Part shown: positions 1 through 64,000 of the stretch, piece by piece
Position numbering within the stretch: the first letter of the stretch is position 1
Layout: each line of letters starts with the position of its first letter
Source of the DNA: Cryobacterium lactosi
GTDB taxonomy: Bacteria > Actinomycetota > Actinomycetes > Actinomycetales > Microbacteriaceae
Reading direction: 5' to 3'
NCBI RefSeq assembly: GCF_004403945.1
Contig: NZ_SOHM01000002.1
Span: forward strand, 62,001-126,000
DNA length: 64,000 nt
Notes under the pieces: model-generated
Database searches by the model: none
What the model saw: the letters and a program-made list of their open reading frames with translations, nothing else
What the model was told of the DNA's origin: nothing
Program-made: the position numbers and the translations under genes

Positions 1-1
1 C

Positions 2-1423
2 CGCACCACCCACCTCGCCCAGAGGGGCGGCCTGCCGCAGTACCTGTCGACCATCCTCGTGGTCTTCGTGCTCGCCCTGGGCGCCGCCTCCTTCGTCAAC
101 CGCACCTGGCCGGACGCCGTGGTGCTCTGGGACTACCCGGCGCAGGTGATCATCGGCCTGATCATGATCATCGCCACGGTCATGGCGGCCAGGGTCGGCC
201 AGCGGATGACGGCGGTGCTGCTGGCGGGCGTCACCGGTTACGGCCTGGTCGCCCTGTTCGCCTTCCACGGCGCCCCGGACCTGGCGCTCACCCAGGCGCT
301 GGTCGAGTCGATCACCCTCGTGGTGGTGGTGCTCGTGCTGCGCCGGCTGCCCAGCCGCATCGCCCAGCACAACAGGCCGATGCACCGCCGCCGCCGGGCG
401 ATCATCGGCGTGCTGGTCGGCATCACGATGGGAACCATCGCGATCATCTCGCTCGGCGCCCGCCAGTGGCCCGACATGACCGCCGACCTCGCCCGCCTGG
501 CCGTGGTCGAGGGTCACGGCCAGAACATCGTCAACGTGATGCTCGTCGACATCCGAGCCTGGGACACCATGGGTGAGGTGTCGGTGCTCATCGTGGTGGC
601 CACCGGCGTCGCCAGCTTGCTGTTCGTCTCCGGACGCAGCGAGGAGATGCCGCGCCTGCGCGAATCACGCAACCGGCGCGAAGCCAAGAACCGGCGCCGT
701 GTTGTGGCCGACCCGCACGCCAGCTCCGCGGGGCATGCCGTGACCCGGCAGTCCTGGCTGCTCGGTGGGCGCACCCAATCCCCGGAGAACCGGTCGATCA
801 TCATCGAAGTCCTGGTGCGTCTGCTGTTCCACCCGGCAATCGTGGTGTCGATCTACCTGCTCTTCGCCGGCCACAACCTGCCCGGCGGCGGTTTCGCCGG
901 CGGACTCCTGGCCGGGCTGGCCCTGGTGGCCCGGTACCTGGCCGGTGGCCGCTACGAGCTCGGCGAGGCCGTGCCCATCGACCCGGGCAAGATCCTCGGC
1001 CTGGGCGTGCTGCTGGCCGTCGGCACCGCTGTCGGGTCCCTGTTCGTGTCGGGAACACCGCTGGAATCGGCCTACTTCGAGGCCGACCTGCCCGTGCTCG
1101 GGCACCTCTCCTTCGGCACCTCGAGCATCTTCGACATCGGCGTGTACCTCGTGGTCATCGGCCTGAGCCTGGACATCCTCCGCAGCCTCGGCAGCGAGAT
1201 CGACCGGCAGAGCGAACTTGACGAACCCGGCGACGACGACCCCGACCAGCCGACCGTGCCGGCGATCGGCAACGCCTCCAGCGACGCCGGCGACGCCATC
1301 GGCTTCGACGCGTCATCCGAGTGGACCCCGGCCGAGCCGCCCGCCGTGGGCACCGGACCGGCGACCGCCCCTATCGACCAGCCCGGCGACAGCTCGACCG
1401 CACCGGCAGGGGGACACCGATGA
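2..1423 (+). CDS. mnhA: Na+/H+ antiporter subunit A (MnhA/MrpA), C-terminal part with fused MnhB domain; 5' partial
   Basis: The reading frame is open from the first base, so this is the 3' part (473 codons seen) of a gene starting outside the window. The product is the large proton-conducting membrane subunit of the Mrp/Mnh antiporter, which exports Na+ in exchange for H+. Hydrophobic segments fill the first part; from about nt 800 to 1200 there is an MnhB-like domain (FAGHNLPGGGFAGGLLAGLA, then FGTSSIFDIGVYLVVIG), so A and B subunits are fused, as is common in Mrp operons of this group. An acidic, proline-rich tail follows. The stop overlaps the next start (ATGA at 1420-1423), which indicates translational coupling within the antiporter operon. 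Confidence 0.93.
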   Translation, partial: RTTHLAQRGGLPQYLSTILVVFVLALGAASFVNRTWPDAVVLWDYPAQVIIGLIMIIATVMAARVGQRMTAVLLAGVTGYGLVALFAFHGAPDLALTQALVESITLVVVVLVLRRLPSRIAQHNRPMHRRRRAIIGVLVGITMGTIAIISLGARQWPDMTADLARLAVVEGHGQNIVNVMLVDIRAWDTMGEVSVLIVVATGVASLLFVSGRSEEMPRLRESRNRREAKNRRRVVADPHASSAGHAVTRQSWLLGGRTQSPENRSIIIEVLVRLLFHPAIVVSIYLLFAGHNLPGGGFAGGLLAGLALVARYLAGGRYELGEAVPIDPGKILGLGVLLAVGTAVGSLFVSGTPLESAYFEADLPVLGHLSFGTSSIFDIGVYLVVIGLSLDILRSLGSEIDRQSELDEPGDDDPDQPTVPAIGNASSDAGDAIGFDASSEWTPAEPPAVGTGPATAPIDQPGDSSTAPAGGHR

Positions 1424-1962
1424 GCGCTTCCCTAACCCTGGTGATCGTGATGGCCGCGATGTATGCCGCCGGCATCTACATCATGCTCGAGCGCAGCCTG
1501 ACCCGGGTGCTGATCGGGTTCCTCTTGGTGGGCAACGCCACGAACCTGCTGATCTTCATCATGAGCGGCCGGCCGGGCAGTTCGCCGATCGTCACCGGCA
1601 CCCCACTGGACGACACCATGGTGGACCCGCTGCCCCAGGTACTGATGCTCACCGCGATCGTGATCAACTTCGGTATCACCGCGCTGCTGCTGGCCCTGAT
1701 CTACCGCTCCTGGTGGCTGGCTCAGCTCGGCGACGAGGGCGACACCCTCACCGACGAGCACGCCGCGGACACCACGGAGGACTCCCAGATCACCTTCCGC
1801 TCCTCCACCGATGACGAGGCCGCCGTGCAGGCATCCCTGGACGCCAGCGAGGACGGCAGCGACGACGACAGCTCGGGAGTCGACGCCACCGACCGATCCG
1901 ACGAACGCGTCCCACCGCCAAGCGGCGACGCTCCATCCGACCGGGAGGGCGGCACCCGATGA
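1420..1962 (+). CDS. mnhC: Na+/H+ antiporter subunit C (MnhC/MrpC)
   Basis: A 180-residue membrane protein, homologous to NuoK of complex I and a core subunit of the Mrp antiporter. Residues 1-110 hold three hydrophobic segments, with the NuoK-like stretch LIGFLLVGNATNLLIFIMSG in the second. The remaining roughly 70 residues are an acidic, Asp/Ser-rich cytoplasmic tail not found in short MnhC proteins. The start at 1420 is chosen because its ATG overlaps the mnhA stop and because the homologous region begins there; an upstream in-frame extension would run into mnhA. It overlaps mnhD by 4 nt. Confidence 0.93.
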   Translation: MSASLTLVIVMAAMYAAGIYIMLERSLTRVLIGFLLVGNATNLLIFIMSGRPGSSPIVTGTPLDDTMVDPLPQVLMLTAIVINFGITALLLALIYRSWWLAQLGDEGDTLTDEHAADTTEDSQITFRSSTDDEAAVQASLDASEDGSDDDSSGVDATDRSDERVPPPSGDAPSDREGGTR

Positions 1963-3518
1963 ACGTCCTCGTGCCCCTCGTTGTCGCCATCCCACTGCTC
2001 GGGGCGGCCCTCGCCATCGCGCTCGGCCGTCGGTCGCGCTACCAGGTCGCGGTGAGCGTGCTCACCCTTGTCTCGGTCGTTGTGATCAGCACCATCCTCC
2101 TCGTGCTCGTGGACCAGCAGGGCCCTGCCGTGGTGAACGTGGGCGGCTGGCAGCCGCCGTTCGGCATCGTGCTGGTCGTGGACAGGCTGTCGGCGATCAT
2201 GCTGCTGGTCTCGGCGCTGATGCTGTTGGGCGTGCTGCTCTTCGCCGTGGGGCAGGGCATCGTCGACAGCAACCGGGAAACCCCGGTGTCGATCTTCCAC
2301 CCCACCTATCTGGTGCTGTCCGCCGGGCTGTTCAACGCATTCATCGCGGGCGACCTGTTCAACATGTACGTGGGGTTCGAGATGCTGCTCTCGGCCAGCT
2401 ACGTGCTGCTGACCCTCGGTGGAACGGGTGCACGCATCCGGGCCGGCGTCACCTACATCGTCGTCAGCCTGATCTCGTCGATCCTGTTCCTCTCGGCCAT
2501 CGCGCTCATCTACGGCGCGACCGGAACCGTGACCCTGGCGCTGCTGGCCGAACGCATTCCGCAGCTGCCCGGTGACGTGCAGCTGATCCTCGGGCTGATG
2601 CTGCTCATCGCCTTCAGCGTGAAGGCGGCCGTGTTCCCGCTGTCGTTCTGGCTGCCCGACTCGTACCCGACCGCTCCGGCCCCGGTCACCGCGGTCTTCG
2701 CGGGCCTGCTCACCAAGGTGGGCGTCTACGCGATCCTGCGCACCCAAACCCTGCTCTTCCCCGACAACCCACTGCAGGTTCCACTGATGATCGTGGCTCT
2801 GCTCACCATGGTGATCGGGATCTTCGGCGCGCTCGCCCAAGCCGATATCAAACGCCTCCTGTCGTTCACCCTGGTCAGCCACATCGGTTACATGATCTTC
2901 GGTATCGCCCTGGGCACCGAAGCCGCAATCGCGGCCACCATCTTCTACGTGGTGCACCACATCATGATCCAGACCACGCTGTTCCTCTGCGCCGGGCTGA
3001 TCGAACGCATCGGCGGCACCACCTCGCTGGCCCGGTTGGGCGGGATGCTCAAGGCCGCGCCCCTGGTTGCCATCCTGTTCTTCATCGGCGCTCTCAACCT
3101 CGGCGGCATCCCGCCGTTCTCCGGCTTCCTTGGCAAGGTCGCCCTGTTCGACGCCGGTGTGCAGGTCGGCGGCGCCCTGAGCTACCTGTTGCTCGCCGGG
3201 GGAGCGGCCACGTCGCTGCTCACCCTCTACGCCCTGGCCCGGGCCTGGAACATGGCGTTCTGGCGGCCGCGGCGCGACGTGGAGAACTATGACTCCGCGG
3301 TGCTCGACGCGCTGCAGGACGACCCGCACGATGAGGGCACGGTCAAGACCAAGACCACGTCGCCGCTGATGACCGCCGCCACCGCCACCATGCTCGCACT
3401 GACCGTGAGTCTCACCGTATTCGCCGGCCCGGTCTTCGACCTCACCGCCCGCGCCGCGGCGGACATCGTCGAGCCGGCCACGTACATCGACGCCGTCTTC
3501 CCCGGAGGTGCTCCGTGA
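1959..3518 (+). CDS. mnhD: Na+/H+ antiporter subunit D (MnhD/MrpD)
   Basis: A 519-residue polytopic protein of the proton-translocating NADH-quinone oxidoreductase/antiporter family (NuoL/M/N type). The central region carries the family hallmarks: FNMYVGFEMLLSASYVLL, then KAAVFPLSFWLPDSYPTAPA with the conserved Lys and Pro of the proton path, then DIKRLLSFTLVSHIGYM. It works with subunit A as an ion-translocating subunit of the membrane complex. Its ATG overlaps the mnhC stop and its own stop overlaps the GTG of mnhE, so expression is coupled along the operon. Confidence 0.95.
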   Translation: MNVLVPLVVAIPLLGAALAIALGRRSRYQVAVSVLTLVSVVVISTILLVLVDQQGPAVVNVGGWQPPFGIVLVVDRLSAIMLLVSALMLLGVLLFAVGQGIVDSNRETPVSIFHPTYLVLSAGLFNAFIAGDLFNMYVGFEMLLSASYVLLTLGGTGARIRAGVTYIVVSLISSILFLSAIALIYGATGTVTLALLAERIPQLPGDVQLILGLMLLIAFSVKAAVFPLSFWLPDSYPTAPAPVTAVFAGLLTKVGVYAILRTQTLLFPDNPLQVPLMIVALLTMVIGIFGALAQADIKRLLSFTLVSHIGYMIFGIALGTEAAIAATIFYVVHHIMIQTTLFLCAGLIERIGGTTSLARLGGMLKAAPLVAILFFIGALNLGGIPPFSGFLGKVALFDAGVQVGGALSYLLLAGGAATSLLTLYALARAWNMAFWRPRRDVENYDSAVLDALQDDPHDEGTVKTKTTSPLMTAATATMLALTVSLTVFAGPVFDLTARAAADIVEPATYIDAVFPGGAP

Positions 3519-4186
3519 GTTCGGTGAAGCAACGCCTCGGCGGCATGCTCAGCCAGCTGCCGCTGTTCCTCGGCCTGGTGCTGCTCTGGGCCCTGCTCTG
3601 GGGAAAGTTCTCCTGGCTGAACCTGGTCACCGGCGCGGTCTTCGCCGCCGTGGTCTCGGTGGTGTTCTATCTGCCGGCCGTGCAACTCAGCGGACGGATC
3701 AACCTGTGGCGCACCGCCTGGCTGTTCGGCAAGCTGATCTTCGACATCGTGCGCGCCTCGGTCGACGTGTCCTGGCTCGCCCTGGGCCCGGGATACACCC
3801 CGAGCAACGCCATCGTCGCGGTGCACCTGCGCACCCGCAGCGACCTCATCCTCACCTGGACCGCCGTGGCCACCTCGATCGTGCCCGGCTCGATCGTGGT
3901 CGACATCGAACGGGTCGACTCCACGCTCTACCTGCACGTGATCAACATGCACGACGCCGCGGAGACCGACGCGTTCCGGGCGCGGGTGCTCGCCACCGAG
4001 CGGCGCATCGTGATGGCTTTCGGCTCGGCCGAAGACGTGGAGCGGGTCTGCCGGGTGCGCGGGGAAGAGAACCGGGTCGTGGACGCGCCGGGCTCGCCCG
4101 GCCCGCACAGCCGCCCCGACCTCGCCCACCCCGCCGAGTCGTCCGACCCTCAGCACTCCGACCCTCAGAACGGAGCCCAGCCATGA
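3515..4186 (+). CDS. mnhE: Na+/H+ antiporter subunit E (MnhE/MrpE)
   Basis: A 223-residue protein with an N-terminal pair of membrane segments (LFLGLVLLWALLWGKFSWLN) and a conserved soluble domain typical of MnhE (AIVAVHLRTRSDLILTWTAV, GSIVVDIE, LYLHVINMHD). The GTG start at 3515 overlaps the mnhD stop and has a GGAGG ribosome binding site at 3504-3508. About 40 C-terminal residues are a Pro/Ser/His-rich extension. The subunit is needed for assembly and full activity of Mrp antiporters. Confidence 0.93.
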   Translation: MSSVKQRLGGMLSQLPLFLGLVLLWALLWGKFSWLNLVTGAVFAAVVSVVFYLPAVQLSGRINLWRTAWLFGKLIFDIVRASVDVSWLALGPGYTPSNAIVAVHLRTRSDLILTWTAVATSIVPGSIVVDIERVDSTLYLHVINMHDAAETDAFRARVLATERRIVMAFGSAEDVERVCRVRGEENRVVDAPGSPGPHSRPDLAHPAESSDPQHSDPQNGAQP

Positions 4187-4455
4187 CCCCCATGGACATC
4201 GTTGCCATCATCGCCGGACTCATGTTCGGCGCCGGAGCGCTGGCGGCCATCTACCGCATCATCCGCGGACCGAGCGTGCTGGACCGGGTGATCGCCTCCG
4301 ACGTGCTCGTGGCCACCATCATCTGCGCCCTCGGCGCCGAGATGGCGTTCAACCGGCATACCGACAACCTGCCTGTGCTGCTCGTGCTGGCGCTGTTCGC
4401 CGTGCTCGGCTCACTCAGCGTGGCCCGGTTCCTGCCCGGACGGGACCGCGCATGA
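4183..4455 (+). CDS. mnhF: Na+/H+ antiporter subunit F (MnhF/MrpF)
   Basis: A 90-residue protein with three hydrophobic segments and the MnhF signature YRIIRGPSVLDRVIASDVL, so it is the small F subunit of the Mrp antiporter. The ATG at 4183 overlaps the stop of mnhE (ATGA) and is the only start that keeps the protein at family length; a longer in-frame extension upstream lies inside mnhE. The gene ends in a 4-nt overlap with mnhG. Confidence 0.93.
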   Translation: MTPMDIVAIIAGLMFGAGALAAIYRIIRGPSVLDRVIASDVLVATIICALGAEMAFNRHTDNLPVLLVLALFAVLGSLSVARFLPGRDRA

Positions 4456-4790
4456 GCGCCGTCTGGAGTGACGTGATCACGGCGGTGCTGGTGTTGCTCG
4501 CTGCGCTGATGTGCCTCGCGGCCGGCGTCGGCCTGCTCCGGTTCCCCGATGTGCTCACCCGGCTGCACTCGGCGACGAAGCCGCAGATCCTCGGCCTGAT
4601 GGCCGTCACCCTCGACATCGCGGTGACCAACTTCAGCGTCGGCACCGTCACGCTCGTCGTGGCGATCGTCGTGTTCCAGGCGCTCACCGCGCCGATGGCG
4701 GCACACCTGGTGGCGCGTGCGGCCTACCAGACCGACCACCTGCGCCCCGATCTGCTGGTTCTGGACGAGCTGCGGGATGCACGCGGCTGA
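4452..4790 (+). CDS. mnhG: Na+/H+ antiporter subunit G (MnhG/MrpG)
   Basis: A 112-residue protein with three membrane segments and the MnhG motif GLLRFPDVLTRLHSATKPQ. It is the last gene of the antiporter operon. Its stop codon (4788-4790) directly abuts the TAGTAT -10 element of the next, riboswitch-controlled transcription unit, so there is essentially no intergenic space between the two units. Confidence 0.93.
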   Translation: MSAVWSDVITAVLVLLAALMCLAAGVGLLRFPDVLTRLHSATKPQILGLMAVTLDIAVTNFSVGTVTLVVAIVVFQALTAPMAAHLVARAAYQTDHLRPDLLVLDELRDARG

Positions 4791-4796
4791 TAGTAT
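4791..4796 (+). promoter_or_regulatory. -10 element of the glyA riboswitch promoter
   Basis: TAGTAT begins at the base after the mnhG stop and lies about 6 nt before the first conserved base of the riboswitch, which fits transcription starting near 4803. I cannot make out a clear -35. Confidence 0.5.
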
Positions 4797-4800
4797 TGCC

Positions 4801-4882
4801 GGGTCGCGACTGGCGTAGCACGAAAGATGGGTCACCATCGGGGAGCGACTAGACACGGTTAGTGACCGCACGCCTGGGCCAC
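4801..4882 (+). promoter_or_regulatory. ZTP (pfl) riboswitch upstream of glyA
   Basis: The leader contains the conserved blocks of the ZTP/ZMP-sensing pfl motif in order: a cgcgactggcg block (4805-4815), a cggggagcg block (4839-4847) and a cgcctgggc block (4871-4879), with variable pairing segments between. This class senses the purine intermediate ZTP/ZMP, which builds up when 10-formyl-tetrahydrofolate is short, and turns on one-carbon genes. glyA directly downstream is a classic target. No poly-U terminator is visible between the aptamer and the AAGGAG site at 4904-4909, so control may act on translation. This is the inferred part. Confidence 0.9.
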
Positions 4883-4916
4883 GACACATCCATCGATAGT
4901 CTCAAGGAGTTCTCCC

Positions 4917-6215
4917 GTGTCCGACACTGTGCTTACCAGTAACGTACCCTCCACCTTTAACGAGCCCCTCGAGGTCGTCGACCCCGAGATCGCCGCGATC
5001 CTCGAGCAGGAGCTCGGTCGCCAGCGCGACTACCTGGAAATGATCGCCAGCGAGAACTTCGTGCCCCGCGCCATCCTGCAGTCGCAGGGCTCGGTGCTCA
5101 CCAACAAGTACGCCGAGGGCTACCCGGGCCGCCGTTACTACGGTGGCTGCGAGTACGTCGACGTGGCCGAGCAGCTGGCCATCGACCGTGCCAAGAGCCT
5201 CTTCGGCGCCGAGTACGCGAACGTGCAGCCGCATTCCGGCGCCACCGCCAACGCCGCGGTGCTCTCCGCGATCGCCACCCCCGGCGACACCATCCTGGGC
5301 CTGGAGTTGGCGCACGGCGGCCACCTCACCCACGGCATGAAGCTCAACTTCTCCGGCAAGCTCTACAACCCGGTCGCCTACGGTGTCGACCCGGAGACCT
5401 TCCGCGTCGACATGGACGTGGTGCGCGACAAGGCCCTCGAGCACAAGCCGCAGGTCATCATCGCCGGCTGGTCGGCCTACCCCCGCCAGCTCGACTTCGC
5501 CGCGTTCCGCGCCATCGCCGACGAGGTGGGCGCCAAGCTCTGGGTCGACATGGCGCACTTCGCCGGCCTTGTCGCCGCCGGCCTGCACCCGTCGCCGGTG
5601 CCCTACGCCGACGTCGTCTCCAGCACCGTGCACAAGACCCTCGCCGGCCCGCGCTCCGGCTTCATCCTCTCCCGCGACACCGCGCTGGCGAAGAAGCTCA
5701 ACTCCAACGTCTTCCCCGGCCAGCAGGGCGGCCCGCTCATGCACGTGATCGCCGCCAAGGCCACCGCGTTCAAGCTCGCCGCGCTGCCCGAGTTCAAGGA
5801 ACGCCAGGAGCGCACCCTCCGCGGCGCCCGCATCCTCGCCGACCGCCTCACCGCCGATGACTCGCGTGCCGCGGGCATCGACGTGCTCACCGGCGGCACC
5901 GACGTGCACCTGGTGCTCGCCGACCTGCGCAACTCCGAGATCAACGGCCAGCAGGCCGAAGACGCTCTGCACGAGGTGGGCATCACCGTCAACCGCAACT
6001 CGGTGCCGTTCGACCCGCGCCCGCCGATGGTCACCTCGGGCCTTCGCATCGGCACGCCCGCCCTGGCCACCCGTGGCTTCGGCGACGCCGAGTTCACCGT
6101 GGTCTCCGACGTCATCGCCGAGGCCCTCAAGCCCGGCGCCGACATCCAGGGCCTCCGCGCCCGGGTGAAGGGCCTCACCGACGCGTTCCCGCTGTACCCC
6201 GGCCTCTCCCAGTAG
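4917..6215 (+). CDS. glyA: Serine hydroxymethyltransferase
   Basis: A 432-residue PLP enzyme that interconverts serine and glycine while charging tetrahydrofolate with a one-carbon unit. The PLP-binding lysine is K240 within [16 protein letters not shown]. Other family blocks seen are [28 protein letters not shown] and [15 protein letters not shown]. The start is GTG at 4917 with an AAGGAG site 7 nt upstream. Expression is predicted to be controlled by the ZTP riboswitch at 4801-4882. folD follows 165 nt downstream. Confidence 0.97.
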
Positions 6216-6225
6216 GCCCGTCGGG

Positions 6226-6268
6226 TGGTGACGGATGCGTAGCCCTCGCGTGAGCGCATCCGTCACCA
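6226..6268. terminator. Hairpin between glyA and folD
   Basis: A perfect 14-bp inverted repeat (6226-6239 with 6255-6268) encloses a 15-nt loop just after glyA. There is no T-run, so it is either a weak terminator, an mRNA-stability element, or a boundary allowing different glyA and folD levels. Both arms carry the CGGATGC/GCATCCG word that is frequent in this window. Confidence 0.5.
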
Positions 6269-6380
6269 GCCGCCCCCGGCATCGTGTTGCCTGCCCGTTG
6301 GGGCCGGTGGGCGTTGCCAGATTGGCGTGCAGCCTCAGGCTGGGGCGTGCGCGCAGCACCACCGACAGATCGGATTTCGC

Positions 6381-7265
6381 ATGACCGCACTCACCCTCGA
6401 CGGCGTCGCCACCGCGACCCAGGTCAAGCTCGAACTCACCGAGCGCGTTCGCGCGCTGGCCGCGCAGGGCATTGTGCCCGGGCTCGGCACCCTGCTCGTC
6501 GGCGCCGACCCCGGCTCGCTCTCCTACGTGGCCGGCAAGCACCGCGATTGCGCCGAGGTGGGCATCGAGTCCATCCGGATCGACCTGCCCGGCTCTGCCA
6601 CCACGGCGGATGTGCGAGCCGCAATTGCCGACCTCAACGCCGCCCGCGAGGTCACCGGCTACATCATCCAGCTGCCGCTGCCCGTCGGCCACAACGAGAA
6701 CGCCATGCTCGAGCTGATGGACCCGGCCAAGGACGCCGACGGCCTGCACCCCACCAACCTCGGCCGCCTGGTGCTGGGCATCGAGGGTGAACTCACCTCG
6801 CCGCTGCCCTGCACCCCGGCCGGCATCGTAGAACTGCTGCGCCGCTACGACGTGCCGATCGCCGGCAAGAACGTCGTCGTCATCGGGCGCGGCCTCACCG
6901 TGGGCCGCCCGTTGGGCCTGCTCTTCACCCGGAAGGGACTGGACGCGACCGTCACCCTGACGCACTCCCGCACCGTGGACCTGGCCGCCGAGGTGCGCCG
7001 CGCCGACATCGTCGTGGCCGCTGTGGGCCAGCCGCACCTGGTGCAGGCCGACTGGATCAAGCCCGGCGCCGCGGTGCTCGACGTAGGCATCACCCGGGTG
7101 GAGAACCCGGAGACCGGCAAGGGCCAGCTCACCGGAGATGTGCACCCCGACGTCGCGTCGGTGGCCGGCTACCTCTCGCCCAACCCCCGCGGCGTGGGCC
7201 CGATGACCCGCGCGATGCTCCTGGCGAACGTGGTCAAGGCCTCCGAGCGCCTCCTCAAGTCCTAG
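6381..7265 (+). CDS. folD: Bifunctional methylenetetrahydrofolate dehydrogenase/methenyltetrahydrofolate cyclohydrolase
   Basis: A 294-residue FolD. It converts 5,10-methylene-THF through methenyl-THF to 10-formyl-THF using NADP+, the step after SHMT. Visible motifs are [19 protein letters not shown] (Tyr-x3-Lys active site), YIIQLPLP, and the NADP-binding [11 protein letters not shown]. The second residue of the usual GRS motif is retained as Arg, but Ser is Gly. The start at 6381 gives the family N-terminus; a longer open frame reaches upstream but is not conserved in character. The gene converges on the carbonic anhydrase-like gene. Confidence 0.96.
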
Positions 7266-7275
7266 CCTCCCCAAT

Positions 7276-7338
7276 CCGCGAACTGTGAGTTAAGCCCCAA
7301 AATCGCGCCGTTTTAGGTGCTTAAGTCACAGTTCGCGG
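7276..7338. terminator. Bidirectional hairpin between folD and the gamma-CA gene
   Basis: The 19-nt arms at 7276-7294 and 7320-7338 pair at 18 of 19 positions around an AT-rich loop that includes AAAA and TTTT. It sits between convergent genes, where a two-way terminator is expected. Confidence 0.65.
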
Positions 7339-7346
7339 GGAGTGGG

Positions 7347-7880
7347 TCAGGTCGCGAGGCGGTGCAGGGCGGCGTGGCCGAGGTACGACTGGGCGTTGTG
7401 ACGGATGCCGTCGATCTCGTCGGGCATGAGGGCACGTCGCACCTTGCCGGGCACGCCGGCCACCAGGGAGCCCGGCGGCACGATGGTGCCCTCGAGCACC
7501 ACGGCGCCCGCGGCCACGAGCGAGCCGGCGCCGATGACCGCGCCGTTCAGAACCGTGGCGGCCATGCCGATCAGGGCGCCGTCTTCGACCGTGCAGCCGT
7601 GCAGCACGGCGCCGTGACCCACCGACACGTCGCGGCCCACGGTCAGCGGGAAACCGCTGTCGACATGGCAGGAGACGTTGTCCTGCAGGTTGGAGCCCGC
7701 GCCGATGCGGATGGGCTCTGCCTCGGCGCGCAGCACCGCGTTGTACCAGACGCTGGCCTGCTCGGCCAGGCTCACGTTGCCCACCAGCACCGCGCCGGCG
7801 GCGACGAACGCGGTCTCGGCCACGTGCGGCCCCGGACGGTCGGGCAGGGTGAGCAGGAGGGCGGCGCTGTCGGCGGTCAT
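7347..7880 (-). CDS. Gamma-carbonic anhydrase family protein
   Basis: A 177-residue left-handed beta-helix protein made of hexapeptide repeats (for example VSLAEQASVWYNAVLRAE, GAVIGAGSLVAAGAVVLEGT), of the gamma-CA/YrdA/PaaY group. Metal-ligand-like histidines appear in CHVDSGFPLTVGRDVSVGHG and GAVLHGCTVED. Such proteins are trimers that bind zinc or iron; carbonic anhydrase activity is not assured and many members are of unknown function. The gene is transcribed toward folD and is divergent from the ybaK-like gene. Confidence 0.88.
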   Translation of the reverse strand: MTADSAALLLTLPDRPGPHVAETAFVAAGAVLVGNVSLAEQASVWYNAVLRAEAEPIRIGAGSNLQDNVSCHVDSGFPLTVGRDVSVGHGAVLHGCTVEDGALIGMAATVLNGAVIGAGSLVAAGAVVLEGTIVPPGSLVAGVPGKVRRALMPDEIDGIRHNAQSYLGHAALHRLAT

Positions 7881-7932
7881 GGCTCCACCCTAGCCATCCG
7901 CGCTGCCCCTCGAAAAAAGGAAGAAGTGAGCT

Positions 7933-7965
7933 AAAAAGGACGAAATCCGCCTCAGCGTCCTTTTT
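7933..7965. repeat. AT-rich hairpin in the gamma-CA/ybaK divergent region
   Basis: Arms of 10 bp (aaaaaggacg at 7933-7942 and its complement at 7956-7965) flank a 13-nt loop, with further copies of the tcctttttt/aaaaaagga word on both sides (7913-7922 and 7977-7985). It looks like a terminator in both directions but lies between divergent genes, so its role is unclear. Confidence 0.5.
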
Positions 7966-8013
7966 TCCGGCCCTTGTCCTTTTTTGCGATCGAGCCGGGC
8001 GGATGCCGGGCTC

Positions 8014-8025
8014 TAGGATTCAGGG
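8014..8025 (+). promoter_or_regulatory. Leaderless-type promoter of the ybaK-like gene
   Basis: TAGGAT (8014-8019) is followed by exactly 6 nt and then the ATG at 8026, so transcription would begin at or next to the start codon. Confidence 0.55.
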
Positions 8026-8514
8026 ATGGTGAACACCGCGCATCCCGCCGTTGACAGAGTGCGCCTGGCGCTGAACGCTCAGGGCATCGACCCCGAGATT
8101 CGCTGGTTCGACGATGCCACCACGACAGCCGTCGCCGCCGCCGCGGCCCTGGGCATCGAGGTGGGCGCCATCGCGAACTCGCTGGTCTTCACCCTCGACG
8201 GGGCGCCGCTGCTGGTGCTCACCTCCGGGGCACACCGGGTGGACACGGTCTGGCTGGGGGAGCGGCTCGGCGGCACCATCGGCCGCGCGTCGAAGGACCT
8301 CGTGAAGGAGGCCACCGGCCAAGTGATCGGCGGGGTCGCGCCCCTCGGGCATCCGTCGCCTATTCGCACGCTGGTCGACGAAGATCTCGCGGGCTACCCC
8401 GTGGTCTGGGCCGCGGCGGGGCACGCGCACACGGTCTTCCCCACCACGTTCGCCGAGCTGCTGCGCCTCGCCGGTGGCGAGGCGACCCCGGTCGTGCCGC
8501 CCACCGCCGACTGA
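8026..8514 (+). CDS. YbaK/EbsC-family aminoacyl-tRNA deacylase
   Basis: A 162-residue single-domain protein of the YbaK/ProX family, which hydrolyses mischarged aminoacyl-tRNAs (Cys-tRNA-Pro or Ala-tRNA-Pro type). Family features are the central IANSLVFTLDGAPLLVLTSG, then LGGTIGRASKDLVKEATG with the conserved lysines, then GQVIGGVAPLGHPSPI. The exact substrate cannot be told from sequence. No leader is apparent: the -10-like hexamer lies 6 nt before ATG. Confidence 0.9.
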   Translation: MVNTAHPAVDRVRLALNAQGIDPEIRWFDDATTTAVAAAAALGIEVGAIANSLVFTLDGAPLLVLTSGAHRVDTVWLGERLGGTIGRASKDLVKEATGQVIGGVAPLGHPSPIRTLVDEDLAGYPVVWAAAGHAHTVFPTTFAELLRLAGGEATPVVPPTAD

Positions 8515-8539
8515 CCCGGGCACGCATTCTGGGTTTCGT

Positions 8540-8587
8540 TTGCCGACTTCCCACCTTCGTTCATGAAACAAAGGCGGAAGTCCGCAA
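8540..8587. terminator. Bidirectional hairpin between ybaK-like gene and galK
   Basis: An imperfect inverted repeat of about 22 nt per arm (8540-8561 with 8565-8587) and a very short loop lies between two convergent stop codons, consistent with a shared terminator. Confidence 0.6.
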
Positions 8588-8597
8588 CTGAACGCGT

Positions 8598-9755
8598 TCA
8601 GGACAGGCGGGCGGCCCCGGCCGCGGCGCGCACCACGAACATGTCGGGGGCGGTGAAGCCGGCAGCCGCGAAGGCCTCGGATACGGCCTGCTGCACGGCG
8701 GGGATGAGCGCGTGCGGGGTCAGCGCGATGGCCGAGCCGCCGAAGCCGCCGCCGGTCATCCGGGCGCCGAGGGCGCCGGCCGCGCGGGCGGCCTCCACCG
8801 CGAGGTCGAGCTCGGCGACCGAGATCTCGAAGTCGTCGCGCATCGAGGCGTGCGAGGCGTCGAGCAGCGCGCCGATGGCACCGGGGCCCTCCTCGCGCAG
8901 CACCCGCACGGTGTCGAGCACCCGCTGGTTCTCGGTGAGGATGTGGCGCACCCGGCGGAAGGTCTCGTCGTCGAGGGTCGTGGCGGCGCGGGGCAGGTCG
9001 TCCACCGTGAGGTCGCGCAGCGACGAGACGCCCAGCAGCCGGGCACCCGTCTCACAGGACGCCCGGCGGGAGGCGTAGCCGCCCGTGGCGTGCGCGTGGC
9101 TGACCTTGGTGTCGATCACGAGCAGCTCCAGGCCGGCATTGTCGAAGCCGAGCGGGATGATCTCGGACTCGAAGCTGCGGCAGTCCAGGAACACGGCCGA
9201 GTCGGTCTCGCCGAGCAGCGACGCCGACTGGTCGAGGATGCCCGTGGGGGCACCGACGACCTTGTTCTCGGCCAGCTGGCCCACCCGCACGAGCACCTGC
9301 TTGTCGAAGCCGAGGTTCCAGACCTCGTCGAGGGCCACGGCGGTGGCGCACTCGATCGCGGCGGAGGAGGACAGCCCGGCGCCGATCGGCACATCGGAGT
9401 CGATGAACGCGTCGAAGCCGGTCACGGCCGACAGGTCGGCGCCCTTCTGGCCGAGCGCCCAGGCCACGCCCAGCGGATACGCCGACCAGCCGGACACGGT
9501 CTCGGGGGAGAGCTCGTCGAGGGAGATCTCCACGACCTCATCGGTGAACGAACTGGCGACCCGCAGCATCCGGTCGTCGCGCACAGCGAGGGCCACGACG
9601 GCGCGGCGGTTGATCGCGAACGGGAACACGAAGCCGTCGTTGTAGTCGGTGTGCTCGCCGATCAGGTTGACCCGGCCGGGGCCGAACCACAGGCCGTCGG
9701 CGTCGCGATCGAATCGGTCGCGGAATCCGCTCAAAATGCTCTGCGTCTCGGTCAC
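8598..9755 (-). CDS. galK: Galactokinase
   Basis: A 385-residue GHMP kinase that phosphorylates galactose to galactose-1-phosphate in the Leloir pathway. Motifs: the galactokinase signature GRVNLIGEHTDYNDGFVFP near the N-terminus, the ATP loop PIGAGLSSSAAIE and the C-terminal MTGGGFGGSAIAL. GTG at 9755 is taken as start because it overlaps the galT stop (GTGA), and the open frame further upstream translates to Arg/His-rich sequence that is antisense-like shadow of galT. galT-galK form one operon, divergent from a DeoR-type regulator. Confidence 0.96.
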   Translation of the reverse strand: MTETQSILSGFRDRFDRDADGLWFGPGRVNLIGEHTDYNDGFVFPFAINRRAVVALAVRDDRMLRVASSFTDEVVEISLDELSPETVSGWSAYPLGVAWALGQKGADLSAVTGFDAFIDSDVPIGAGLSSSAAIECATAVALDEVWNLGFDKQVLVRVGQLAENKVVGAPTGILDQSASLLGETDSAVFLDCRSFESEIIPLGFDNAGLELLVIDTKVSHAHATGGYASRRASCETGARLLGVSSLRDLTVDDLPRAATTLDDETFRRVRHILTENQRVLDTVRVLREEGPGAIGALLDASHASMRDDFEISVAELDLAVEAARAAGALGARMTGGGFGGSAIALTPHALIPAVQQAVSEAFAAAGFTAPDMFVVRAAAGAARLS

Positions 9756-10945
9756 GAGTGGGCCTCTCCGGTGGTGCTGGTGGATTCTGCTGCCGCATCC
9801 GCGGCATCTGTGCGCGCGATTGCGGCACGGATGTTGTCGGCGGCCTGCTCGGGCGTGACATCGCCGATCCAAGCGCCCATGGCTGCCTCGGAGCCGGCCA
9901 GGAACTTCAGTTTGTCCTCGGCCCGGCGCGGGCTGGTGAGCTGCAGCATCAGGCGGATGTCGCCCCGGTGCACGTTGACCGGAGCCTGGTGCCACGCGCC
10001 GATGTACGGCGTGGGTGTGGAGTAGAGCTGGTCGATACCGCGGAGCAGCCGGCGGTACAGCACCGCGAGCTCATCGCGCTCGGCCAGGGTGGTGCCGGCG
10101 AAGTCGGCCACGTGGCGGTGCGGCAACATGTGCACCTCCACGGGCCAGCGGGCGGCGAACGGCACGAACGCCGTCCAGTGCTCGCCGCGCAGGATGACCC
10201 GGTCGCCGGCCTGCTCGCTTTCCAAGATGTCGGCGAACAGGGTGGGACCGTAGCTCTCGATCGAGTCGATGAGCCGCTGGGTGCGCGGGGTGACGTACGG
10301 GTAGGAGTAGATCTGGCCGTGCGGGTGGTGCAGCGTGACGCCGATGGCCTCGCCGCGGTTCTCGAACGGGAACACCTGCTCGATGCCGGGCATCTGCGAG
10401 AGCTTGTGGGTGCGCTCGGCCCACGCCTCGATCACGGTGCGGGCGCGGGTGACCGTGAGGCTGCCGAACGAGCCCTCGGTGGCGGGGCTGAAACAGACGA
10501 CCTCGCAACGGCCGACCGAGGTGCGGATGCGCCCCAGCCCGATCGTGCGCAGGTCGTCGAGTCCGGTGGGCGCGTCGGCGTCTTCCAGCAGCGGCCCGAA
10601 CGAGGGCGACTTGTTCTCGAACACGGCGACGTCGTAGTTGCTGGGCACCTCAGAGGGGTTCTCCGGCGTGGACGGCGCGAGCGGGTCGAGGTGCGCCGGC
10701 GGCAGGAACACCCGGTTCTGCCGGGCCGCGGCGATGGAGACCCACTCGCCGCTGAGCGGGTCCTGGCGCATCCGGGCGTTCGCGGGGCGGGGGCCGAGCT
10801 CGCGCAGGTCGGGCGCGCGGTCGGGCGACAGGGTGGTGTCGGGGTCATCGAAGTAGATGAGCTCGCGGCCGTCGGCCAGGGTGTGCGGGTGACGCGCGAT
10901 GCCGGCGTCGGCGACGAAATCTGGGGTGTTGGTGAGGTCAGTCAT
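9752..10945 (-). CDS. galT: Galactose-1-phosphate uridylyltransferase
   Basis: A 397-residue HIT-superfamily enzyme that exchanges UMP between UDP-glucose and galactose-1-phosphate. The active-site motif HPHGQIYSYPYV is present (the second His is the nucleophile), as are the C-terminal HMLPHRHV and YIGAWHQAPVN blocks. The start at 10945 (MTDLTNTPDF) gives the natural N-terminus. It is translationally coupled to galK, and an 85-nt divergent region separates it from the regulator gene. Confidence 0.96.
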   Translation of the reverse strand: MTDLTNTPDFVADAGIARHPHTLADGRELIYFDDPDTTLSPDRAPDLRELGPRPANARMRQDPLSGEWVSIAAARQNRVFLPPAHLDPLAPSTPENPSEVPSNYDVAVFENKSPSFGPLLEDADAPTGLDDLRTIGLGRIRTSVGRCEVVCFSPATEGSFGSLTVTRARTVIEAWAERTHKLSQMPGIEQVFPFENRGEAIGVTLHHPHGQIYSYPYVTPRTQRLIDSIESYGPTLFADILESEQAGDRVILRGEHWTAFVPFAARWPVEVHMLPHRHVADFAGTTLAERDELAVLYRRLLRGIDQLYSTPTPYIGAWHQAPVNVHRGDIRLMLQLTSPRRAEDKLKFLAGSEAAMGAWIGDVTPEQAADNIRAAIARTDAADAAAESTSTTGEAHS

Positions 10946-11030
10946 GGCGGAATCAACGCTAGCCGATTTGCGCAACCGAAACCAGTGCTTGCGTATTGAA
11001 AAGCGAGAGAAACTAAGTGAAGATGAGGGC
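10946..11030. promoter_or_regulatory. galTK / DeoR-type regulator divergent control region
   Basis: This 85-nt region must hold both promoters. It contains two TTGCG words (10970-10974, 10989-10993) and three GAAA words (10978, 10998 and 11008) as direct repeats, which is a plausible operator layout for the DeoR-type regulator. The assignment is an inference. Confidence 0.4.
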
Positions 11031-11858
11031 ATGGCCTCAGTCGAACATCAGCCCGACCGCGACGCCCTGCCCGCGCACCAGCGCCGGGAGCAGATCCAGC
11101 GGCTCGTCGACGAACGCGGTTTCGTGCGTGTCAGCGAGCTCAGTGACACCTTCGGGGTGTCCGGGGTCACCGCCCGCGCCGACCTCGACCAGCTGGAGAG
11201 CGCCGGCACGCTCACCCGGATCCACGGCGGTGCGGTACCGGCCGGGATCTCCACCACGAGCCGGCCCGACCGGGAGTTCTCCTTCGAGGAGGCCCTGGCC
11301 TCCTCGGTGATCCCCAAACAGCAGATCGGCGAGCTGGCCGCCTCCCTGGTCGCCAGCGGCCAAAGCGTGATCCTCGACGTGGGCACCACCACCCTGGCGA
11401 TCGCCCGAGCGCTGGTGGCCCGCACCGACCTCACCGACGTCGTGGTCATCACCAACGGCCTGAGCATCGCGCTCGCCCTCGAACCAGCCATCCCGCGGTT
11501 CACCGTCATCGTCACCGGCGGCTCGCTCCGCCCGCTGCAGCACTCCCTGGTCGACCCGCTCGCGGCCACCGTGCTCAGCCAAGTGCACGCCGACCTGGCC
11601 TTCATCGGCTGCAACGGTGTCGACGCCGACGGCGGCGTCACCAACATCAACTTGCCGGAGGCCGGCGTGAAGACCCTGATGCTCGCCGCCGCGGCGCGCG
11701 CGATCATCGTGGCCGACGGTGCCAAACTAGGGCAGGTGCACCTGGGCCGGATCGGCCCGCTTGCCGCCTTCGACACCCTGGTGACGGATGCGGCCGCCGA
11801 CCCGCTCACCCTGGCCCCGCTCCGTGAGGCCGGCCTCGCCGTGCTCCAACCTCACTGA
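11031..11858 (+). CDS. DeoR/GlpR-family transcriptional regulator, probably of galactose genes
   Basis: A 275-residue DeoR-family regulator. Residues about 18-75 form the winged helix (RREQIQRLVDERGFVRVSEL, then FGVSGVTARADLDQLESAG) and the rest is the DeoR C-terminal sugar-phosphate sensor domain (ILDVGTTTLAIARAL, FIGCNGVDADGGVT). The ATG at 11031 is preferred over an in-frame start further upstream that would place the divergent galT promoter inside the gene. Its position between galTK and an aldose 1-epimerase gene implies control of galactose use, with a sugar phosphate as effector; both are inferences. Confidence 0.9.
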   Translation: MASVEHQPDRDALPAHQRREQIQRLVDERGFVRVSELSDTFGVSGVTARADLDQLESAGTLTRIHGGAVPAGISTTSRPDREFSFEEALASSVIPKQQIGELAASLVASGQSVILDVGTTTLAIARALVARTDLTDVVVITNGLSIALALEPAIPRFTVIVTGGSLRPLQHSLVDPLAATVLSQVHADLAFIGCNGVDADGGVTNINLPEAGVKTLMLAAAARAIIVADGAKLGQVHLGRIGPLAAFDTLVTDAAADPLTLAPLREAGLAVLQPH

Positions 11859-11873
11859 TTCGAAAAGACCACC

Positions 11874-12824
11874 ATGCCGCTTGCCGCCGCCACCGGAACC
11901 CAATACACGCTCAGCCTGCAGACCCCGCACGGGCGTGCCACGGCGACCATCACCGAGGTGGCCGCGGGTATCCGTGAATATGCGCTGGGCGGCATAGACC
12001 TGGTGGAGGGCTTCGCCGCCGAGGCGGTGCCGCCGCTCGGCGCCGGAACGGTGCTGGTGCCCTGGCCCAACCGCATCCGCGACGCCATCTGGACCCAGCA
12101 CGGCGTGCGGCACCTGCTGACCATCACCGAGCCGGCCCAGATGAATGCCATCCACGGCCTGCTTGCCCACGCGGCCTACCGGCTCGTCGCCCAGAGCGAC
12201 GAGGAGGTGACGCTCGCCGCCACGGTGTACCCGCAGGCCGGCTACCCGTTCCAGCTGGACACCACCGTCACTTACACGCTCACGGCCGAGGGGCTGGACG
12301 TCAGCCACCGCATCCGCAACGTCGGCAGCGAGAGCGCGCCGGTGGCGCTGGGCACCCACCCGTATCTCAAGATCGGCGACGTGCCCACCGGTGACCTGGT
12401 GCTGCGCCTGAACGCGACCAGCCACATCGACGTGGACCACCGGCTCAACCCGGTGGGCGTGTCCCCGGTGGCGGGCACCCGGTTCGACCTGCGCGCCGGC
12501 GCCCGGGTGGCCGACCTCGACCTCGACGAGGGCTTCGGCGGCGTCATCATGCGAAACGGCCGCGGCGAGCATTCCCTCACCGCCCCCGACGGCCGCCGGG
12601 TCACCCTCTGGGGCGACGAGAATATGGCCTATGTGCAGGCCTTCACACCGCGCAACTTCCCGGTGCGCACGGGCGAATCGACCCAACTCGGCCAGGCCGT
12701 CGCGATCGAGCCGATGACAGCGCCGGCGGATGCCTTCAACTCCGGCCAGGGCCTGCGGTGGCTGGCCCCCGGCGAGGACTGGGTGGTTCGCTGGGGAATC
12801 ACCCCAACGGGTTTCGCAGCCTGA
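11874..12824 (+). CDS. Aldose 1-epimerase (galactose mutarotase) family protein
   Basis: A 316-residue beta-sandwich mutarotase-like protein that interconverts alpha and beta anomers of galactose or glucose. Family blocks are LVPWPNRIRDAIW (substrate arginine), AIHGLLAHAAYR (His), LGTHPYLKIGD (catalytic His) and FTPRNFPVRTGESTQLGQAV followed by an Ile-Glu-Pro-Met run carrying the catalytic Glu. It starts 15 nt after the DeoR-type regulator gene, so the two are likely co-transcribed and complete the local galactose set with galTK. Confidence 0.92.
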   Translation: MPLAAATGTQYTLSLQTPHGRATATITEVAAGIREYALGGIDLVEGFAAEAVPPLGAGTVLVPWPNRIRDAIWTQHGVRHLLTITEPAQMNAIHGLLAHAAYRLVAQSDEEVTLAATVYPQAGYPFQLDTTVTYTLTAEGLDVSHRIRNVGSESAPVALGTHPYLKIGDVPTGDLVLRLNATSHIDVDHRLNPVGVSPVAGTRFDLRAGARVADLDLDEGFGGVIMRNGRGEHSLTAPDGRRVTLWGDENMAYVQAFTPRNFPVRTGESTQLGQAVAIEPMTAPADAFNSGQGLRWLAPGEDWVVRWGITPTGFAA

Positions 12825-12894
12825 GCAACCCGGCCTAGGGTGGCGGGAGCGCAGCGCCCGCCGCGCTCTCACCCGACGAGGAACGACCAGACCC

Positions 12895-14211
12895 ATGGCA
12901 GCACCCTCCCTGACCACACCCGCCCCGCCCGCGCCGGCCCCGCGAGCACCGCTCAGCCCCACCGACGAGGCCCGCCGGGTAGCCCTCGTGGGCATGAAAC
13001 GGCTCGCGCTCGGCCTGCTGCTGGCCATGGCCGTGATCTTCGCGGTGTCGTTCGCGCTCGAGGACCGCTACCCCTGGCTGGAGTACGTGCGCGCCGCTGC
13101 CGAGGGCGGCATGGTCGGTGCGATCGCCGACTGGTTCGCCGTCACCGCGCTGTTCCGGTACCCGCTCGGGCTCCGCATCCCGCACACCAACATCATCGCC
13201 AACCGCAAAGACGAGATCGGCGCGAACCTCGGCGAATTCGTCGAGTCGAACTTCCTCTCCGACGCCGTGGTGCGCGGCAAGCTCGAGTCCATCGGCATCT
13301 CCCGCCGGCTGGGCGCCTGGCTGGTGCAGCCGGCGAACGCCAAACGGCTCACCGACGAGCTTGCCCACGCCGGCACCGGGCTGCTCGACCTGCTCAGCGA
13401 CGACGACATCAAGGATCTGCTCGAGGGTGTCGCCCGGGAACACCTGCTCGAACCGTCGTGGGCGCCGAGCCTCGGCCGGCTGGGCGAGAACCTGGTGGTC
13501 TCCGGCCGCCACCATGCCGCGGTGGACCTGCTGGTGGACAAGGCCCAGAGCTGGTTGCAGACCCACCCGGAGGCCTTCGGGACCTCCGTGTCGACCCGGC
13601 TACCCCGGTGGGTGCCCGGCTTCGTCGGCGAGATGGTCGACGACAAGGCCTACCGTGAGGTGCTCGGGTTCGTGGCGTCGGTGCAGGCCGACCCCGGCCA
13701 TCCGCTGCGAGAAGCGATCGACCGCTACCTGGCCGAGCTGATGGACGACCTGCAGCACGACGACACCATGATCGACAGGGTCGAGGTGCTCAAGCTCGAG
13801 CTGGTCGACAACGCCAAGCTGCGCGAGTTCGCCGGCGACGCCTGGGAATCGGTGAAGCAGTCGCTGCTGACCGCCCTGGCCGATCCGCAGAGCGCCGTGC
13901 GCACCGGCATCACCTCGACAGTGCTGGATGTGGGTGGTCGGCTCGTGCGCGACGAATCGCTGGGCGCCCGCATCGACCGCTGGCTGGCGGATGCGGCCGG
14001 CTACGTGCTGCAGAAGTACCGGCACGAGATCGCCGGGGTGATCACCGAGACTGTGGAGCGATGGGACCCGGCCGAGACCACCGAGAAGATCGAGCTGCAG
14101 GTCGGCAAGGACCTGCAGTTCATCCGGATCAACGGCACCGTCGTCGGAGCGCTGGCCGGGTTGCTGATCTTCACCCTGGCCCAGGGCGCGGTGGTGCTGT
14201 TCGGCCTGTGA
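12895..14211 (+). CDS. DUF445 family membrane protein
   Basis: A 438-residue protein of the DUF445 (YjiN-like) family, function unknown. A Pro/Ala-rich N-terminus precedes a membrane segment (LALGLLLAMAVIFAVSFAL), then the conserved DUF445 start GGMVGAIADWFAVTALFRYP and HTNIIANRKDEIGANLGEFV. A long helical middle part follows, and a C-terminal membrane segment (VVGALAGLLIFTLAQGAVVL) ends the protein. The two anchors probably hold a large loop on one membrane face. The ATG at 12895 is the start; the frame is open upstream but that stretch overlaps the end of the epimerase gene. Confidence 0.9.
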   Translation: MAAPSLTTPAPPAPAPRAPLSPTDEARRVALVGMKRLALGLLLAMAVIFAVSFALEDRYPWLEYVRAAAEGGMVGAIADWFAVTALFRYPLGLRIPHTNIIANRKDEIGANLGEFVESNFLSDAVVRGKLESIGISRRLGAWLVQPANAKRLTDELAHAGTGLLDLLSDDDIKDLLEGVAREHLLEPSWAPSLGRLGENLVVSGRHHAAVDLLVDKAQSWLQTHPEAFGTSVSTRLPRWVPGFVGEMVDDKAYREVLGFVASVQADPGHPLREAIDRYLAELMDDLQHDDTMIDRVEVLKLELVDNAKLREFAGDAWESVKQSLLTALADPQSAVRTGITSTVLDVGGRLVRDESLGARIDRWLADAAGYVLQKYRHEIAGVITETVERWDPAETTEKIELQVGKDLQFIRINGTVVGALAGLLIFTLAQGAVVLFGL

Positions 14212-14213
14212 GC

Positions 14214-14225
14214 CATACTTAAGCC
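14214..14225 (+). promoter_or_regulatory. Leaderless-type promoter
   Basis: CATACT (14214-14219), then 6 nt, then the GTG start at 14226. It sits directly after the DUF445 stop codon. Confidence 0.45.
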
Positions 14226-14819
14226 GTGGAGAACGGTTCGGACGACACGAAGGGCACTGCCGCCCCGGGCTCCTCCACGCCCTCCACCGAGCGGATCGTC
14301 GACGAGGGTATGCTCATCGCCCTCTCCGCTGTGCGGATGGCCCTGAAGAATCGCATCATCGTTGCCGCGCTCCGCGACCACAACGACTACGACCCCACCC
14401 TGTACGCCGCCCTCGCCCGGGAGGAACTGCACGAGGTGGCCCGGCAGAACGACGAGGACTCCACCCGGGTCGAACGCCTGGGCTCCTACCTCGCCCGCAC
14501 CACCGGCAAGGGCAAGAGCCGCGACCTCGAGAACAAGCGCAGGGATGTCGTGCGGTTGGGGCGGCGCCGCACCCTGCACGATCACGTGGCCGAACGGCTC
14601 CGCGAGATCGCCGAAGACGACACCAGGGTCGCAGGGATCGTCGAGAAGGCGCGCGCGGATGCCCTGCAGGAGATCAACGACGCTCTCGCGGACCGGCTGC
14701 TGGCCCAAAAGGTCGATCCGCAGCAGCCCGGCTATGCGGCCGCGCGCGCCGAGCGGATGCGCGCCGTCGGCAAGATCGACCTGGCCGCGCTGGCCAAGCG
14801 CACCCGCCACACCGACTGA
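14226..14819 (+). CDS. Conserved actinobacterial protein of unknown function
   Basis: A 197-residue soluble, strongly helical and charged protein with no membrane segment, signal peptide or cysteine. Its regular heptad-like Leu/Arg/Glu pattern (HVAERLREIAEDDTRVAGIV, KARADALQEINDALADRLL) suggests coiled-coil helices. I recognise it only as a conserved hypothetical type. The GTG start lies 6 nt after a CATACT hexamer, as for other leaderless genes here. It stands between the DUF445 and serine hydrolase genes, which gives no functional clue. Confidence 0.75.
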   Translation: MENGSDDTKGTAAPGSSTPSTERIVDEGMLIALSAVRMALKNRIIVAALRDHNDYDPTLYAALAREELHEVARQNDEDSTRVERLGSYLARTTGKGKSRDLENKRRDVVRLGRRRTLHDHVAERLREIAEDDTRVAGIVEKARADALQEINDALADRLLAQKVDPQQPGYAAARAERMRAVGKIDLAALAKRTRHTD

Positions 14820-14844
14820 GGCACCGCGACCGGCCGCCGTTCGC

Positions 14845-14856
14845 TACGCTCGAAGG
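14845..14856 (+). promoter_or_regulatory. Leaderless-type promoter of the serine hydrolase gene
   Basis: TACGCT (14845-14850), then 6 nt, then GTG at 14857. Confidence 0.55.
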
Positions 14857-15864
14857 GTGGATACCCAGGCAATTCAGACCTTTCTCGATGACAGCGATTT
14901 TTCCGGCGTGGTGTTGGTGCGTGACGGCGACCGCACCATCTTTGAGGCGGCCCGCGGGTTCGCCACCCCGCGCTGGCAGGTGCCCAACACCCTGGACACC
15001 CGGTTCGACACGGCGTCGATCACCAAGCTCTTCACCAGCGTCGCCGTTCTGCAGCAGGTGGATGCCGGCCGGCTCGACCTCGAGGCGTCGATCCACGAGT
15101 ACGTCGACCTGGGCGGCAGCTCGATCGGCACCGACGTCACGCTGCTGCACTTGCTCACGCACACCAGCGGCATCGCCGACGATGTGGACGAGGAGGCCGG
15201 CGAGGAGTACGACGCGTTCTGGGCGGCGACGCCTAACTACTCGCTGATCGAGACCAGCGATTTCCTGCCGCTGTTCGCCGACAAACCGCGTCTGGCGCCG
15301 CCCGGGGTGCAGTGCGAAGACTGCAACGTCGGCTACATCCTGGCCGGCCTCGCCGTGCAGAAGGTCTCCGGCCTCACCTACCGCGACTACGTGCGTGAAG
15401 AGATCTTCGCCCGCGCGGGCATGGCCGACTCCGGCTTCTTCGACCGCCGCGATGCCGTTGAACGGGTCGCGGAAGGCTGGGATCGTCGCAAGGACGGCAG
15501 CTGGATCTCGAACATCTACAGCTCCCCGGCCATCGGCTCGCCCGACAGCGGCGCGCACAGCACGGCCGGCGACCTGATGAACTTCCTCAACGCCGTCCGC
15601 GGCGGTCAGCTGCTCTCCAAGGAGTACACCGAGGAGTTCTTCACCCCGCAGGTGGACTACGACGATGACGTGAAGTACGGCTTCGGCCTCGAGTTCGACC
15701 TTGACGACAACGGCGCCGTGCGCTCGTACTACAAGGACGGCGTCAACGCCGGTGCCAGCGGCATCCTGCGGCACTACCCCAAGAGCGGCCTCGATGTGGT
15801 CGTGCTCAGCAACGCCGAAGAGGGCGCCTGGGACCTGGTGGTGGAGATCGACGCGCAGTTCTAG
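14857..15864 (+). CDS. Serine hydrolase, beta-lactamase/class C penicillin-binding protein family
   Basis: A 335-residue cytoplasmic-looking protein (no signal peptide) of the beta-lactamase-related serine hydrolase family, with likely esterase or peptidase activity. The nucleophile motif SITK is at residues 54-57 (FDTASITKLFTSVAVLQQVD), and HLLTHTSGIADD at about 98-109 is a further family block. The second catalytic motif, normally Tyr-x-Asn before the VGY-like segment, reads Asp155-Cys-Asn (ECEDCNVGYILAG-like region with C153 and C156), so the usual Tyr is missing. A C-terminal SGILRHYPKSGLDVVVLSN segment is normal. GTG at 14857 is chosen because of the leaderless promoter and the natural N-terminus. 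Confidence 0.88.
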   Translation: MDTQAIQTFLDDSDFSGVVLVRDGDRTIFEAARGFATPRWQVPNTLDTRFDTASITKLFTSVAVLQQVDAGRLDLEASIHEYVDLGGSSIGTDVTLLHLLTHTSGIADDVDEEAGEEYDAFWAATPNYSLIETSDFLPLFADKPRLAPPGVQCEDCNVGYILAGLAVQKVSGLTYRDYVREEIFARAGMADSGFFDRRDAVERVAEGWDRRKDGSWISNIYSSPAIGSPDSGAHSTAGDLMNFLNAVRGGQLLSKEYTEEFFTPQVDYDDDVKYGFGLEFDLDDNGAVRSYYKDGVNAGASGILRHYPKSGLDVVVLSNAEEGAWDLVVEIDAQF

Positions 15865-15915
15865 CCGGGCCCTGATCGCGCCCACCGAGGTGCCCTGAGA
15901 GCACAACTCCGGCAA

Positions 15916-15951
15916 GCTGCGGTTGCTGCGGTTGCTGCGGTTGCTGCGGTT
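15916..15951 (+). repeat. Four tandem copies of a 9-bp unit
   Basis: gctgcggtt is repeated four times without interruption between the convergent serine hydrolase and zinc-ribbon genes. It is a simple microsatellite-like array, potentially variable in copy number between strains. Confidence 0.9.
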
Positions 15952-15953
15952 GG

Positions 15954-16199
15954 TCAGGCCGTGGGCGCGGGCAGGGGGCAACGCAGCTGGGTGCGCTCGC
16001 CGCTGCGGTCGATGTCGTGCTCGGTCATCGGCTCCCCACAGAGCGGGCAGCGGGCCACCGGGCGTTCCTGCACCGGCACCTCATCGTCGTACGGTCCCAG
16101 CGGCGGCGGGCCGATGAACGGCAACAGTCGACCGTTCAGCCACGCCGTGAAACCGCCGGCCTCCTTGATGGTCGGTTTGCGCTTCTTGGCTGACGTCAT
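15954..16199 (-). CDS. Small zinc-ribbon-type hypothetical protein
   Basis: An 81-residue basic-to-neutral protein. The N-terminus is Lys-rich (MTSAKKRKPTIKEAGGF), the middle is Pro-rich, and the C-terminal part has CPLCGEPMTEHDIDR followed by RCPLP: a C-x2-C pair plus a third Cys and His that could bind a metal. Its function is unknown. It is divergent from ohrR, and its start codon lies 5 nt from a palindrome that is a candidate OhrR operator, so it may be a target of that regulator. Confidence 0.7.
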   Translation of the reverse strand: MTSAKKRKPTIKEAGGFTAWLNGRLLPFIGPPPLGPYDDEVPVQERPVARCPLCGEPMTEHDIDRSGERTQLRCPLPAPTA

Positions 16200-16203
16200 A
16201 ATA

Positions 16204-16217
16204 GTTAGTGTACTAAC
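16204..16217. promoter_or_regulatory. Candidate OhrR/MarR operator palindrome
   Basis: gttag-tgta-ctaac (5-bp perfect arms, 4-nt spacer) lies in the AT-rich divergent region, 5 nt before the zinc-ribbon start and 58 nt before ohrR. MarR-family regulators commonly bind such TTAG/CTAA dyads and repress their own gene. Binding by this OhrR is inferred. Confidence 0.55.
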
Positions 16218-16274
16218 GAATTCGGTCGTGACCCACGAATGCCCGATTCACGGATGCCCGACCCAGGAGTAGCG

Positions 16275-16718
16275 ATGACCGAACCGAACGTGCTCGCGCT
16301 GGAGAACCAGGTCTGCTTCGCCCTCACCGTGGCCGCGCGCACCACCGTGGCGTTGTACAAGCCGATCCTGGAGCCGCTGGGCCTCACGCATCCGCAGTAT
16401 CTGGTGATGCTGGCGCTGTGGGAGGAGAACCCGCGAACGCTCCGCAGCCTGGCCGACGCGCTCCGGTTGGAGCCGGCCACGCTGTCACCGCTGCTGAAGC
16501 GGCTGGAGGCGACCGGCCACATCCGCCGGGAACGCTCGGCGACCGACGAGCGCGCGTTGCAGGTCACGCTGACCGAGCACGGCCGCCGGCTGCGCCAGAT
16601 CGCCGAGACCATCCCGGAGCGGGTGGCCCGTTCCCTGGAGATGCCCACCGAGAGCCTGATCGCGCTGCGGGACAGCCTCAACGAGGTCATCCGCGCCACG
16701 ACGACCGCGGCCCGGTAG
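16275..16718 (+). CDS. ohrR: OhrR-type organic peroxide-sensing MarR-family regulator
   Basis: A 147-residue winged-helix repressor. It matches OhrR in the redox region: LENQVCFALTVAAR with the sensing Cys at residue 14, then YKPILEPLGLTHPQYLVMLA, the recognition part LRLEPATLSPLLKRLEATG and the wing RERSATDERALQV. OhrR proteins release DNA when the Cys is oxidised by organic hydroperoxides. The ATG at 16275 has a CAGGAG site at 16264-16269. No ohr gene lies nearby; the divergent zinc-ribbon gene and the downstream cupin are the local candidates for control. Confidence 0.87.
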   Translation: MTEPNVLALENQVCFALTVAARTTVALYKPILEPLGLTHPQYLVMLALWEENPRTLRSLADALRLEPATLSPLLKRLEATGHIRRERSATDERALQVTLTEHGRRLRQIAETIPERVARSLEMPTESLIALRDSLNEVIRATTTAAR

Positions 16719-16740
16719 CCCGAACCGGGTGCCGGAGTCG

Positions 16741-16752
16741 TACGCTGGCGAC
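16741..16752 (+). promoter_or_regulatory. Leaderless-type promoter of the cupin gene
   Basis: TACGCT (16741-16746), then 6 nt, then ATG at 16753. Confidence 0.5.
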
Positions 16753-17085
16753 ATGCAGAAGATCTCGATCGATGCCCTCGCCCGGCAGCAGCTCGCCGCG
16801 GCCACCTCCGCCAGCAGCGGCCGGGCGGCCGACACCGTCTATGGCGGACACGAGAAGGTGCTCAGGCAGACCGTGATCGGTCTGACCAAGGGCACCGTCC
16901 TGGCCGAACACGACAACCCCGGTGACGCCACGATCTTCGTGGTCACCGGCCGGGTGCGCCTTGTCGTGGGGCAGGACTCCTGGCAGGCGCGCACCGGCGA
17001 CCTGCTCATCGTGCCCAACGCGCGGCACAGCCTCGAAGCCGAAGAGGATGCCGCCGTCCTGCTGACCATCGCAAAACGGCCCTGA
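16753..17085 (+). CDS. Cupin-domain protein
   Basis: A 110-residue single cupin barrel: residues about 45-105 hold the two short motifs (GTVLAEHDNPGDATIFVVTG and LLIVPNARHSLEAEEDAAVL). Such small cupins bind a metal or small molecule; the substrate is unknown. The first metal motif is partial (one His, H at EHDNP, and no clear Glu-His pair), so metal binding is not certain. It lies 34 nt after ohrR but has its own leaderless-type promoter. Confidence 0.82.
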   Translation: MQKISIDALARQQLAAATSASSGRAADTVYGGHEKVLRQTVIGLTKGTVLAEHDNPGDATIFVVTGRVRLVVGQDSWQARTGDLLIVPNARHSLEAEEDAAVLLTIAKRP

Positions 17086-17127
17086 CGAGCAGGCCGTGCG
17101 CCGCGGATACGCCGAGGTGCCCCGACC

Positions 17128-17165
17128 CGGACGAGTTGCCCCGATGCGCGGGGGCAACTCGTCCG
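17128..17165. terminator. Strong hairpin between the cupin and DUF6457 genes
   Basis: A perfect 15-bp GC-rich stem (17128-17142 with 17151-17165) with an 8-nt loop separates two convergent genes; likely a two-way terminator. Confidence 0.65.
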
Positions 17166-17193
17166 CACGCGGGCAGTACGGTGCGGGAGCGGG

Positions 17194-17469
17194 CTACTGC
17201 GGTTCGGAGGGCCAGCCCAGGGCCAGCTCGGTGGCGGCGGCGCTCGCCGCGGTGATGTCCTCGGCGCTGCCGCCGTTCTGCGCGGCGGCCAGCCCCACCA
17301 GGAACAGGCTCAGCGGGGCGGCCGGCCGGGCCACGTTGTGCGCCACGTCGCGGGCCACGTCGAGGAGCAGCCCGGTGGGCACCAGGTCGGCGTCGAGTCC
17401 GAGTCGGGCCGCCAGGGCGGCCAGCCACTCGTCGAGGGCTTCCGGAGGCAGCGGGGTATTGGTGCTCAT
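17194..17469 (-). CDS. DUF6457 domain protein
   Basis: A 91-residue acidic helical protein (ALDEWLAALAARLGLDADLV, LLDVARDVAHNVARPAAPLS, FLVGLAAAQ) of the DUF6457 type, function unknown; relatives are often near molybdenum-cofactor genes. The ATG at 17469 is 4 nt after the ThiF-like stop, so the two form an operon. The proximity to fdhD and a molybdopterin oxidoreductase supports a link to Mo enzymes, by inference. Confidence 0.8.
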   Translation of the reverse strand: MSTNTPLPPEALDEWLAALAARLGLDADLVPTGLLLDVARDVAHNVARPAAPLSLFLVGLAAAQNGGSAEDITAASAAATELALGWPSEPQ

Positions 17470-17473
17470 GGTG

Positions 17474-18325
17474 TCACTCCTCGGTGGCGGTGGCGGTGGC
17501 TGTGGCTGATGCGGGTGTGGTGACGGATGCGGCACCGCGAGCGGAATCCGCGTCGCCGGGCTCGGGCACGGCCCCGGCCGTGACCGGCTGGGCCGCCGGC
17601 AGCTGGGCGGCATCGAAGCGGCCGGACTCGGCGTCGATGGTGAGCACCCGGCCGATCAACGGCTCGCCCGTGCCCGTGATCAGGCGGATGGCCTCCGCGG
17701 CCAGGAACGCTCCGGCCTGGCCGCGCAGCGCGCCGAGAACGCCGGGGTCGGCGGCGGCGACCGGGCCGGCCGCATCCGTGCCGAAGAAGTCGCGCAACCG
17801 GGTGGAGCGCTGGCCGCTGCGCCGCGGCGGGCTCGACCAGAACACCGACAGTTCGGCATTGCCGCGGGCCACGGAGCCCCACACCAGCGGCAGCCCGAGG
17901 GTCGCGCAGGTGTCGCCCACCAGGAACGGCTGCGGGGTGAGGTCGCTGCCGTCGAGCACCAGGTCGTAGCCACCGAGGATGCGCGGGGCGGACTCGGCCG
18001 TGAGGTCCTCGTCGTGCGCCGTCACGGCGGTGTCGGGGGAGAGGGTCAGGATGGTCGTGGTCGCGAGCACCAGTGCGTCGACATCCAGCGGGCCCACGTC
18101 GGCGAGCCCGATGGTGCCGACGCCGGCGGCAGCCAGGGATCGCACGGCAGGCGCGCTGAGGCCGGTGGTTCCGAGCACCAGAACCCGGGCTGCCGCGAGG
18201 CGACGGTGCCCAAGGTCGTCGATCGGGGGCAGCCGCAGCTGAGGCAGGCTGCGCACCTGCGAGAGACGTGCGGTTTCGGTCGGGCTGAGCGGGCCGGTGG
18301 GCTCGACGAGAGGGGGAAGTGCCAT
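17474..18325 (-). CDS. ThiF/MoeB-like protein with degenerate adenylation site
   Basis: A 283-residue protein with the Rossmann fold of E1-like ThiF/MoeB proteins, which adenylate the C-terminus of small sulfur carriers such as MoaD. The fold is recognisable (AAARVLVLGTTGLSAPAVRS, AGVGTIGLADVGPLDVDAL, YDLVLDGSDLT). The Gly-rich loop reads GTTGLSAP instead of GAGGLGSP, the Arg of the usual NLxRQ segment is absent, and there is no CPxC zinc pair or rhodanese domain. An Ala/Thr-rich C-terminal tail ends the protein. ATG at 18325 is the start. It may be a non-catalytic or altered E1 involved with Mo cofactor. Confidence 0.75.
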   Translation of the reverse strand: MALPPLVEPTGPLSPTETARLSQVRSLPQLRLPPIDDLGHRRLAAARVLVLGTTGLSAPAVRSLAAAGVGTIGLADVGPLDVDALVLATTTILTLSPDTAVTAHDEDLTAESAPRILGGYDLVLDGSDLTPQPFLVGDTCATLGLPLVWGSVARGNAELSVFWSSPPRRSGQRSTRLRDFFGTDAAGPVAAADPGVLGALRGQAGAFLAAEAIRLITGTGEPLIGRVLTIDAESGRFDAAQLPAAQPVTAGAVPEPGDADSARGAASVTTPASATATATATEE

Positions 18326-18531
18326 GACACCACGGTACGCGGCAATCGTCCCGTGTCCGCCCACGCCGCCCCGCGCTCCTCCCGTTCTCTGCGCCTACTC
18401 GTGGCCCCGTCAGCTCGCGAGAGCGGCCGTGTGGTCGCCTCAGCACCGCTGGAGCAGATGGAGGTTTAGGCTCGAAGGGAGGTCCCGCTGCGCCCCGGCG
18501 CGCTCGGACCGCACTCTCGAGGAGGGCACCC

Positions 18532-19380
18532 ATGAACAGAGTCACGGCACGCCGCAAGATCACCCGGCTGACGGTGGGCCACGCGCCCATCCGCCGCGAA
18601 GACGTCCTGGCGGTCGAGGAACCGCTCGAGCTGCGGGTCAACGGCCGCTCGCTCGCGGTCACCATGCGCACCCCAGGCCACGACGTCGACCTGGCGGCGG
18701 GGTTCCTCGTATCGGAGGGCATCATCAGTCAGGGCGAGCACCTCGCCGTCGCCCGGTACTGCGCCGGCGCCACCGCCGAGGGCGTGAACACCTACAACGT
18801 GCTCGACCTGCGCCTGGCCCCGGGCGTGGCCGCGCCCGATCCGAGCACACAGCGCAACTTCCTCACCACCAGCTCCTGCGGCCTCTGCGGCAAGGAGAGC
18901 ATCGACGCCGTGCGCACCAAGTCGACCTGGGACGTGCGGTCGGATGCCGTGCGGGTGGACGCGGAGATGCTCACCGGATTCCCCGACAAGCTGCGCGAGG
19001 CGCAGGCGGTGTTCGAGAAGACCGGTGGACTGCACGCGGCCGCCCTGTTCGATGCCGCCACGGGCGAGATGCTCGTGCTGCGCGAAGACGTGGGCCGGCA
19101 CAACGCCGTCGACAAGGTGATCGGCTGGGCCGTCAAGGAGAACCTGTTGCCACTGCGCGGCACCGTGCTGATGGTGTCCAGCCGGGCCAGTTTCGAGCTG
19201 GCCCAGAAGGCCCTGATGGCGGGCATCCCGGTGCTCGCCGCGGTGTCGGCGCCGTCATCGCTCTCCGCCGAGTTCGCGCACGAGGTAGGCCTCACCCTGG
19301 TCGGCTTCCTCCGCGGCGACTCCATGGTCATTTACGCCGGCGAGGAACGCATCACCCAGGGCGCGCTCGCCGCGGTGTAG
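18532..19380 (+). CDS. fdhD: Formate dehydrogenase accessory sulfurtransferase FdhD
   Basis: A 282-residue FdhD. In E. coli this protein passes sulfur from IscS to the bis-MGD cofactor and is required for formate dehydrogenase activity. The sulfur-carrying loop is clear: TSSCGLCGKES with C116-x2-C119. GRHNAVDKVIGWAVKENLLP and VSSRASFELAQKA are further family blocks. A TAGGCT element about 60 nt upstream (18468-18473) could be its promoter. It converges on the molybdopterin oxidoreductase gene, its likely client. Confidence 0.95.
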   Translation: MNRVTARRKITRLTVGHAPIRREDVLAVEEPLELRVNGRSLAVTMRTPGHDVDLAAGFLVSEGIISQGEHLAVARYCAGATAEGVNTYNVLDLRLAPGVAAPDPSTQRNFLTTSSCGLCGKESIDAVRTKSTWDVRSDAVRVDAEMLTGFPDKLREAQAVFEKTGGLHAAALFDAATGEMLVLREDVGRHNAVDKVIGWAVKENLLPLRGTVLMVSSRASFELAQKALMAGIPVLAAVSAPSSLSAEFAHEVGLTLVGFLRGDSMVIYAGEERITQGALAAV

Positions 19381-19397
19381 CCACCCAACAACATGAC

Positions 19398-19448
19398 TGG
19401 CCCACTTGTGCTAGTCAGATACCCTCCCGCACTAGCAAAAATGGGCAA
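19398..19448. terminator. Hairpin between fdhD and the molybdopterin oxidoreductase
   Basis: 18-nt arms at 19398-19415 and 19431-19448 pair at 15 positions between two convergent genes, with an A-run inside the right arm. Probably a shared terminator. Confidence 0.55.
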
Positions 19449-19463
19449 CTCACGCCGCTCGGG

Positions 19464-21776
19464 TCAGCTGAGAACGGGCACCGGCACCTCGTGCGGGATG
19501 AACCGCACGCTCATGGCCTTGTAGCCGGGCGTGTTCGACTCCCGGGCCACGAGCTCCCGGTGCATCAGCTGGTTGGCCTCGGGGAAGTACGCCGCCGCGC
19601 AGCCGCGTGGGGTGGGGTACACCACGAGCCGGAACTTGTCGGCCCGGCGTTCCTGCCCGCCGAAGGTGCTGATCACGTCGACGAGGTCGCGGTCGGCAAA
19701 GCCCAGCTCGATGACATCATCGGCGTTGATGAGGATCACCCGGCGGCCGTCCTTGATACCGCGGTAGCGGTCATCCAGCCCGTAGAAGGTGGTGTTGTAC
19801 TGGTCGTGGCTGCGCATGGTCTGCAAGATGAGGTGCCCGGGCGGCGGGGTGAGGTACTCCAGCGGGCTCACCGTGAACCGGGCCCGTCCGATGTCGGTGG
19901 CGAAGCTGCGGGTGTCGCGCGGCGGGTTGGGCAGCACGAAGCCGTTCTTGTCGCGCAACCGCTTGTTGAAGTCCTCGAAGCCGGGCAGCACCCGGGAGAT
20001 GTGGTCGCGGATAACGTCGTAGTCCTCGGCCATCGCCTTCCAGTCCACCGGGTGGTCGTCGCCGAGGGTGGCCCTGGCCATCCGTGCCACGATCACCGGT
20101 TCGGCCAGCAGGTGCTCCGATACGGGGTCGAGCCGGCCCTGGGTGGAGTGCACCATCGACATCGAGTCCTCCACCGACAAGACCTGCCGGCCCGACGGAT
20201 GTTTGTCATCGGTGTCGGTGCGGCCGAGCGTCGGCAGGATCAGCGAGGTGACCCCGTGCATGACGTGCGACCGGTTCGGCTTGGTGGAGATGTGCACGGT
20301 CAGGCCCACCCGCTGCATCGCGGCCTCGAGCGCGTCGGTGTCGCTGCAGGCGAGCGCGAAGTTGCCGCCCATCGACACGAACACGTCCACGTCGTCGTTC
20401 TCGAAGGCCTCCACGGTGTTGACCGAGTCGAGGCCGTGCTCCCGCGGGGACACGATGCCGAACTCGGCGTCGAGGGCGGCGAGCATGGCCTCCTTGGGCT
20501 TCTCCCACACGCCCATGGTGCGGTCGCCCTGCACGTTGGAGTGCCCGCGCACCGGGCAGGCGCCCGCGCCCGGTTTGCCGAAGTTGCCCTGCAGCAGGAG
20601 CAGGTTGATGATCTCCTTGAGCGTGTTCACCGAATGCGGCTGCTGGGTGAGGCCCAGCGCCCAGCAGATGATGGTGGCGTTGGAGGCGGCCATCATCTTC
20701 GCGACCACGCTGATGTCGAGCCGGGAGAGTCCGGTGGCCTTCTCGGTCTCGACCCAGTCGATCTCGGTGCGCGCGGCCCGGTAGGCCTCGATGCCGTCGG
20801 TGTTGGCGTCGATGAACTCCTGGTCCACGACGGAGCCGGGCACCCGGGCCTCCTCCTCGAGCAGCAGGTGGCCGAGCGCCTGGAACAGGGCCAGGTCGCC
20901 GCCGACCTTGATCTGCAGGAACTCGTCGGCCAGTGGCACCCCGTGGCCGACCAGTCCGGTGGGCGTCTGCGGGTCCTTGAAGTTGAACAGCCCGGCCTCG
21001 GGCAGCGGGTTCACGGCGACGACCTTGCCGCCGTTGGCCTTGCACTCGGCCAGGGCAGACAGCATCCGCGGGTGGTTGGTGCCCGGGTTCTGGCCCACGA
21101 CCAGGATCAGCTCGGCCACGTGGATGTCTTCGAGCGAGACGGTGCCCTTGCCGATGCCGATGGTGGGGTTCAGCGCCGACCCGGAGGATTCGTGGCACAT
21201 GTTCGAGCAGTCGGGCAGGTTGTTGGTGCCGATCGACCGGGCGAACAGCTGGTACAGGAACGCGGTCTCGTTGGCGGTGCGGCCGGACGTGTAGAACACC
21301 GTGCGGTCCGCCGTGGTGGCGCGGATCTTCTCGCCGATCAGCGCGAACGCGTCTTCCCATGCGATGGGGGAGTAGTGGGTGTCGCCGGGGCGCACGACCA
21401 CGGGCTGGGAGATGCGACCCTGATTGCCCAGCCAGTATTCGGTCTTGCCGGCCAGCTCGGCGAGCGAGTGCTCGGCCCAGAACTCTGGGCCGACGGTGCG
21501 GAGCGTGTTCTCCTCGGCCACGGCCTTGGCGCCGTTCTCGCAGAACTCCGCGGTCTTGCGGTGCCCGGTGGACTCCGGCCAGGCGCAGCCGGGGCAGTCG
21601 GTGCCGTTTCGCTGGTTCAGCCGCAGCAGCGCGCGCGCCGTGCGGCCGATGCCGGCCTGGGCAATGCCGCGGTCCAACGCCACCACCACCGCCTCGAGGC
21701 CGGCGGCGGCCTTCTTCGGGGTGCCGATAACGAGGTCGTCTTCGTTGATGTCCTTGACCGGTGCGCGACGTGTCAT
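19464..21776 (-). CDS. FdhF/YdeP-family molybdopterin oxidoreductase (formate dehydrogenase alpha-like)
   Basis: A 770-residue bis-MGD enzyme of the FdhF/YdeP (Fdhalpha-like) family. N-terminal Cys residues are seen at C61-x2-C64 (DCPGCAWPESTGHR) and C79. The cofactor region shows YTSGRTANETAFLYQLF, LPDCSNMCHESSGSALNPTI (C190, C194) and LVVGQNPGTNHPRMLSAL. The C-terminal molybdopterin dinucleotide-binding domain has HDQYNTTFYGLDDRYRGI. There is no selenocysteine codon. The usual electron-transfer subunits are not encoded nearby, which is typical of this family whose physiological substrate is mostly unproven. fdhD next door supports sulfuration of its cofactor. Confidence 0.92.
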   Translation of the reverse strand: MTRRAPVKDINEDDLVIGTPKKAAAGLEAVVVALDRGIAQAGIGRTARALLRLNQRNGTDCPGCAWPESTGHRKTAEFCENGAKAVAEENTLRTVGPEFWAEHSLAELAGKTEYWLGNQGRISQPVVVRPGDTHYSPIAWEDAFALIGEKIRATTADRTVFYTSGRTANETAFLYQLFARSIGTNNLPDCSNMCHESSGSALNPTIGIGKGTVSLEDIHVAELILVVGQNPGTNHPRMLSALAECKANGGKVVAVNPLPEAGLFNFKDPQTPTGLVGHGVPLADEFLQIKVGGDLALFQALGHLLLEEEARVPGSVVDQEFIDANTDGIEAYRAARTEIDWVETEKATGLSRLDISVVAKMMAASNATIICWALGLTQQPHSVNTLKEIINLLLLQGNFGKPGAGACPVRGHSNVQGDRTMGVWEKPKEAMLAALDAEFGIVSPREHGLDSVNTVEAFENDDVDVFVSMGGNFALACSDTDALEAAMQRVGLTVHISTKPNRSHVMHGVTSLILPTLGRTDTDDKHPSGRQVLSVEDSMSMVHSTQGRLDPVSEHLLAEPVIVARMARATLGDDHPVDWKAMAEDYDVIRDHISRVLPGFEDFNKRLRDKNGFVLPNPPRDTRSFATDIGRARFTVSPLEYLTPPPGHLILQTMRSHDQYNTTFYGLDDRYRGIKDGRRVILINADDVIELGFADRDLVDVISTFGGQERRADKFRLVVYPTPRGCAAAYFPEANQLMHRELVARESNTPGYKAMSVRFIPHEVPVPVLS

Positions 21777-21857
21777 GTGTCCATCCTGCTCCTGTCGGAG
21801 CCGGATGCTGACATGCGCCCGCCGGGTTTTTCCGGTTTTACCGGGTCATACGGATGC

Positions 21858-22280
21858 CTACGCGGCCAACCCGTGCGACCGGCGACCGTCCGCTCCCACG
21901 TTGCCGGCGGCCACATCCGTGCCGTCGGGAACCCGGGTGTCCCGGTCCAGGCGCACGCCAGCGGCGATGCGCACGTTACGGCCGATGCGCACGTGGCTGC
22001 CCAGGTGGGCGCCGCCGGCGACGAGGCTGCCCTCGCCGATGTGCACATTCTGGCCGATGAACACCTTGTCGCCGATGACGACGTCGTGGTCGATCCAACT
22101 GCCGGGCCCGACCCACGATTCCCGCCCCACCCGCGCACCGGATTCGATGTAGGCGGACTCGGAAATGAACGCGCTGGGTTGCACGGTCGACTTGCCCGAG
22201 ACCCACCCGTTGCCGTTGGGGTGCCTGCGGTACTTCTCGATCACGCCGGTCTCGACTTCCACGTCGATGTTCTTGCGCAC
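21858..22280 (-). CDS. Hexapeptide-repeat (left-handed beta-helix) protein
   Basis: A 140-residue protein made almost wholly of hexapeptide repeats (STVQPSAFISESAYIESGAR, WIDHDVVIGDKVFIGQNVHI, GAHLGSHVRIGRNVRIAAGV), so it folds as a beta-helix, probably trimeric. No catalytic His of acetyltransferases stands out, so the function is open. GTG at 22280 is chosen: a GGGAGGAG ribosome site lies just upstream and the open frame beyond it encodes a hydrophobic, unrelated sequence. It precedes the oxidoreductase gene on the same strand by 81 nt. Confidence 0.8.
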   Translation of the reverse strand: MRKNIDVEVETGVIEKYRRHPNGNGWVSGKSTVQPSAFISESAYIESGARVGRESWVGPGSWIDHDVVIGDKVFIGQNVHIGEGSLVAGGAHLGSHVRIGRNVRIAAGVRLDRDTRVPDGTDVAAGNVGADGRRSHGLAA

Positions 22281-22313
22281 TGGGGCTCCTCCCGTGACGC
22301 TCGTTGTTTGCGC

Positions 22314-22337
22314 CAATCGGCGCCGATGCGCCGATTG
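22314..22337. repeat. Short inverted repeat in a divergent intergenic region
   Basis: A 9-bp perfect dyad (caatcggcg at 22314-22322, complement at 22329-22337) lies in the 238-nt gap between the hexapeptide gene and the 22519 gene. A TATGCT element at 22474-22479 is a possible promoter for the latter. I see nothing else in the gap. Confidence 0.4.
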
Positions 22338-22518
22338 CGCGCCCGGGGCCGAAGTACAGCACACCAGAATGAGCGTCAACACCGACAGAAACACCGCGAA
22401 TTCGCAGGACATTCCGGGTGAGAGCCCAGTCCCAGCAAACTCGCGGCTGGCTCCGTGAGCGACCGAACGGTTCTATGCTGCCCGTAGCAACGAATAGGGC
22501 CACGGATTGGGGGTATGG

Positions 22519-22872
22519 ATGTCGATCGAGTCGGGTGCCTTGACGGCCGACCAGCGCACCGAGCTGCTCAACTACGAGGTCGGCCGGTTCGCGCTGGAAG
22601 GCTGGACGGTCAGCAGCGTGGCCGGGTTCCAGGCCGTGTTGCAGCGGAAGAAGAGAATCGGGTTCTTCGGAAACGTGTTCCTGACCTTCGTCACCTGGGG
22701 CCTGTGGCTGATCGTCGTGCTGCTGCGCATCCTGAACCGCAGGATCGAATCGTTGATCCTCACCGTGGATCACGCCGGCAGAGTCACCCGGGAGTTCTCC
22801 CACCCGCCGGGCACGCTGCTGACAATAAAAATGTGGGCCCCGTCGGGCTCGAACCGACGACCCAAGGATTAA
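22519..22872 (+). CDS. Small membrane protein of unknown function, 3' end antisense to tRNA-Lys
   Basis: A 117-residue protein. Residues about 1-50 are soluble (LTADQRTELLNYEVGRFALE, GWTVSSVAGFQAVLQRKKRI), then comes one hydrophobic stretch (VFLTFVTWGLWLIVVLLRIL), then a short tail. The pattern resembles C-terminal domains of many small actinobacterial membrane proteins; no function is known. Nothing stops the frame before it enters the complement of tRNA-Lys, so the last 13 codons (from 22834) are dictated by the tRNA. A TTG 12 nt upstream is an alternative start. Confidence 0.65.
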   Translation: MSIESGALTADQRTELLNYEVGRFALEGWTVSSVAGFQAVLQRKKRIGFFGNVFLTFVTWGLWLIVVLLRILNRRIESLILTVDHAGRVTREFSHPPGTLLTIKMWAPSGSNRRPKD

Positions 22873-22906
22873 AAGTCCTTTGCTCTACCAACTGAGCTAG
22901 AGGCCC
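22834..22906 (-). tRNA. tRNA-Lys (anticodon TTT)
   Basis: 73 nt with a complete cloverleaf. The 7-bp acceptor stem pairs 22900-22906 with 22835-22841; the D-arm carries agctcagttggtagagc; the anticodon loop cttttaa sits inside a 5-bp stem; the T-arm is gtcgg-ttcgagc-ccgac. Discriminator base is A; CCA is not encoded. Confidence 0.97.
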
Positions 22907-23045
22907 GCGGTTAATAACTTAGCGTGGATTGGCAGACGGTTTTTGTGACTAGCGTGGGTGCATCCGCCAGAGACGCCGGCACGGCAACACCCACACATCC
23001 GGCGGCGTACCCGACTACGCTGCCGCAAAGCCCAGGAGGAGAGCG

Positions 23046-23675
23046 ATGGCCGACGATTTTCACAAGCCCACCCAGTTCTCGGGTGCGAAGTTCGAGTCGA
23101 TGATGGGCGGGGAAGATCCCGCGCAGATCAGCCGGATCGCGCACGAGACGGCGCAGGCGCTGATCAACCGGGTGCGGGAGAGCCCAGACCCCGCCGTTGT
23201 GGAGCGTCTGGTGGCGTACACCGACGAGCACGGCATCGACGCCGTGGCGGAGTTGTGGTCCCGCGCCACGCCTCGCAGCCTGCCCGGGGCGCTGTGGCGC
23301 ATCTACCTGGTGCGGTTGCTGATCCGTCAGGATGCGGACGGCACGGCCTACCTGTACCAGCGGGGCATCGATGTTGCGGTCACGATCGACCCCCTCGTCG
23401 CGGGCGCCGCGGTGCCGACCGGGCCGGCCGAGATCATCCTGCTCGCCGACGAGATCCTCCGCGGCGTGTTCACCGGAGACTTCGGCATCGCCCTGGACCG
23501 TGCTGCTGCGTTCTGCCGGGTGATCGGCGCCGGCTGCGCGAGCGTGGCCGACGATTTCGACAGCACCGAACCGGGCCGCTCCAGCGAGCTGACCACCCGT
23601 GCGCTGCGGTTCTCCACCACCGCGTCGGAATTCGCCTCCTGCGCCCGGCTGTGGCGCAACGACTCCCTGGAATAG
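23046..23675 (+). CDS. Conserved actinobacterial protein of unknown function
   Basis: A 209-residue soluble protein without signal peptide or membrane segment. Conserved-looking blocks include FSGAKFESMMGGEDPAQISR, IDAVAELWSRATPRSLPGAL and WRIYLVRLLIRQDADGTAYL. The fold is probably all-helical; I do not know the function. A good AGGAGAG ribosome site precedes the ATG by about 6 nt. It is followed by a strongly structured intergenic element and then the sigma factor gene. Confidence 0.8.
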   Translation: MADDFHKPTQFSGAKFESMMGGEDPAQISRIAHETAQALINRVRESPDPAVVERLVAYTDEHGIDAVAELWSRATPRSLPGALWRIYLVRLLIRQDADGTAYLYQRGIDVAVTIDPLVAGAAVPTGPAEIILLADEILRGVFTGDFGIALDRAAAFCRVIGAGCASVADDFDSTEPGRSSELTTRALRFSTTASEFASCARLWRNDSLE

Positions 23676-23731
23676 GCGATGGGAGGCATCCGGGAATGAA
23701 CTCTCAGCCGATGTCGTTTACACTTGATGCT

Positions 23732-23811
23732 GGCCGGACCGCAGTAACCCCGGGCTCCAATATTCGCCGTCTAGAACGGCCTCGCGCCGAGAGGCGTTCT
23801 GCGGTCCGGCC
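23732..23811 (+). other. Structured intergenic element upstream of the ECF sigma gene
   Basis: A perfect 13-bp outer stem (23732-23744 with 23799-23811) encloses 54 nt, including a second hairpin (aacg-cctc pairing with gagg-cgtt, about 23775-23798) and a possible short third stem. There is no T-run after it, so it is not a textbook terminator. It lies 57 nt after the preceding gene and 122 nt before the sigma factor start. Confidence 0.55.
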
Positions 23812-23933
23812 TTCACTTTGCCCGCTCGCCGGCGTCGCCGGTTCGGCGCATTCCCACAACAATTTTTCGCTCCAGACCAATCCAGCGGGGACTCGGTACC
23901 GAACCCTCATCATGGAAGGGGACTGGACCTGAC

Positions 23934-24527
23934 ATGCTGGATCTCATGACTGCTGAATTCGACCTCGACGCCTCGTCGACAGCGCCTTCGAAAGAAGAGC
24001 TGCTCGCCCGGGTGGCCGACGGCGACCAAACGGCTTTCGGAGAGCTATACGACCAGATCGCTCCGCGGGTGCTTGGCTTGGTCAAGCGCGTGTTGATCGA
24101 TCACGCACAGTCCGAAGAAGTGACCCAGGAGATTTTTCTGGAGATCTGGCAGACGGCTTCGCGGTATGAGTCACAGCGTGGCGGGGCTTCAACCTGGATC
24201 ATGACCATGGCGCACCGACGTGCGATCGACCGAATTCGGTCGTCGCAGGCCGGACGCGACCGGGACACGAAAATCGGCATCCGCGACCTCGCGGTGCCGT
24301 ATGACCACGTCGCCGAAACCGTCGAGGTGAAAATCGAGCATGAAAGGGTGGAGAAGGCGATGTCCAGACTGACCGAACTGCAACGGCAGGCCGTGAGCCT
24401 GTCGTACTTCAGCGGTTATAGTCACCGTGAAGTCGCTGACCACCTGCACATTCCGCTCGGCACCGTCAAAACTCGGCTACGCGACGGGTTAATCCGTCTG
24501 CGAGATGAACTGGGGGTGGCGTCTTGA
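23934..24527 (+). CDS. sigK: ECF RNA polymerase sigma factor, SigK-like
   Basis: A 197-residue ECF sigma factor. Region 2 covers residues about 25-95 (DQTAFGELYDQIAPRVLGLV, SEEVTQEIFLEIWQTASRYE, ASTWIMTMAHRRAIDRIRSS) and region 4 covers about 138-190 (LTELQRQAVSLSYFSGYSHR, HIPLGTVKTRLRDGLIRL). The downstream gene encodes an RskA-type anti-sigma factor, overlapping by 4 nt, the arrangement known for sigK-rskA. A second ATG four codons in is an alternative start. Confidence 0.92.
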   Translation: MLDLMTAEFDLDASSTAPSKEELLARVADGDQTAFGELYDQIAPRVLGLVKRVLIDHAQSEEVTQEIFLEIWQTASRYESQRGGASTWIMTMAHRRAIDRIRSSQAGRDRDTKIGIRDLAVPYDHVAETVEVKIEHERVEKAMSRLTELQRQAVSLSYFSGYSHREVADHLHIPLGTVKTRLRDGLIRLRDELGVAS

Positions 24528-25459
24528 GCGACACCGACAAGCCCAACAACAACGTGACCGGCAACGGTTCCGCCGAGAACCCCGCCGACCTGGCCGGTGC
24601 CTACGCGCTCAACGCGCTCACCGCCGAGGAAGCCGCCGACTACGAGCGCTACCTGGCCCGGTCCGAGCAGGCGCGCATCGAAGCGGCCGAACTCAGTGAC
24701 ACCGCTGTGGCCCTGGGCCTGGCGGTCGCCCCCGTGCAGCCCTCCAGCGCCCTCAGGGCCAACCTGATGGCTCAGATCGCCACCACCCCGCAGCTCGCAC
24801 CGCGCACCGCTCCGGCAGCGCCGGTAGAGGCCGCGCCGGCCGCGCCGGCCGACCCCGCCGTCCCGACGGATGCTCCGCCCGCGGCCATCCCGATCGGCTC
24901 CGGACGCCGCGCCGCGGACGCCCCGGCCTCCGACACCACGCCGGTGACCTCGGCCGGTTCCGGCTCGGCGGCCGAGCGGGCTCAACGCCGCTGGTTCCAA
25001 CGCCCCACCGGCTACCTGGTCGCGGCCGCTGCTGCGGTAGCGCTCTTCGTGACCGGCACCTTCGCCGGCCAGGCGATCTACGGTGATCCCAGCCGGGAGT
25101 TCGCCCAGGAGCAGGCCGCTGGCCTCGCCGAGATCAACGCGGCCGCCGACACCCAGCGCGCGTCGACCCAGACCGCTGACGGCCAGGACGCCACCCTCGT
25201 CTGGTCGGGTGACCTTGGTCTGTCCGCGATCATCGTCGACGATCTGCCCGCCCTCGGTGACGACAAGGACTACCAGCTCTGGTACATCGGCGCGGCCGGA
25301 CCGGTCTCGGCCGGCACGTTCGACTCCGACGGCTCCGGTACCGCCTGGCGGGTGCTCGACGGCACCATGACCGCCGGCGATACCGTGGGCGTCACCGTGG
25401 AACCCAAGGGCGGCTCCGAACAGCCCACCACCGACCCGATCGTGGCCATCCAGAGCTGA
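24524..25459 (+). CDS. RskA-type anti-sigma factor
   Basis: A 311-residue single-pass membrane protein. The cytoplasmic N-terminus (about residues 1-80, LAGAYALNALTAEEAADYER) resembles the anti-sigma domain of RskA, which binds its cognate sigma factor. A Pro/Ala-rich linker leads to one membrane segment (GYLVAAAAAVALFVTGTFAG) and an extracytoplasmic RskA C-terminal domain (LSAIIVDDLPALGDDKDYQL, WYIGAAGPVSAGTFD). It lacks the zinc-binding His-Cys motif, as RskA does. The TTG start overlaps the sigma stop (TTGA). Release of the sigma factor probably needs regulated proteolysis. Confidence 0.9.
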   Translation: MSDTDKPNNNVTGNGSAENPADLAGAYALNALTAEEAADYERYLARSEQARIEAAELSDTAVALGLAVAPVQPSSALRANLMAQIATTPQLAPRTAPAAPVEAAPAAPADPAVPTDAPPAAIPIGSGRRAADAPASDTTPVTSAGSGSAAERAQRRWFQRPTGYLVAAAAAVALFVTGTFAGQAIYGDPSREFAQEQAAGLAEINAAADTQRASTQTADGQDATLVWSGDLGLSAIIVDDLPALGDDKDYQLWYIGAAGPVSAGTFDSDGSGTAWRVLDGTMTAGDTVGVTVEPKGGSEQPTTDPIVAIQS

Positions 25460-25469
25460 TCCACGCGCC

Positions 25470-25601
25470 GCGAGAAGGCATTTGGGGCCAGTGTCGCCTG
25501 GCCAGACTGGCCTCAACTGTCTTCTCGCTCGTCGCCGTGGCGCCGAGAGGGCATTTGGGGCCAGTTTTGGTGCGCGAGACTGGCCTCAACTGTCTTCTCG
25601 C
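25470..25601. repeat. Two tandem copies of an interspersed palindromic repeat
   Basis: Two units (25470-25528 and 25542-25601), each an imperfect palindrome with about 23-nt arms. The left arm has gcgagaaggcatttggggcc and the right arm has actggcctcaactgtcttct, with about 14 nt between them. The same element recurs at 54767-54935. It lies in the otherwise empty space between the anti-sigma gene and pabC. Confidence 0.88.
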
Positions 25602-25652
25602 TCGCCGCACGGCGAACGGGACGGGTTCCGCGGGCCGACGACGACGGGTGGG

Positions 25653-25664
25653 TAGGCTCGGTGC
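25653..25664 (+). promoter_or_regulatory. Leaderless-type promoter of pabC
   Basis: TAGGCT (25653-25658), then 6 nt, then ATG at 25665. Confidence 0.55.
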
Positions 25665-26552
25665 ATGACCCTGCCATTCACGTTGCTCATCGACCCGGAG
25701 CCGGCCGACTCCACCCGCACTGATTTCGTGGAGACCTTCCACGAGATCGATTCCGGCGCCCCCGCGTTGCGGGTGGCTGAGCTGAGCACCCAGCGCGGCG
25801 ATGGCATCTTCGAGACCCTCAGCGTGGTCAACGGGCATCCGCAGGAGGTCGAACCGCACATCAACCGGCTGATCAACTCGGCGCAGATCTGCGACCTGCC
25901 CGTACCCAACCCCGCCCAGTGGCGGGCCGCGATCGCCTACGCCGTCGACCGCATCCCCGGCGAGGGCGAACTGGCGCTCAAGTTCGTGCTCAGCCGCGGC
26001 GTCGAGCACGGGCCGGCGCCCACCGCCTGGCTGCACGCCACACGCGCGGCGGACTTCAGCGCGGTGCGTGAGAACGGCATCAAGGTGATCACGCTCGACC
26101 GGGGCTACCCGCGCGGCGTCGCCGAGCAGGCGCCCTGGCTGCTGATGGGCGCCAAGACCCTCAGCTACGCGATCAACATGGCGGCCCTGCGCGAGGCCAA
26201 GCGCCGCGGCGCCGACGACACCATCTTCCTCACCCACGACGGTTACGTCATGGAGGGCCCCACCTCCAGCGTGATCCTGCGCATCGACGGCCGGTACATC
26301 ACCCCGGCGCCGAGCGGCGCCATCCTGCACGGCACCACCCAGCAGAGCGTGTTCGAGTACCTCACCGCGCACGGTGAGAGCGTCGAGTACCGTGACGTCA
26401 CCATCGACGAGCTGCGGGCGGCGGATGCGGCGTGGCTGGTCTCCAGCGTGCGCCTCGCCGTCGCTGTGACCGCCCTGGACGGCGTGGAGTTCCCGCACGA
26501 CACCGAGCTCACCCGCGCCCTGAACGCGTCCCTGCTGGCCCGCACCGCCTAG
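25665..26552 (+). CDS. pabC: Aminodeoxychorismate lyase, class IV PLP aminotransferase fold
   Basis: A 295-residue fold-type IV PLP enzyme, most like 4-amino-4-deoxychorismate lyase, which forms p-aminobenzoate for folate. Family blocks: TQRGDGIFETLSVVNGHPQE, the PLP lysine in LLMGAKTLSYAINMAALREA, and the phosphate-binding VMEGPTSSVIL with GTTQQSVFEYL. Other class IV members (branched-chain or D-amino acid aminotransferases) are possible, but the RxDGIFET start and GAKTLSY favour PabC. It is apparently transcribed alone from a leaderless promoter. Confidence 0.88.
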   Translation: MTLPFTLLIDPEPADSTRTDFVETFHEIDSGAPALRVAELSTQRGDGIFETLSVVNGHPQEVEPHINRLINSAQICDLPVPNPAQWRAAIAYAVDRIPGEGELALKFVLSRGVEHGPAPTAWLHATRAADFSAVRENGIKVITLDRGYPRGVAEQAPWLLMGAKTLSYAINMAALREAKRRGADDTIFLTHDGYVMEGPTSSVILRIDGRYITPAPSGAILHGTTQQSVFEYLTAHGESVEYRDVTIDELRAADAAWLVSSVRLAVAVTALDGVEFPHDTELTRALNASLLARTA

Positions 26553-26830
26553 TTCTGCCCGGCCGTGGCGGCTCTGGCGATGGCAGTCGCCGCGGCCGCC
26601 CGTGCCCGGATGTCGTCGAACTGGCCGCGAGCCAGAGTCGACCGGCTTGCGATCCAACTGCAGCCAGCCGAGAACACCGCGGGGTGGGCGAGATAGTCGC
26701 CGAGATTCTCCGTCGACACGCCGCCGCTCGGCATGAACCGCACCCCGGGAAACGGCCCGGTCAGCGCGTCGATCAGTGCGAGTCCGCCCAGGGCGGTGGC
26801 CGCCGTGCCCGTGGCCGGGGGAGTCGTCAC
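26549..26830 (-). pseudogene. Truncated KDPG/KHG aldolase fragment, coupled to the IclR gene
   Basis: Its 93 codons encode only the C-terminal half of a KDPG/KHG aldolase: LGGLALIDALTGPFPGVRFM, PSGGVSTENLGDYLAHPAVF and SAGCSWIASRSTLARGQFDD match the family, but the N-terminal half, with the catalytic Glu and the Schiff-base Lys before the FPA motif, is missing. A GTG at 26830 overlaps the IclR stop (GTGA), so the fragment may still be translated by coupling. A complete aldolase of the same family lies in the divergent operon (32665-33291). It is most simply a remnant of an iclR-eda operon after an internal deletion. Confidence 0.75.
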
Positions 26831-27543
26831 AGTCGGCGAGAGATCTCGTCGGCGGCGTCGATGACCGGTCGGCCCATTGCTGCGAGCTCGGCGGGGTCGA
26901 GAACGAACACGAGTGAGCTGACGCAGACCGCCGCCACCGGATAGCCGTTGTTGTCGAGCACGGCAGCGGCGACCGAGCACAGCGAGGGGTCGGCACCGCC
27001 GTGGTCGATGGCGAAGCCCGCATCGCGGACCCTGGCCAGGTCGTCTGCGAGATCACGGGTGGCGGCGTCCCCGATCAGGTGGTCCCGCTCGTCGTCGGGG
27101 AGAAAAGCCAGCATCGCTTTGCCTGCGGCCGAGGTGAACAGCGGAAGCTGCGAGCCGACATCCGGCGCGATGCTGTAGGACAGTTTTGGATCCACCTTGT
27201 GGGTGTAGACGACGGCTTCACCGCTGAGGACGGCAAGGAAGACCGCGTGCTGGGTGGAGCGTTGCAGGCCTGTCAGTGTGGCTTCGATGCCGGACCCGCT
27301 GTGTCCCTCCATGCCCGCCGCGAGCACCCGGAGACCATTGCCTGGTTGGTAGAAACCGTCACCCGTGGGCTCGATGTAGCTCTCGTCGGCAAGGATCGTG
27401 AGGATGCGATGCACACTCGATTTCGGCATCCCTGTGGCGTCGGCGATGTCGCCCAGGCGCAGTGGATCGTGCGACTGCGCGAGCAGTGACAGCATCCGCA
27501 ATGCCTTGGAGATGGCGTTTTGCGAGGAATCGACCGTCTTCAT
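26827..27543 (-). CDS. IclR-family transcriptional regulator
   Basis: A 238-residue regulator: winged helix at residues about 5-65 (ALRMLSLLAQSHDPLRLGDI, GMPKSSVHRILTILADESYI), then the IclR effector domain (FTSAAGKAMLAFLPDDERDH, GFAIDHGGADPSLCSVAAAV). The ATG at 27543 gives a natural N-terminus; upstream in-frame codons lie in the divergent promoter. It faces the metallohydrolase/DgaE operon and most likely controls it, with the substrate or a catabolic intermediate (perhaps a 2-keto-3-deoxy acid) as effector. That is an inference from position. Confidence 0.92.
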   Translation of the reverse strand: MKTVDSSQNAISKALRMLSLLAQSHDPLRLGDIADATGMPKSSVHRILTILADESYIEPTGDGFYQPGNGLRVLAAGMEGHSGSGIEATLTGLQRSTQHAVFLAVLSGEAVVYTHKVDPKLSYSIAPDVGSQLPLFTSAAGKAMLAFLPDDERDHLIGDAATRDLADDLARVRDAGFAIDHGGADPSLCSVAAAVLDNNGYPVAAVCVSSLVFVLDPAELAAMGRPVIDAADEISRRL

Positions 27544-27573
27544 TTTTATCTTCGCCTCGCTTGATGTCTGTGC

Positions 27574-27622
27574 TAGGTTTTCAGGAATCTTAAGTGGAAC
27601 GCCATTCAGTATTGCGGAACGC
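27574..27622 (+). promoter_or_regulatory. Candidate promoter and IclR operator of the DgaE-type operon
   Basis: An extended -10 (TG-c-TAGGTT, hexamer 27574-27579) would start transcription near 27586. Just downstream are two direct GGAACGC words (27596-27602 and 27616-27622) with an ATTCAG/TATTGC core between them, placed where a repressor could block the promoter. The region is AT-richer than its surroundings. The assignment is tentative. Confidence 0.4.
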
Positions 27623-27694
27623 GAGAGAAAATGCACGTCTCATTCAAGGGTGTTTGGGCACATCACGCCGAGGCACCTGGTCGAAAGGTAATCC

Positions 27695-28852
27695 ATGACG
27701 CCCCCAGCAGTGCCTCAATTCGACACCTCCATCTGGGGTGGCGCGGTCATGAATGCAACAACGGGCCTGCCTGTGCCGGCGACGATCGCCATACGGGACG
27801 GTCTCATCGCGGGCGTCTTCTCGGCCGACCACCGCGTCGAGGCAACGGCCACGATCGATGCCCGGGGCCTGCTGGTCACGGCCGGTCTGATCGACCTGCA
27901 CGCCCACGTGTTCCGCCAGTCCACCGACCTGGCCGTCGATGCGGACCGGATCGGGGTCGACCAGGGTGTCACCACCATCGTCGACGCCGGCAGCACGGGA
28001 GCTGTCGACTTCGCCGACTTCCGCGCCCACGTCATCGAACCGGCCGCGACCCGCGTCTACTCGTTCATCAACATCTCCGACACCGGTCTCACCGCCGGCC
28101 GCACCGAGCTCAGTCGCATGGAGGATGTGGGGACGCCGGCTCTGCATCGGCTCTTGGGTCAGGAGGCGCACCGTTCCATCCGGGGAATCAAGGCCCGGAT
28201 GAGCGCATCCGTGGTCGGAGCAAACGGCATCGAGCCGCTCCGCGTCGCCCGACGGTTCGCCAGTGAGTTTTCCCTACCGGTGATGGTGCACGTCGGGACC
28301 GAGCCTCCCGTCTACGCCGATGTCTTGGACCTGCTCGTCGAAGGCGATGTGGTCAGCCACGCCTTCCATGGCAAACGCGGCGGACTGTTCGGCGGGGGAT
28401 CCCGCATCGACCCGGCCGCGTTACGGGCCCGCGACCGCGGAGTGCTCTTCGATGTCGGCCACGGCAGCGCCAGCTTCTCCTTCGAGACGCTCGAACGGGC
28501 GTTGGTGGCTGGCTTCGCCCCTGACTTGGCCAGCACCGACCTGCACACCGAGAATGTGGACGGACCCGTGCACAGCCTGGTCACCACGCTCAACAAACTC
28601 CTCGCTGTCGGCCTACCGCTGGACCTCGTCCTCGGCTACGCCACGGCCAACGCGGCCGCCGTCCTCGGTGAGAGCGCCACCCTCGGATCCGTACAGATCG
28701 GCAAGGTCGCCGACATCAGCCTCCTGCACGTCGGCGACGGCAGCGCCGAACTCACCGACTCCCAGGGGGCTACCCGTCGGGCCGGCCTCACCCTGGCCGC
28801 GCGGGGAGCGATCCGGGCCGGTGTCCTGCAGCGGCAGGGGGCGATCTTGTGA
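27695..28852 (+). CDS. Amidohydrolase/deacetylase-family metallohydrolase (EF_0837-like)
   Basis: A 385-residue amidohydrolase-superfamily enzyme, related to dihydroorotases and deacetylases. The metal-binding strand LIDLHAHVFRQSTD (His-x-His) is near residue 65-70, followed by VDQGVTTIVDAGS, MVHVGTEPP, VSHAFHGKRGGLFGG and the C-terminal ASTDLHTENV with the catalytic Asp region. It is most like the probable amidohydrolase of the EF_0829-0839 cluster. It likely deacylates or opens a ring in the substrate before the PLP lyase step; the substrate is unknown. It is the first gene of the operon, with GAAAGG ahead of ATG, and overlaps the PRD gene by 4 nt. Confidence 0.88.
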   Translation: MTPPAVPQFDTSIWGGAVMNATTGLPVPATIAIRDGLIAGVFSADHRVEATATIDARGLLVTAGLIDLHAHVFRQSTDLAVDADRIGVDQGVTTIVDAGSTGAVDFADFRAHVIEPAATRVYSFINISDTGLTAGRTELSRMEDVGTPALHRLLGQEAHRSIRGIKARMSASVVGANGIEPLRVARRFASEFSLPVMVHVGTEPPVYADVLDLLVEGDVVSHAFHGKRGGLFGGGSRIDPAALRARDRGVLFDVGHGSASFSFETLERALVAGFAPDLASTDLHTENVDGPVHSLVTTLNKLLAVGLPLDLVLGYATANAAAVLGESATLGSVQIGKVADISLLHVGDGSAELTDSQGATRRAGLTLAARGAIRAGVLQRQGAIL

Positions 28853-29217
28853 GCAGCGCGACCGCCGTTGCCCTTGAGGCGCTCTCCACCAGCATGGCCG
28901 TGACAAGCACCGACCGCTCTGACATAGCCGACATCATCACCGCGGTCGAGGTCGTTCTCACCGACTCGGGGTATTCCCTCAGCGCTGACCGCAGACTCGC
29001 ACTCGCCGCACACGCCCTGGCGTTCAGTCGCCGGATCCGCACAGGCGAACAGCTTCCGGAAATCGACCTACACGATTTTCCGGAGATACCCGAAAAGACC
29101 GTCGACGCCCTGCGCAACGCCCTGAACCCGTATTGCGCGACTCACGACAGCGAGCTCACCGACGAGGAGGTCCTGCTCTTCGCCATGCATGTCGAAATCG
29201 CTCGCATCGCACCCTGA
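28849..29217 (+). CDS. PRD-domain protein (EF_0829-like)
   Basis: A 122-residue protein consisting of one PTS-regulation-domain-like helical bundle. Conserved histidines lie at residue 55 (LALAAHALAFSRRIRTGE) and residue 114 (LLFAMHVEIARIAP), the positions that are phosphorylated by HPr or EIIB in PRD antiterminators and activators. There is no RNA- or DNA-binding domain, so it is a stand-alone module. GTG at 28849 overlaps the previous stop (GTGA). With an HPr-like protein at the end of the operon, it suggests phosphorylation-dependent control. Confidence 0.78.
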   Translation: MSSATAVALEALSTSMAVTSTDRSDIADIITAVEVVLTDSGYSLSADRRLALAAHALAFSRRIRTGEQLPEIDLHDFPEIPEKTVDALRNALNPYCATHDSELTDEEVLLFAMHVEIARIAP

Positions 29218-29270
29218 ACCACCGTGCTCTTCCCCCTTGAACAATCGTGACTACCACTGGAGAAATTCTT

Positions 29271-29672
29271 ATGTCAGATCTGCGCTCGCCGGGCTCCTCG
29301 GGACCGGCCTCTCTCACTATCGTCATCGGACACCGCCTCGGCAAAGGCCAACAAGTCGCCACCGGTGTGGAGGCCGCAGGGGTCAGGGTGGTCCTGATAC
29401 CCGGCCCAGCCGGCGACATGCGTGTCGGCGACGTCATGGACGCAGAGGGCGCCGACCTCGGCATCAGCTTCTGTGGCAGCGGCGGCGCCGGAGCAGTGAC
29501 CGCCAAATCGAAGTACGGCTATGAAATCGAGTTCAACATGCGATCGGCGGATGCCGGCGTGACGGCCGTCCAAACGGGCAAGCAAGTGCTGGGCTTCGGC
29601 TTCCTCGACACCGAGGAGCTGGGGTTTCGGATCGCCACGGCGCTGATCAAGAAGCGGGAGGCAACGTCGTGA
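29271..29672 (+). CDS. Glycine-rich SFCGS-family protein (DUF2620-like)
   Basis: A 133-residue soluble protein of the glycine-rich SFCGS family (EF_0831-type cluster component), function unknown. The signature ISFCGSGGAGAVTAKSKYGY places Cys68 in a Gly-rich loop after a beta strand. The first strand LTIVIGHRLGKGQQVATGVE looks like the start of an alpha/beta fold. The layout recalls PTS EIIB proteins, where a Cys after strand 1 carries the phosphate, but here the Cys is on a later strand; this is only an idea. The ATG at 29271 has a TGGAG site 8 nt upstream. It overlaps the next gene by 4 nt. Confidence 0.82.
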   Translation: MSDLRSPGSSGPASLTIVIGHRLGKGQQVATGVEAAGVRVVLIPGPAGDMRVGDVMDAEGADLGISFCGSGGAGAVTAKSKYGYEIEFNMRSADAGVTAVQTGKQVLGFGFLDTEELGFRIATALIKKREATS

Positions 29673-30004
29673 AGACAGAAACCGTCACCACGAGCATCGT
29701 CGGAAAGGGCGACACCAAGGAGCGCGCCCTCTCGGATGTGTTCCGCCAGGTTCCCCAGAGTGTGCGCGAAAAGGTTCCAGGAACGTGCTTCCGCATCCAG
29801 CCCGTCGGGGTCGAGGTGAGCAAGGCCGTCGAGTTCTCCAAACGGGAGAAATTCCTCGGGGTCCTATTCGCCCGCACGCGAATCGAATTCAGCATCACAG
29901 CCGTGGTCGTCGTCGAAGTCAGCTTCATCGACCTCGATGACGTCGCATTCACGCTCACCCACGAGGCCCTGACTGTGCCCCAGCACCTGCTCCAGCTCCG
30001 ATGA
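29669..30004 (+). CDS. DUF4312 family protein
   Basis: A 111-residue soluble protein of the DUF4312 family (EF_0830-type), known only as part of this gene cluster. Characteristic stretches are VTTSIVGKGDTKERALSDVF, SVREKVPGTCFRIQPVGVEV and EKFLGVLFARTRIEFSITAV. It has a ferredoxin-like alternation of strands and helices by eye. GTG at 29669 overlaps the SFCGS stop (GTGA). It probably forms a complex with the SFCGS protein and the two membrane proteins that follow. Confidence 0.85.
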   Translation: MKTETVTTSIVGKGDTKERALSDVFRQVPQSVREKVPGTCFRIQPVGVEVSKAVEFSKREKFLGVLFARTRIEFSITAVVVVEVSFIDLDDVAFTLTHEALTVPQHLLQLR

Positions 30005-30032
30005 TCCGCGACAACGAAACCGGGTACCGCTC

Positions 30033-30824
30033 ATGAGCGAATGGCTTGTCATCCTGTCCAGCTCGTTGATCATCGGCGCGCTCTGCGGCTTCGGCGCTGG
30101 GGCAGGCGTCGCCCGCATGTTTCACGCTCCCAAGGTGCAGGGCGCGGGCGCATTTCGAACCCTCGGCGAGCTGAACGCCTGCGAAAACGACCCCATCGCG
30201 CATGGCTCGTTCGGCCTGGGGTTCTTCTTCAACTCCTGGGCCACCGTCGTCGGCTCCGGCGCGCTGACCGGCGATGTCGACCACCGGATCATCCCGCACT
30301 GGGCAGCAGCACTGTCGCTCTGGCGCAATAAGAACCTCGACGAAACCCTGCACAATCCCCGACGCATGGCCTGGCTCGGTGCGATCGTCGGCGCCGTGCT
30401 CGTCGCCTTCCTCAACTCCACAGCGACCGCGGTCCCGGAAGGGCTCAGGTCGGTGGCAGGAGCGGTATTGGGTCCGGCATCCGCCTGGTTGCTGAACCCG
30501 GTGATGCCCGCGATCTTCTGGCTCGCCGCCATCGACGCAGGCCGTCGCGCCGGCGCATGGGGAACGGTGCTCGGCGGACTCGCTCACATGGTGTTCGGTA
30601 ACGCCGTGCCCGGGATCGTGCTCGGCATCGTCATCGCCAAGGGCGTCGACGATCTCGGCTGGACCAGGGTCACCCGGTCGATCACCGTCGCCGTCGCCCT
30701 GCTGTTCGTCGTCAGCGGCTTCCTACGCGGAGTCGACGTGACGCTTCTCACCCAACTGAACCTCAGCATTCCCGACTGGCTGGCCGAATTGCACAGGGTC
30801 ACCGGAACCGGCCCGTCGAAGTAG
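30033..30824 (+). CDS. DUF4311 family membrane protein
   Basis: A 263-residue polytopic membrane protein with about six to seven hydrophobic segments. It shows the DUF4311 (EF_0833-type) hallmarks ARMFHAPKVQGAGAFRTLGE, LNACENDPIAHGSFGLGFFF, NSWATVVGSGALTGDV and GGLAHMVFGNAVPGIVLGIV. Glu, Asn and His in the loop between the first two segments are conserved-looking and could line a substrate path. It is thought to be one half of an uncharacterised transporter together with the DUF4310 protein. It starts 28 nt after the DUF4312 gene. Confidence 0.87.
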   Translation: MSEWLVILSSSLIIGALCGFGAGAGVARMFHAPKVQGAGAFRTLGELNACENDPIAHGSFGLGFFFNSWATVVGSGALTGDVDHRIIPHWAAALSLWRNKNLDETLHNPRRMAWLGAIVGAVLVAFLNSTATAVPEGLRSVAGAVLGPASAWLLNPVMPAIFWLAAIDAGRRAGAWGTVLGGLAHMVFGNAVPGIVLGIVIAKGVDDLGWTRVTRSITVAVALLFVVSGFLRGVDVTLLTQLNLSIPDWLAELHRVTGTGPSK

Positions 30825-30833
30825 GGATAAATC

Positions 30834-31526
30834 ATGGCAATCGATACACGAATCACTCGCAAGGAAAAACTTCAGCCGTGGCAGGGAGGATTCTGGCTCT
30901 CGGAGCTGGCCTTCCCCATCTTCATCGCCGCCCTGTGTGCCGGGGTGTTCGCCGGCACGCACATGTTCTACGTCTACGGCACCGGCCTGTTCAACGAGAT
31001 CGCCATCGGCGCGCTGCTTCAGCAGGGTTTCGACGGCAACGGATACGGCGCAGCCGCCGCTTTCGGGGCCGGCTTCATGCTCGCCCGCATCATCGAGGGG
31101 CCGATGGTCGGCATCCTCGACATCGGCGGATCCATCCAAACCGGGGTCGGTATCGGCATCCCAGCGATGCTCATGTCGGTCGGGATCACCGCTCCGTTGG
31201 AGAACTTCTGGCTGGCCCTGGCGGTGGGAGCCGTGATCGGGCTGGGGATGGGCTTCCTCATCCTGTCCATTCGCAAGGCAACCGTGGCGTCCAGCGGTGC
31301 GCAGAGCACCTTCGGCGCTGACGTGATGATGGGCGCAGGCAACGCCGCGGGCCGCTATCTCGGCCCGCTGATCATCCTCGCGGCCGGCTCCGCGTCCCTG
31401 CCGGTGGGGATTGGCGCTCTCATCGGTGCCGGCCTCTTCTACTGGTGGAAGAAGCCTCTGGCCGGAGGCGCCATCCTTGGCGCGATGGCGGCCGGCGCCT
31501 TCTTCTCCATTCAGATTCCCGCATGA
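30834..31526 (+). CDS. DUF4310 family membrane protein
   Basis: A 230-residue polytopic membrane protein of the DUF4310 (EF_0832-type) family. Strong family stretches are FMLARIIEGPMVGILDIGGS, IQTGVGIGIPAMLMSVGITA and STFGADVMMGAGNAAGRYLG. The many Gly residues in membrane helices and the charged ARIIEG and GADVMMG segments suggest a permease. It lies 9 nt after DUF4311 and runs into the PLP-lyase gene, so the putative transporter and the catabolic enzymes share one transcript. Confidence 0.87.
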   Translation: MAIDTRITRKEKLQPWQGGFWLSELAFPIFIAALCAGVFAGTHMFYVYGTGLFNEIAIGALLQQGFDGNGYGAAAAFGAGFMLARIIEGPMVGILDIGGSIQTGVGIGIPAMLMSVGITAPLENFWLALAVGAVIGLGMGFLILSIRKATVASSGAQSTFGADVMMGAGNAAGRYLGPLIILAAGSASLPVGIGALIGAGLFYWWKKPLAGGAILGAMAAGAFFSIQIPA

Positions 31527-31546
31527 CAACGAACGGAACAGCACGT

Positions 31547-32668
31547 ATGAGTATTTACAGTGACCTGGGCCTCGAGCCCGCGATCAACGCGAGCGGAAAG
31601 ATGACGGCCCTCGGTGGCAGCGTGCTGGCCCGTGAAGTGACGGAGGCGATGGCCGCCGCTGGTCGGGAGCACGTCGTGATCGCCGACCTCATGGTGGAAG
31701 CCGGCCGGTGGATCGCCGGTGTGGTGGGCACCGAGGACGCCTGCGTGTCCAGCGGAGCGTCCTCGGGCGTGGCCATCGCGGTCGCCTCCCTCATCGCGGG
31801 CACCGACAAACATCTCATCCAGGGACTTCCCGGCCGGGTGGGTCGACCCTTCGAGGTGGTGATTCAGAAGGGGCATTCGGTGGACTTCGGCGCACCGATC
31901 ACCCAGATGATCGCGCTGGGCGGCGGCCAGGCCGTGGAGGCCGGGTCGGTCAACCGGGTCGAGGTGTCCGACCTCCGCGGGGCGATCGGTCCGGACACGG
32001 CCGCCGTGATGTTCGTGCAATCGCACCACACGGTTCACAAGGGCATGGTCTCGCTCGAGGAGACGATCCGAGTCGCGCATGAGCGCGGCATCCCCGTGAT
32101 CCTGGACGCCGCCGCCGAGGACGACCTGCAACGGTGGGCATTGTCCGGCGCCGACATCGTCGTGTTCAGCGGCGGAAAGGCCATCGGCGGACCGACCTCC
32201 GGCATCCTCTGCGGCAGCCGGGAACTGATGACGGCCGCCCGCGCCCAGTACGCCGGAATCGCCCGGCCCATGAAGGTGGGAAAGGAACAGGTGATGGGGC
32301 TCATCGCCGCCCTCACCCTCGGCGGCGTGAGCGACACTGACGCACGCGCCGAGGGTGAGGGGCAGCGGGCACGGATGCAGGCGCTCGCCACCCGCCTCGC
32401 CGAACACCCGGGCATCGACGCGTTCGTCGAGCAGGACGATGCCGGGCGGCAGATCTTCCGCACCGTCTTCACCGTGCGACCCGAGTCGGGAACGACCGCG
32501 CCCCGCGTCGCGGCCGCGCTGGCGTCCAGCCACCCGCCTATGTACCTGCGCGACAACAAGGCAGCAGCCGGGCAACTCGCCCTCGACCCCCGCCCGCTCT
32601 CGGCGGACGAGGAGATCATCCTGCTCGATCGGCTCGACGACATCTTGAGCGCGGCGGCAGCGGCATGA
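31547..32668 (+). CDS. DgaE-like PLP-dependent ammonia-lyase (SelA-related family)
   Basis: A 373-residue fold-type I PLP enzyme of the SelA-related family that includes Salmonella DgaE, which converts D-glucosaminate-6-phosphate to 2-keto-3-deoxy-6-phosphogluconate and ammonia. The N-terminus GLEPAINASGKMTALGGSVL is typical; the PLP lysine is K211 in VVFSGGKAIGGPTSGILCG; HHTVHKGMVSLEETIRVAHE precedes it. The ATG at 31547 matches family N-termini; an ATG at 31523, overlapping the DUF4310 stop (ATGA), is the alternative and adds 8 residues. Its product would feed the KDPG aldolase encoded next. Confidence 0.88.
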   Translation: MSIYSDLGLEPAINASGKMTALGGSVLAREVTEAMAAAGREHVVIADLMVEAGRWIAGVVGTEDACVSSGASSGVAIAVASLIAGTDKHLIQGLPGRVGRPFEVVIQKGHSVDFGAPITQMIALGGGQAVEAGSVNRVEVSDLRGAIGPDTAAVMFVQSHHTVHKGMVSLEETIRVAHERGIPVILDAAAEDDLQRWALSGADIVVFSGGKAIGGPTSGILCGSRELMTAARAQYAGIARPMKVGKEQVMGLIAALTLGGVSDTDARAEGEGQRARMQALATRLAEHPGIDAFVEQDDAGRQIFRTVFTVRPESGTTAPRVAAALASSHPPMYLRDNKAAAGQLALDPRPLSADEEIILLDRLDDILSAAAAA

Positions 32669-33291
32669 GGGCACTTGGCATCGAGCAGACCGTCGCCCGG
32701 ATCCGGGCTGGCCGGGTGACGCCGACGGTCAGGGCGGCCGACGCGACCCAGGCTGATGCGTGGGCGCGGCAGATCGGTGCCGGTGGCATTCACACCTTCG
32801 AATTCACTGCCACCACCCCAGGCTGGGAGGACGTGCTTCGACACTGGAGCGCGTCAGAACCGGACGCCACCGTCGGGCTGGGCACGGTCACCACCGCCGA
32901 GACCGCAGAACGTGCGATCAGCGCGGGCGCCGCCTTCCTCGTGAGCCCCTTCGCCGTACCCGAGGCGCGTGCGGTCGCCGACCGCGCCGGCATCCTCTTC
33001 ATCGAGGGCGGGTTCAGCCCGAATGAGATCAGGGCAGCAGCGGCACACGGTGTGGCCAAGCTGTTCCCCGCCAACATCGGCGGCATCGGCTACCTCAAGA
33101 CGTTGCTCTCGGTGCTGCCGGGCGCCCAGATCACGGCCACCGGTGGCATTTCACTGAGCGAGGCAGGCGACTGGCTCGCGGCCGGCGCGCTGGCGGTGAG
33201 CATCGGAAGCGACCTGTTCACCCAGCCGGACATCGCCCAAGCGAGCCGAACCCTCCTGGACTCCCTTCGATCGAGCGAGAGGACGGCATGA
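32665..33291 (+). CDS. KDPG (2-dehydro-3-deoxy-6-phosphogluconate) aldolase family protein
   Basis: A 208-residue class I aldolase of the Eda family. It splits 2-keto-3-deoxy-6-phosphogluconate-like acids into pyruvate and glyceraldehyde-3-phosphate. Visible motifs: the catalytic Glu at 46 (HTFEFTATTPG), the phosphate or pyruvate loop VGLGTVTTAETAERA, the Schiff-base lysine K132 in HGVAKLFPANIGGIGYL, and ITATGGISLSEAGDWL. In relatives of this operon the aldolase is often of a different (DgaF/DUF1341) family, so an Eda-type enzyme here is a substitution. It overlaps the PLP-lyase gene by 4 nt. Confidence 0.88.
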   Translation: MRALGIEQTVARIRAGRVTPTVRAADATQADAWARQIGAGGIHTFEFTATTPGWEDVLRHWSASEPDATVGLGTVTTAETAERAISAGAAFLVSPFAVPEARAVADRAGILFIEGGFSPNEIRAAAAHGVAKLFPANIGGIGYLKTLLSVLPGAQITATGGISLSEAGDWLAAGALAVSIGSDLFTQPDIAQASRTLLDSLRSSERTA

Positions 33292-33551
33292 ACGGCGAAC
33301 GCCTCGTGACGATCAACCGGGATCACGGGCTCCACGCCCGCCCTGCACTCGAGCTGGTTAATGTGGTCAGGGCGTCCGGTCTCTCCGTCACGATCGCCAG
33401 CGGCGGGCGGTCGCCGGTGGATGCCGGGAGCTTGTTGGCCGTGATGGCGCAGGGCTTCTCCCAGGGCACCGAGGTGACCCTGGCGGCCACCGGTGAAGGG
33501 TGCGACGCGACCCTTCAGCTCGCGGCCGAGATTCTGGCCGCCACCGATTGA
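33288..33551 (+). CDS. HPr-family phosphocarrier protein
   Basis: An 87-residue HPr-like protein. The phosphorylation site is intact: His16 in RDHGLHARPALEL. The regulatory serine position also appears present, Ser48 in VDAGSLLAVMAQGFSQGTEV. In PTS systems HPr takes phosphate from enzyme I and passes it to EIIA domains or PRDs. No EI or EIIA gene lies in this window, so EI would be encoded elsewhere. As the last gene of the operon (overlap of 4 nt with the aldolase gene), it probably serves this system specifically, perhaps phosphorylating the PRD protein. Confidence 0.9.
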   Translation: MNGERLVTINRDHGLHARPALELVNVVRASGLSVTIASGGRSPVDAGSLLAVMAQGFSQGTEVTLAATGEGCDATLQLAAEILAATD

Positions 33552-33593
33552 ATGGATGGTGGGATGCGATCGGCCGCCTCCCACCACGCAGAA

Positions 33594-33625
33594 ACGCCCG
33601 GCGGGCGACGAGGCCTGCCGGGCGT
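33594..33625. terminator. Terminator hairpin between the HPr operon and pstB
   Basis: A 9-bp GC-rich stem (33594-33602 with 33617-33625), extended by partial pairing of flanking cccac/gtggg words, sits between the two convergent units. Confidence 0.6.
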
Positions 33626-33643
33626 CTCCGCGTGGGTGCGGGT

Positions 33644-34423
33644 TTAGCCGAATCGGCCGGAGACGTAGTCCTCGGTGGCCTGCACGGTGGGGTTGGAGAA
33701 GATCGTGGTGGTGTCGTCGTACTCGATGAGCTTGCCCGGCTTGCCGGTGCCCGCGATGTTGAAGAAGGCGGTGCGGTCCGAGACACGGGAGGCCTGCTGC
33801 ATGTTGTGCGTGACGATGACGATCGTGTAGTCGGTCTTCATCTCCTCGATGAGGTCCTCGATGGCGAGTGTGGAGATCGGGTCGAGGGCCGAGCAGGGCT
33901 CGTCCATCAGGATCACGTCGGGCTGCACGGCGATGGCGCGGGCGATGCAGAGACGCTGCTGCTGGCCGCCGGAGAGGCTCGAGCCGGGCTTGTCCAGACG
34001 GTCCTTCACCTCGTTCCACAGGTTGGCGCCGCTCAGCGACTTCTCGATCAGGTCGTCGGCGTCGCTCTTGGCCATCCGGCGGTTGTTCAGCTTGACGCCG
34101 GCGAGCACGTTGTCGCCGATCGACATGGTGGGGAACGGGTTGGGCCGCTGGAACACCATGCCCACCTGACGGCGCACGAGCACCGGGTCGACGCCGGGGC
34201 CGTAGAGGTTGTTGCCGTCGATGAGCACTTCACCGTCGACGTGGGCGCCGGGAATGACCTCGTGCATCCGGTTGAGGGTGCGCAGGAACGTGGACTTGCC
34301 GCAGCCGGAGGGGCCGATCAGCGCGGTCACCGTGCGCGGTTCGATGGTCAGCGACACGCCCTCGACGGCGAGGAACTTGCTGTAGTAGACGTCGAGGTCG
34401 TTCACTTCAATGCGCTTGGACAT
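33644..34423 (-). CDS. pstB: Phosphate ABC transporter ATP-binding protein PstB
   Basis: A 259-residue ABC ATPase that drives high-affinity phosphate import. Walker A is GPSGCGKST at residues 37-45, the signature is [18 protein letters not shown], Walker B is [13 protein letters not shown], and the switch His is in [20 protein letters not shown]. This is the last gene of pstSCAB; a 54-nt gap with a short direct repeat (gaagcagga, twice) separates it from pstA. Confidence 0.97.
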
Positions 34424-34477
34424 GTGTTCCTTCGAATCTGAGAAGCAGGAGAAGCAGGAGAGTTTGCGGCGGCAGCG

Positions 34478-35566
34478 TCAGCGGCCGAGTTTGGGGGAGA
34501 AGGTGCGGGCGACGAGCCGGGCCACGAGGTTGAGCAGCATCACGATCACGATCAGGGTGAGCGCCCCGGCCCAGGCCCGGTCGATGTACGCCTGCGAGTC
34601 GGCGCCCTGGCTGGCGTACTGGTTGTACACGAACACCGGCAGGGTCATCATCCGCTCGCTGAACAGGTCGTAGTTCATGCTGGCGGTGAAGCCGGCGACG
34701 ATCAGCAGCGGCGCGGTCTCGCCGATCACCCGGGAGATCGAGATCATCACACCGGTGACGATGCCGGCCAGCGAGGTCGGCAGCACCACCTTGACGATGG
34801 TCAGCCACTTGGGCACGCCGAGCGCGTAGGCGGCCTCGCGCAGCTCGTTGGGCACCAGCTTGAGCATTTCCTCGCTCGAGCGCACCACCACCGGGATCAT
34901 CAGCACCGACAACGCCACCGACCCGCCGAAACCGAAGCGGATGCCCGGGTCGTTGAACAGAAGCGAGAACAGCGCGTAGGCGAACAGGCCGGCCACGATC
35001 GAGGGGATTCCCGTCATCACGTCGACGAAGAAGGTGATGCCGCGAGCCAGCCGGCCGCGGCCGTACTCGGTGAGGTAGATGGCCGTGAGCAGGCCGATCG
35101 GCACCGAGATGAGGGTGGCCAGGCCGGTGACGAACAGGGTGCCGACGATGGCGTGCAGGGCCCCGCCGCCAGCGCCGACGACGTTGCGCTGGGACTCGGT
35201 GAAGAAGGTGGGGGTGAGGAACGCGGGCAGGCCGTTGACGATGGTCGTGCCGATCAGGGAGATCAACGGGATCAGCGCCACGACGAACGCGATGGTGACC
35301 AGGGCGGTGACCAGGCGGTCCCTGGCCCTGCGGGCGCCCTCCACAAAGTAGGAGAACAGGAACAGGGCGATGCAGTACAGCACGGTGCCGAAGAACAGCG
35401 TGCCCGCCCAGTTGAAGGTCTCCGTGGCGCCGGAGAGGAAGATCACCGCGAAAAGAGCACCCACCACGATCCAGCTGGCGGCGAGCACCATCATGGGGGA
35501 GTGCTTGGGCAGTTTGCCGGCGGTGAGGGAGTTCGTGACGGGAGACGAGATTGTCATGGTGCTCAT
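34478..35566 (-). CDS. pstA: Phosphate ABC transporter permease PstA
   Basis: A 362-residue permease with an N-terminal extension, six or more membrane segments and the inner-membrane component motif (ELREAAYALGVPKWLTIVKV, the EAA loop). LFVTGLATLISVPIGLLTAI and FFVDVMTGIPSIVAGLFAYA are typical of PstA. It pairs with PstC to form the channel. The ATG at 35566 overlaps the pstC stop (ATGA); a second ATG three codons on (35557) is an alternative. Confidence 0.95.
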   Translation of the reverse strand: MSTMTISSPVTNSLTAGKLPKHSPMMVLAASWIVVGALFAVIFLSGATETFNWAGTLFFGTVLYCIALFLFSYFVEGARRARDRLVTALVTIAFVVALIPLISLIGTTIVNGLPAFLTPTFFTESQRNVVGAGGGALHAIVGTLFVTGLATLISVPIGLLTAIYLTEYGRGRLARGITFFVDVMTGIPSIVAGLFAYALFSLLFNDPGIRFGFGGSVALSVLMIPVVVRSSEEMLKLVPNELREAAYALGVPKWLTIVKVVLPTSLAGIVTGVMISISRVIGETAPLLIVAGFTASMNYDLFSERMMTLPVFVYNQYASQGADSQAYIDRAWAGALTLIVIVMLLNLVARLVARTFSPKLGR

Positions 35567-36510
35567 CAATTCGCTCCTGAGAAGGCCTTGCGGCGGTTGA
35601 TGATCACGCGCGCGATCATGTTGACGATCAGCGTGATGACGAAGAGCACGAGGCCGGTGGCCAGCAGGATGTTGACCCCCACGCCGTGCGCCTCGGGGAA
35701 GTTCAGCGCGATGTTGGCCGCGATGGTGTTGGAGTTCTGCGAGGTGAGCAACTGGAAGATCACCTCGGGGTTGGGGGAGAGCACCATGGCCACTGCCATG
35801 GTCTCGCCGAGCGCGCGGCCCAGGCCGAGCATGGCGGCGGAGATGATTCCGGCGCGGCCGAACGGCAGCACGGCCATGGTGATCATTTCCCAGCGGGTGG
35901 CGCCGAGGGCCAGTGAGGCTTCCTCGTAGAGCACCGGGGTCTGCAGGAAGATCTCGCGGCAGATGGCGGTGATGATCGGCAGCACCATCACGGCGAGCAC
36001 GATGGCCACGGTGAGGATGGTGCGGCCGGTACCGGAGACGGGGCCGGCGAACAGCGGGATCCAGCCAAACCACTCAACGAGGTTGGCGTAGAACGGCTGC
36101 ACCATCGGGGCAAGCACCCCGATGCCCCAGAGCCCGAAGACCACGGAGGGAACTGCCGCGAGCAAGTCGATGAGGTAGCCCAGACCCTGCGCGAGTTTGC
36201 GCGGGGCGTAGTGCGAGATGAACAGGGCCACCGCGATGGCGACGGGTACGGCCATCAGCAGGGCCAGGAAGGCCGACCAGACCGTGCCGAAGGCCAGCGG
36301 GGCCACATAGGACCAGAAATTACTGAAGTCGCCCTTGAAGGCGTCAGCCGGCGCCACGAAGGCGGGGATGCTCTGCACGAACAGGAACAAGGCCACGGCG
36401 GCCAGCACGGCCAGGATCAGGCTGCCTGCTACCACCGTTGCGGTGGAGAAGATGCGGTCGCCCGGTCGTTCCTTGGCCTTGATCGCAATACGGTCAACTG
36501 CGGTCGTCAT
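35566..36510 (-). CDS. pstC: Phosphate ABC transporter permease PstC
   Basis: A 314-residue permease, with six membrane segments and the EAA loop in YEEASLALGATRWEMITMAV. GYLIDLLAAVPSVVFGLWGI is a PstC family block. The start at 36510 (MTTAVDRIAIKAK) is chosen as the natural N-terminus; the frame stays open upstream, but that part overlaps no conserved sequence. It is separated from pstS by 152 nt with a strong hairpin, and is coupled to pstA by a 4-nt overlap. Confidence 0.95.
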   Translation of the reverse strand: MTTAVDRIAIKAKERPGDRIFSTATVVAGSLILAVLAAVALFLFVQSIPAFVAPADAFKGDFSNFWSYVAPLAFGTVWSAFLALLMAVPVAIAVALFISHYAPRKLAQGLGYLIDLLAAVPSVVFGLWGIGVLAPMVQPFYANLVEWFGWIPLFAGPVSGTGRTILTVAIVLAVMVLPIITAICREIFLQTPVLYEEASLALGATRWEMITMAVLPFGRAGIISAAMLGLGRALGETMAVAMVLSPNPEVIFQLLTSQNSNTIAANIALNFPEAHGVGVNILLATGLVLFVITLIVNMIARVIINRRKAFSGAN

Positions 36511-36590
36511 TCCGAGCGTCTCCCTGGAGGGGGTTGGTGTTCCGGTAAGGGTGGATCTTGAGCCGGACCCCACGCCTCAGTGTGCCCGAC

Positions 36591-36621
36591 AGGGCGACCG
36601 CGTGCAACGCGGTCGCCCTGC
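36591..36621 (-). terminator. pstS-pstC intergenic hairpin (attenuator-like)
   Basis: A perfect 13-bp stem (36591-36603 with 36609-36621) and 5-nt loop, extended by further pairing outward. It lies just after pstS with no long T-run, so it probably limits read-through or stabilises the pstS 3' end, giving more PstS than permease. Confidence 0.6.
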
Positions 36622-36662
36622 CGGGCGGTGTCACTGAAGCTGGAAGCCCAGCGGATGTTTAG

Positions 36663-37757
36663 TTACTTGACGGTCTCGAGGACGGCGGCAACCTTGGACT
36701 GCAGGTCAGCTGACAGCGGTGCGGCGCCGGCGGAAGCCGCAGCCTCGGCCTGGCCGTCTTCGCTGGCCATGTAGCTGACGTACTCCTTGACGAGGGTGCC
36801 CTGTTCGGCATCCGCGTACTCGGTGCAGACCAGCGCGTAGCTCACCAGAACCAGCGGGTAGTGCGTCGGGTCGGTGGTGAGGCGGTCGAGCTTGATCGCC
36901 AGGTCGTTGTCGGCGCGGCCTTCGACGAGCGGCGAACCGTCGACGACTGCTGCGGCGGCCTCGGCCGTGTACTCGACGAACTCGTCGCCGACCTTGATCT
37001 TGGCGACACCGAGGTCACCGGCGCGGGACGCGTCGGCGTAGCCGATGGTGCCGGTGCCGTTGGTGACGGCGTCGACGACACCGGAGGTGCCCTGGGCGCC
37101 TTCACCGGTGGCGTACGGGAACGGGTCGGCCGGCTTCTCGGTCCACACGTCGGGGGCAGCCTGGAAGAGGTAGTCGGCGAAGTTCTTGGTGGTACCGGAG
37201 TCGTCCGAACGGTGCACGGCGGTGATCGCGGTGGCCGGCAGGTCGGCGTCGGCGTTCAGCGCGACGATGGCCGGGTCGTTCCAGGTGGTGATGGCGCCGG
37301 TGAAGATCTTGGCGAGCGTGTCGGCATCCATGTTGAGGTCGGTGACGCCCTCGACGTTGAAGATGACGGCGATCGGGGAGATGTAGACCGGCAGGTCGAC
37401 AGCCGTGGTGCCGGGGGCGCAGGCGGCGAACTCGCCGGCCAGCTCCTCATCGCTCAGGTAGGAGTCCGAACCGGCGAAGCTGGTGCCGCCGGCGATGAAG
37501 GTCTCGCGACCGGCGCCGGAGCCCGACGGGTCGTAGTTGATGGTGACGTCCGGGTTGGCCGTCTGGAAAGCGGAGATCCACGCTTCCTGGGCTGAGCCCT
37601 GCGAGGAGGCGCCCGCGGCGTTGAGCGTGCCGGTGAGGGTGCTCTCGGCGGCATCGTCGGTTGCCGTGCTGCCGGCTTCGTTCGATGCGCAGGAGGAGAG
37701 AACCAGGGCTGCGGCAATAGCAATGACCGCGGGGCGGCCATAACGCATGAAATTCAC
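36663..37757 (-). CDS. pstS: Phosphate ABC transporter substrate-binding lipoprotein PstS
   Basis: A 364-residue periplasmic-binding-type lipoprotein. The signal peptide ends in a lipobox, LVLSSCAS, with the lipidated Cys at residue 23. PstS motifs include AAGASSQGSAQEAWISAFQT, INYDPSGSGAGRETFIAGGT, HRSDDSGTTKNFADYLFQ and GTIGYADASRA. GTG at 37757 is preferred over ATG at 37748 because an AAGGA site lies 5 nt before the GTG. Three PHO-box-like repeats are found 97-137 nt upstream, so induction at low phosphate is expected. Confidence 0.95.
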   Translation of the reverse strand: MNFMRYGRPAVIAIAAALVLSSCASNEAGSTATDDAAESTLTGTLNAAGASSQGSAQEAWISAFQTANPDVTINYDPSGSGAGRETFIAGGTSFAGSDSYLSDEELAGEFAACAPGTTAVDLPVYISPIAVIFNVEGVTDLNMDADTLAKIFTGAITTWNDPAIVALNADADLPATAITAVHRSDDSGTTKNFADYLFQAAPDVWTEKPADPFPYATGEGAQGTSGVVDAVTNGTGTIGYADASRAGDLGVAKIKVGDEFVEYTAEAAAAVVDGSPLVEGRADNDLAIKLDRLTTDPTHYPLVLVSYALVCTEYADAEQGTLVKEYVSYMASEDGQAEAAASAGAAPLSADLQSKVAAVLETVK

Positions 37758-37853
37758 AAGGATCCTTTTCAGGTCGAATACAGGGAATGCGATCACAGGA
37801 GAATCCTGCGAACTTCGGGCCGGTGCTGGCCCTCGGTAGACGCTAATCCGTGT

Positions 37854-37894
37854 GGTTAACGACACTCCCCCTACTTGGTGAACGGCAGGTAAAC
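37854..37894 (-). promoter_or_regulatory. PHO box-like direct repeats upstream of pstS
   Basis: Read on the minus strand: GTTTACC (37888-37894) and GTTCACC (37877-37883), exactly 11 nt apart, and a third GTTAACC (37854-37860) two turns later (23 nt). Eleven-nt repeats with a GTTCACC core are the known PhoP PHO box of Streptomyces; here the regulator would be RegX3 or a PhoP-type protein. Confidence 0.75.
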
Positions 37895-37931
37895 GACATC
37901 CGTCCAGTCGGCCTCGCGCGGGGACACGACA

Positions 37932-37963
37932 GCGCCCGCAGTCCAGGTCGGATCTGCGGGCGC
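37932..37963. terminator. Terminator after the Nudix/phosphatase gene
   Basis: A perfect 10-bp GC-rich stem (37932-37941 with 37954-37963) and 12-nt loop follow the minus-strand gene ending at 37979. Confidence 0.6.
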
Positions 37964-37978
37964 CGGCGGAGAAAAGGC

Positions 37979-38920
37979 CTAGAGGCGCGGCGGGTGGGTC
38001 TCGATGGCGAGGATACCCGCGCTCGGGTTGTCACTGGAGAGGTGCACAACCGTGAAACCGCTGGGCGCGAGCGCGGCAGCGCTGGAGAGCTGCTGGGTCA
38101 TCGGCGAACCCGTGGCCAGGGCGATCTCCCGCAGGATGTCGGGCAGCACCGGGCCGTGGCTGCACAGCACGGCCGTCTTGCGGGCGCGGATGCGTTTGCC
38201 CACGTTGTGGCGCACATCGGAGGTGCCCTGCTCCCAGGCATCCTGGCTGATCAGGTCGGTGCGCTTGAACGGCACCCCGGTCGCCGCTGACAGCGGCGCC
38301 ACGGTGGTCACGCAGCGGGTGGCGGTGCTGGTGAAGATGCGCTGCGGATGCCAGGCGCTGACCGTGGGGACGAGGGCGGCGGCCTGAGTGACCCCGCGTT
38401 CGCTGAGCGGGCGGGTGGCGTCGGGGCCGGACCAGTCGTGCGGGGCCGTGGCCTTGGCATGGCGCAGCGCGATGATCGCGAAGGTGCTCGTGATGCCCAT
38501 CGCCACCAGCCGGGCGAACGCGTCGATGATCTCCACGTCCGGGGCGTAGCTGAGGTAGGTCCTGGCCTTCTTGATGGTCACCCATTCCAGGGCGGCCACC
38601 TCGCCGTTCGGCACGAACGTGGAGCGCAGGATGTGCTCTGGGAGCACCTCGGCGGCCCAGTAGTGCACGATCTTGGCCTTGCCGTTCGGCATCGGGTACT
38701 CGGAGACGCCGAGCGGCACGCCGAGCGCGATGGCCAGCCCGGTTTCCTCTTCGATTTCCCGCACGGCCGTGACCGGCAGCGTTTCGCCGGGGTCGACCTT
38801 GCCCTTGGGGATGGTGATGTCGCCGTGCACCGTGCGGTGGATCAGCAGCACGTGCATTCGGCCGTCGATGAGGCGCCAGCAGACTGCGCCGGCCGCGTAT
38901 ACGGCGCCCGGGTCGCTCAT
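37979..38920 (-). CDS. Nudix hydrolase fused to a histidine phosphatase domain (MutT1-like)
   Basis: A 313-residue two-domain protein. Residues about 5-135 are a Nudix domain with the Nudix box ([17 protein letters not shown] then EEETGL). Residues about 145-313 are a histidine phosphatase-like domain with the RHA motif ([20 protein letters not shown]) and [14 protein letters not shown]. The same fusion occurs in mycobacterial MutT1, which hydrolyses 8-oxo-dGTP and diadenosine polyphosphates. The start overlaps the ppk stop (ATGA), so it may act on nucleotides or polyphosphate-linked metabolites; that link is an inference. Confidence 0.88.
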
Positions 38921-41091
38921 CGGCGGCTCACCGGGCGCTTCCGCTGCCCGATCTGCTGCATCAACCGGTTCTGCATGTCGTCCAACGGCTTGCCGGCGGC
39001 ATCCTGGTGGTGGCGGGTCCATTCGCCGTTCTCGTCGAGCCACCACGACGAGGTGCGCTCGTCCATGGCTCGGGTGAAGAGGGCATCGACCTCGGTGAGG
39101 TGCCGGGGGTCGACGAGGCGCACCAGCGCTTCCACCCGGCGGTCCAGGTTGCGGTGCATCATGTCGGCGCTGCCGATGAAGACCTGCGTTTCGCCCAGGG
39201 TGTGGAAGCTGAAGATCCGCGAGTGCTCGAGGTAGCGGCCCAGGATCGAGCGCACCCGGATGTTCTCGCTCATGCCGGGCACGCCGGGCTTGAGGCTGCA
39301 GATACCGCGCACCCACACGTCCACCGGCACGCCGGCCTGGCTGGCCCGGTAGAGAGCGTCGATGATGTCTTCGTCCACCATCGAGTTCACCTTGATACGG
39401 ATGCCGGCGGGCTTGCCGGCCAGCGCGTTGGCGGTCTCGTCGGCGATGCGCTTGATCAGCGCCTTGCGCAGGTGGAGCGGGGCCACCAGCAGTCGCTTGA
39501 ACTTCTTCTCGATGGCGTAGCCGGAGAGCTCGTTGAACAGCCGGGTGAGGTCCTTGCCGACCTGGTCATCCGCGGTGAGCAGGCCCATGTCTTCGTAGAT
39601 CCGGCTGGTCTTGGGGTTGTAGTTGCCGGTGCCGATGTGGCTGTAGTGACGCAACACGCCCTTCTCGTAGCGCACCACGAGGGCGAGCTTGCAGTGCGTC
39701 TTCAGGCCGACCAGGCCGTAGACCACGTGCACGCCGGCCTTCTCGAGCTTGCGCGCCCAGGAGATGTTGGCCTGCTCGTCGAAGCGGGCCTTGATCTCCA
39801 CCAGGGCGAGAACCTGCTTGCCCGATTCCGCGGCGGCGATGAGGGCCTCCACGATGGGGCTGTCGCCGGAGGTGCGGTACAGGGTCTGCTTGATGGCCAG
39901 CACGTTCGGGTCCGCTGCGGCCTGCTCGAGGAACGCCTGCACGCTGGTCGCGAAGGATTCGTAGGGGTGGTGCAGAAGGATGTCGCCGCGGCTGATGGCG
40001 CGGAAGATGTCGGGTTCGTCGTTGGGTTCGCCGGTGAGCAACTGCGCGGCCGTGGTGGGCACGTGCTTGACGTAGTGCAGGTCGGGTCGGTCGATGCGAA
40101 GGTCGAACAGGCCGCCGAGGTCCAGCGGCGCGGGCAGACGGTAGACCTCCTGGTCGGTGACGTCGAGCTCGCGCACGAGCAGGCCCAGGGTCACCTCGTC
40201 CATGTCCTCAGTGACCTCGAGGCGGATGGGCGGGCCGAACCGGCGCCGCAGCAGTTCCTTTTCGAGGGCCTTGATCAGGTTCTCGGTGTCGTCCTCTTCG
40301 ATGACGACGTCTTCGTTGCGGGTGACCCTGAACACGTGGTGTTCGAGGATGTCCATGCCGGGGAAGAGGTCTTCGAGGTGGTTGGCGATGAGGTCTTCGA
40401 GGGTGATGAAGCGCACCTTGTCGACGGACTCGGTGCGGTCGACCCGCACGAAGCGCGGCAGCATCGAGGGCACCTTGAGCCTGGCGAATTCCTGCTTGCC
40501 GGTTTTGGAGCTGTGCAACCGCACGGCCAGGTTCAGCGACAGCCCGGAGATGTACGGGAACGGGTGCGCCGGGTCAACGGCCAGCGGCATCAGCACGGGG
40601 AAGATCTGGTTGGAGAAGTACCCGCGCAGCGACCGGCGGTCCACGTCGCTCAGGCTGTCCCAGGTGACGATGTCCACGCCATGTTCGGCCAGGGCCGGGC
40701 GCACCAGCTCCTGGAACGCGTGCGCGTGCCGGTCCTGCAGAACGTGCGCGGCGGCGGCGATGTCGGAGAGCACATCCTGCGGGGCGCGGCCCACATTGGT
40801 CGGCACGGCCAGTCCGGTGAGGATGCGGCGTTTGAGGCCGGCGACCCTCACCATGAAGAACTCGTCGAGGTTGTTGGCGAAGATGGCCAGGAAGTTCGCC
40901 CGTTCGAGCACCGGCAGGGCCGGGTCCTCGGCGAGTTCGAGTACTCGCTGGTTGAACGCCAGCCAGCTCAGCTCGCGGTCGAGGTAGCGCTCGCTCGGTA
41001 GGGCCGGATCGTTTTTGCCGATCTGGGGGTCAAAATCATCGTCAAGTTCGCTTTCGAGACCTGACGTGCCTGGGATGTTATCGCCGTCCAT
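38917..41091 (-). CDS. ppk: Polyphosphate kinase 1
   Basis: A 724-residue RNA degradosome-type polyphosphate kinase (PPK1), which reversibly makes polyphosphate from ATP. The N-terminal domain starts [20 protein letters not shown]. The catalytic autophosphorylated His lies in [20 protein letters not shown], and the second phospholipase-D-like site in [40 protein letters not shown] is also typical. PHO-box-like repeats 44-61 nt upstream and the coupled Nudix gene suggest phosphate-starvation control. Confidence 0.96.
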
Positions 41092-41134
41092 CTGTCCATC
41101 TTGACACCCGGCGCCGAGCGGGCGCGACGCCTAC

Positions 41135-41152
41135 GGTGAACGGAACGTTAAC
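41135..41152 (-). promoter_or_regulatory. PHO box-like direct repeat upstream of ppk
   Basis: On the minus strand, GTTAACG (41146-41152) and GTTCACC (41135-41141) are 11 nt apart. They lie 44 nt upstream of the ppk start and overlap the 3' end of mshD. Confidence 0.65.
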
Positions 41153-42062
41153 GAGGCCAGCGGTGGTACTGCACATCCACCGTGCGATCGACGAATCCGA
41201 GGCTGCGGTACAACCGTACCGGCGTGGTGCTTTCGGCTTCGACGTAGAGCTCGACGGCGGTGCAGCCGCGCTCGCGCAGGCGGGCCAGGCCGGCCAGCAT
41301 CAGGGCGCGGCCGAGGCCGAGGCCGGCGGCATCCGGGTGCACGCCGAGCACGTAGATCTCGCCGAGGTGGGCGCCGGGTTCGATCTTGAGCCAGTTGTAG
41401 CCGACGATGCGGCCGGGCCCGGCGGTGGCGTCGGCCGCGGTCTCGCGGGCCAGTAGCAGATCGCCGGCGTCGAACCAGGGTTCGGCCTGCCGGGCGGCCA
41501 GGTCGGCCTCGGTGAGACTGCCCTGTTCCGGATGCGTCGCGAAAACCAGCGCGTTCAGGCGCACCCAGTCGGCAGCGTCCGCGGCACGGAACGGGGCGAT
41601 CTCCACCCCGTCGGGCAGGGCGGGGGCGGCCGCGGTGTCGGAGTCGGTGAGTGGTCGCTCCAACTGCAGCAGGGTGCGGTCGGCGCTGAATCCGAACCGG
41701 TCGGCCAGCGCGCGGGCGCCGGGGTGGTCGCCGTGTGCCCAGGCCCGCAGGTCGCCGGACATGCCGCCCTCGTCCTCGAACAGACGGCGGAGCGCCGCGG
41801 TACCGTGGCCGCGCCGACGGTAGCGCGGATGCACGACGAGGTCGATCTCACCGCGGCCGAAGATCGCCGCGCCGACGGCGTCTTCACCCTCGAGCAGCAG
41901 CTGCGGGCTGCGCCGGCCGGACGAGGCGTCGAGCAGGGCCTGCTCATTGAACGGGCGGTGGCCATCCGTGTGCGCGCTCGCGTCGGCCACATCGTGGAAC
42001 CGGGCCGCGAAGGCGACGTCGGAGAGGTCAGGAGCCGACAGAGTGAACGACACGTTCGCCAT
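41148..42062 (-). CDS. mshD: Mycothiol synthase
   Basis: A 304-residue protein with two GNAT acetyltransferase domains, the last enzyme of mycothiol biosynthesis (acetylates Cys-GlcN-Ins). The N-terminal domain has [20 protein letters not shown] and [20 protein letters not shown]. The catalytic C-terminal domain has [20 protein letters not shown], the acetyl-CoA loop, and [19 protein letters not shown]. Mycothiol is the actinobacterial thiol, so the gene supports the taxonomic assignment. The start overlaps the glnR 3' end by 35 nt. Confidence 0.92.
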
Positions 42063-42720
42063 CTTCTTCGTAGACGTTGAACCGGTAGCCCACGTTGCGC
42101 ACCGTGCCGATCAGGGATTCCTGGTCGCCGAGCTTGGCGCGCAGGCGCCGCACGTGCACGTCGACGGTGCGGGTGCCGCCGAAGTAGTCGTAGCCCCAGA
42201 CCTCGCTGAGTAGCTGTTCGCGGGTGAACACCCGGGACGGGTGCGCGGCGAGGAAGCGCAGCAGCTCGAACTCCTTATAGGTGAGGTCGAGGGGTTTGCC
42301 GTGCACCTTGGCGGAGTAGCTGGCCTCGTCGATGACGACGCCGGCGGCGCGGATGGTGGGGGAGGGTTCGTTGTGCGGGGTGCGGCCGGCGGCGAGGCGG
42401 ATGCGGGCGTCGACCTCGGCGGGGCCGGCCGTGTTGAGCACCACGTCGTCGACGCCCCAGTCCGGGCTGACCGCGGTGAGGCCGCCCTCGGTGATCACCA
42501 GGAGCAGCGGTACGCTGCTTCCCGTGGTGCGCAGGATCTGGCACAGCGACTTGGCGGCCATCAGATTGGACCGGGCGTCGACCAGGATCAGGTCGGAATC
42601 GGGCGCGGTGATGAGCTGATCCGGCTGGGCCGGGATGAGTCGTGTGCTGTGTGAGAGCAACGCCAGGGCCGGGAGAACTTCGTCGTTCACCGCCGAGGTC
42701 AGGATCAACAGCTGCGCCAC
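42028..42720 (-). CDS. glnR: GlnR-type orphan OmpR-family regulator
   Basis: A 230-residue regulator. The N-terminal receiver-like domain (residues 1-110) has [34 protein letters not shown], the pattern of actinobacterial GlnR, which lacks normal phosphorylation chemistry. The C-terminal OmpR winged helix has [40 protein letters not shown] and [13 protein letters not shown]. GlnR controls nitrogen assimilation genes in actinobacteria. No kinase is adjacent, as expected. GTG at 42720 has a TTGGAGG site upstream. Confidence 0.9.
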
Positions 42721-42781
42721 GCAGGTCCTCCAAGTATCTTGCGACTCATCCTAGCGTGCCACGGAAAGAGACTCGGGCGTG

Positions 42782-42793
42782 CACAATGGGACA
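42782..42793 (+). promoter_or_regulatory. Leaderless-type promoter of a small membrane protein gene
   Basis: CACAAT (42782-42787), then 6 nt, then GTG at 42794; a weaker match than its siblings. Confidence 0.4.
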
Positions 42794-43057
42794 GTGAGCT
42801 GGAAGCGTTTGAGTGTAGTGATGATTTGGCTGGTCGCCGTCGTGGGCGCGGTGCTGACCGGCGTGCTGGTCGCCCCCGAGAATCGGCTCGTCTGGATCAG
42901 CCTGTCCCTGGCCGGCTGCACCATCCTCACCCTCGCCGCCCAGCTGTCCACCGGGCAGAAGGAGGGCTATGTGCACAGGGTCATCCTCAGCCTGGTCGGC
43001 TCAGTGCTGATTCTGGGCGCCGCGACCGGGCTGTTCGCCCTGCTCGGCCTCGTATAA
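42794..43057 (+). CDS. Small three-segment membrane protein, unknown function
   Basis: An 87-residue hydrophobic protein with three membrane segments (LSVVMIWLVAVVGAVLTGVL, LVWISLSLAGCTILTLAAQL, VILSLVGSVLILGAATGLFA) and very short loops. It is a conserved hypothetical type in Microbacteriaceae-like gene neighbourhoods, as far as I recognise it. GTG at 42794 fits the 6-nt leaderless spacing; a GTG 15 nt upstream is the alternative. It is divergent from glnR. Confidence 0.7.
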   Translation: MSWKRLSVVMIWLVAVVGAVLTGVLVAPENRLVWISLSLAGCTILTLAAQLSTGQKEGYVHRVILSLVGSVLILGAATGLFALLGLV

Positions 43058-43096
43058 CTCTTCGGCTCACCTGGCGGCTTCGGGCCGGTCAGCGGC

Positions 43097-43108
43097 TAGA
43101 GTTGGGGC
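43097..43108 (+). promoter_or_regulatory. Leaderless-type promoter of the 37-residue protein
   Basis: TAGAGT (43097-43102), then 6 nt, then ATG at 43109. The sequence around it is nearly the same as that before gpmA (TAGAGTTGG). Confidence 0.6.
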
Positions 43109-43222
43109 ATGTCAATCCTCGCACTCGAAATCCTGTTCCTGGGCCTCCTCGGGCTGGCGAGCCTGTCGATCGCATGGGTCTCCGGCATGGTGCTGTTCAA
43201 GCTGTTCCGGGGCCAGCGGTAA
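43109..43222 (+). CDS. 37-residue single-pass membrane protein
   Basis: A short frame encoding MSILALEILFLGLLGLASLS followed by IAWVSGMVLFKLFRGQR. It has one membrane segment and a basic end. It is supported by a good leaderless-type promoter and by its position 6 nt before the FABP-family gene, with which it is probably co-transcribed. Function unknown; small hydrophobic proteins like this often escape annotation. Confidence 0.65.
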   Translation: MSILALEILFLGLLGLASLSIAWVSGMVLFKLFRGQR

Positions 43223-43228
43223 CCGAAG

Positions 43229-43867
43229 GTGTACGAACTCCCGGTCGGCCTGCCGTCCGAACTCGTTCCTTTGTCGTGGTTGATCGGCGTCTGGGAGGGG
43301 TCGGGGATCCTCGACTACACCGTCGACGGCGAGAAGGTCACCCGTGAGTTCGGCCACCGGATCAGCTTCAGCCACGACGGCCTGCCGCACCTGAACTACA
43401 GCTCCTACACCTGGCTCGAGCCCGAGCCGGTCGGTGCGGATGTTGCCGGCCCTGCCCCAGAGGCCGGAGCGCCGATCCCGCTGATGACCGAGACCGGCTA
43501 CTGGCGGCTCAGCCGCCCTCAGCAGCCTGGCGACCCCGGGCCTGGCCTGCTGCCCGGTGCCGGACCGGCGCCGTTCCAGACCGCCGAGGCCGTCGAAACT
43601 CTGCGCAACGCCGACGGCGGCTTCGACATCGAGGTGGCCCTCGTGCATCCGGGCGGCGTCGCCGAACTGTACCTGGGCCAGGTGAAGGGTCCGCGCATCG
43701 ACCTGTCCACGGATGCGGTACTGCGCACCAGCGGCTCCAAGCCCTACGCAGCCGCCACCCGGTTGTACGGCCTCGTCGACAGCCACCTGCTCTGGGCGTG
43801 GGACATCGCCGCGCTCGGCCAGGACCTGCGCACGCACGCGTCCGGCCGGCTCAGCCGCGCGTCCTGA
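43229..43867 (+). CDS. FABP/nitrobindin-family protein (DUF1794)
   Basis: A 212-residue beta-barrel protein of the actinobacterial FABP-like/nitrobindin family, whose members bind ferric heme or other hydrophobic ligands. The family motif GxWxGxG is present as LIGVWEGSGILDYTVDGEKV. The C-terminal DLSTDAVLRTSGSKPYAAAT, RLYGLVDSHLLWAWDIA has the His typical of heme-binding members. GTG at 43229 is chosen as the start. The 3' end overlaps the convergent membrane protein gene by 17 nt. Confidence 0.85.
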   Translation: MYELPVGLPSELVPLSWLIGVWEGSGILDYTVDGEKVTREFGHRISFSHDGLPHLNYSSYTWLEPEPVGADVAGPAPEAGAPIPLMTETGYWRLSRPQQPGDPGPGLLPGAGPAPFQTAEAVETLRNADGGFDIEVALVHPGGVAELYLGQVKGPRIDLSTDAVLRTSGSKPYAAATRLYGLVDSHLLWAWDIAALGQDLRTHASGRLSRAS

Positions 43868-44495
43868 CCGATTCACTCACCCGCACGATCGGGCGCACCC
43901 GGCTGAGCCCGAACACGCCGGCGCCGGCCGTGACGACTGTCACGGCGATCAGCAGCACGTAGAACAGCACCGAGCCGTACCCGGTCGCCGGGTTCAGGAA
44001 CGGGTACGGCACCCAGCCGTCCGTCGCGCCGCGCACCAGCACGACCGCGCACCACAGCACCGGATAGACCAGCACCGCCCACAGGCGGCGCCACGGAAGC
44101 GGGTCGCGGTCGGCCACCAGCGCCCAATCGAGCAGGCAGTACACCGGGAAGACCACGTGCAGCACGGTGTTGGCCCAGGGCAGCTCGACACCGCCGGCCA
44201 GGCCCACGAGCAGGGTGTTGTAGACCAGGCCGACAACGATCATGTAGGCCGTGGTCGCCGCCCGGGCAAGGACGAGCCAGGCCGGCACCGCCCGGCCCAG
44301 CAGCACCAGCACCGCTGTGGCGGCCAGCGCGGCCGCTGCCAGGAGGTTGGACTGGATGGTGAAGAACCCGAAGAAGTTGAACGGGTTGATGGTGGCCCGA
44401 GACGCCGTGGAGAGGAATGTGGCGGCGACGGCGATCAGGGTCAGTGCCGCGGCACCGAGGCGGAGCGCGGCGATCGAAGGGGCGGGAAGACGCAT
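43851..44495 (-). CDS. Pr6Pr family membrane protein
   Basis: A 214-residue polytopic membrane protein of the Pr6Pr type (six predicted segments), function unknown. Characteristic are NPFNFFGFFTIQSNLLAAAA, YNTLLVGLAG and LHVVFPVYCLLDWALVADRD, with conserved Asn and Asp residues. The ATG at 44495 gives the natural start; further upstream the frame encodes Arg/Pro-rich sequence without membrane character. It stands alone between the FABP gene and ygfZ. Confidence 0.85.
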   Translation of the reverse strand: MRLPAPSIAALRLGAAALTLIAVAATFLSTASRATINPFNFFGFFTIQSNLLAAAALAATAVLVLLGRAVPAWLVLARAATTAYMIVVGLVYNTLLVGLAGGVELPWANTVLHVVFPVYCLLDWALVADRDPLPWRRLWAVLVYPVLWCAVVLVRGATDGWVPYPFLNPATGYGSVLFYVLLIAVTVVTAGAGVFGLSRVRPIVRVSESVRTRG

Positions 44496-44653
44496 CGGTG
44501 GCTCCTTGCCGGGTGACGGCCGGGACATGAGGGGGAATACCGGGGACCGCTCAGACCGTTGAGCTAGCATATGGGCCGGAGTTCCCGGCTGTCGACAGCG
44601 CTCAGGCGGTCTCGCCGGCAGCATACCCGGAGCATTCACCGAAGGAGAGCCCG

Positions 44654-45838
44654 ATGACCACCACCGCCGAACCGTTCGCACCCGCCACAGGGTCGCCGCT
44701 GCTTGAACTCGACGGCGCCGTGCAGGCCGATGGCATCGACTCCGGTGTGGCCGCCCACTACGGCAGCCCGAACGCCGAACAGCGCAAGCTCTTGGCCGGT
44801 ACCGCCGTGGTCGACCTGTCCCACCGCGGGGTGCTGTCCATTGCCGGCCCCGACCGGCTGACCTGGCTCAACTCGATGTCCAGCCAGGAGCTGCGCGGGC
44901 TTACCCCCGGCCAGTCCACCGAGACGCTGCTGCTCGACCCCGCCGGCCGCCTCGAATACGCCATCGCCCTCGTCGACGACGGTGTCGAGAGCTGGCTGCT
45001 CGTCGAGGCCGCCGAGCTGCCAGGCCTGCAGACCTGGCTCGACCGGATGCGCTTCAGCCTGCGCGTGCAGGTCGTGGACCACACCCTCGCCTACGCCACC
45101 ATCGGGACCATGGCCGCCGACCCGGCTGCGGTGGCCCTCACTCCCGCGAGCCCGAACGGGGTGCCGCTGGTCTGGACCGACCCGTGGGCCGAGGTGGCGC
45201 CCGGCGGCTGGCAGTACGCCGCGGAAACCTCCCACCCCGGCGCAACCTGGCACTGGCAGGAAGTCCTGATCCCGCGGTCGGCGCTTCCCGCGCTTCGCGA
45301 CACCGTGGCCGCCGGCACCGTCTCGGCCGCCGGGCTCCTGGCCCTCGAAGCGCTGCGCATCGCCGCCTGGCGCCCCCGTGGCGCGCTGGACGCCGACGAC
45401 CGCACCATCCCGCACGAACTGGACTGGCTGCGCACCGCCGTGCACCTGAACAAGGGCTGCTACCGCGGCCAGGAGACCATCGCCAAGGTACACAACCTCG
45501 GCCACCCGCCGCGCCGGCTGGTGCTGTTGCACCTGGACGGCTCCGACTCCGTCCTGCCGGCGCACGGCGACGAGGTGCAGGGTGACCGGTTCATCGCCGG
45601 CGGCGAGCCCGAGCGACGCACTGTGGGCAGCATCACCTCCAGCGCGATCCACTACGAGCTGGGGCCGATCGCCCTCGCGGTGGTCAAGCGCACGGTGCCG
45701 GGCTCGGTGACGCTGCACGTGCTGTCGCAGGGCCTCTCGATCACCGCCAGCCAGGAGGTCATCGTGCCCGAATCGGCCGGTTCCGTCGCGGAGATCCCGC
45801 GGTTGCCGCGGCTGGGCGTGCGGGCTCCGCGCGGCTGA
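44654..45838 (+). CDS. ygfZ: Folate-binding YgfZ/GcvT-like protein
   Basis: A 394-residue tetrahydrofolate-binding protein of the YgfZ/IBA57 family, which assists repair or assembly of certain Fe-S enzymes. The YgfZ signature is clear: HLNKGCYRGQETIAKVHNLG, with the reactive Cys. VVDLSHRGVLSIAGPDRLTW is the N-terminal GcvT-like block. An AAGGAGAG ribosome site (44641-44648) precedes the ATG. A TAGCAT element at 44565-44570 is a possible promoter with a roughly 80-nt leader. Confidence 0.93.
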   Translation: MTTTAEPFAPATGSPLLELDGAVQADGIDSGVAAHYGSPNAEQRKLLAGTAVVDLSHRGVLSIAGPDRLTWLNSMSSQELRGLTPGQSTETLLLDPAGRLEYAIALVDDGVESWLLVEAAELPGLQTWLDRMRFSLRVQVVDHTLAYATIGTMAADPAAVALTPASPNGVPLVWTDPWAEVAPGGWQYAAETSHPGATWHWQEVLIPRSALPALRDTVAAGTVSAAGLLALEALRIAAWRPRGALDADDRTIPHELDWLRTAVHLNKGCYRGQETIAKVHNLGHPPRRLVLLHLDGSDSVLPAHGDEVQGDRFIAGGEPERRTVGSITSSAIHYELGPIALAVVKRTVPGSVTLHVLSQGLSITASQEVIVPESAGSVAEIPRLPRLGVRAPRG

Positions 45839-45902
45839 ACCGCTCTCATCCGGCGGGACTTTCGTCACGTCAGCCAGTGCGGCGTGTCCCCACGCGCCTC
45901 GC

Positions 45903-45914
45903 TAGAGTTGGAGT
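45903..45914 (+). promoter_or_regulatory. Leaderless-type promoter of gpmA
   Basis: TAGAGT (45903-45908), then 6 nt, then ATG at 45915. Confidence 0.6.
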
Positions 45915-46664
45915 ATGTCTGCTCCTTATACCCTCATCCTCCTCCGCCACGGCAACAGCACCTGGAACCAGCAAAACCTCTTCACCGGTTGGGTGGATGT
46001 GCGTCTGAGCGACCAGGGCCGGGCCGAAGCGCTGCGCGCCGGCGAGCTGCTGGCCGAGTCCGGCCTGCTGCCGGACATCCTGCACACCTCGCGCCTCACC
46101 CGCGCGATCCAGACCGCCGACATCGCCCTCGAAGAGGCCGACCGTCTGTGGATCGACGTCAAGCGCTCCTGGCGCCTCAACGAGCGTCACTACGGTGCCC
46201 TGCAGGGCCTGGACAAGGCCGAGACCCTGGCCAAGTACGGCCCCGAGCAGTTCCAGACCTGGCGCCGCTCGTTCGACGTGCCGCCGCCCCTGCTCGACGA
46301 CTCCTCCGAGTGGTCCCAGGCCGGCGACGCCCGCTACGCAGACCTCGGCGACGACGTGCCCCGCACCGAGAGCCTCAAGGACGTCATCGCCCGGATGCTG
46401 CCCTACTGGGAGTCCGACATCGCCGCTGACCTCCGCACCGGCAAGACCGTGCTCGTCACGGCGCACGGCAACTCGCTGCGCGCCCTGGTCAAGCACCTCG
46501 ACGGCATCTCCGACGCCGACATCGCCGAGCTGAACATCCCCACCGGCATCCCGCTGGTCTACCGCCTCGACGAAGACCTCAAGCCCATCGGAGCGGGCGA
46601 GTACCTCGACCCCGCCGCTGCCGCTGCCGGCGCCGCCGCCGTCGCCGCGCAGGGCAAGAAGTAA
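45915..46664 (+). CDS. gpmA: 2,3-bisphosphoglycerate-dependent phosphoglycerate mutase
   Basis: A 249-residue histidine-phosphatase-fold enzyme of glycolysis and gluconeogenesis. The phosphohistidine motif is [20 protein letters not shown] near the N-terminus; [20 protein letters not shown] and [20 protein letters not shown] (second His) are the other catalytic blocks. The C-terminal 15 or so residues are Ala-rich. It is apparently monocistronic, with a strong terminator 16 nt after the stop. Confidence 0.96.
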
Positions 46665-46680
46665 CCCCAGCACCACAAGA

Positions 46681-46707
46681 AAAGCCCCCGTCACCGACGG
46701 GGGCTTT
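46681..46707 (+). terminator. Rho-independent terminator of gpmA
   Basis: A perfect 12-bp stem (46681-46692 with 46696-46707), 3-nt loop, followed by further T residues. Confidence 0.9.
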
Positions 46708-46730
46708 TTCGTTGATCGAGCTTACCTTTC

Positions 46731-46782
46731 GTTGATCGAGCTTGTCGAGATCCCGTGAGAGGTCTCGACAAGCTCGACCAGC
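46731..46782. repeat. Palindromic intergenic repeat (tcgacaagctcga type)
   Basis: 22-nt arms (46731-46752 with 46761-46782) pair with few mismatches around gtctcgacaagctcgacca. A partial copy of the left arm (gttgatcgagctt) precedes it at 46711-46723. This word is familiar as a dispersed REP-like palindrome in related actinobacterial genomes. It separates gpmA and phoU, which converge, and may also help terminate phoU. Confidence 0.75.
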
Positions 46783-46797
46783 GACGGCGTCGTGCTT

Positions 46798-47460
46798 CTA
46801 CGCCTCGGAGGGTGCCGGCTGCTGCCAGTCGCCGGTGCCCAGGTACTGCACCTTCTTGGCGATCGACACCGCGTGGTCGGCGAAGCGCTCGTGGTAACGG
46901 CTGGCGAGGGTGGCGTCGACGGTGTCGGCGGCCTGACCCTTCCAGGTTTCCCCGAGCACGGCGTCGAAGACGCTCAGGTGCAGCGCGTCCACCTTGTCGT
47001 CCTCATTGCGGATGGCCTCGGCCAGCGCCATGTCCTCGGTGGTGAGCAGCTCGGCGAGCATGTTGGCGATCTTCACGTCGAGGGCGCCCATCTCGGCGAA
47101 CGTCGGGCGCAGGCTCTTGGGGATCACCTTGTCGGGGAACCGGTACCGGGCCAGCTGGGAGATGTGGGTGGACATGTCACCCATCCGCTCCAGGGAGGCG
47201 CTGATCCGCAGGGCGCTGACGACGATGCGCAGGTCGCGGGCGACCGGCTGCTGCCGGGCGAGGATGGTGATGGCCAGCTCATCGAGCTGCACGGTGAGCT
47301 CGTCGATCTTGTCGTCGTCGGCGATGACCTCTTCGGCCAGCGCCACGTCGGACTTGTTGAAAGCCTTGGTGGCCTTCTCAATGGAGATGGCCACGAGGCG
47401 CGCAATCTCGGCGAGACGGTCCTGCACCTCGGCGAGCTCTTGCTGAAATACTTCACGCAT
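46798..47460 (-). CDS. phoU: Phosphate transport regulator PhoU
   Basis: A 220-residue all-helical protein with two PhoU three-helix repeats. Metal-binding signatures are seen in ADDDKIDELTVQLDELAI and EAIRNEDDKVDALHLSVFD. PhoU links the Pst transporter to the sensor kinase and keeps the Pho regulon off when phosphate is plentiful. It is divergent from senX3-regX3, the usual actinobacterial arrangement, with PHO-box-like repeats in the shared 182-nt region. Confidence 0.95.
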   Translation of the reverse strand: MREVFQQELAEVQDRLAEIARLVAISIEKATKAFNKSDVALAEEVIADDDKIDELTVQLDELAITILARQQPVARDLRIVVSALRISASLERMGDMSTHISQLARYRFPDKVIPKSLRPTFAEMGALDVKIANMLAELLTTEDMALAEAIRNEDDKVDALHLSVFDAVLGETWKGQAADTVDATLASRYHERFADHAVSIAKKVQYLGTGDWQQPAPSEA

Positions 47461-47532
47461 GTATCTGTGGTCCTTCCTGGTCGCGCCAAAGCGCGCGAAC
47501 GCATGAGACCCGCCTGGCCCCCGGCCAATAGT

Positions 47533-47571
47533 GGCGAACGCAGGTTAACAGCAGGTGCCGTGCGACTGAAC
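47533..47571. promoter_or_regulatory. PHO box-like repeats between phoU and senX3
   Basis: Minus-strand cores GTTCGCC (47533-47539), GTTAACC (47543-47549), CGGCACC (47554-47560) and GTTCAGT (47565-47571), at spacings of 10, 11 and 11 nt. The repeat is looser than at pstS but keeps the period. Confidence 0.55.
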
Positions 47572-47630
47572 AGTTACCAAAGTAGCGTGTGCCCACCCTT
47601 GCCGTCGCGATTGACCCGTGCCAGAGTCAC

Positions 47631-47642
47631 TAATCTGGTCAA
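47631..47642 (+). promoter_or_regulatory. Leaderless-type promoter of senX3
   Basis: TAATCT (47631-47636), then 6 nt, then ATG at 47643; a TTGACC lies 14 nt upstream of the hexamer. Confidence 0.6.
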
Positions 47643-48797
47643 ATGGAATCATCCTGGCTTGTGTTGCTGTCCCTGGCACTGGGCCTCACCGTCGGCGCCG
47701 GGTTCGTGACCCTGCTCTATGTAGCGGAGCGTCACGGCAAACGGGCCGCCGAGGTGGTCAACCCCGCGGTTCCGGACGGCATCGACCAGGTCCTCGACGC
47801 CCTGGAGAGCGCCGGGGTGGTGCTCGACCCGTCGAACAACGTGATCAAGTCCTCACCCGGGGCGCTGAGCATGGGACTGGTGGTCAACCAGCAGCTCATC
47901 CACCCTGAACTGCTTGACCTGGCCCGCGGCGTCCGTCGCACCGGCGAAGCCGTCTCGGAGGACCTGGTGCTCTCGCGCGGTCCGTTCGGTGACGCGAGCA
48001 TGCACCTGCGGGTGCGGTTGGCCCGGCTGGGCTCCCGGTACGTGCTGCTGCTGGCCGAGGACCGCACGGAGGCGTTCCGGCTCGACGAGGTGCGGCGGGA
48101 CTTCGTCGCCAACATCAGCCACGAACTGAAAACCCCGATCGCCGCCGTCGGGCTGCTCGCCGAGGCGCTCGGCCATGCGGCCGACGAGCCCGTGCAGGTG
48201 CGACGTTTCGCCGACCGGCTCACCACGGAGGCCGGCCGGCTGGCCCGGCTCACCCAGGAGATCATCGAACTGTCCAGGCTGCAGGCCCAGGACGCCCTCC
48301 GGCAGCCGGAGCTGCTCGAGATCGACGACATCGTGGCCGCCGGCATCGACCAGAACCGGGTCGTGGCGGATGCCGACCGGATCACCATCGCGGTGGGCAA
48401 GAAGTCCCGCGCGCAGGTGTACGGCGACGAACGGCTGCTCGTGATGGCCGTGCACAACCTGGTCGCCAACGCCGTGCACTATTCGTCGCCGGGGTCCCGG
48501 GTCGGTGTCGGGGCACGCGTCACCGACGGTGTGATCGAGATCACCGTCACCGACCAGGGTGTCGGCATCCCGGAGAGCGACCTGGACCGGATCTTCGAAA
48601 GGTTCTTCCGCGTCGACCAGGCCAGGTCCCGCAACACCGGCGGAACCGGACTTGGCCTGTCCATCGTCAAGCACGTCGTGCAGATCCACGGCGGCGACAT
48701 CCGGGTCTGGTCCCAGCCCGGCCACGGCTCGACCTTCACCATTCGCCTGCCAGAGGCGACCCACCCCGCGCCAGCGGCGACAGGAGACACCCCATGA
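47643..48797 (+). CDS. senX3: Phosphate-sensing histidine kinase SenX3
   Basis: A 384-residue sensor kinase with one N-terminal membrane anchor (WLVLLSLALGLTVGAGFVTL), a PAS-like domain (about residues 40-140), then the dimerisation domain with the phosphorylated His in FVANISHELKTPIAAVGLLA. The ATPase domain has LVANAVHYSSPGSRVGVGAR (N box), TDQGVGIPESDLDRIFERFF (G1/F box) and GGTGLGLSIVKHVVQIHGGD (G2). It has no extracytoplasmic sensor loop, as in SenX3, which is thought to read Pst state through PhoU. It overlaps regX3 by 4 nt. Confidence 0.95.
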   Translation: MESSWLVLLSLALGLTVGAGFVTLLYVAERHGKRAAEVVNPAVPDGIDQVLDALESAGVVLDPSNNVIKSSPGALSMGLVVNQQLIHPELLDLARGVRRTGEAVSEDLVLSRGPFGDASMHLRVRLARLGSRYVLLLAEDRTEAFRLDEVRRDFVANISHELKTPIAAVGLLAEALGHAADEPVQVRRFADRLTTEAGRLARLTQEIIELSRLQAQDALRQPELLEIDDIVAAGIDQNRVVADADRITIAVGKKSRAQVYGDERLLVMAVHNLVANAVHYSSPGSRVGVGARVTDGVIEITVTDQGVGIPESDLDRIFERFFRVDQARSRNTGGTGLGLSIVKHVVQIHGGDIRVWSQPGHGSTFTIRLPEATHPAPAATGDTP

Positions 48798-49474
48798 CCC
48801 GAATCCTTCTAGTTGAAGACGAGCAGGCGCTGAGCGAGCCGCTGAGCTTCCTGCTCGAACGGGAAGGCTACGAGGTGACCGTGGCGGAGGACGGCCCGAG
48901 CGCCCTGGCCGAGTTCGACAAGGCCGGCGCCGACCTGGTGCTGCTGGACCTCATGCTTCCCGGCATCCCCGGCACCGAGGTGTGCCGGGAGATCCGCACC
49001 CGCTCCTCGGTGCCGATCATCATGCTCACGGCCAAGGACTCCGAGGTCGATATCGTCGTGGGACTTGAGCTGGGCGCAGACGACTACGTCACCAAGCCGT
49101 ACTCCACCCGGGAGCTGCTCGCGCGCATCCGCGCCGTGTCGCGCCGGCACGCCGACCCCGCCGAAGAGGATGACGGCGTCCTCACCGCCGGCACCGTGCG
49201 GATGGACATCGAACGGCACACAGTGTCGGTCTCCGGCGCCGTGGTGAACATGCCGCTGAAGGAATTCGAGTTGCTCGAGTTCCTGTTGCGCAACGCCGGC
49301 CGGGTGCTCACCCGCGGACAGCTGATCGACCGGGTCTGGGGCACCGACTACTTCGGCGACACCAAGACCCTTGACGTGCACATCAAGCGCATCCGCTCCC
49401 GCATCGAGGCGACACCGTCCGAGCCCACCATGCTCGTCACCGTGCGTGGACTGGGCTACCGCTTCGAGGCCTGA
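48794..49474 (+). CDS. regX3: Phosphate-starvation response regulator RegX3
   Basis: A 226-residue OmpR-type response regulator. The receiver domain has the acidic pocket (LLVEDEQALSEPLSFLLERE), the phosphorylated Asp in ADLVLLDLMLPGIPGTEVCR, Thr in IIMLTAKDSEVDIVVGLELG and Lys in DDYVTKPYSTRELLARIRAV. The DNA-binding domain ends HIKRIRSRIEATPSEPTMLV, TVRGLGYRFEA. It is the likely factor binding the PHO-box-like repeats at pstS, ppk and phoU/senX3 (inference). A bidirectional terminator follows. Confidence 0.95.
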   Translation: MTRILLVEDEQALSEPLSFLLEREGYEVTVAEDGPSALAEFDKAGADLVLLDLMLPGIPGTEVCREIRTRSSVPIIMLTAKDSEVDIVVGLELGADDYVTKPYSTRELLARIRAVSRRHADPAEEDDGVLTAGTVRMDIERHTVSVSGAVVNMPLKEFELLEFLLRNAGRVLTRGQLIDRVWGTDYFGDTKTLDVHIKRIRSRIEATPSEPTMLVTVRGLGYRFEA

Positions 49475-49510
49475 CCCGCCCGGCGGCGGGCATCCGCCCC
49501 CGGAGACGCA

Positions 49511-49547
49511 AAAAATGCCCCGCGGCTTTCGCTCGCGGGGCATTTTT
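49511..49547. terminator. Bidirectional terminator between regX3 and the lipoprotein gene
   Basis: A perfect 14-bp stem (49511-49524 with 49534-49547) with A-run on one side and T-run on the other serves both converging genes. Confidence 0.9.
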
Positions 49548-49566
49548 GCGCGGTGTCGCGGACCGG

Positions 49567-50124
49567 TTACGGTGCCGTGGTGGCTTCCGGGGTCGCCGTG
49601 GGCGACGGGGTCTCGCCGGCGGGTTCCGTGGGTACGACGGTGGGCACCGGTGCCGGGGTCGGCACCAGGGTGGAGTATTCCGCCAGCGTGCCGTCGAGCA
49701 CGGGAACGAGCAGTTCGATGCCGGTGAGGTCGCCGTACTGGAAGAACACCGGGAACAGCGACCCGGCCGAGGCATTCAGGCTCTCCACGGCGAGCAATTC
49801 GCCGCCGGGCAGGCCGATCTCGGTGGTGGAATTCGCGTCGATGGTCACGGTCTTGTCGACCTTCTCGTCGACACCCTCGTACTGCACCAGCAGGTCGATG
49901 TCTTCGTCGCCGCCGTTGACAACGTGCACCACGAGGTTCGCGTTCTCGCCGTCGTCGGTGATCAGCATCGCGTTGCGGATAGCCAGGTCGCCGAGGTTGC
50001 CGCTGACGCCGTCGCTGGCGTCATATTGGATGGTCGTCGCCTGAGGGGCGAACAGATTGCATCCGCTGGTGCCCAACAGGATGCCGGCCGCCACAACGAC
50101 GGTTGCCATGGTTCGCGCTCTCAC
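49567..50124 (-). CDS. Secreted lipoprotein of unknown function
   Basis: A 185-residue protein with a lipoprotein signal peptide; the lipobox Cys is residue 22 (AAGILLGTSGCNLFAPQ). The mature part is a beta-rich domain (GDLAIRNAMLITDDGENANL, VVHVVNGGDEDIDLLVQYEG) with a Pro/Thr-rich C-terminal tail. The fold looks like small cell-surface domains of unknown role that are common in this family. GTG at 50124 has a GGAGG site 7 nt upstream. It is divergent from carD. Confidence 0.8.
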   Translation of the reverse strand: MRARTMATVVVAAGILLGTSGCNLFAPQATTIQYDASDGVSGNLGDLAIRNAMLITDDGENANLVVHVVNGGDEDIDLLVQYEGVDEKVDKTVTIDANSTTEIGLPGGELLAVESLNASAGSLFPVFFQYGDLTGIELLVPVLDGTLAEYSTLVPTPAPVPTVVPTEPAGETPSPTATPEATTAP

Positions 50125-50300
50125 AAGACCTCCACAAGAGTTCAGCGTTCAGCCGAAGTGGCGTGAACGCTGCAGATTTCCGTTGAGTTTACCTTACGGA
50201 ACCCACCCGCCACGGCGCGGCCGGATCGACCGCCAATACGACCACCGGAGGCTGGCGGGGAGGGGTGGTATCATAGACGTTGCTGAAGGGATATCAATAC

Positions 50301-50783
50301 ATGTTATTTGAAGTCGGCGAAACAGTCGTTTATCCCCACCACGGCGCTGCGACCATCACCGAGGTGAAAACTCGCATCATCAAGGGTGAAGAAAAACTGT
50401 ATTTGAAGCTCAACGTCACCCAGGGAGACCTCACCATCGAGGTGCCCGCCGAGAACGTCGATCTTGTCGGAGTGCGCGACGTGATCGGTCAAGACGGTCT
50501 CGACAAGGTGTTCGAAGTCCTGCGCGCCCCGTTCACCGAGGAACCGACCAACTGGTCACGCCGGTACAAGGCCAACCTTGAGAAGTTGGCCAGCGGCGAT
50601 GTCATCAAGGTGTCAGAGGTCGTGCGCGACCTGTGGCGCCGGGATCAGGACCGCGGCCTGTCGGCCGGGGAGAAGCGGATGCTCGCGAAGGCGCGGCAAA
50701 TCCTCATCTCCGAATTGGCCCTGGCCGAGAAAACCGACGAGGACCAGGCTTCAACGGTGCTCGACGAGGTGCTCGCCTCGTAG
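50301..50783 (+). CDS. carD: CarD-family transcriptional regulator
   Basis: A 160-residue CarD/CdnL protein. Residues 1-55 form the RNA-polymerase-interaction domain ([20 protein letters not shown]), and the C-terminal helical DNA-binding domain has [20 protein letters not shown] and [20 protein letters not shown]. CarD binds the RNA polymerase beta subunit and stabilises open complexes at rRNA and other promoters. Start at 50301 with a GAAGGGA site; an in-frame upstream TTG exists but is not needed. TATCAT at 50269-50274 is a candidate -10. Confidence 0.95.
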
Positions 50784-50898
50784 TATTTCCTGTTCGTACG
50801 ACAGGCGGCGCCCAGCGGTGCCGCCTTTCGCACGTTCTACGCCGGGGTCCCACCCCGGACCGCCCACTTCCACCAGCGCATCACTGCGCCCCACCAGA

Positions 50899-50910
50899 TA
50901 GCCTCCAGAC
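50899..50910 (+). promoter_or_regulatory. Leaderless-type promoter of ispDF
   Basis: TAGCCT (50899-50904), then 6 nt, then ATG at 50911. Confidence 0.5.
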
Positions 50911-52143
50911 ATGCCTGAAATCCCGGTTCCCGCCGTCGCGGTCCTCGTTGTCGCCGCCGGCAGCGGCAGCCGGCTCGGCCTTGACCAGCCCAAGGCGTTC
51001 GTGCCGCTTCACGGCCGCGCCATCCTCGAACACGCCCTCAGCGGGGTGTTCGGCCTGGCCGAACCCGCCCAGGTGATCGTGGTGGCCCCCGAGGCCCAGC
51101 TCGCCGAGGCCAGGGTCATCGCCGACCGGGTCGCCGGCAGCGCCGCCGGGTATGTCGACGTCGTCGCCGGCGGGGACACCCGGCAGGCCTCCGTGGCCAG
51201 GGGCCTCGCCCGGGTGCGGGCCGGCGTCGCCGTGGTGCTCGTGCACGACGCCGCCAGGGCGCTCACCCCGGCTGCCCTGATCGACGCGGTGGTGGCCGCC
51301 GTGCGTGCGACCGGCCACGGCATTGTGCCCGGCCTGCCCGTGGTCGACACCATCAAGAGCGTCGACGCAAATGCCACCATCCTGGGCACCGTCGACCGGT
51401 CCCTGCTGAGCGCTGTGCAGACACCGCAGGGTTTTCCCCGCGCCATGCTCGACGCCGCATTCGCCTGGGCCGCCACCCTGCCGGCCACGGATGCCGCGGC
51501 GCGGGACCTCACCGACGATGCAGCCCTCGTCGCGGCGGCCGGTAACACCGTCACCGTCATCCCCGGCGACCCGCTGGCCTTCAAGGTGACCACGGCGTGG
51601 GACCTGCGCCGCGCCGAACTGCTGCTCGGGGCGCACGCCCAGACGCCGGCATCCGCCGCCCCGCGGGTGGGCACAGGCCTGGACGTGCACGCCTTCGACG
51701 ACACCAGCGCGCTCTGGCTGGCGGGCCTGCACTGGCCGGGGGAGCGGGGCCTGTCCGGGCACAGCGACGGAGACGCCGCCGTGCACGCCATCTGCGACGC
51801 CCTGCTTGCCGCCGCCGGCCTGGGCGACATCGGCCAGGTCTTCGGTACCGCCGACCCGCGGCTCACCGACGCGCACGGCGAGGTGTTCCTCGCCGAGACC
51901 CTGCGCCTGGTGACCGAGGCCGGATACCACGTCGGCAACGTCACCGTGCAGATCATCGGCAACCGGCCCAAGCTCGCCCCACGACGGGCCGAAGCCCAGG
52001 AACTGCTCACCGGCATCCTGGGCGCGCCGGTGTCGGTGTCGGCGACCACCACCGACCTGCTGGGCTTCACCGGGCGCGGCGAGGGCATCGCCGCACTGGC
52101 CACCGCAATCATCTACCCGAGCATCCGAGCGACCCTCGCCTAA
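50911..52143 (+). CDS. ispDF: Bifunctional IspD/IspF of the MEP isoprenoid pathway
   Basis: A 410-residue fusion. Residues about 1-235 are IspD (MEP cytidylyltransferase; [40 protein letters not shown]). Residues about 250-410 are IspF (MEcPP synthase; [31 protein letters not shown] with the metal-binding His, and [20 protein letters not shown]). The two catalyse non-consecutive steps of the non-mevalonate pathway. Fusions are common in some bacteria. It is followed by cysS after 9 nt. Confidence 0.95.
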
Positions 52144-52152
52144 ACTGAACCA
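52141..52152 (+). promoter_or_regulatory. Leaderless-type promoter of cysS
   Basis: TAAACT (52141-52146), then 6 nt, then GTG at 52153. The hexamer includes the ispDF stop codon. Confidence 0.5.
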
Positions 52153-53568
52153 GTGAGCATGCGACTATACGACTCGAAGGCCCAGGCCCTTCGCGATTTC
52201 CTGCCGATCGTTCCGGGCCAGGTGGGAATCTACGTCTGCGGACCCACCGTGCAGTCGTCCCCTCACATCGGTCACCTGCGCAGCGCCCTGGTCTACGACC
52301 AGCTGCGCCGCTGGCTCAGCTACCGCGGCAACGACGTCACCTTCGTCCGCAACGTCACCGACATCGACGACAAGATCCTGCTGAATGCCCAGGGCACCAC
52401 CGAGCAGTGGTGGGCGCTGGCCTACCGCTACGAACTGGAATTCACCGCGGGCTACCAGAAGCTCGGCATCCTGGCCCCCACCTACGAGCCGCGCGCGACG
52501 GCGAGCGTGCAGGAGATGCAGGACATCATCGGCCGGCTCGTCGATGCCGGCCATGCCTACCCGGCCGCCGACGATTCCGGCGACGTGTATTTCGACACCC
52601 AGAGCTGGCCCGCCTACGGCGAACTCACCCGGCAGAATCCCGACAACATGGAGGCGGCCGCCGACGCCGACCCACGCGGCAAGCGTGACGGACGCGACTT
52701 CGCCCTCTGGAAGGGCCACAAGGAGGGTGAGCCCTCCTCGGCCGCCTGGGCGTCCCCGTGGGGTGCAGGCCGGCCCGGCTGGCACATCGAGTGCTCCGCC
52801 ATGTCGGCCCGCTACCTCGGCCCGCACTTCGACATCCACGGCGGCGGCCTCGACCTGCGCTTCCCGCATCACGAGAACGAGCTGGCCCAGTCCACTGCGG
52901 CCGGCGACGCCTTCGCCAACTACTGGGTGCACAACGGCCTGGTCAACACCAACGGCCAGAAGATGTCCAAGTCGCTGGGCAACTCGGTCTACGCCGCCGA
53001 ACTGCTCGATCAGGCCCGCCCCATCGTGGTGCGCTACTACCTCGGTGCCGCGCACTACCGCTCCACCCTCGACTTCCACGAGGGGTCCCTCGCCGAGGCC
53101 GAGGCCGCCCTCGAACGCATCGAGAGCTTCCTCGACCGTGCCGACCGGCGCCTGGCCGACACCCGCTTCGCCGGCTCCGGCGTCGAGATCGTGCCGGATG
53201 ACTTCGCCACGGCCATGGACGACGACCTCGCGGTGCCGCAGGCGCTCGGTGTGCTGCACGACACCGTGCGCGCCGGCAACGCGGCCCTCGACGCCGAAGA
53301 CCTGCACGCGGCCGCGGCCGCGCGCGGCCAGGTGCTCGCCATGAGCGAGGTCCTCGGCATCAACCCCCTGTCGCCCGGCTGGGCCGTTGCGACAGACGAA
53401 CCCGCCATGGTGGCCCTCACCGCCCTCGTCGAGCGCCTTCTCGACGACCGCGAGACCGCCAGGCAGAGCCGCGACTACGCGGCCGCAGACCGTATCCGGG
53501 ACGAGCTCGTCGCCGCCGGCATAACCATCGAAGACACCCCGTCGGGTGCACATTGGAGTTTTGACTGA
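52153..53568 (+). CDS. cysS: Cysteinyl-tRNA synthetase
   Basis: A 471-residue class I synthetase that charges tRNA-Cys. Motifs: the zinc-binding and HIGH block [20 protein letters not shown], zinc ligands in [22 protein letters not shown], and [16 protein letters not shown] (KMSKS loop). The length and complete C-terminal domain distinguish it from the paralogue MshC of mycothiol synthesis. GTG at 52153 follows a leaderless-type promoter; the gene overlaps rlmB by 1 nt (TGATG). Confidence 0.95.
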
Positions 53569-54668
53569 TGAAGAACACAGATCGCAAATCGCGCACCGGC
53601 GCGGTACGCAAGGGCAGCAGGGGGCCGCAGGTCGGCTCCGGCGGCCAGGGCCGTCAGGCTCTCGAGGGCAAGAAGCCCACCCCCAAGGCCGAAGACCGTC
53701 CGTACCACCCCGCCGGCAAGGCCAAGGCCGCCAAGGACCGCTTCGCCGCGGCCGGCGGCGGTCGCAGCCGCGCACCCGGAGGCTCCGGCTCCGGCGCCCC
53801 GCGGTCGGGCCGCAGCACCGGCACCGGCAACACCGGCGGCGGCGGTTCGTCGACCCGCAAGGCCAAGTCGGATGCCGAGTTCGAGGTCGTCACCGGCCGC
53901 AACTCGGTGCTCGAGGCGCTGCGCGCCAAGATCCCCGCGTCGGCGCTGTACGTGGCCACGCGCATCGAGATGGATGACCGGGTCAAGGAAGTCCTCAAGC
54001 TCGCCACGACCCGCAACATCCCGGTGCTCGAGGTCATGCGCCCCGAGATCGACCGGCTCTCGGGCAAGGACGCCGTGCACCAGGGCCTCGCGCTCAAGGT
54101 GCCCGCGTACGAGTATGCGCACCCGATCGAGCTACTCGACCTCACCATCAGCCGCGGCCACAAGCCGCTGTTCGTGGCCCTGGACGGCATCACGGACCCG
54201 CGCAACCTCGGTGCGATCATCCGCTCCACCGCCGCGTTCGGCGGCCACGGCGTCATCGTGCCGCAGCGTCGCTCGGTTGGCGTCACCGCGTCGGCCTGGA
54301 AGACCTCGGCCGGAGCCGCGGCCCGTCTGCCCGTCGCCATGGCACCGAACCTCACCCAGACGCTCAAGGCGCTCAAGGAGCGCGGCATGCTCGTGATCGG
54401 CCTCGACGGCGGCGGCGACACCGAGCTGCCCGAGCTCGGCATCGGCTATGCCGAGCGGCCCATCGTCGTGGTGGTCGGCAGCGAGGGCAAGGGCCTGTCC
54501 CGCCTCGTCACCGAGACCTGCGACGCCATCGTGTCGATCCCGATCAACGCGAACACCGAGTCGCTGAACGCCGGAATCGCCGCCGGCGTCACGCTGTACG
54601 AGATCTCCAAGCTGCGCGCCACGGCGGCGGCTGCGAAGGCGGCCACCAAGGCGGCCGCGCAGGCCTAG
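53568..54668 (+). CDS. rlmB: 23S rRNA (guanosine-2251-2'-O)-methyltransferase RlmB
   Basis: A 366-residue SPOUT-family methyltransferase that 2'-O-methylates G2251 of 23S rRNA. The first 100 or so residues are a basic, Gly/Ser-rich low-complexity extension ([20 protein letters not shown]). The substrate-binding domain starts [20 protein letters not shown]; the SPOUT knot has [40 protein letters not shown] and [20 protein letters not shown]. TrmH-type rRNA or tRNA targets are hard to separate by sequence. It is coupled to cysS. Confidence 0.93.
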
Positions 54669-54686
54669 TCGCCCGCCCTGCACCTG

Positions 54687-54729
54687 GAAACGGCGCAGAT
54701 CATCCCGCTGGGGTGGTCTGCGCCGTTTC
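54687..54729. terminator. Terminator hairpin after rlmB
   Basis: A perfect 13-bp stem (54687-54699 with 54717-54729) around a 17-nt loop that contains a small inner stem. Confidence 0.75.
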
Positions 54730-54766
54730 TGGTTGGTGCCGGTGCGCAACCTCACCGCTCGCGACG

Positions 54767-54935
54767 ACTGACCTCAAGTGGCTTCTCGCGAAACGGGGTG
54801 TCCGCGAGAGGGCAGTTGGGGCTAGTTCTGCGAGCTCTGACTGGCCCGAAGTGGCTTCTCGCGTAACGGGGTGTTCGCGAGAGGGCAGTTAGGGCCAGTT
54901 GAGCAGGCCGTGACTGGCCTCAAGTGGCTTCTCGG
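54767..54935. repeat. Tandem copies of the interspersed palindromic repeat
   Basis: A right half-unit (54767-54790) followed by two full palindromic units (54803-54863 and 54877-54935) of the same family as at 25470-25601: cgcgagagggcagttggggc on the left and actggcctcaagtggcttct on the right. The 360-nt gap between rlmB and the DUF4032 gene holds only these repeats and two terminators. Confidence 0.88.
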
Positions 54936-54963
54936 CGCATCCAGCTCTCACGAGAACGCACAA

Positions 54964-54994
54964 AATGCCCCTTCAGCGCGGCTGAAGGGGCATT
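54964..54994. terminator. Terminator after the DUF4032 gene
   Basis: A perfect 13-bp stem (54964-54976 with 54982-54994) and 5-nt loop, flanked by AAA and a few T residues. Confidence 0.8.
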
Positions 54995-55028
54995 GTGGCG
55001 CAACTCGCGAGGAGGCAGCGGTGCGGGA

Positions 55029-56336
55029 CTAGACGTTCAGGCGCCAGTCGTCGGCGTCGACCTCGTCGTCGGCCGTGAGGCCTTCTTCTTCGAGGTCGGG
55101 CAGGCTGATCGGCGTGGTGGGCGGGTCGATCACGGTGGCCTCGTCGCGGCGGTGCCGCAGCACATCCTGAACGTAGGAGGTGACGGCCTCGGCGAGGGGG
55201 ATGTCCCGGTTCGCGTTCTGCGCCATGTACCAGCGGTGGTCGAGCAGCTGGTGGAACACCTCGGCCGGTTCGAGCTTGCCCTTGAGCTCGCGCGGGATGG
55301 CCCGCACGACCGGCTCGAACACCCGCACCAGCCACTCGTGCGCCATCATCTCCTCGTCGGCGTCCGGGTTGCCGTAGGCGACCCCGTAGGAGTCCAGGTC
55401 GTTGAGCAGTCGACGAGCCTGGTTCTCCTCCGCGTCGAGCCCGGTCAGGCGCAGCAGCCGGCGCTGGTGGTGGCCCGCGTCAACAACCTTGGGCTGGATG
55501 CGCACGGTCGTGCCGTTCTCGTCGGTCTTGATCGCGAGTTCCTCGATGTCGAACCCGAGGTGGTTGAGGCGTTCGACGCGTTCGGTGATGCGCCAGCGCT
55601 CACTGCTCGCGAACGACTCGGAGCCGGTGAGTTCCTTCCACAGCAGCCGGTAGGCCGCGACGATGCCGTTGCTCACGTTGATCGGGTCAAGCTCGTCGGC
55701 GACGCGACCGCCGGCCTCGAGGTCCATCAGCTCGCCGGCGATGTTCACTCGGGCGATCTCCAGGTCGTTCTCGCGCTGGCCGTTGGACAGGCCGCCCGGG
55801 TAGAGCTGCCCGGTCTCGGCGTCGACGAGGTACGCGGCGAAGGCTCCGGCGTCGCGGCGGAAGAGCGTGTTCGACAGCGACACGTCGCCCCAGAACAGGC
55901 CGACCATGTGCACCCGCACAAGCAGCAGGGCCAGGGCGTCGACCAGGCGGGTGGCGGTGTCGGGGCGCAGGGCCTGGGAATACAGGGCCCGGTAGGGAAG
56001 CGAGAACTTGAGGTGCCGGGTCACCAGCACCGAGTTGAGCGGGTCGCCGTCTTCGTCGGTGCGGTTGGTGATCACGGCGAGCGGTTCCACGCAGGGGATC
56101 TCCAGGCCTTGCAGCGTGCGGAGCATCTCGTACTCCCGCTTGGCCATCTCGCTGGTGGTCTCCTTGATGGCGACAACCCGGCCGCTCAGGTGCGCGAAGC
56201 GCACGAGGTGGCGGGAGAGGCCCTTGGGCAGGGAGGCGATGTTCTCGTTCGGCCACGCGTCCAGCGGCACGTTCCAGGGAAGATCGAGCAGGGCCGGGTC
56301 GGCCGTTGCGGACGTGATGTTGAGAGAACCGCTCAT
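55029..56336 (-). CDS. DUF4032 protein with kinase-like fold
   Basis: A 435-residue cytoplasmic protein. The N-terminal half looks like a small-molecule or lipopolysaccharide kinase fold: RVVAIKETTSEMAKREYEML (ATP-binding Lys), VHMVGLFWGDVSLSNTLFRR (catalytic loop with Asp and Asn), and AAYLVDAETGQLYPGGLSNG (DFG-like Asp). The C-terminal half is the DUF4032 domain (EEMMAHEWLVRVFEPVVRAI, VFHQLLDHRWYMAQNANRDI). The residues for phosphotransfer appear intact, but the substrate is unknown. ATG at 56336 is the start. Confidence 0.85.
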   Translation of the reverse strand: MSGSLNITSATADPALLDLPWNVPLDAWPNENIASLPKGLSRHLVRFAHLSGRVVAIKETTSEMAKREYEMLRTLQGLEIPCVEPLAVITNRTDEDGDPLNSVLVTRHLKFSLPYRALYSQALRPDTATRLVDALALLLVRVHMVGLFWGDVSLSNTLFRRDAGAFAAYLVDAETGQLYPGGLSNGQRENDLEIARVNIAGELMDLEAGGRVADELDPINVSNGIVAAYRLLWKELTGSESFASSERWRITERVERLNHLGFDIEELAIKTDENGTTVRIQPKVVDAGHHQRRLLRLTGLDAEENQARRLLNDLDSYGVAYGNPDADEEMMAHEWLVRVFEPVVRAIPRELKGKLEPAEVFHQLLDHRWYMAQNANRDIPLAEAVTSYVQDVLRHRRDEATVIDPPTTPISLPDLEEEGLTADDEVDADDWRLNV

Positions 56337-56443
56337 GAGGAGCCTAACTATCGGGAAGGCCCGGCAGGGCCGCAAGCCGCCGCGGCCGGAATCGGCGCGG
56401 TGGCGTGGAAACGACGCCGGAGGGCATCCGGGCGCCGATATGA

Positions 56444-56480
56444 CAAACTCGACCGCCGAAACTGCCGGCGGTCGAGTTTG
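56444..56480. terminator. Terminator after the ugpC-type gene
   Basis: A perfect 15-bp stem (56444-56458 with 56466-56480) and 7-nt loop. Confidence 0.75.
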
Positions 56481-56491
56481 TCGATCAGTGC

Positions 56492-57589
<1,098 letters not shown>

Positions 57590-57876
57590 TATTTCGTTAT
57601 TCTCCTTCACCGGCAGGTACGTGCCGGACGATCCGTTGTGATGGGATTTGTGTGTCCGGCTGACGTAGCACCAGCGCAAGACCTTTCTAGTATGGCATGC
57701 CCGGGATGCGTGTCCGCTGAATTCGTCACCCAGGATGCGCCGCCGGGTCCGGTGTGCCGGCCGTGAGAGCACGGTGAGGTGCCGGTTGGTTATTTCCCAG
57801 ACTGGGGACCTACTATTTGAAAGTGCTCACGCGCACATCCGCGGGCGCAACCCCCTTCAACTCGGAGCGATCATCC

Positions 57877-58806
57877 ATGACAACTGGCGGCCCAGGCGAC
57901 TCACGTCCCTCGAAGAATCAGCGTCGCGACGCCGCGCGCACGAAGGCCGCACAGATCCGGGTGGAGCAGAAGAAGCGCGACCGCCGCAACCGGGTTTTCC
58001 TGCAGGGCGGCATCGCTGTCGCCGCCATCGCTGTGGTAACGGCCATCGTCCTGATCATCGTCAACTCCGTGCAGCCGGCCGGCCCAGGCCCGCGAAACAT
58101 GGCCAGCGACGGGCTCCTCATCGGCGAGGGACTGACCGCAGTGACCACCCCGGCGTTGCAGCCGGGTGCCGAGCTGGTGCCGTCCACCCCTGACCCCACC
58201 GGCGCAGTCCCCGACATCCGGGTGTACGTCGACTACCTGTGCCCGTTCTGCGGCACGTTCGAGACCACAAACGCCGAGCAGATCTCGCAGTGGGTCGACT
58301 CCGGCGCCGCGACCGTCGAGGTTCATCCGATTTCCATTTTGACCAGCAAATCCGCGGGTACCCAGTATTCGCTGCGGGCAGCGAACGCTGCCGCGTGCGT
58401 GGCGGATTCCTCGCCGGACGACTTCCTGGCCTTCAACTCGGCGCTCTTCGAGGCGCAGCCCGTCGAGGGCACGGCCGGGTTGAGCGACGAGGACCTCAAG
58501 GACATCGTGAAGAGCTCCGGCGTGTCGGAGAACCTGTCCACGATCAACGACTGCATCGACGAGACCACGTTCAAGTCCTGGGTGCAGGATGCCACGGACC
58601 GGGCGCTGAGCGGACCCATCCCCAACTCGACCTCCCTTGAGGCGATCACGGGAACCCCGACGGTTCTCGTGAACGGCAAGCAGTACGTGGGCGCCCTGGA
58701 CGACCCCAAGGAATTCGCGGCCTTCGTGCTGCAGGCGGCGAGCGAGGCGTACTCCACCGCGACGCCCACACCCACCGCCACGCCCACCGAGACCCCGGCC
58801 GGATAG
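57877..58806 (+). CDS. DsbA-family thioredoxin-like protein, membrane-anchored
   Basis: A 309-residue protein. A basic N-terminus (NQRRDAARTKAAQIRVEQKK) leads to one membrane segment (VFLQGGIAVAAIAVVTAIVL) and an extracytoplasmic thioredoxin fold with the redox motif DYLCPFCGTFETTNAEQISQ and the cis-Pro region ITGTPTVLVNGKQYVG. It probably handles disulfides of exported proteins. ATG at 57877 (GGAG 10 nt upstream) matches relatives; a GTG at 57823, exactly 6 nt after TACTAT (57811-57816), would add 18 residues and is possible. Confidence 0.88.
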   Translation: MTTGGPGDSRPSKNQRRDAARTKAAQIRVEQKKRDRRNRVFLQGGIAVAAIAVVTAIVLIIVNSVQPAGPGPRNMASDGLLIGEGLTAVTTPALQPGAELVPSTPDPTGAVPDIRVYVDYLCPFCGTFETTNAEQISQWVDSGAATVEVHPISILTSKSAGTQYSLRAANAAACVADSSPDDFLAFNSALFEAQPVEGTAGLSDEDLKDIVKSSGVSENLSTINDCIDETTFKSWVQDATDRALSGPIPNSTSLEAITGTPTVLVNGKQYVGALDDPKEFAAFVLQAASEAYSTATPTPTATPTETPAG

Positions 58807-58907
58807 CCGGTCGTTTCCCGCTCGATGCCGGCCGCACGCGCGAATGCGTCGGCATCTGGTCGCCGGGTGATTTAGGATGAATGCTCGAGGCGGTTCGATT
58901 GCCTCAT

Positions 58908-58980
58908 GCCGGCCTGGCGCAATTGGTAGCGCACCACTCTTGTAAAGTGGGGGTTACGGGTTCAAGTCCCGTGGCCGGCC
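58908..58980 (+). tRNA. tRNA-Thr (anticodon TGT)
   Basis: A complete cloverleaf: 7-bp acceptor stem (58908-58914 with 58973-58979), D-arm gcgcaattggtagcgc, anticodon stem ccact/agtgg with loop cttgtaa (TGT at 58941-58943), and T-arm acggg-ttcaagt-cccgt. CCA is encoded just after, at 58981-58983. Confidence 0.97.
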
Positions 58981-59068
58981 CCACATTTTTGGCGCCCCGC
59001 ACGCCAGGCCTCGGGTTACGATGACCGCGTACCGGCCAGCCGCAGTGCCGGAGGAATCGAGGATTCCC

Positions 59069-59197
59069 ATGTTCACCCTGCACCTCGAACTCTCCATCGG
59101 GGACTACGACGCGTGGAAGAGCATGAGGCCGGGGGATGCCCTGACGCGGGATCCGCGCGCTCTGCTCTTCGAAACCGTGGAAGACATCACCCTGTGA
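59069..59197 (+). pseudogene. Internally deleted remnant of a small monooxygenase-like (dimeric barrel) protein
   Basis: A 42-codon frame: the first 19 residues (MFTLHLELSIGDYDAWKSM) resemble the start of a conserved roughly 100-residue actinobacterial protein of the dimeric alpha-beta barrel type, and the last 15 or so (DPRALLFETVEDITL) resemble its end; the middle is gone. A GGAGG site precedes the ATG, and the stop overlaps the deaminase start (GTGA). It is either a remnant or an upstream coupling peptide. Homology is from memory of the family pattern, so it is moderately certain. Confidence 0.5.
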
Positions 59198-59721
59198 CGG
59201 AACCTCGACCGGGTGGCGAGTTCCTGGCCGACCCGACGCTCATCTCCGCGGCCGATGAGGTGCATCTGACCCGGGCACTGGAGATGGCCCGTCGCTCCCG
59301 CACGAACGGCAATCACCCGTTCGGCGCCATCCTCGTTGCCGGTGACGGCGCCGTCATCGAAAGCCAGAACACCGTCGTCACGACGGGTGATCCGACCGGG
59401 CACGCCGAGACCAACCTCGTGCGCCTCGCGGCCGCTCGGCTGTCCGCCGACGAACGGCGCTCGAGCACCCTGTACACCAGCACCGAACCGTGTGTCATGT
59501 GCTCCGGTGCCATCTACTGGGCCGGGATCGGCCGGGTGGTCTACGCGTTGCCCGAACAGATGCTGGGGCAGATGGTGCCGGAACAGGGCGGGGAACCCAC
59601 GCTGGACCTGCCCTGCCGGGAGGTGTTCGCCCGCGGCGGCAACACCGTGCACGTCGCCGGCCCTGCGCTCATCGCCGAAGCGGTCGCCGTGCACGCGGGA
59701 TTCTGGGACGCCGCGCCCTGA
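59194..59721 (+). CDS. Nucleoside/cytosine deaminase family protein
   Basis: A 175-residue zinc-dependent deaminase of the CDA/TadA fold. The zinc and catalytic motif HAETNLVRLAAARL (His, Glu) and the pair TEPCVMCSGAIYWAGIGRVV (Cys-x2-Cys) are intact. RTNGNHPFGAILVAGDGAVI is closer to guanine or nucleoside deaminases than to the tRNA-editing TadA. The exact base is uncertain. GTG at 59194 overlaps the preceding small frame; translation is probably coupled to it. Confidence 0.86.
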   Translation: MTEPRPGGEFLADPTLISAADEVHLTRALEMARRSRTNGNHPFGAILVAGDGAVIESQNTVVTTGDPTGHAETNLVRLAAARLSADERRSSTLYTSTEPCVMCSGAIYWAGIGRVVYALPEQMLGQMVPEQGGEPTLDLPCREVFARGGNTVHVAGPALIAEAVAVHAGFWDAAP

Positions 59722-59730
59722 CCGCAGGAT

Positions 59731-61092
59731 TCAGTCCGTCGCGGGGCTGATCGACGGGAGGGCGCCGCTCACCCGCCGGCCCGGCGGCTCGGGCAACCGA
59801 CCGGTGACGACGTGCGCGACGACCACAGCCACGATCACCAGCGGCATCACGGCGATCGCGTCGCTGCTGAGCAGCACCGTGGCCAGCAGCACGCTGGTCA
59901 GCGGCAGGCGCAGCATCGACACGCACATCGCTCCGATGCCCACGCCCACCGCCGGCACCAAAGCCATCCCCGGCAGGTGTGAGGCCGCCACCCCCAGGGC
60001 GGCGCCGATGAACATCGCCGGGAAGACCGGGCCGCCCCGGAACGCGCTGAGCGAGAGTCCGTAGGCCAGCGCCTTACACAGCACCAGCAGCAGCAGGGCG
60101 CCGACCGGCCACGCTGCGCCGCCGGAGATGAGCGCGGGTAACGCCGACTGACCCGAGAAGAGCACCTCGGTGGTGTCCTCCCCGGTCACCAGCGCGAACA
60201 GCACGGCCAGTCCCGCAATCAACAGGCCGAGCACGGGCGTCACGAGGAGCCGGTGAGCGTGCACAAACGGCCGCACGATGCGGGCGAGGGCCCGGATGCC
60301 CCAGGCGACCAGCGGGCATCCGGCCCCGAGCCCGAGAGCCCAGAGAAACATGGCCAGGGTGGGTGTGGAGAACGCCGGCAGGTTGGGGAGGGCGAGGGAG
60401 AAGGTGCCCAGGCCGGTCCATGAGTCCAGGCCGACGAAGACGAGGGAGCCGATCCCGGCCGCGAGCAGTCCAGGCAACAGGCCCACCCCGAGCATCGCGC
60501 CGGCCAGCCCCGATGCCTCCATCAGCAGGAACGCACCGAGCAGGGGCGAGCCGAGCAGGGTGCTCACGGCGGCGAAGCTGCCGGCGGAGGCGATCACCGC
60601 GATGGCCGTCGGCGGCGAGTCCTTCTTGATCAGCAGCAGAGCGAGGGCGCCCAGGCCGCCGCCCAGGGCGATCAGCGGTGCCTCGGGGCCGAGCACGGCG
60701 CCCAGGGCCAGGGTGGCCAGGGCGGCGAGGACCACTCCGGGCAGTTCCCGGGGCGCTGGGAACCCGCCCGCCTTGAAACCCTCCGAGGGCGGATGGCCGC
60801 TGGTGCCCGGCAGCCGCTGGATGCTCAGCGCCACCAGAAGCCCTGCGAGGGCGAGCAGTGGGAATGGCCACCAGAGCGGCACGCTGGCGAAGCCGAGCAC
60901 GCCGGGCAACTCGGTGAACAGGTACGCCTGCAGCCAGTCCACCAGCGCCAGGAAGCCGTAAGCGGCGATCGAGACCGGCACCCCGATCAGCCCGGCCAGG
61001 AGGAGGATCCGGAGGTAGCCGCGAGAACGGATTACCGCCAGTGGGTCGGCCGCGCTCGGTGGCGCTGCCGGCGGATCGGGGTGGGCGGGCAT
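59731..61092 (-). CDS. ClC-family chloride channel or Cl-/H+ antiporter
   Basis: A 453-residue membrane protein of the ClC family. The ion-selectivity regions are LPGTSGHPPSEGF (GSGIP-like, altered), LGAVLGPEAPLIALGGGLGA (GREGP-like, with Pro-Glu-Ala-Pro) and FRGGPVFPAMFIGAALGVAA (GxFxP-like). No C-terminal CBS domains are present. Changes in the first two motifs leave the transported ion open. ATG at 61092 is chosen because of a GAGGAGG site 8 nt upstream; an in-frame ATG 48 nt further upstream is possible. Confidence 0.87.
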   Translation of the reverse strand: MPAHPDPPAAPPSAADPLAVIRSRGYLRILLLAGLIGVPVSIAAYGFLALVDWLQAYLFTELPGVLGFASVPLWWPFPLLALAGLLVALSIQRLPGTSGHPPSEGFKAGGFPAPRELPGVVLAALATLALGAVLGPEAPLIALGGGLGALALLLIKKDSPPTAIAVIASAGSFAAVSTLLGSPLLGAFLLMEASGLAGAMLGVGLLPGLLAAGIGSLVFVGLDSWTGLGTFSLALPNLPAFSTPTLAMFLWALGLGAGCPLVAWGIRALARIVRPFVHAHRLLVTPVLGLLIAGLAVLFALVTGEDTTEVLFSGQSALPALISGGAAWPVGALLLLVLCKALAYGLSLSAFRGGPVFPAMFIGAALGVAASHLPGMALVPAVGVGIGAMCVSMLRLPLTSVLLATVLLSSDAIAVMPLVIVAVVVAHVVTGRLPEPPGRRVSGALPSISPATD

Positions 61093-61220
61093 GTCGCGAT
61101 CCTCCTCGGTCGGGGCGGGCGTGGCGGAGTCCCAGCCCACGCTGGCCCGGTCGGGTCACCTGCGCAAGGCCGGTGCCGCGCACCGCCAATGGGGGATGGT
61201 CGCCCGGTTGTCCGGTTCAC

Positions 61221-61233
61221 TAAGCTGACCGCC
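61221..61233 (+). promoter_or_regulatory. Leaderless-type promoter of the PLDc_N gene
   Basis: TAAGCT (61221-61226), then 7 nt, then ATG at 61234. Confidence 0.5.
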
Positions 61234-61617
61234 ATGTATGCGCTCTTCTCTGCCGTGCTCCTGGTGCTCCTCATCGCCGCCCTGGTGGACATCATCACCC
61301 GGCAGGAGGGGCAGGTGAAGCACCTGCCCAAGGTCCTCTGGGTGATTCTGGTGATCTTCCTCCCGGTGATCGGCAGTGTGCTCTGGTTCGCCATCGGCCG
61401 GGAGTACCCGGCACCGGCCGACCGGCCCCGGGTGAGTGTTCCGCGCCGCCGTCCAGCGTACGAGGGGCCCGCGGAGCCGCCGGTTCGGAGGGTGCGCACC
61501 ACCGAGGAAGAACTGGCCGACCTGGACCGCGAGATCGACTTCCATACCGAACAGGCCCGCATCCGCCGTATCGAGGCCGAGCTGGCCGATCGGCGGAGGC
61601 CGACGGACGAACCGTGA
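61234..61617 (+). CDS. PLDc_N-domain small membrane protein
   Basis: A 127-residue protein with two N-terminal membrane segments (LFSAVLLVLLIAALVDIITR, LPKVLWVILVIFLPVIGSVL) followed by the WFAIGRE end that is typical of the PLDc_N (cardiolipin synthase N-terminal) domain, then a charged tail with a predicted coiled coil (TEEELADLDREIDFHTEQAR). The phospholipase domain itself is absent, as in many actinobacterial members of unknown function. Confidence 0.85.
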   Translation: MYALFSAVLLVLLIAALVDIITRQEGQVKHLPKVLWVILVIFLPVIGSVLWFAIGREYPAPADRPRVSVPRRRPAYEGPAEPPVRRVRTTEEELADLDREIDFHTEQARIRRIEAELADRRRPTDEP

Positions 61618-61673
61618 GGCTGCCGGCGGACGGGGAGTGAGGCTGAGCGTCACACGGAGCGCCGGCGACGGTC

Positions 61674-61686
61674 TACGCTTGGGTTT
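61674..61686 (+). promoter_or_regulatory. Leaderless-type promoter of the acetyltransferase gene
   Basis: TACGCT (61674-61679), then 7 nt, then GTG at 61687. Confidence 0.5.
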
Positions 61687-62310
61687 GTGGTCATAGACAA
61701 CAAAACACCCCAGCAGCCCGTTCGCTCCGAATTCGACAAGATGGTCGCGGGAGAGTGGTATCGGTATCGCTCCGGGCCCGAGCTGGCGGAAATGACCACG
61801 AGCACCCAACGCACCTGCCGGCAGATCACCGCGCTCTACGACGACGACCAGCCCGCTGCGCATGCGCTGTTCACCGAGATGGTCGGCAGCGTCGGCGCCG
61901 GAGCGGACTTCCGGCCGCCCCTGTACCTGGACTACGGCGCCCAGCTGCATGTGGGCGCGAACACCTTCATCAATGCGGACTTCCTCACCCTGGGCGGCGG
62001 GGAGATCACCATCGGCGCCAACGTGCTGGTGGGACCGAGCGCCCGGCTGTACACACCGAGTCATGCTCTGGATGTTCAGGAGCGCCGCGCGGGCTACGAG
62101 CGGGTCTCGCCGATCACCATCGAAGACGACGTCTGGCTCGGCGGCAACGTTGTGGTCTGCCCCGGTGTGACCATCGGCGCGGGCAGCATCATCGGTGCCG
62201 GCTCGGTCGTCACCAAGGATGTGCCGGCCGGGGTCATCGCCGCCGGCAATCCGGCCCGTGTGGTGCGCGCGATCGAGCCGGACGACCGGATCGGGCTCGG
62301 AGCGGTCTAA
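61687..62310 (+). CDS. Maltose/galactoside O-acetyltransferase family protein
   Basis: A 207-residue hexapeptide acetyltransferase of the Maa/LacA/NodL family, transferring acetyl from acetyl-CoA to a sugar hydroxyl. The N-terminal Mac domain (KMVAGEWYRYRSGPELAEM) is followed by beta-helix repeats; the catalytic His is in LYTPSHALDVQER, and the acetyl-CoA-binding end has VWLGGNVVVCPGVTIGAGSI and VVTKDVPAGVIAAGNPARVV. The sugar acceptor is not known. GTG start, 7 nt after a TACGCT hexamer. Confidence 0.92.
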   Translation: MVIDNKTPQQPVRSEFDKMVAGEWYRYRSGPELAEMTTSTQRTCRQITALYDDDQPAAHALFTEMVGSVGAGADFRPPLYLDYGAQLHVGANTFINADFLTLGGGEITIGANVLVGPSARLYTPSHALDVQERRAGYERVSPITIEDDVWLGGNVVVCPGVTIGAGSIIGAGSVVTKDVPAGVIAAGNPARVVRAIEPDDRIGLGAV

Positions 62311-62336
62311 CCGCGGCTGCCGGGCGCGGCCGAGCG

Positions 62337-62348
62337 TACGCTGGATTG
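62337..62348 (+). promoter_or_regulatory. Leaderless-type promoter of the SDR gene
   Basis: TACGCT (62337-62342), then 6 nt, then ATG at 62349. Confidence 0.55.
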
Positions 62349-63323
62349 ATGACCACAACTCCCCAGCACGCCCTGCCCTCTGGATTCACCGCGCAGTCGA
62401 CCGCGACCGAGGTGCTCGCCGGCATCGACCTCGGCGGCAAGACGGCGATCGTCACCGGCGGCTACTCCGGACTCGGCATCGAGACCGTCGCCGCGCTCGC
62501 CGCGGCCGGCGCCCGGGTGGTTGTGCCGGCCCGGCGTCCAGAGGCGGCCTGGGCAGCCCTGGATGCGCGCGGCCTGACCGCCGTGGAGGTCGAGGCGCTC
62601 GACCTGGCCGATCTGGTCAGCGTGCGCGCCTTCGCCGAGCGTTTCGTGGCCACCGGCCGCAGCGTCGACATCCTGATCAACAACGCCGCCATCATGGCGT
62701 CCGCCGAGGCCAGGGTCGGTGACGGCTGGGAGTCCCAGTTCGCCACCAACCACCTCGGTCACTACGTGCTGACCAACCTGCTCTGGCCCGCGCTCACGGC
62801 CGCGGAAGGCGCCAGGGTCGTTGCGCTGTCGTCGACGGGGCACAAGCTCAGCGGCATCCGCTTCGACGACCCCGACTTCAGCTCCGGCTACGACAAGTGG
62901 CAGGCGTACGGGCAGGCCAAGACCGCGAACAGCCTCTTCGCGGTGCACCTGGATGCCCTCGGCGCCGACTCCGGCGTGCGCGCGTTCGCCGTGCATCCCG
63001 GCGGCATCATGACCGAGCTGCAGCGACACCTGCCCCGGACGGAGATGATCGCCGCGGGCTGGATGACCGAGGACGGCACCGTGAACCCGCTGTTCAAGTC
63101 CCCGGAGCAGGGCGCGGCCACCTCCACCTGGGCAGCCACCTCGCCGATGCTCGACGGCATGGGCGGCGTCTACTGCGAAGACTGCGACATCGCCGAACCC
63201 ACAGTGGCGGGCAGCGCCACGGCCCGGATCAGCGGAGTCGACGCCCATGCGATCGACCCGGATGCGGCGGCCAGGCTCTGGGCCTTCTCGGCCGAGCTCA
63301 CCGGCGTGAACGCCTTCGCCTGA
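62349..63323 (+). CDS. Short-chain dehydrogenase/reductase
   Basis: A 324-residue NAD(P)-dependent SDR, similar to retinol-dehydrogenase/WWOX-type oxidoreductases. Cofactor motif TAIVTGGYSGLGIETVAALA (TGxxxGxG), the stability motif NNAAIMA, the catalytic Ser in VVALSSTGHK, and Tyr-x3-Lys in WQAYGQAKTANSLF. The C-terminal CEDCDIA insertion is typical of these. The substrate is unknown. The gene stands alone with its own leaderless promoter. Confidence 0.9.
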   Translation: MTTTPQHALPSGFTAQSTATEVLAGIDLGGKTAIVTGGYSGLGIETVAALAAAGARVVVPARRPEAAWAALDARGLTAVEVEALDLADLVSVRAFAERFVATGRSVDILINNAAIMASAEARVGDGWESQFATNHLGHYVLTNLLWPALTAAEGARVVALSSTGHKLSGIRFDDPDFSSGYDKWQAYGQAKTANSLFAVHLDALGADSGVRAFAVHPGGIMTELQRHLPRTEMIAAGWMTEDGTVNPLFKSPEQGAATSTWAATSPMLDGMGGVYCEDCDIAEPTVAGSATARISGVDAHAIDPDAAARLWAFSAELTGVNAFA

Positions 63324-63427
63324 CTCTGTCCTGCGCTGTTCTCACCCGCGCACGGGTGCCTGCACCCGGCCCCCGCCCGCTAACTGTGTCCGCATGGGTA
63401 ACAGTTGCGACTGCTCGGCCGGGATTC

Positions 63428-63439
63428 TAGGTTGGGGAG
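63428..63439 (+). promoter_or_regulatory. Leaderless-type promoter of the HhH protein gene
   Basis: TAGGTT (63428-63433), then 6 nt, then ATG at 63440. Confidence 0.55.
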
Positions 63440-63676
63440 ATGGGCAAGGATGCGGGCCGGGCGACGGATGCGGGTGCGGCACCGCGTGGCGCCGCCGATG
63501 CTGACGGGGCGCTCTGGGCGGCGGAGGGGATCCCGTCTCCGGCCCGGCGCGCGCTCGTGGCCGCGGGCATCCTCACGGTGGAGGATCTGCGCAGGGCGGA
63601 CCCGGATGTTCTCGCCCGGCTGCACGGCATGGGCCCCACGGCCATGGCACGGTTGCGTCCGCTGCGCGACGGCTGA
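63440..63676 (+). CDS. Small helix-hairpin-helix protein
   Basis: A 78-residue protein: an Ala/Gly-rich N-terminus followed by a helix-hairpin-helix fold like that of the RNA polymerase alpha C-terminal domain (GIPSPARRALVAAGILTVED, LRRADPDVLARLHGMGPTAM). HhH domains bind DNA or RNA without sequence specificity. Its function in the cell is unknown. Confidence 0.75.
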   Translation: MGKDAGRATDAGAAPRGAADADGALWAAEGIPSPARRALVAAGILTVEDLRRADPDVLARLHGMGPTAMARLRPLRDG

Positions 63677-63729
63677 CACTCCAGCCCCGGCCGGGCCGAC
63701 GCGCGAGCGCCTAACCGTTGCCGCAACGA

Positions 63730-63761
63730 ACAAGTGCGCCCGGCGTACCGGGCGCACTTGT
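63730..63761. terminator. Terminator between the HhH gene and msrB
   Basis: A perfect 14-bp stem (63730-63743 with 63748-63761) and 4-nt loop, in a convergent intergenic region. Confidence 0.8.
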
Positions 63762-63801
63762 ACGCAGGGGTTACAGTGGCGACTGCGCAGCCGCCGGCGG
63801 C

Positions 63802-64000
63802 TTACTCGCCCGGCGTGAAGTTGAGCGAGATCGAGTTCATGCAGTAGCGGTCACCGGTGGGGGTGCCGAAACCGTCGTCGAACACGTGGCCCAGGTGCGA
63901 TCCGCAGGCGGCGCAGCGCACCTCGGTGCGCACGACACCGAGTGAGCGGTCTTCGATGAGCTCGACGGCCTCGGGGCGCACCGACTCGTAGAAGCTCGGC
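63802..64000 (-). CDS. msrB: Peptide-methionine (R)-S-oxide reductase MsrB, C-terminal part (5' end outside window)
   Basis: The last 66 codons of MsrB, read on the minus strand. The zinc pair and core motif [20 protein letters not shown] and the catalytic Cys region [16 protein letters not shown] are present. MsrB reduces methionine-R-sulfoxide in oxidised proteins with thioredoxin. Its start lies beyond the right edge of the window. Confidence 0.93.

Follow-up and report, generated by a model that had tools for sequence, protein, structure and literature searches.

A five-gene module in a sugar-acid operon of Cryobacterium lactosi may be a previously unrecognised phosphorylating importer

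Textbook accounts of the PTS give it a fixed set of Enzyme II classes (the transporter classification counts seven), and PRDs are known as regulatory domains. Several described systems come close to the locus analyzed here. According to the accessible part of its description, the Salmonella Dga system combines a mannose-type PTS (DgaABCD) with the lyase DgaE and the aldolase DgaF, and the phosphate-site arginines of the D-glucosaminate-6-phosphate lyase are named in the same text (PMC9529869). In the Ong pathway for the oxidised chitin sugar GlcNAc1A, as given in the accessible part of its source, a sodium symporter imports the substrate and KdgK phosphorylates after deamination (PMC9537276). 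Another is the EF_0829-EF_0839/AHA_3910-type gene group (TIGR03577-TIGR03583), which, as the sequence-only reading of this DNA recognised, was already known without a function, through the NCBIfam models for EF_0829 to EF_0833 and EF_0837. In one open-licence library, judged by its listings, we found no paper on DUF4310, DUF4311, DUF4312 or the module they belong to, nothing relevant on SFCGS or under the AHA_391x, STM3778 and EF_083x tags, and, for the EF08xx tags, text only on EF0838/EF0839.

The window, a 64,000-nt stretch of Cryobacterium lactosi (NZ_SOHM01000002.1, GCF_004403945.1; 62,001-126,000), contains nine adjacent genes at 27695-33551, all on the plus strand, as initially described. 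The first encodes an EF_0837-like metallohydrolase of the amidohydrolase/deacetylase family (27695..28852) and overlaps by 4 nt the gene for a stand-alone PRD (28849..29217). The glycine-rich SFCGS protein follows (29271..29672) after 53 nt, or after 29 nt if the alternative GTG at 29247 is used, and overlaps by 4 nt the DUF4312 gene (29669..30004), which is succeeded by those of two polytopic membrane proteins, DUF4311 (30033..30824) and DUF4310 (30834..31526), at spacings of 28 and 9 nt. The ATG of the DgaE-family PLP ammonia lyase (31523..32668) overlaps the DUF4310 stop by 4 nt, as read from the bases, and equal overlaps link the lyase to the Eda-type KDPG/KHG aldolase (32665..33291) and the latter to the HPr-family phosphocarrier (33288..33551). 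To this neighbourhood we add a divergent IclR-family regulator (26827..27636, minus strand; PF01614 1.2e-23, PF09339 2.2e-14). The same gene order is seen again in Actinomycetota, Bacillota and Pseudomonadota, so the arrangement is not due to chance. Close to home it is rare: counting the window's own genome, DUF4310 occurs in one of 100 near relatives and DUF4311 above cut-off in one of 396 genomes sampled across its phylum.

The metallohydrolase exceeds the NF006689 cut-off (383.3 versus 371 bits) and has relatives of known structure (2ogj, 8wzy and 2ics). The lyase is called DgaE-like because it scores just below the curated TIGR01437 cut-off (380.6 versus 385.3 bits); it is also below that of the DGL equivalog NF047797 (337 versus 600). 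It could be aligned to structures 8t7j and 7lc0 and, by the latter alignment, keeps the equivalents of His162, His163, the PLP lysine and the phosphate-site residues Arg301, Arg332 and Arg346. These three arginines are kept in 76-77 of 78 lyases, the remainder being gaps. A point against the reading given below is that the equivalent of the carboxylate-site Arg226 is, in the window lyase, a serine with an arginine adjacent to it; this column holds lysine in 47, arginine in 21 and serine in 7 of the 78 lyases. The aldolase (PF01081, 98.5 bits) aligns to a KDPG aldolase chain, including the Glu and Lys pair of this family. It is of the Eda type and not DgaF; the lyase and the aldolase both fit the D-glucosaminate-6-phosphate scheme originally proposed. 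The HPr scores above cut-off (PF00381, 63.2 bits) and carries the GLHARPA motif.

We surveyed related loci from two directions. Gathering with DUF4311 yielded 84 loci, 79 of them in genomes and taken from the best 80 of 458 confirmed matches, ranked by similarity to the window. Gathering with the lyase yielded 87 loci, comprising 56 with the module, 7 with a mannose-type PTS (Man-PTS) and 24 with neither; these were hand-picked down the match lists and cover 9 of the 10 places above cut-off in Bacillota (the remaining one is that of locus L022 itself), 40 of the 82 in Lactobacillales and 38 of the 44 in Enterobacterales, and two loci below cut-off (L146 and L147) were left out. As the loci are not independent, the Fisher value of 5.6e-10 and the binomial values are descriptive only. 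PRD, SFCGS, DUF4312, DUF4311 and DUF4310 occur together in 82 of the 84 DUF4311-gathered loci (best 80 of 458) and form one module, to which the PRD, a real gene previously listed as a stand-alone element, is now assigned. Among the lyase-gathered loci, the metallohydrolase accompanies 56/56 module loci versus 0/7 Man-PTS loci, and mannose-type EIIC/EIID was found near the lyase in 0/56 module loci, which is the survey that the sequence-only reading had proposed. Module genes apart from the catabolic ones, which would speak against a joint pathway, do exist but are uncommon: a lyase match is missing from 6 of the 84 loci (best 80 of 458). One of these stops at a contig edge (L048) and one is irregular (L006); the other four (L021, L049, L076 and L080) carry the module and a PTS-type regulator with no lyase, aldolase or hydrolase match nearby, and in the genomes of L049 and L080 (G506 and G523) a lyase lies elsewhere. 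Together, these data support a single uptake-plus-catabolism operon with a transporter-like SFCGS/DUF module.

Gene partners suggest a link between the module and the PTS. Within the DUF4311-gathered set (best 80 of 458), HPr lies on the module strand in 30 of 84 loci, including all 11 actinobacterial ones, and full-length Enzyme I (EI) in 9 of 84. The operon HPr appears to be lineage-bound, since it is near only 2 of the 56 module loci found via the lyase. At a module locus on a Bartonella plasmid HPr is fused to EI, in L083 it is fused to the lyase, and in L032 and L041 HPr and lyase matches share one open reading frame. EI is present in 40 of 41 module genomes. The window PRD scores below cut-off (TIGR03582, 32.5 versus 69.35; PF00874, 20.7 versus 23); nevertheless, it keeps His39, Arg46, Glu91 and His98, the only columns conserved at 93% or more, each at 100%, among 85 aligned module PRDs. 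SFCGS passes its NCBIfam (TIGR03577, 170 bits) and Pfam cut-offs, and its Cys54 is invariant (85/85 aligned). The invariant PRD histidines and SFCGS cysteine are candidate phosphorylatable residues, as judged from their conservation, of the kinds used by IIA (His) and IIB (His or Cys).

On these grounds, and with a probability of roughly 0.45, we read the five-gene module as a hitherto unrecognised kind of PTS-dependent permease that feeds sugar-acid catabolism. The reading draws on computed gene content, conservation, the SFCGS fold prediction, the lyase phosphate site, the PTS partners and the absence of a kinase or searched Enzyme II. In the relay that we infer, phosphate from PEP would pass via EI, encoded elsewhere in the genome, to the operon's own HPr, then to one of the conserved histidines of the PRD and perhaps on to the invariant SFCGS cysteine. 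From there it would reach the substrate carried by DUF4311 and DUF4310, so that group translocation would deliver a 6-phosphorylated, N-acylated 2-amino-2-deoxy sugar acid. The metallohydrolase would deacylate this cargo, the DgaE-type lyase would deaminate it to a 2-keto-3-deoxy-6-phospho sugar acid, and the KDPG aldolase would cleave the product to pyruvate and glyceraldehyde-3-phosphate. One candidate substrate, N-acetyl-D-glucosaminate (GlcNAc1A) from chitin, was tried and rejected, as the distribution of LPMO_10 gave no support: it occurs in 17 of the 37 genomes with the module that were identified through the loci, in 0/1 own genome and 0/16 genus-mates, and, within Enterobacterales, in 2 of 10 genomes with the module versus 7 of 14 without the lyase.

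The foremost alternative, which we regard as unlikely, is a non-phosphorylating (secondary or channel-like) transporter that the PTS regulates in activity or expression by way of the PRD, with a kinase encoded elsewhere phosphorylating the substrate. PRDs are regulatory in known proteins, the operon HPr occurs in a minority of loci, and one genome (G526, locus L086; completeness not established) holds an intact module with neither EI nor HPr in its assembly. Moreover, the module proteins show no relation to single E. coli EII sequences (Man, Gat, Ula, Chb and Gut), although this is a weak test. Against this alternative, the lyase phosphate site is kept, yet a PfkB kinase, searched with one seed, is found in only 3 of 84 DUF4311-gathered loci (best 80 of 458) and 8 of 56 lyase-gathered module loci, versus 21 of the 24 loci that lack both the module and a Man-PTS. 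A kinase and a classical Enzyme II are both missing from the window operon, 47 lyase-gathered module loci (n=87) have neither a PfkB kinase nor any searched Enzyme II, and none of the seven Man-PTS loci has a kinase or the module. The module-versus-kinase contrast rests on Bacillota (8/22 versus 21/22), since no PfkB kinase was found in the 38 Enterobacterales loci. Nor do the possible means of phosphorylation neatly exclude one another: EIIC and kinase occur together in 12 non-module loci, and module, EIIC and kinase are combined in 8 more. SFCGS and its cysteine are also as constant as the membrane proteins. Taken together, the HPr/EI neighbours, the conserved PRD histidines, the lyase phosphate-site arginines and the lack of a kinase suggest a module that itself depends on the PTS. 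In our view it is more likely PTS-dependent and phosphorylating than a non-PTS transporter, and its earlier interpretation as a non-PTS replacement of the PTS is not supported.

The predicted structure of SFCGS raises a second alternative. Its AF2 model (pLDDT 90.9) matches RpiB (ribose-5-phosphate isomerase B), and we predict an RpiB/LacAB-fold protein; a PDB profile search returned three weak unrelated matches and no relative. It resembles these isomerases in predicted fold and in having a cysteine within a glycine-rich loop, the active-site comparison covering the cysteine position only, but differs in its size of ~120 residues and in having no known isomerase activity. Given this fold, the cysteine may instead act as a catalytic base or be an evolutionary remnant, and SFCGS, perhaps with DUF4312, could be a catabolic enzyme such as an isomerase or epimerase, leaving transport to DUF4311 and DUF4310. 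We consider this improbable, as both proteins stay with the membrane genes in the four loci without nearby lyase, aldolase or hydrolase matches and do not occur at lyase loci of the kinase or Man type. DUF4312 passes its Pfam cut-off (PF14189, 66.8 versus 27) but misses that of NCBIfam (63.7 versus 89.65); its invariant residues (P45, A53, E60 and R69; 49 aligned) include no His or Cys, and it has no match in a PDB profile search. DUF4311 (TIGR03580, 377.8 bits) and DUF4310 (TIGR03579, 287.4 bits) exceed their NCBIfam and Pfam cut-offs, with four and five strongly hydrophobic stretches, respectively, and show no relation to each other by profile comparison of shallow alignments (Neff <3). DUF4311 is ~60% identical between phyla; its AF2 model is helical (pLDDT 79.5) with no PDB match of note (Foldseek, VIA), and EIIB and EIIC folds are absent among the fold matches listed for SFCGS and DUF4311. 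A sub-threshold DUF4311 match was also seen in E. coli. Finally, a membrane sensor that controls a BglG-type regulator and transports nothing would suit the BglG-type match in 71 of 84 loci (best 80 of 458), at times without other pathway genes, but is very improbable, as actinobacterial loci of this set have IclR instead and no BglG match (IclR in 8 of 84, all 8 actinobacterial) and the 47 module loci above lack every Enzyme II searched for, Man-type included.

If the module is indeed a PTS-dependent permease, it would add to the Enzyme II classes one that is made of a PRD and an isomerase fold, and a function could be assigned to SFCGS, DUF4310, DUF4311 and DUF4312, four Pfam families so far unnamed. 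PRDs, hitherto known as regulatory, might then take a direct part in phosphate relay. Its phosphorylation is testable with purified proteins, by labelling the two small ones from PEP, and the yhf stretch of E. coli K-12 would become testable as well. YhfY is related to the module PRD (hhalign probability 97), and YhfU (DUF2620) matches SFCGS in profile comparison (P 2.4e-5 over 99 columns, cysteine aligned); the His, Arg and Glu of YhfY and the cysteine of YhfU are invariant in 8/8. In contrast to the module, yhf lacks the second PRD histidine, has other enzymes and encodes one membrane protein, YhfT, without detectable relation to DUF4311 or DUF4310; the idea that YhfT is a fused DUF4311-DUF4310 found nothing in its favor in profile comparison (shallow alignments, Neff <3), and the nine yhf loci examined gave no HPr or EI match. 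A further PTS permease class with the PRD as EIIA, RpiB-fold SFCGS with its invariant cysteine as EIIB and DUF4311 plus DUF4310 as EIIC/EIID, in which YhfY, YhfU and YhfT form a second branch with an unrelated membrane part, is a tentative proposal that we think somewhat doubtful.

Compared with the EF_0829-EF_0839 group, the window operon shares the five module families, the metallohydrolase and the DgaE-type lyase, and differs in its aldolase, which is of the Eda type in place of DgaF, in its regulator, IclR in place of BglG, and in carrying an HPr. With the Salmonella Dga system, as far as the available text describes it (PMC9529869), it has in common a DgaE-family lyase with phosphate-site arginines and the chemistry of a 6-phospho-keto-deoxy sugar acid and an aldolase; the module stands where Dga has its mannose PTS, and a metallohydrolase is present. 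Deacetylation, PLP-dependent deamination and KDG-6-P, as given in the accessible part of PMC9537276, likewise connect the proposed route to the Ong pathway. From classical Enzymes II the module differs in having no detectable sequence relation to the E. coli components tested and a predicted RpiB-type rather than EIIB-type fold in SFCGS, whereas it resembles them in its EI/HPr partners, its PRD regulators, its His/Cys candidates and, mostly, in having no separate kinase.

The nine genes that the sequence-only reading had joined into one uptake and catabolic operon are present at 27695-33551 on the forward strand and belong to the families it named, with three corrections to identities and scores. 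The aldolase is of the Eda type, the PRD and DUF4312 proteins are divergent family members that fall below the NCBIfam cut-offs, and the DgaE-type PLP ammonia lyase scores just below the TIGR01437 cut-off. The operon contains neither a kinase gene nor a classical EII gene. Its neighbourhood includes a divergent IclR gene (26827-27636, reverse strand), adjoined by a truncated remnant of another KDPG aldolase that consists of the C-terminal third (26552-26980, reverse strand; PF01081 positions 130-194 of 196, E 1.3e-14). The locus is rare among the host's relatives: DUF4310 is present in one of 100 near relatives and DUF4311 exceeds its cut-off in one of 396 genomes of the phylum, the host's own genome being counted each time.

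Scanning GTDB contigs with DUF4311 confirmed 458 loci, of which the best 79 were taken; four records from a plasmid collection and the window itself complete the comparison set (n = 84). Within this set, which includes the best 79 of 458, PRD, SFCGS and DUF4311 occur in 84/84 loci, DUF4312 and DUF4310 in 83/84 each, and all five families of this module in 82/84. They are accompanied by the metallohydrolase in 79 loci, the lyase in 78, DgaF in 59, Eda in seven, a BglG-type regulator in 71, an IclR regulator in eight, and a PfkB kinase or a classical EIIC in three each. Module genes are thus rarely found apart from the lyase, with six of the 84 loci lacking a lyase match. Four of these six (L021, L049, L076 and L080) retain a regulator and the five module genes with no lyase, aldolase or hydrolase match nearby, which argues that the module is an independent unit; HPr accompanies them in L021 and L076. 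A Brevibacillus locus carries the module as two adjacent copies.

Lyase genes were also gathered by family model, independently of the module, and approximately 19 kb around each of 87 were fetched; neighbours were classified on the lyase's own strand, and the kinase search covered the PfkB family. The module is present in 56 of these loci, 47 of which lack both a PfkB kinase and every EII covered by the search; one has a Gut-type EII and eight an EIIC-MupG block with a kinase. The module is found in none of the seven mannose-type PTS loci, which also lack the kinase and the metallohydrolase (0/7 each). Among the 24 loci with neither system, 21 carry a PfkB kinase, 12 of them also EIIC; the other three comprise a lyase alone (L237) and two partial modules (L280, on a 4.3-kb contig, and L287). 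Since no kinase occurs in the 38 Enterobacterales loci, the kinase contrast stems from Bacillota, with 8/22 module loci versus 21/22 loci without module or mannose-type PTS. This contrast is consistent with phosphate being supplied by the module, but it is limited by the exceptions, common ancestry and the single kinase family searched. The main rival, a PTS-regulated transporter whose kinase is encoded elsewhere, seems to us less likely than phosphorylation by the module. In L005 (11623-18338) and Lactobacillales loci, EIIC, MupG (6-phospho-N-acetylmuramidase), metallohydrolase, lyase, DgaF and PfkB kinase form a recurrent block, with the module present or absent, perhaps representing a muramic-acid-related route.

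PTS partners recur beside the module. In the set including the best 79 of 458, 30/84 loci carry HPr on the same strand as the module (an opposite-strand match in L006 being left out), among them 11/11 actinobacterial loci, and full-length EI is present in 9/84; the chance expectation for HPr is 0.017 per 20 kb (four in 4.66 Mb of the window's own genome). The motif G-[LIM]-H-[AS]-R-P is kept in 31/31 strong HPr domains. HPr and EI form one protein adjoining the module in a Bartonella plasmid record (L004, 8047-10062), alongside a BglG-type regulator with an EIIA_2 domain. A lyase-HPr fusion with both domains confirmed by Pfam is found in Amycolatopsis (L083, 11497-12885), and lyase and HPr matches share one open frame in L032 (11315-13081) and L041 (10542-12965). 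Because HPr is near only 2/56 module loci reached via the lyase (Lactobacillales, Enterobacterales and a few other Bacillota), the operon HPr is a trait of certain lineages, not of the module generally. EI was detected in 40/41 module genomes; in G526, an assembly of unstated completeness, neither EI nor HPr was found despite a module with intact conserved residues, including both PRD histidines (read from the open frame).

In the PRD alignment (n = 85), only four columns reach at least 93% identity, each invariant: His39, Arg46, Glu91 and His98. SFCGS has an invariant Cys54 within the loop FCGSGGAGA; DUF4312 has no invariant histidine or cysteine. We propose, with a probability of about 0.45, that an N-acylated amino sugar acid enters through the module, which phosphorylates it with PEP as the donor. 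On this reading the phosphate would pass from EI to HPr, then to the histidine of the PRD and perhaps to the cysteine of SFCGS, and the three operon enzymes would convert the product to pyruvate and glyceraldehyde-3-phosphate.

Aligned to Salmonella D-glucosaminate-6-phosphate lyase (PDB 7lc0), the window lyase retains the three phosphate-site arginines (Arg301/332/346, named in PMC9529869). These arginines are also kept in 76-77 of the 78 module lyases, the others having gaps at the positions concerned. At the carboxylate site, Ser replaces Arg226 in the window lyase and the position varies across the group; the precise substrate may therefore not be the same. PDB 8t7j, a solved 'putative selenocysteine synthase', is closer to the window lyase (312 bits) than 7lc0 (263 bits) and has the three arginines in the alignment. 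The Ong pathway, as described in PMC9537276, prompted the idea of a substrate from LPMO-oxidised chitin; LPMO co-occurrence gave it no support.

The gene group is already in NCBIfam as hypothetical families; we found no publication on it in the open-licence literature, and the mention in an E. faecalis Tn-seq study (PMC7701990) is limited to a possible role of EF0839 in amino-sugar use. Similar to the module, the yhf operon (E. coli MG1655, Cetobacterium) combines a stand-alone PRD (YhfY) with the small DUF2620 protein YhfU and the membrane protein YhfT. The yhf loci examined have no HPr or EI match, and profile comparison detected no relation between the membrane proteins of the two systems. 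The module PRD matches YhfY (hhalign probability 97), and SFCGS matches YhfU (P 2.4e-5 over 99 columns) with Cys aligned to Cys. The first PRD histidine with its Arg and Glu is invariant in eight YhfY sequences, as is the cysteine in eight YhfU sequences. The boldest reading, which we advance tentatively and would sooner doubt than assert, is that PRD and SFCGS form a complete phosphate relay of which yhf may be a second branch.
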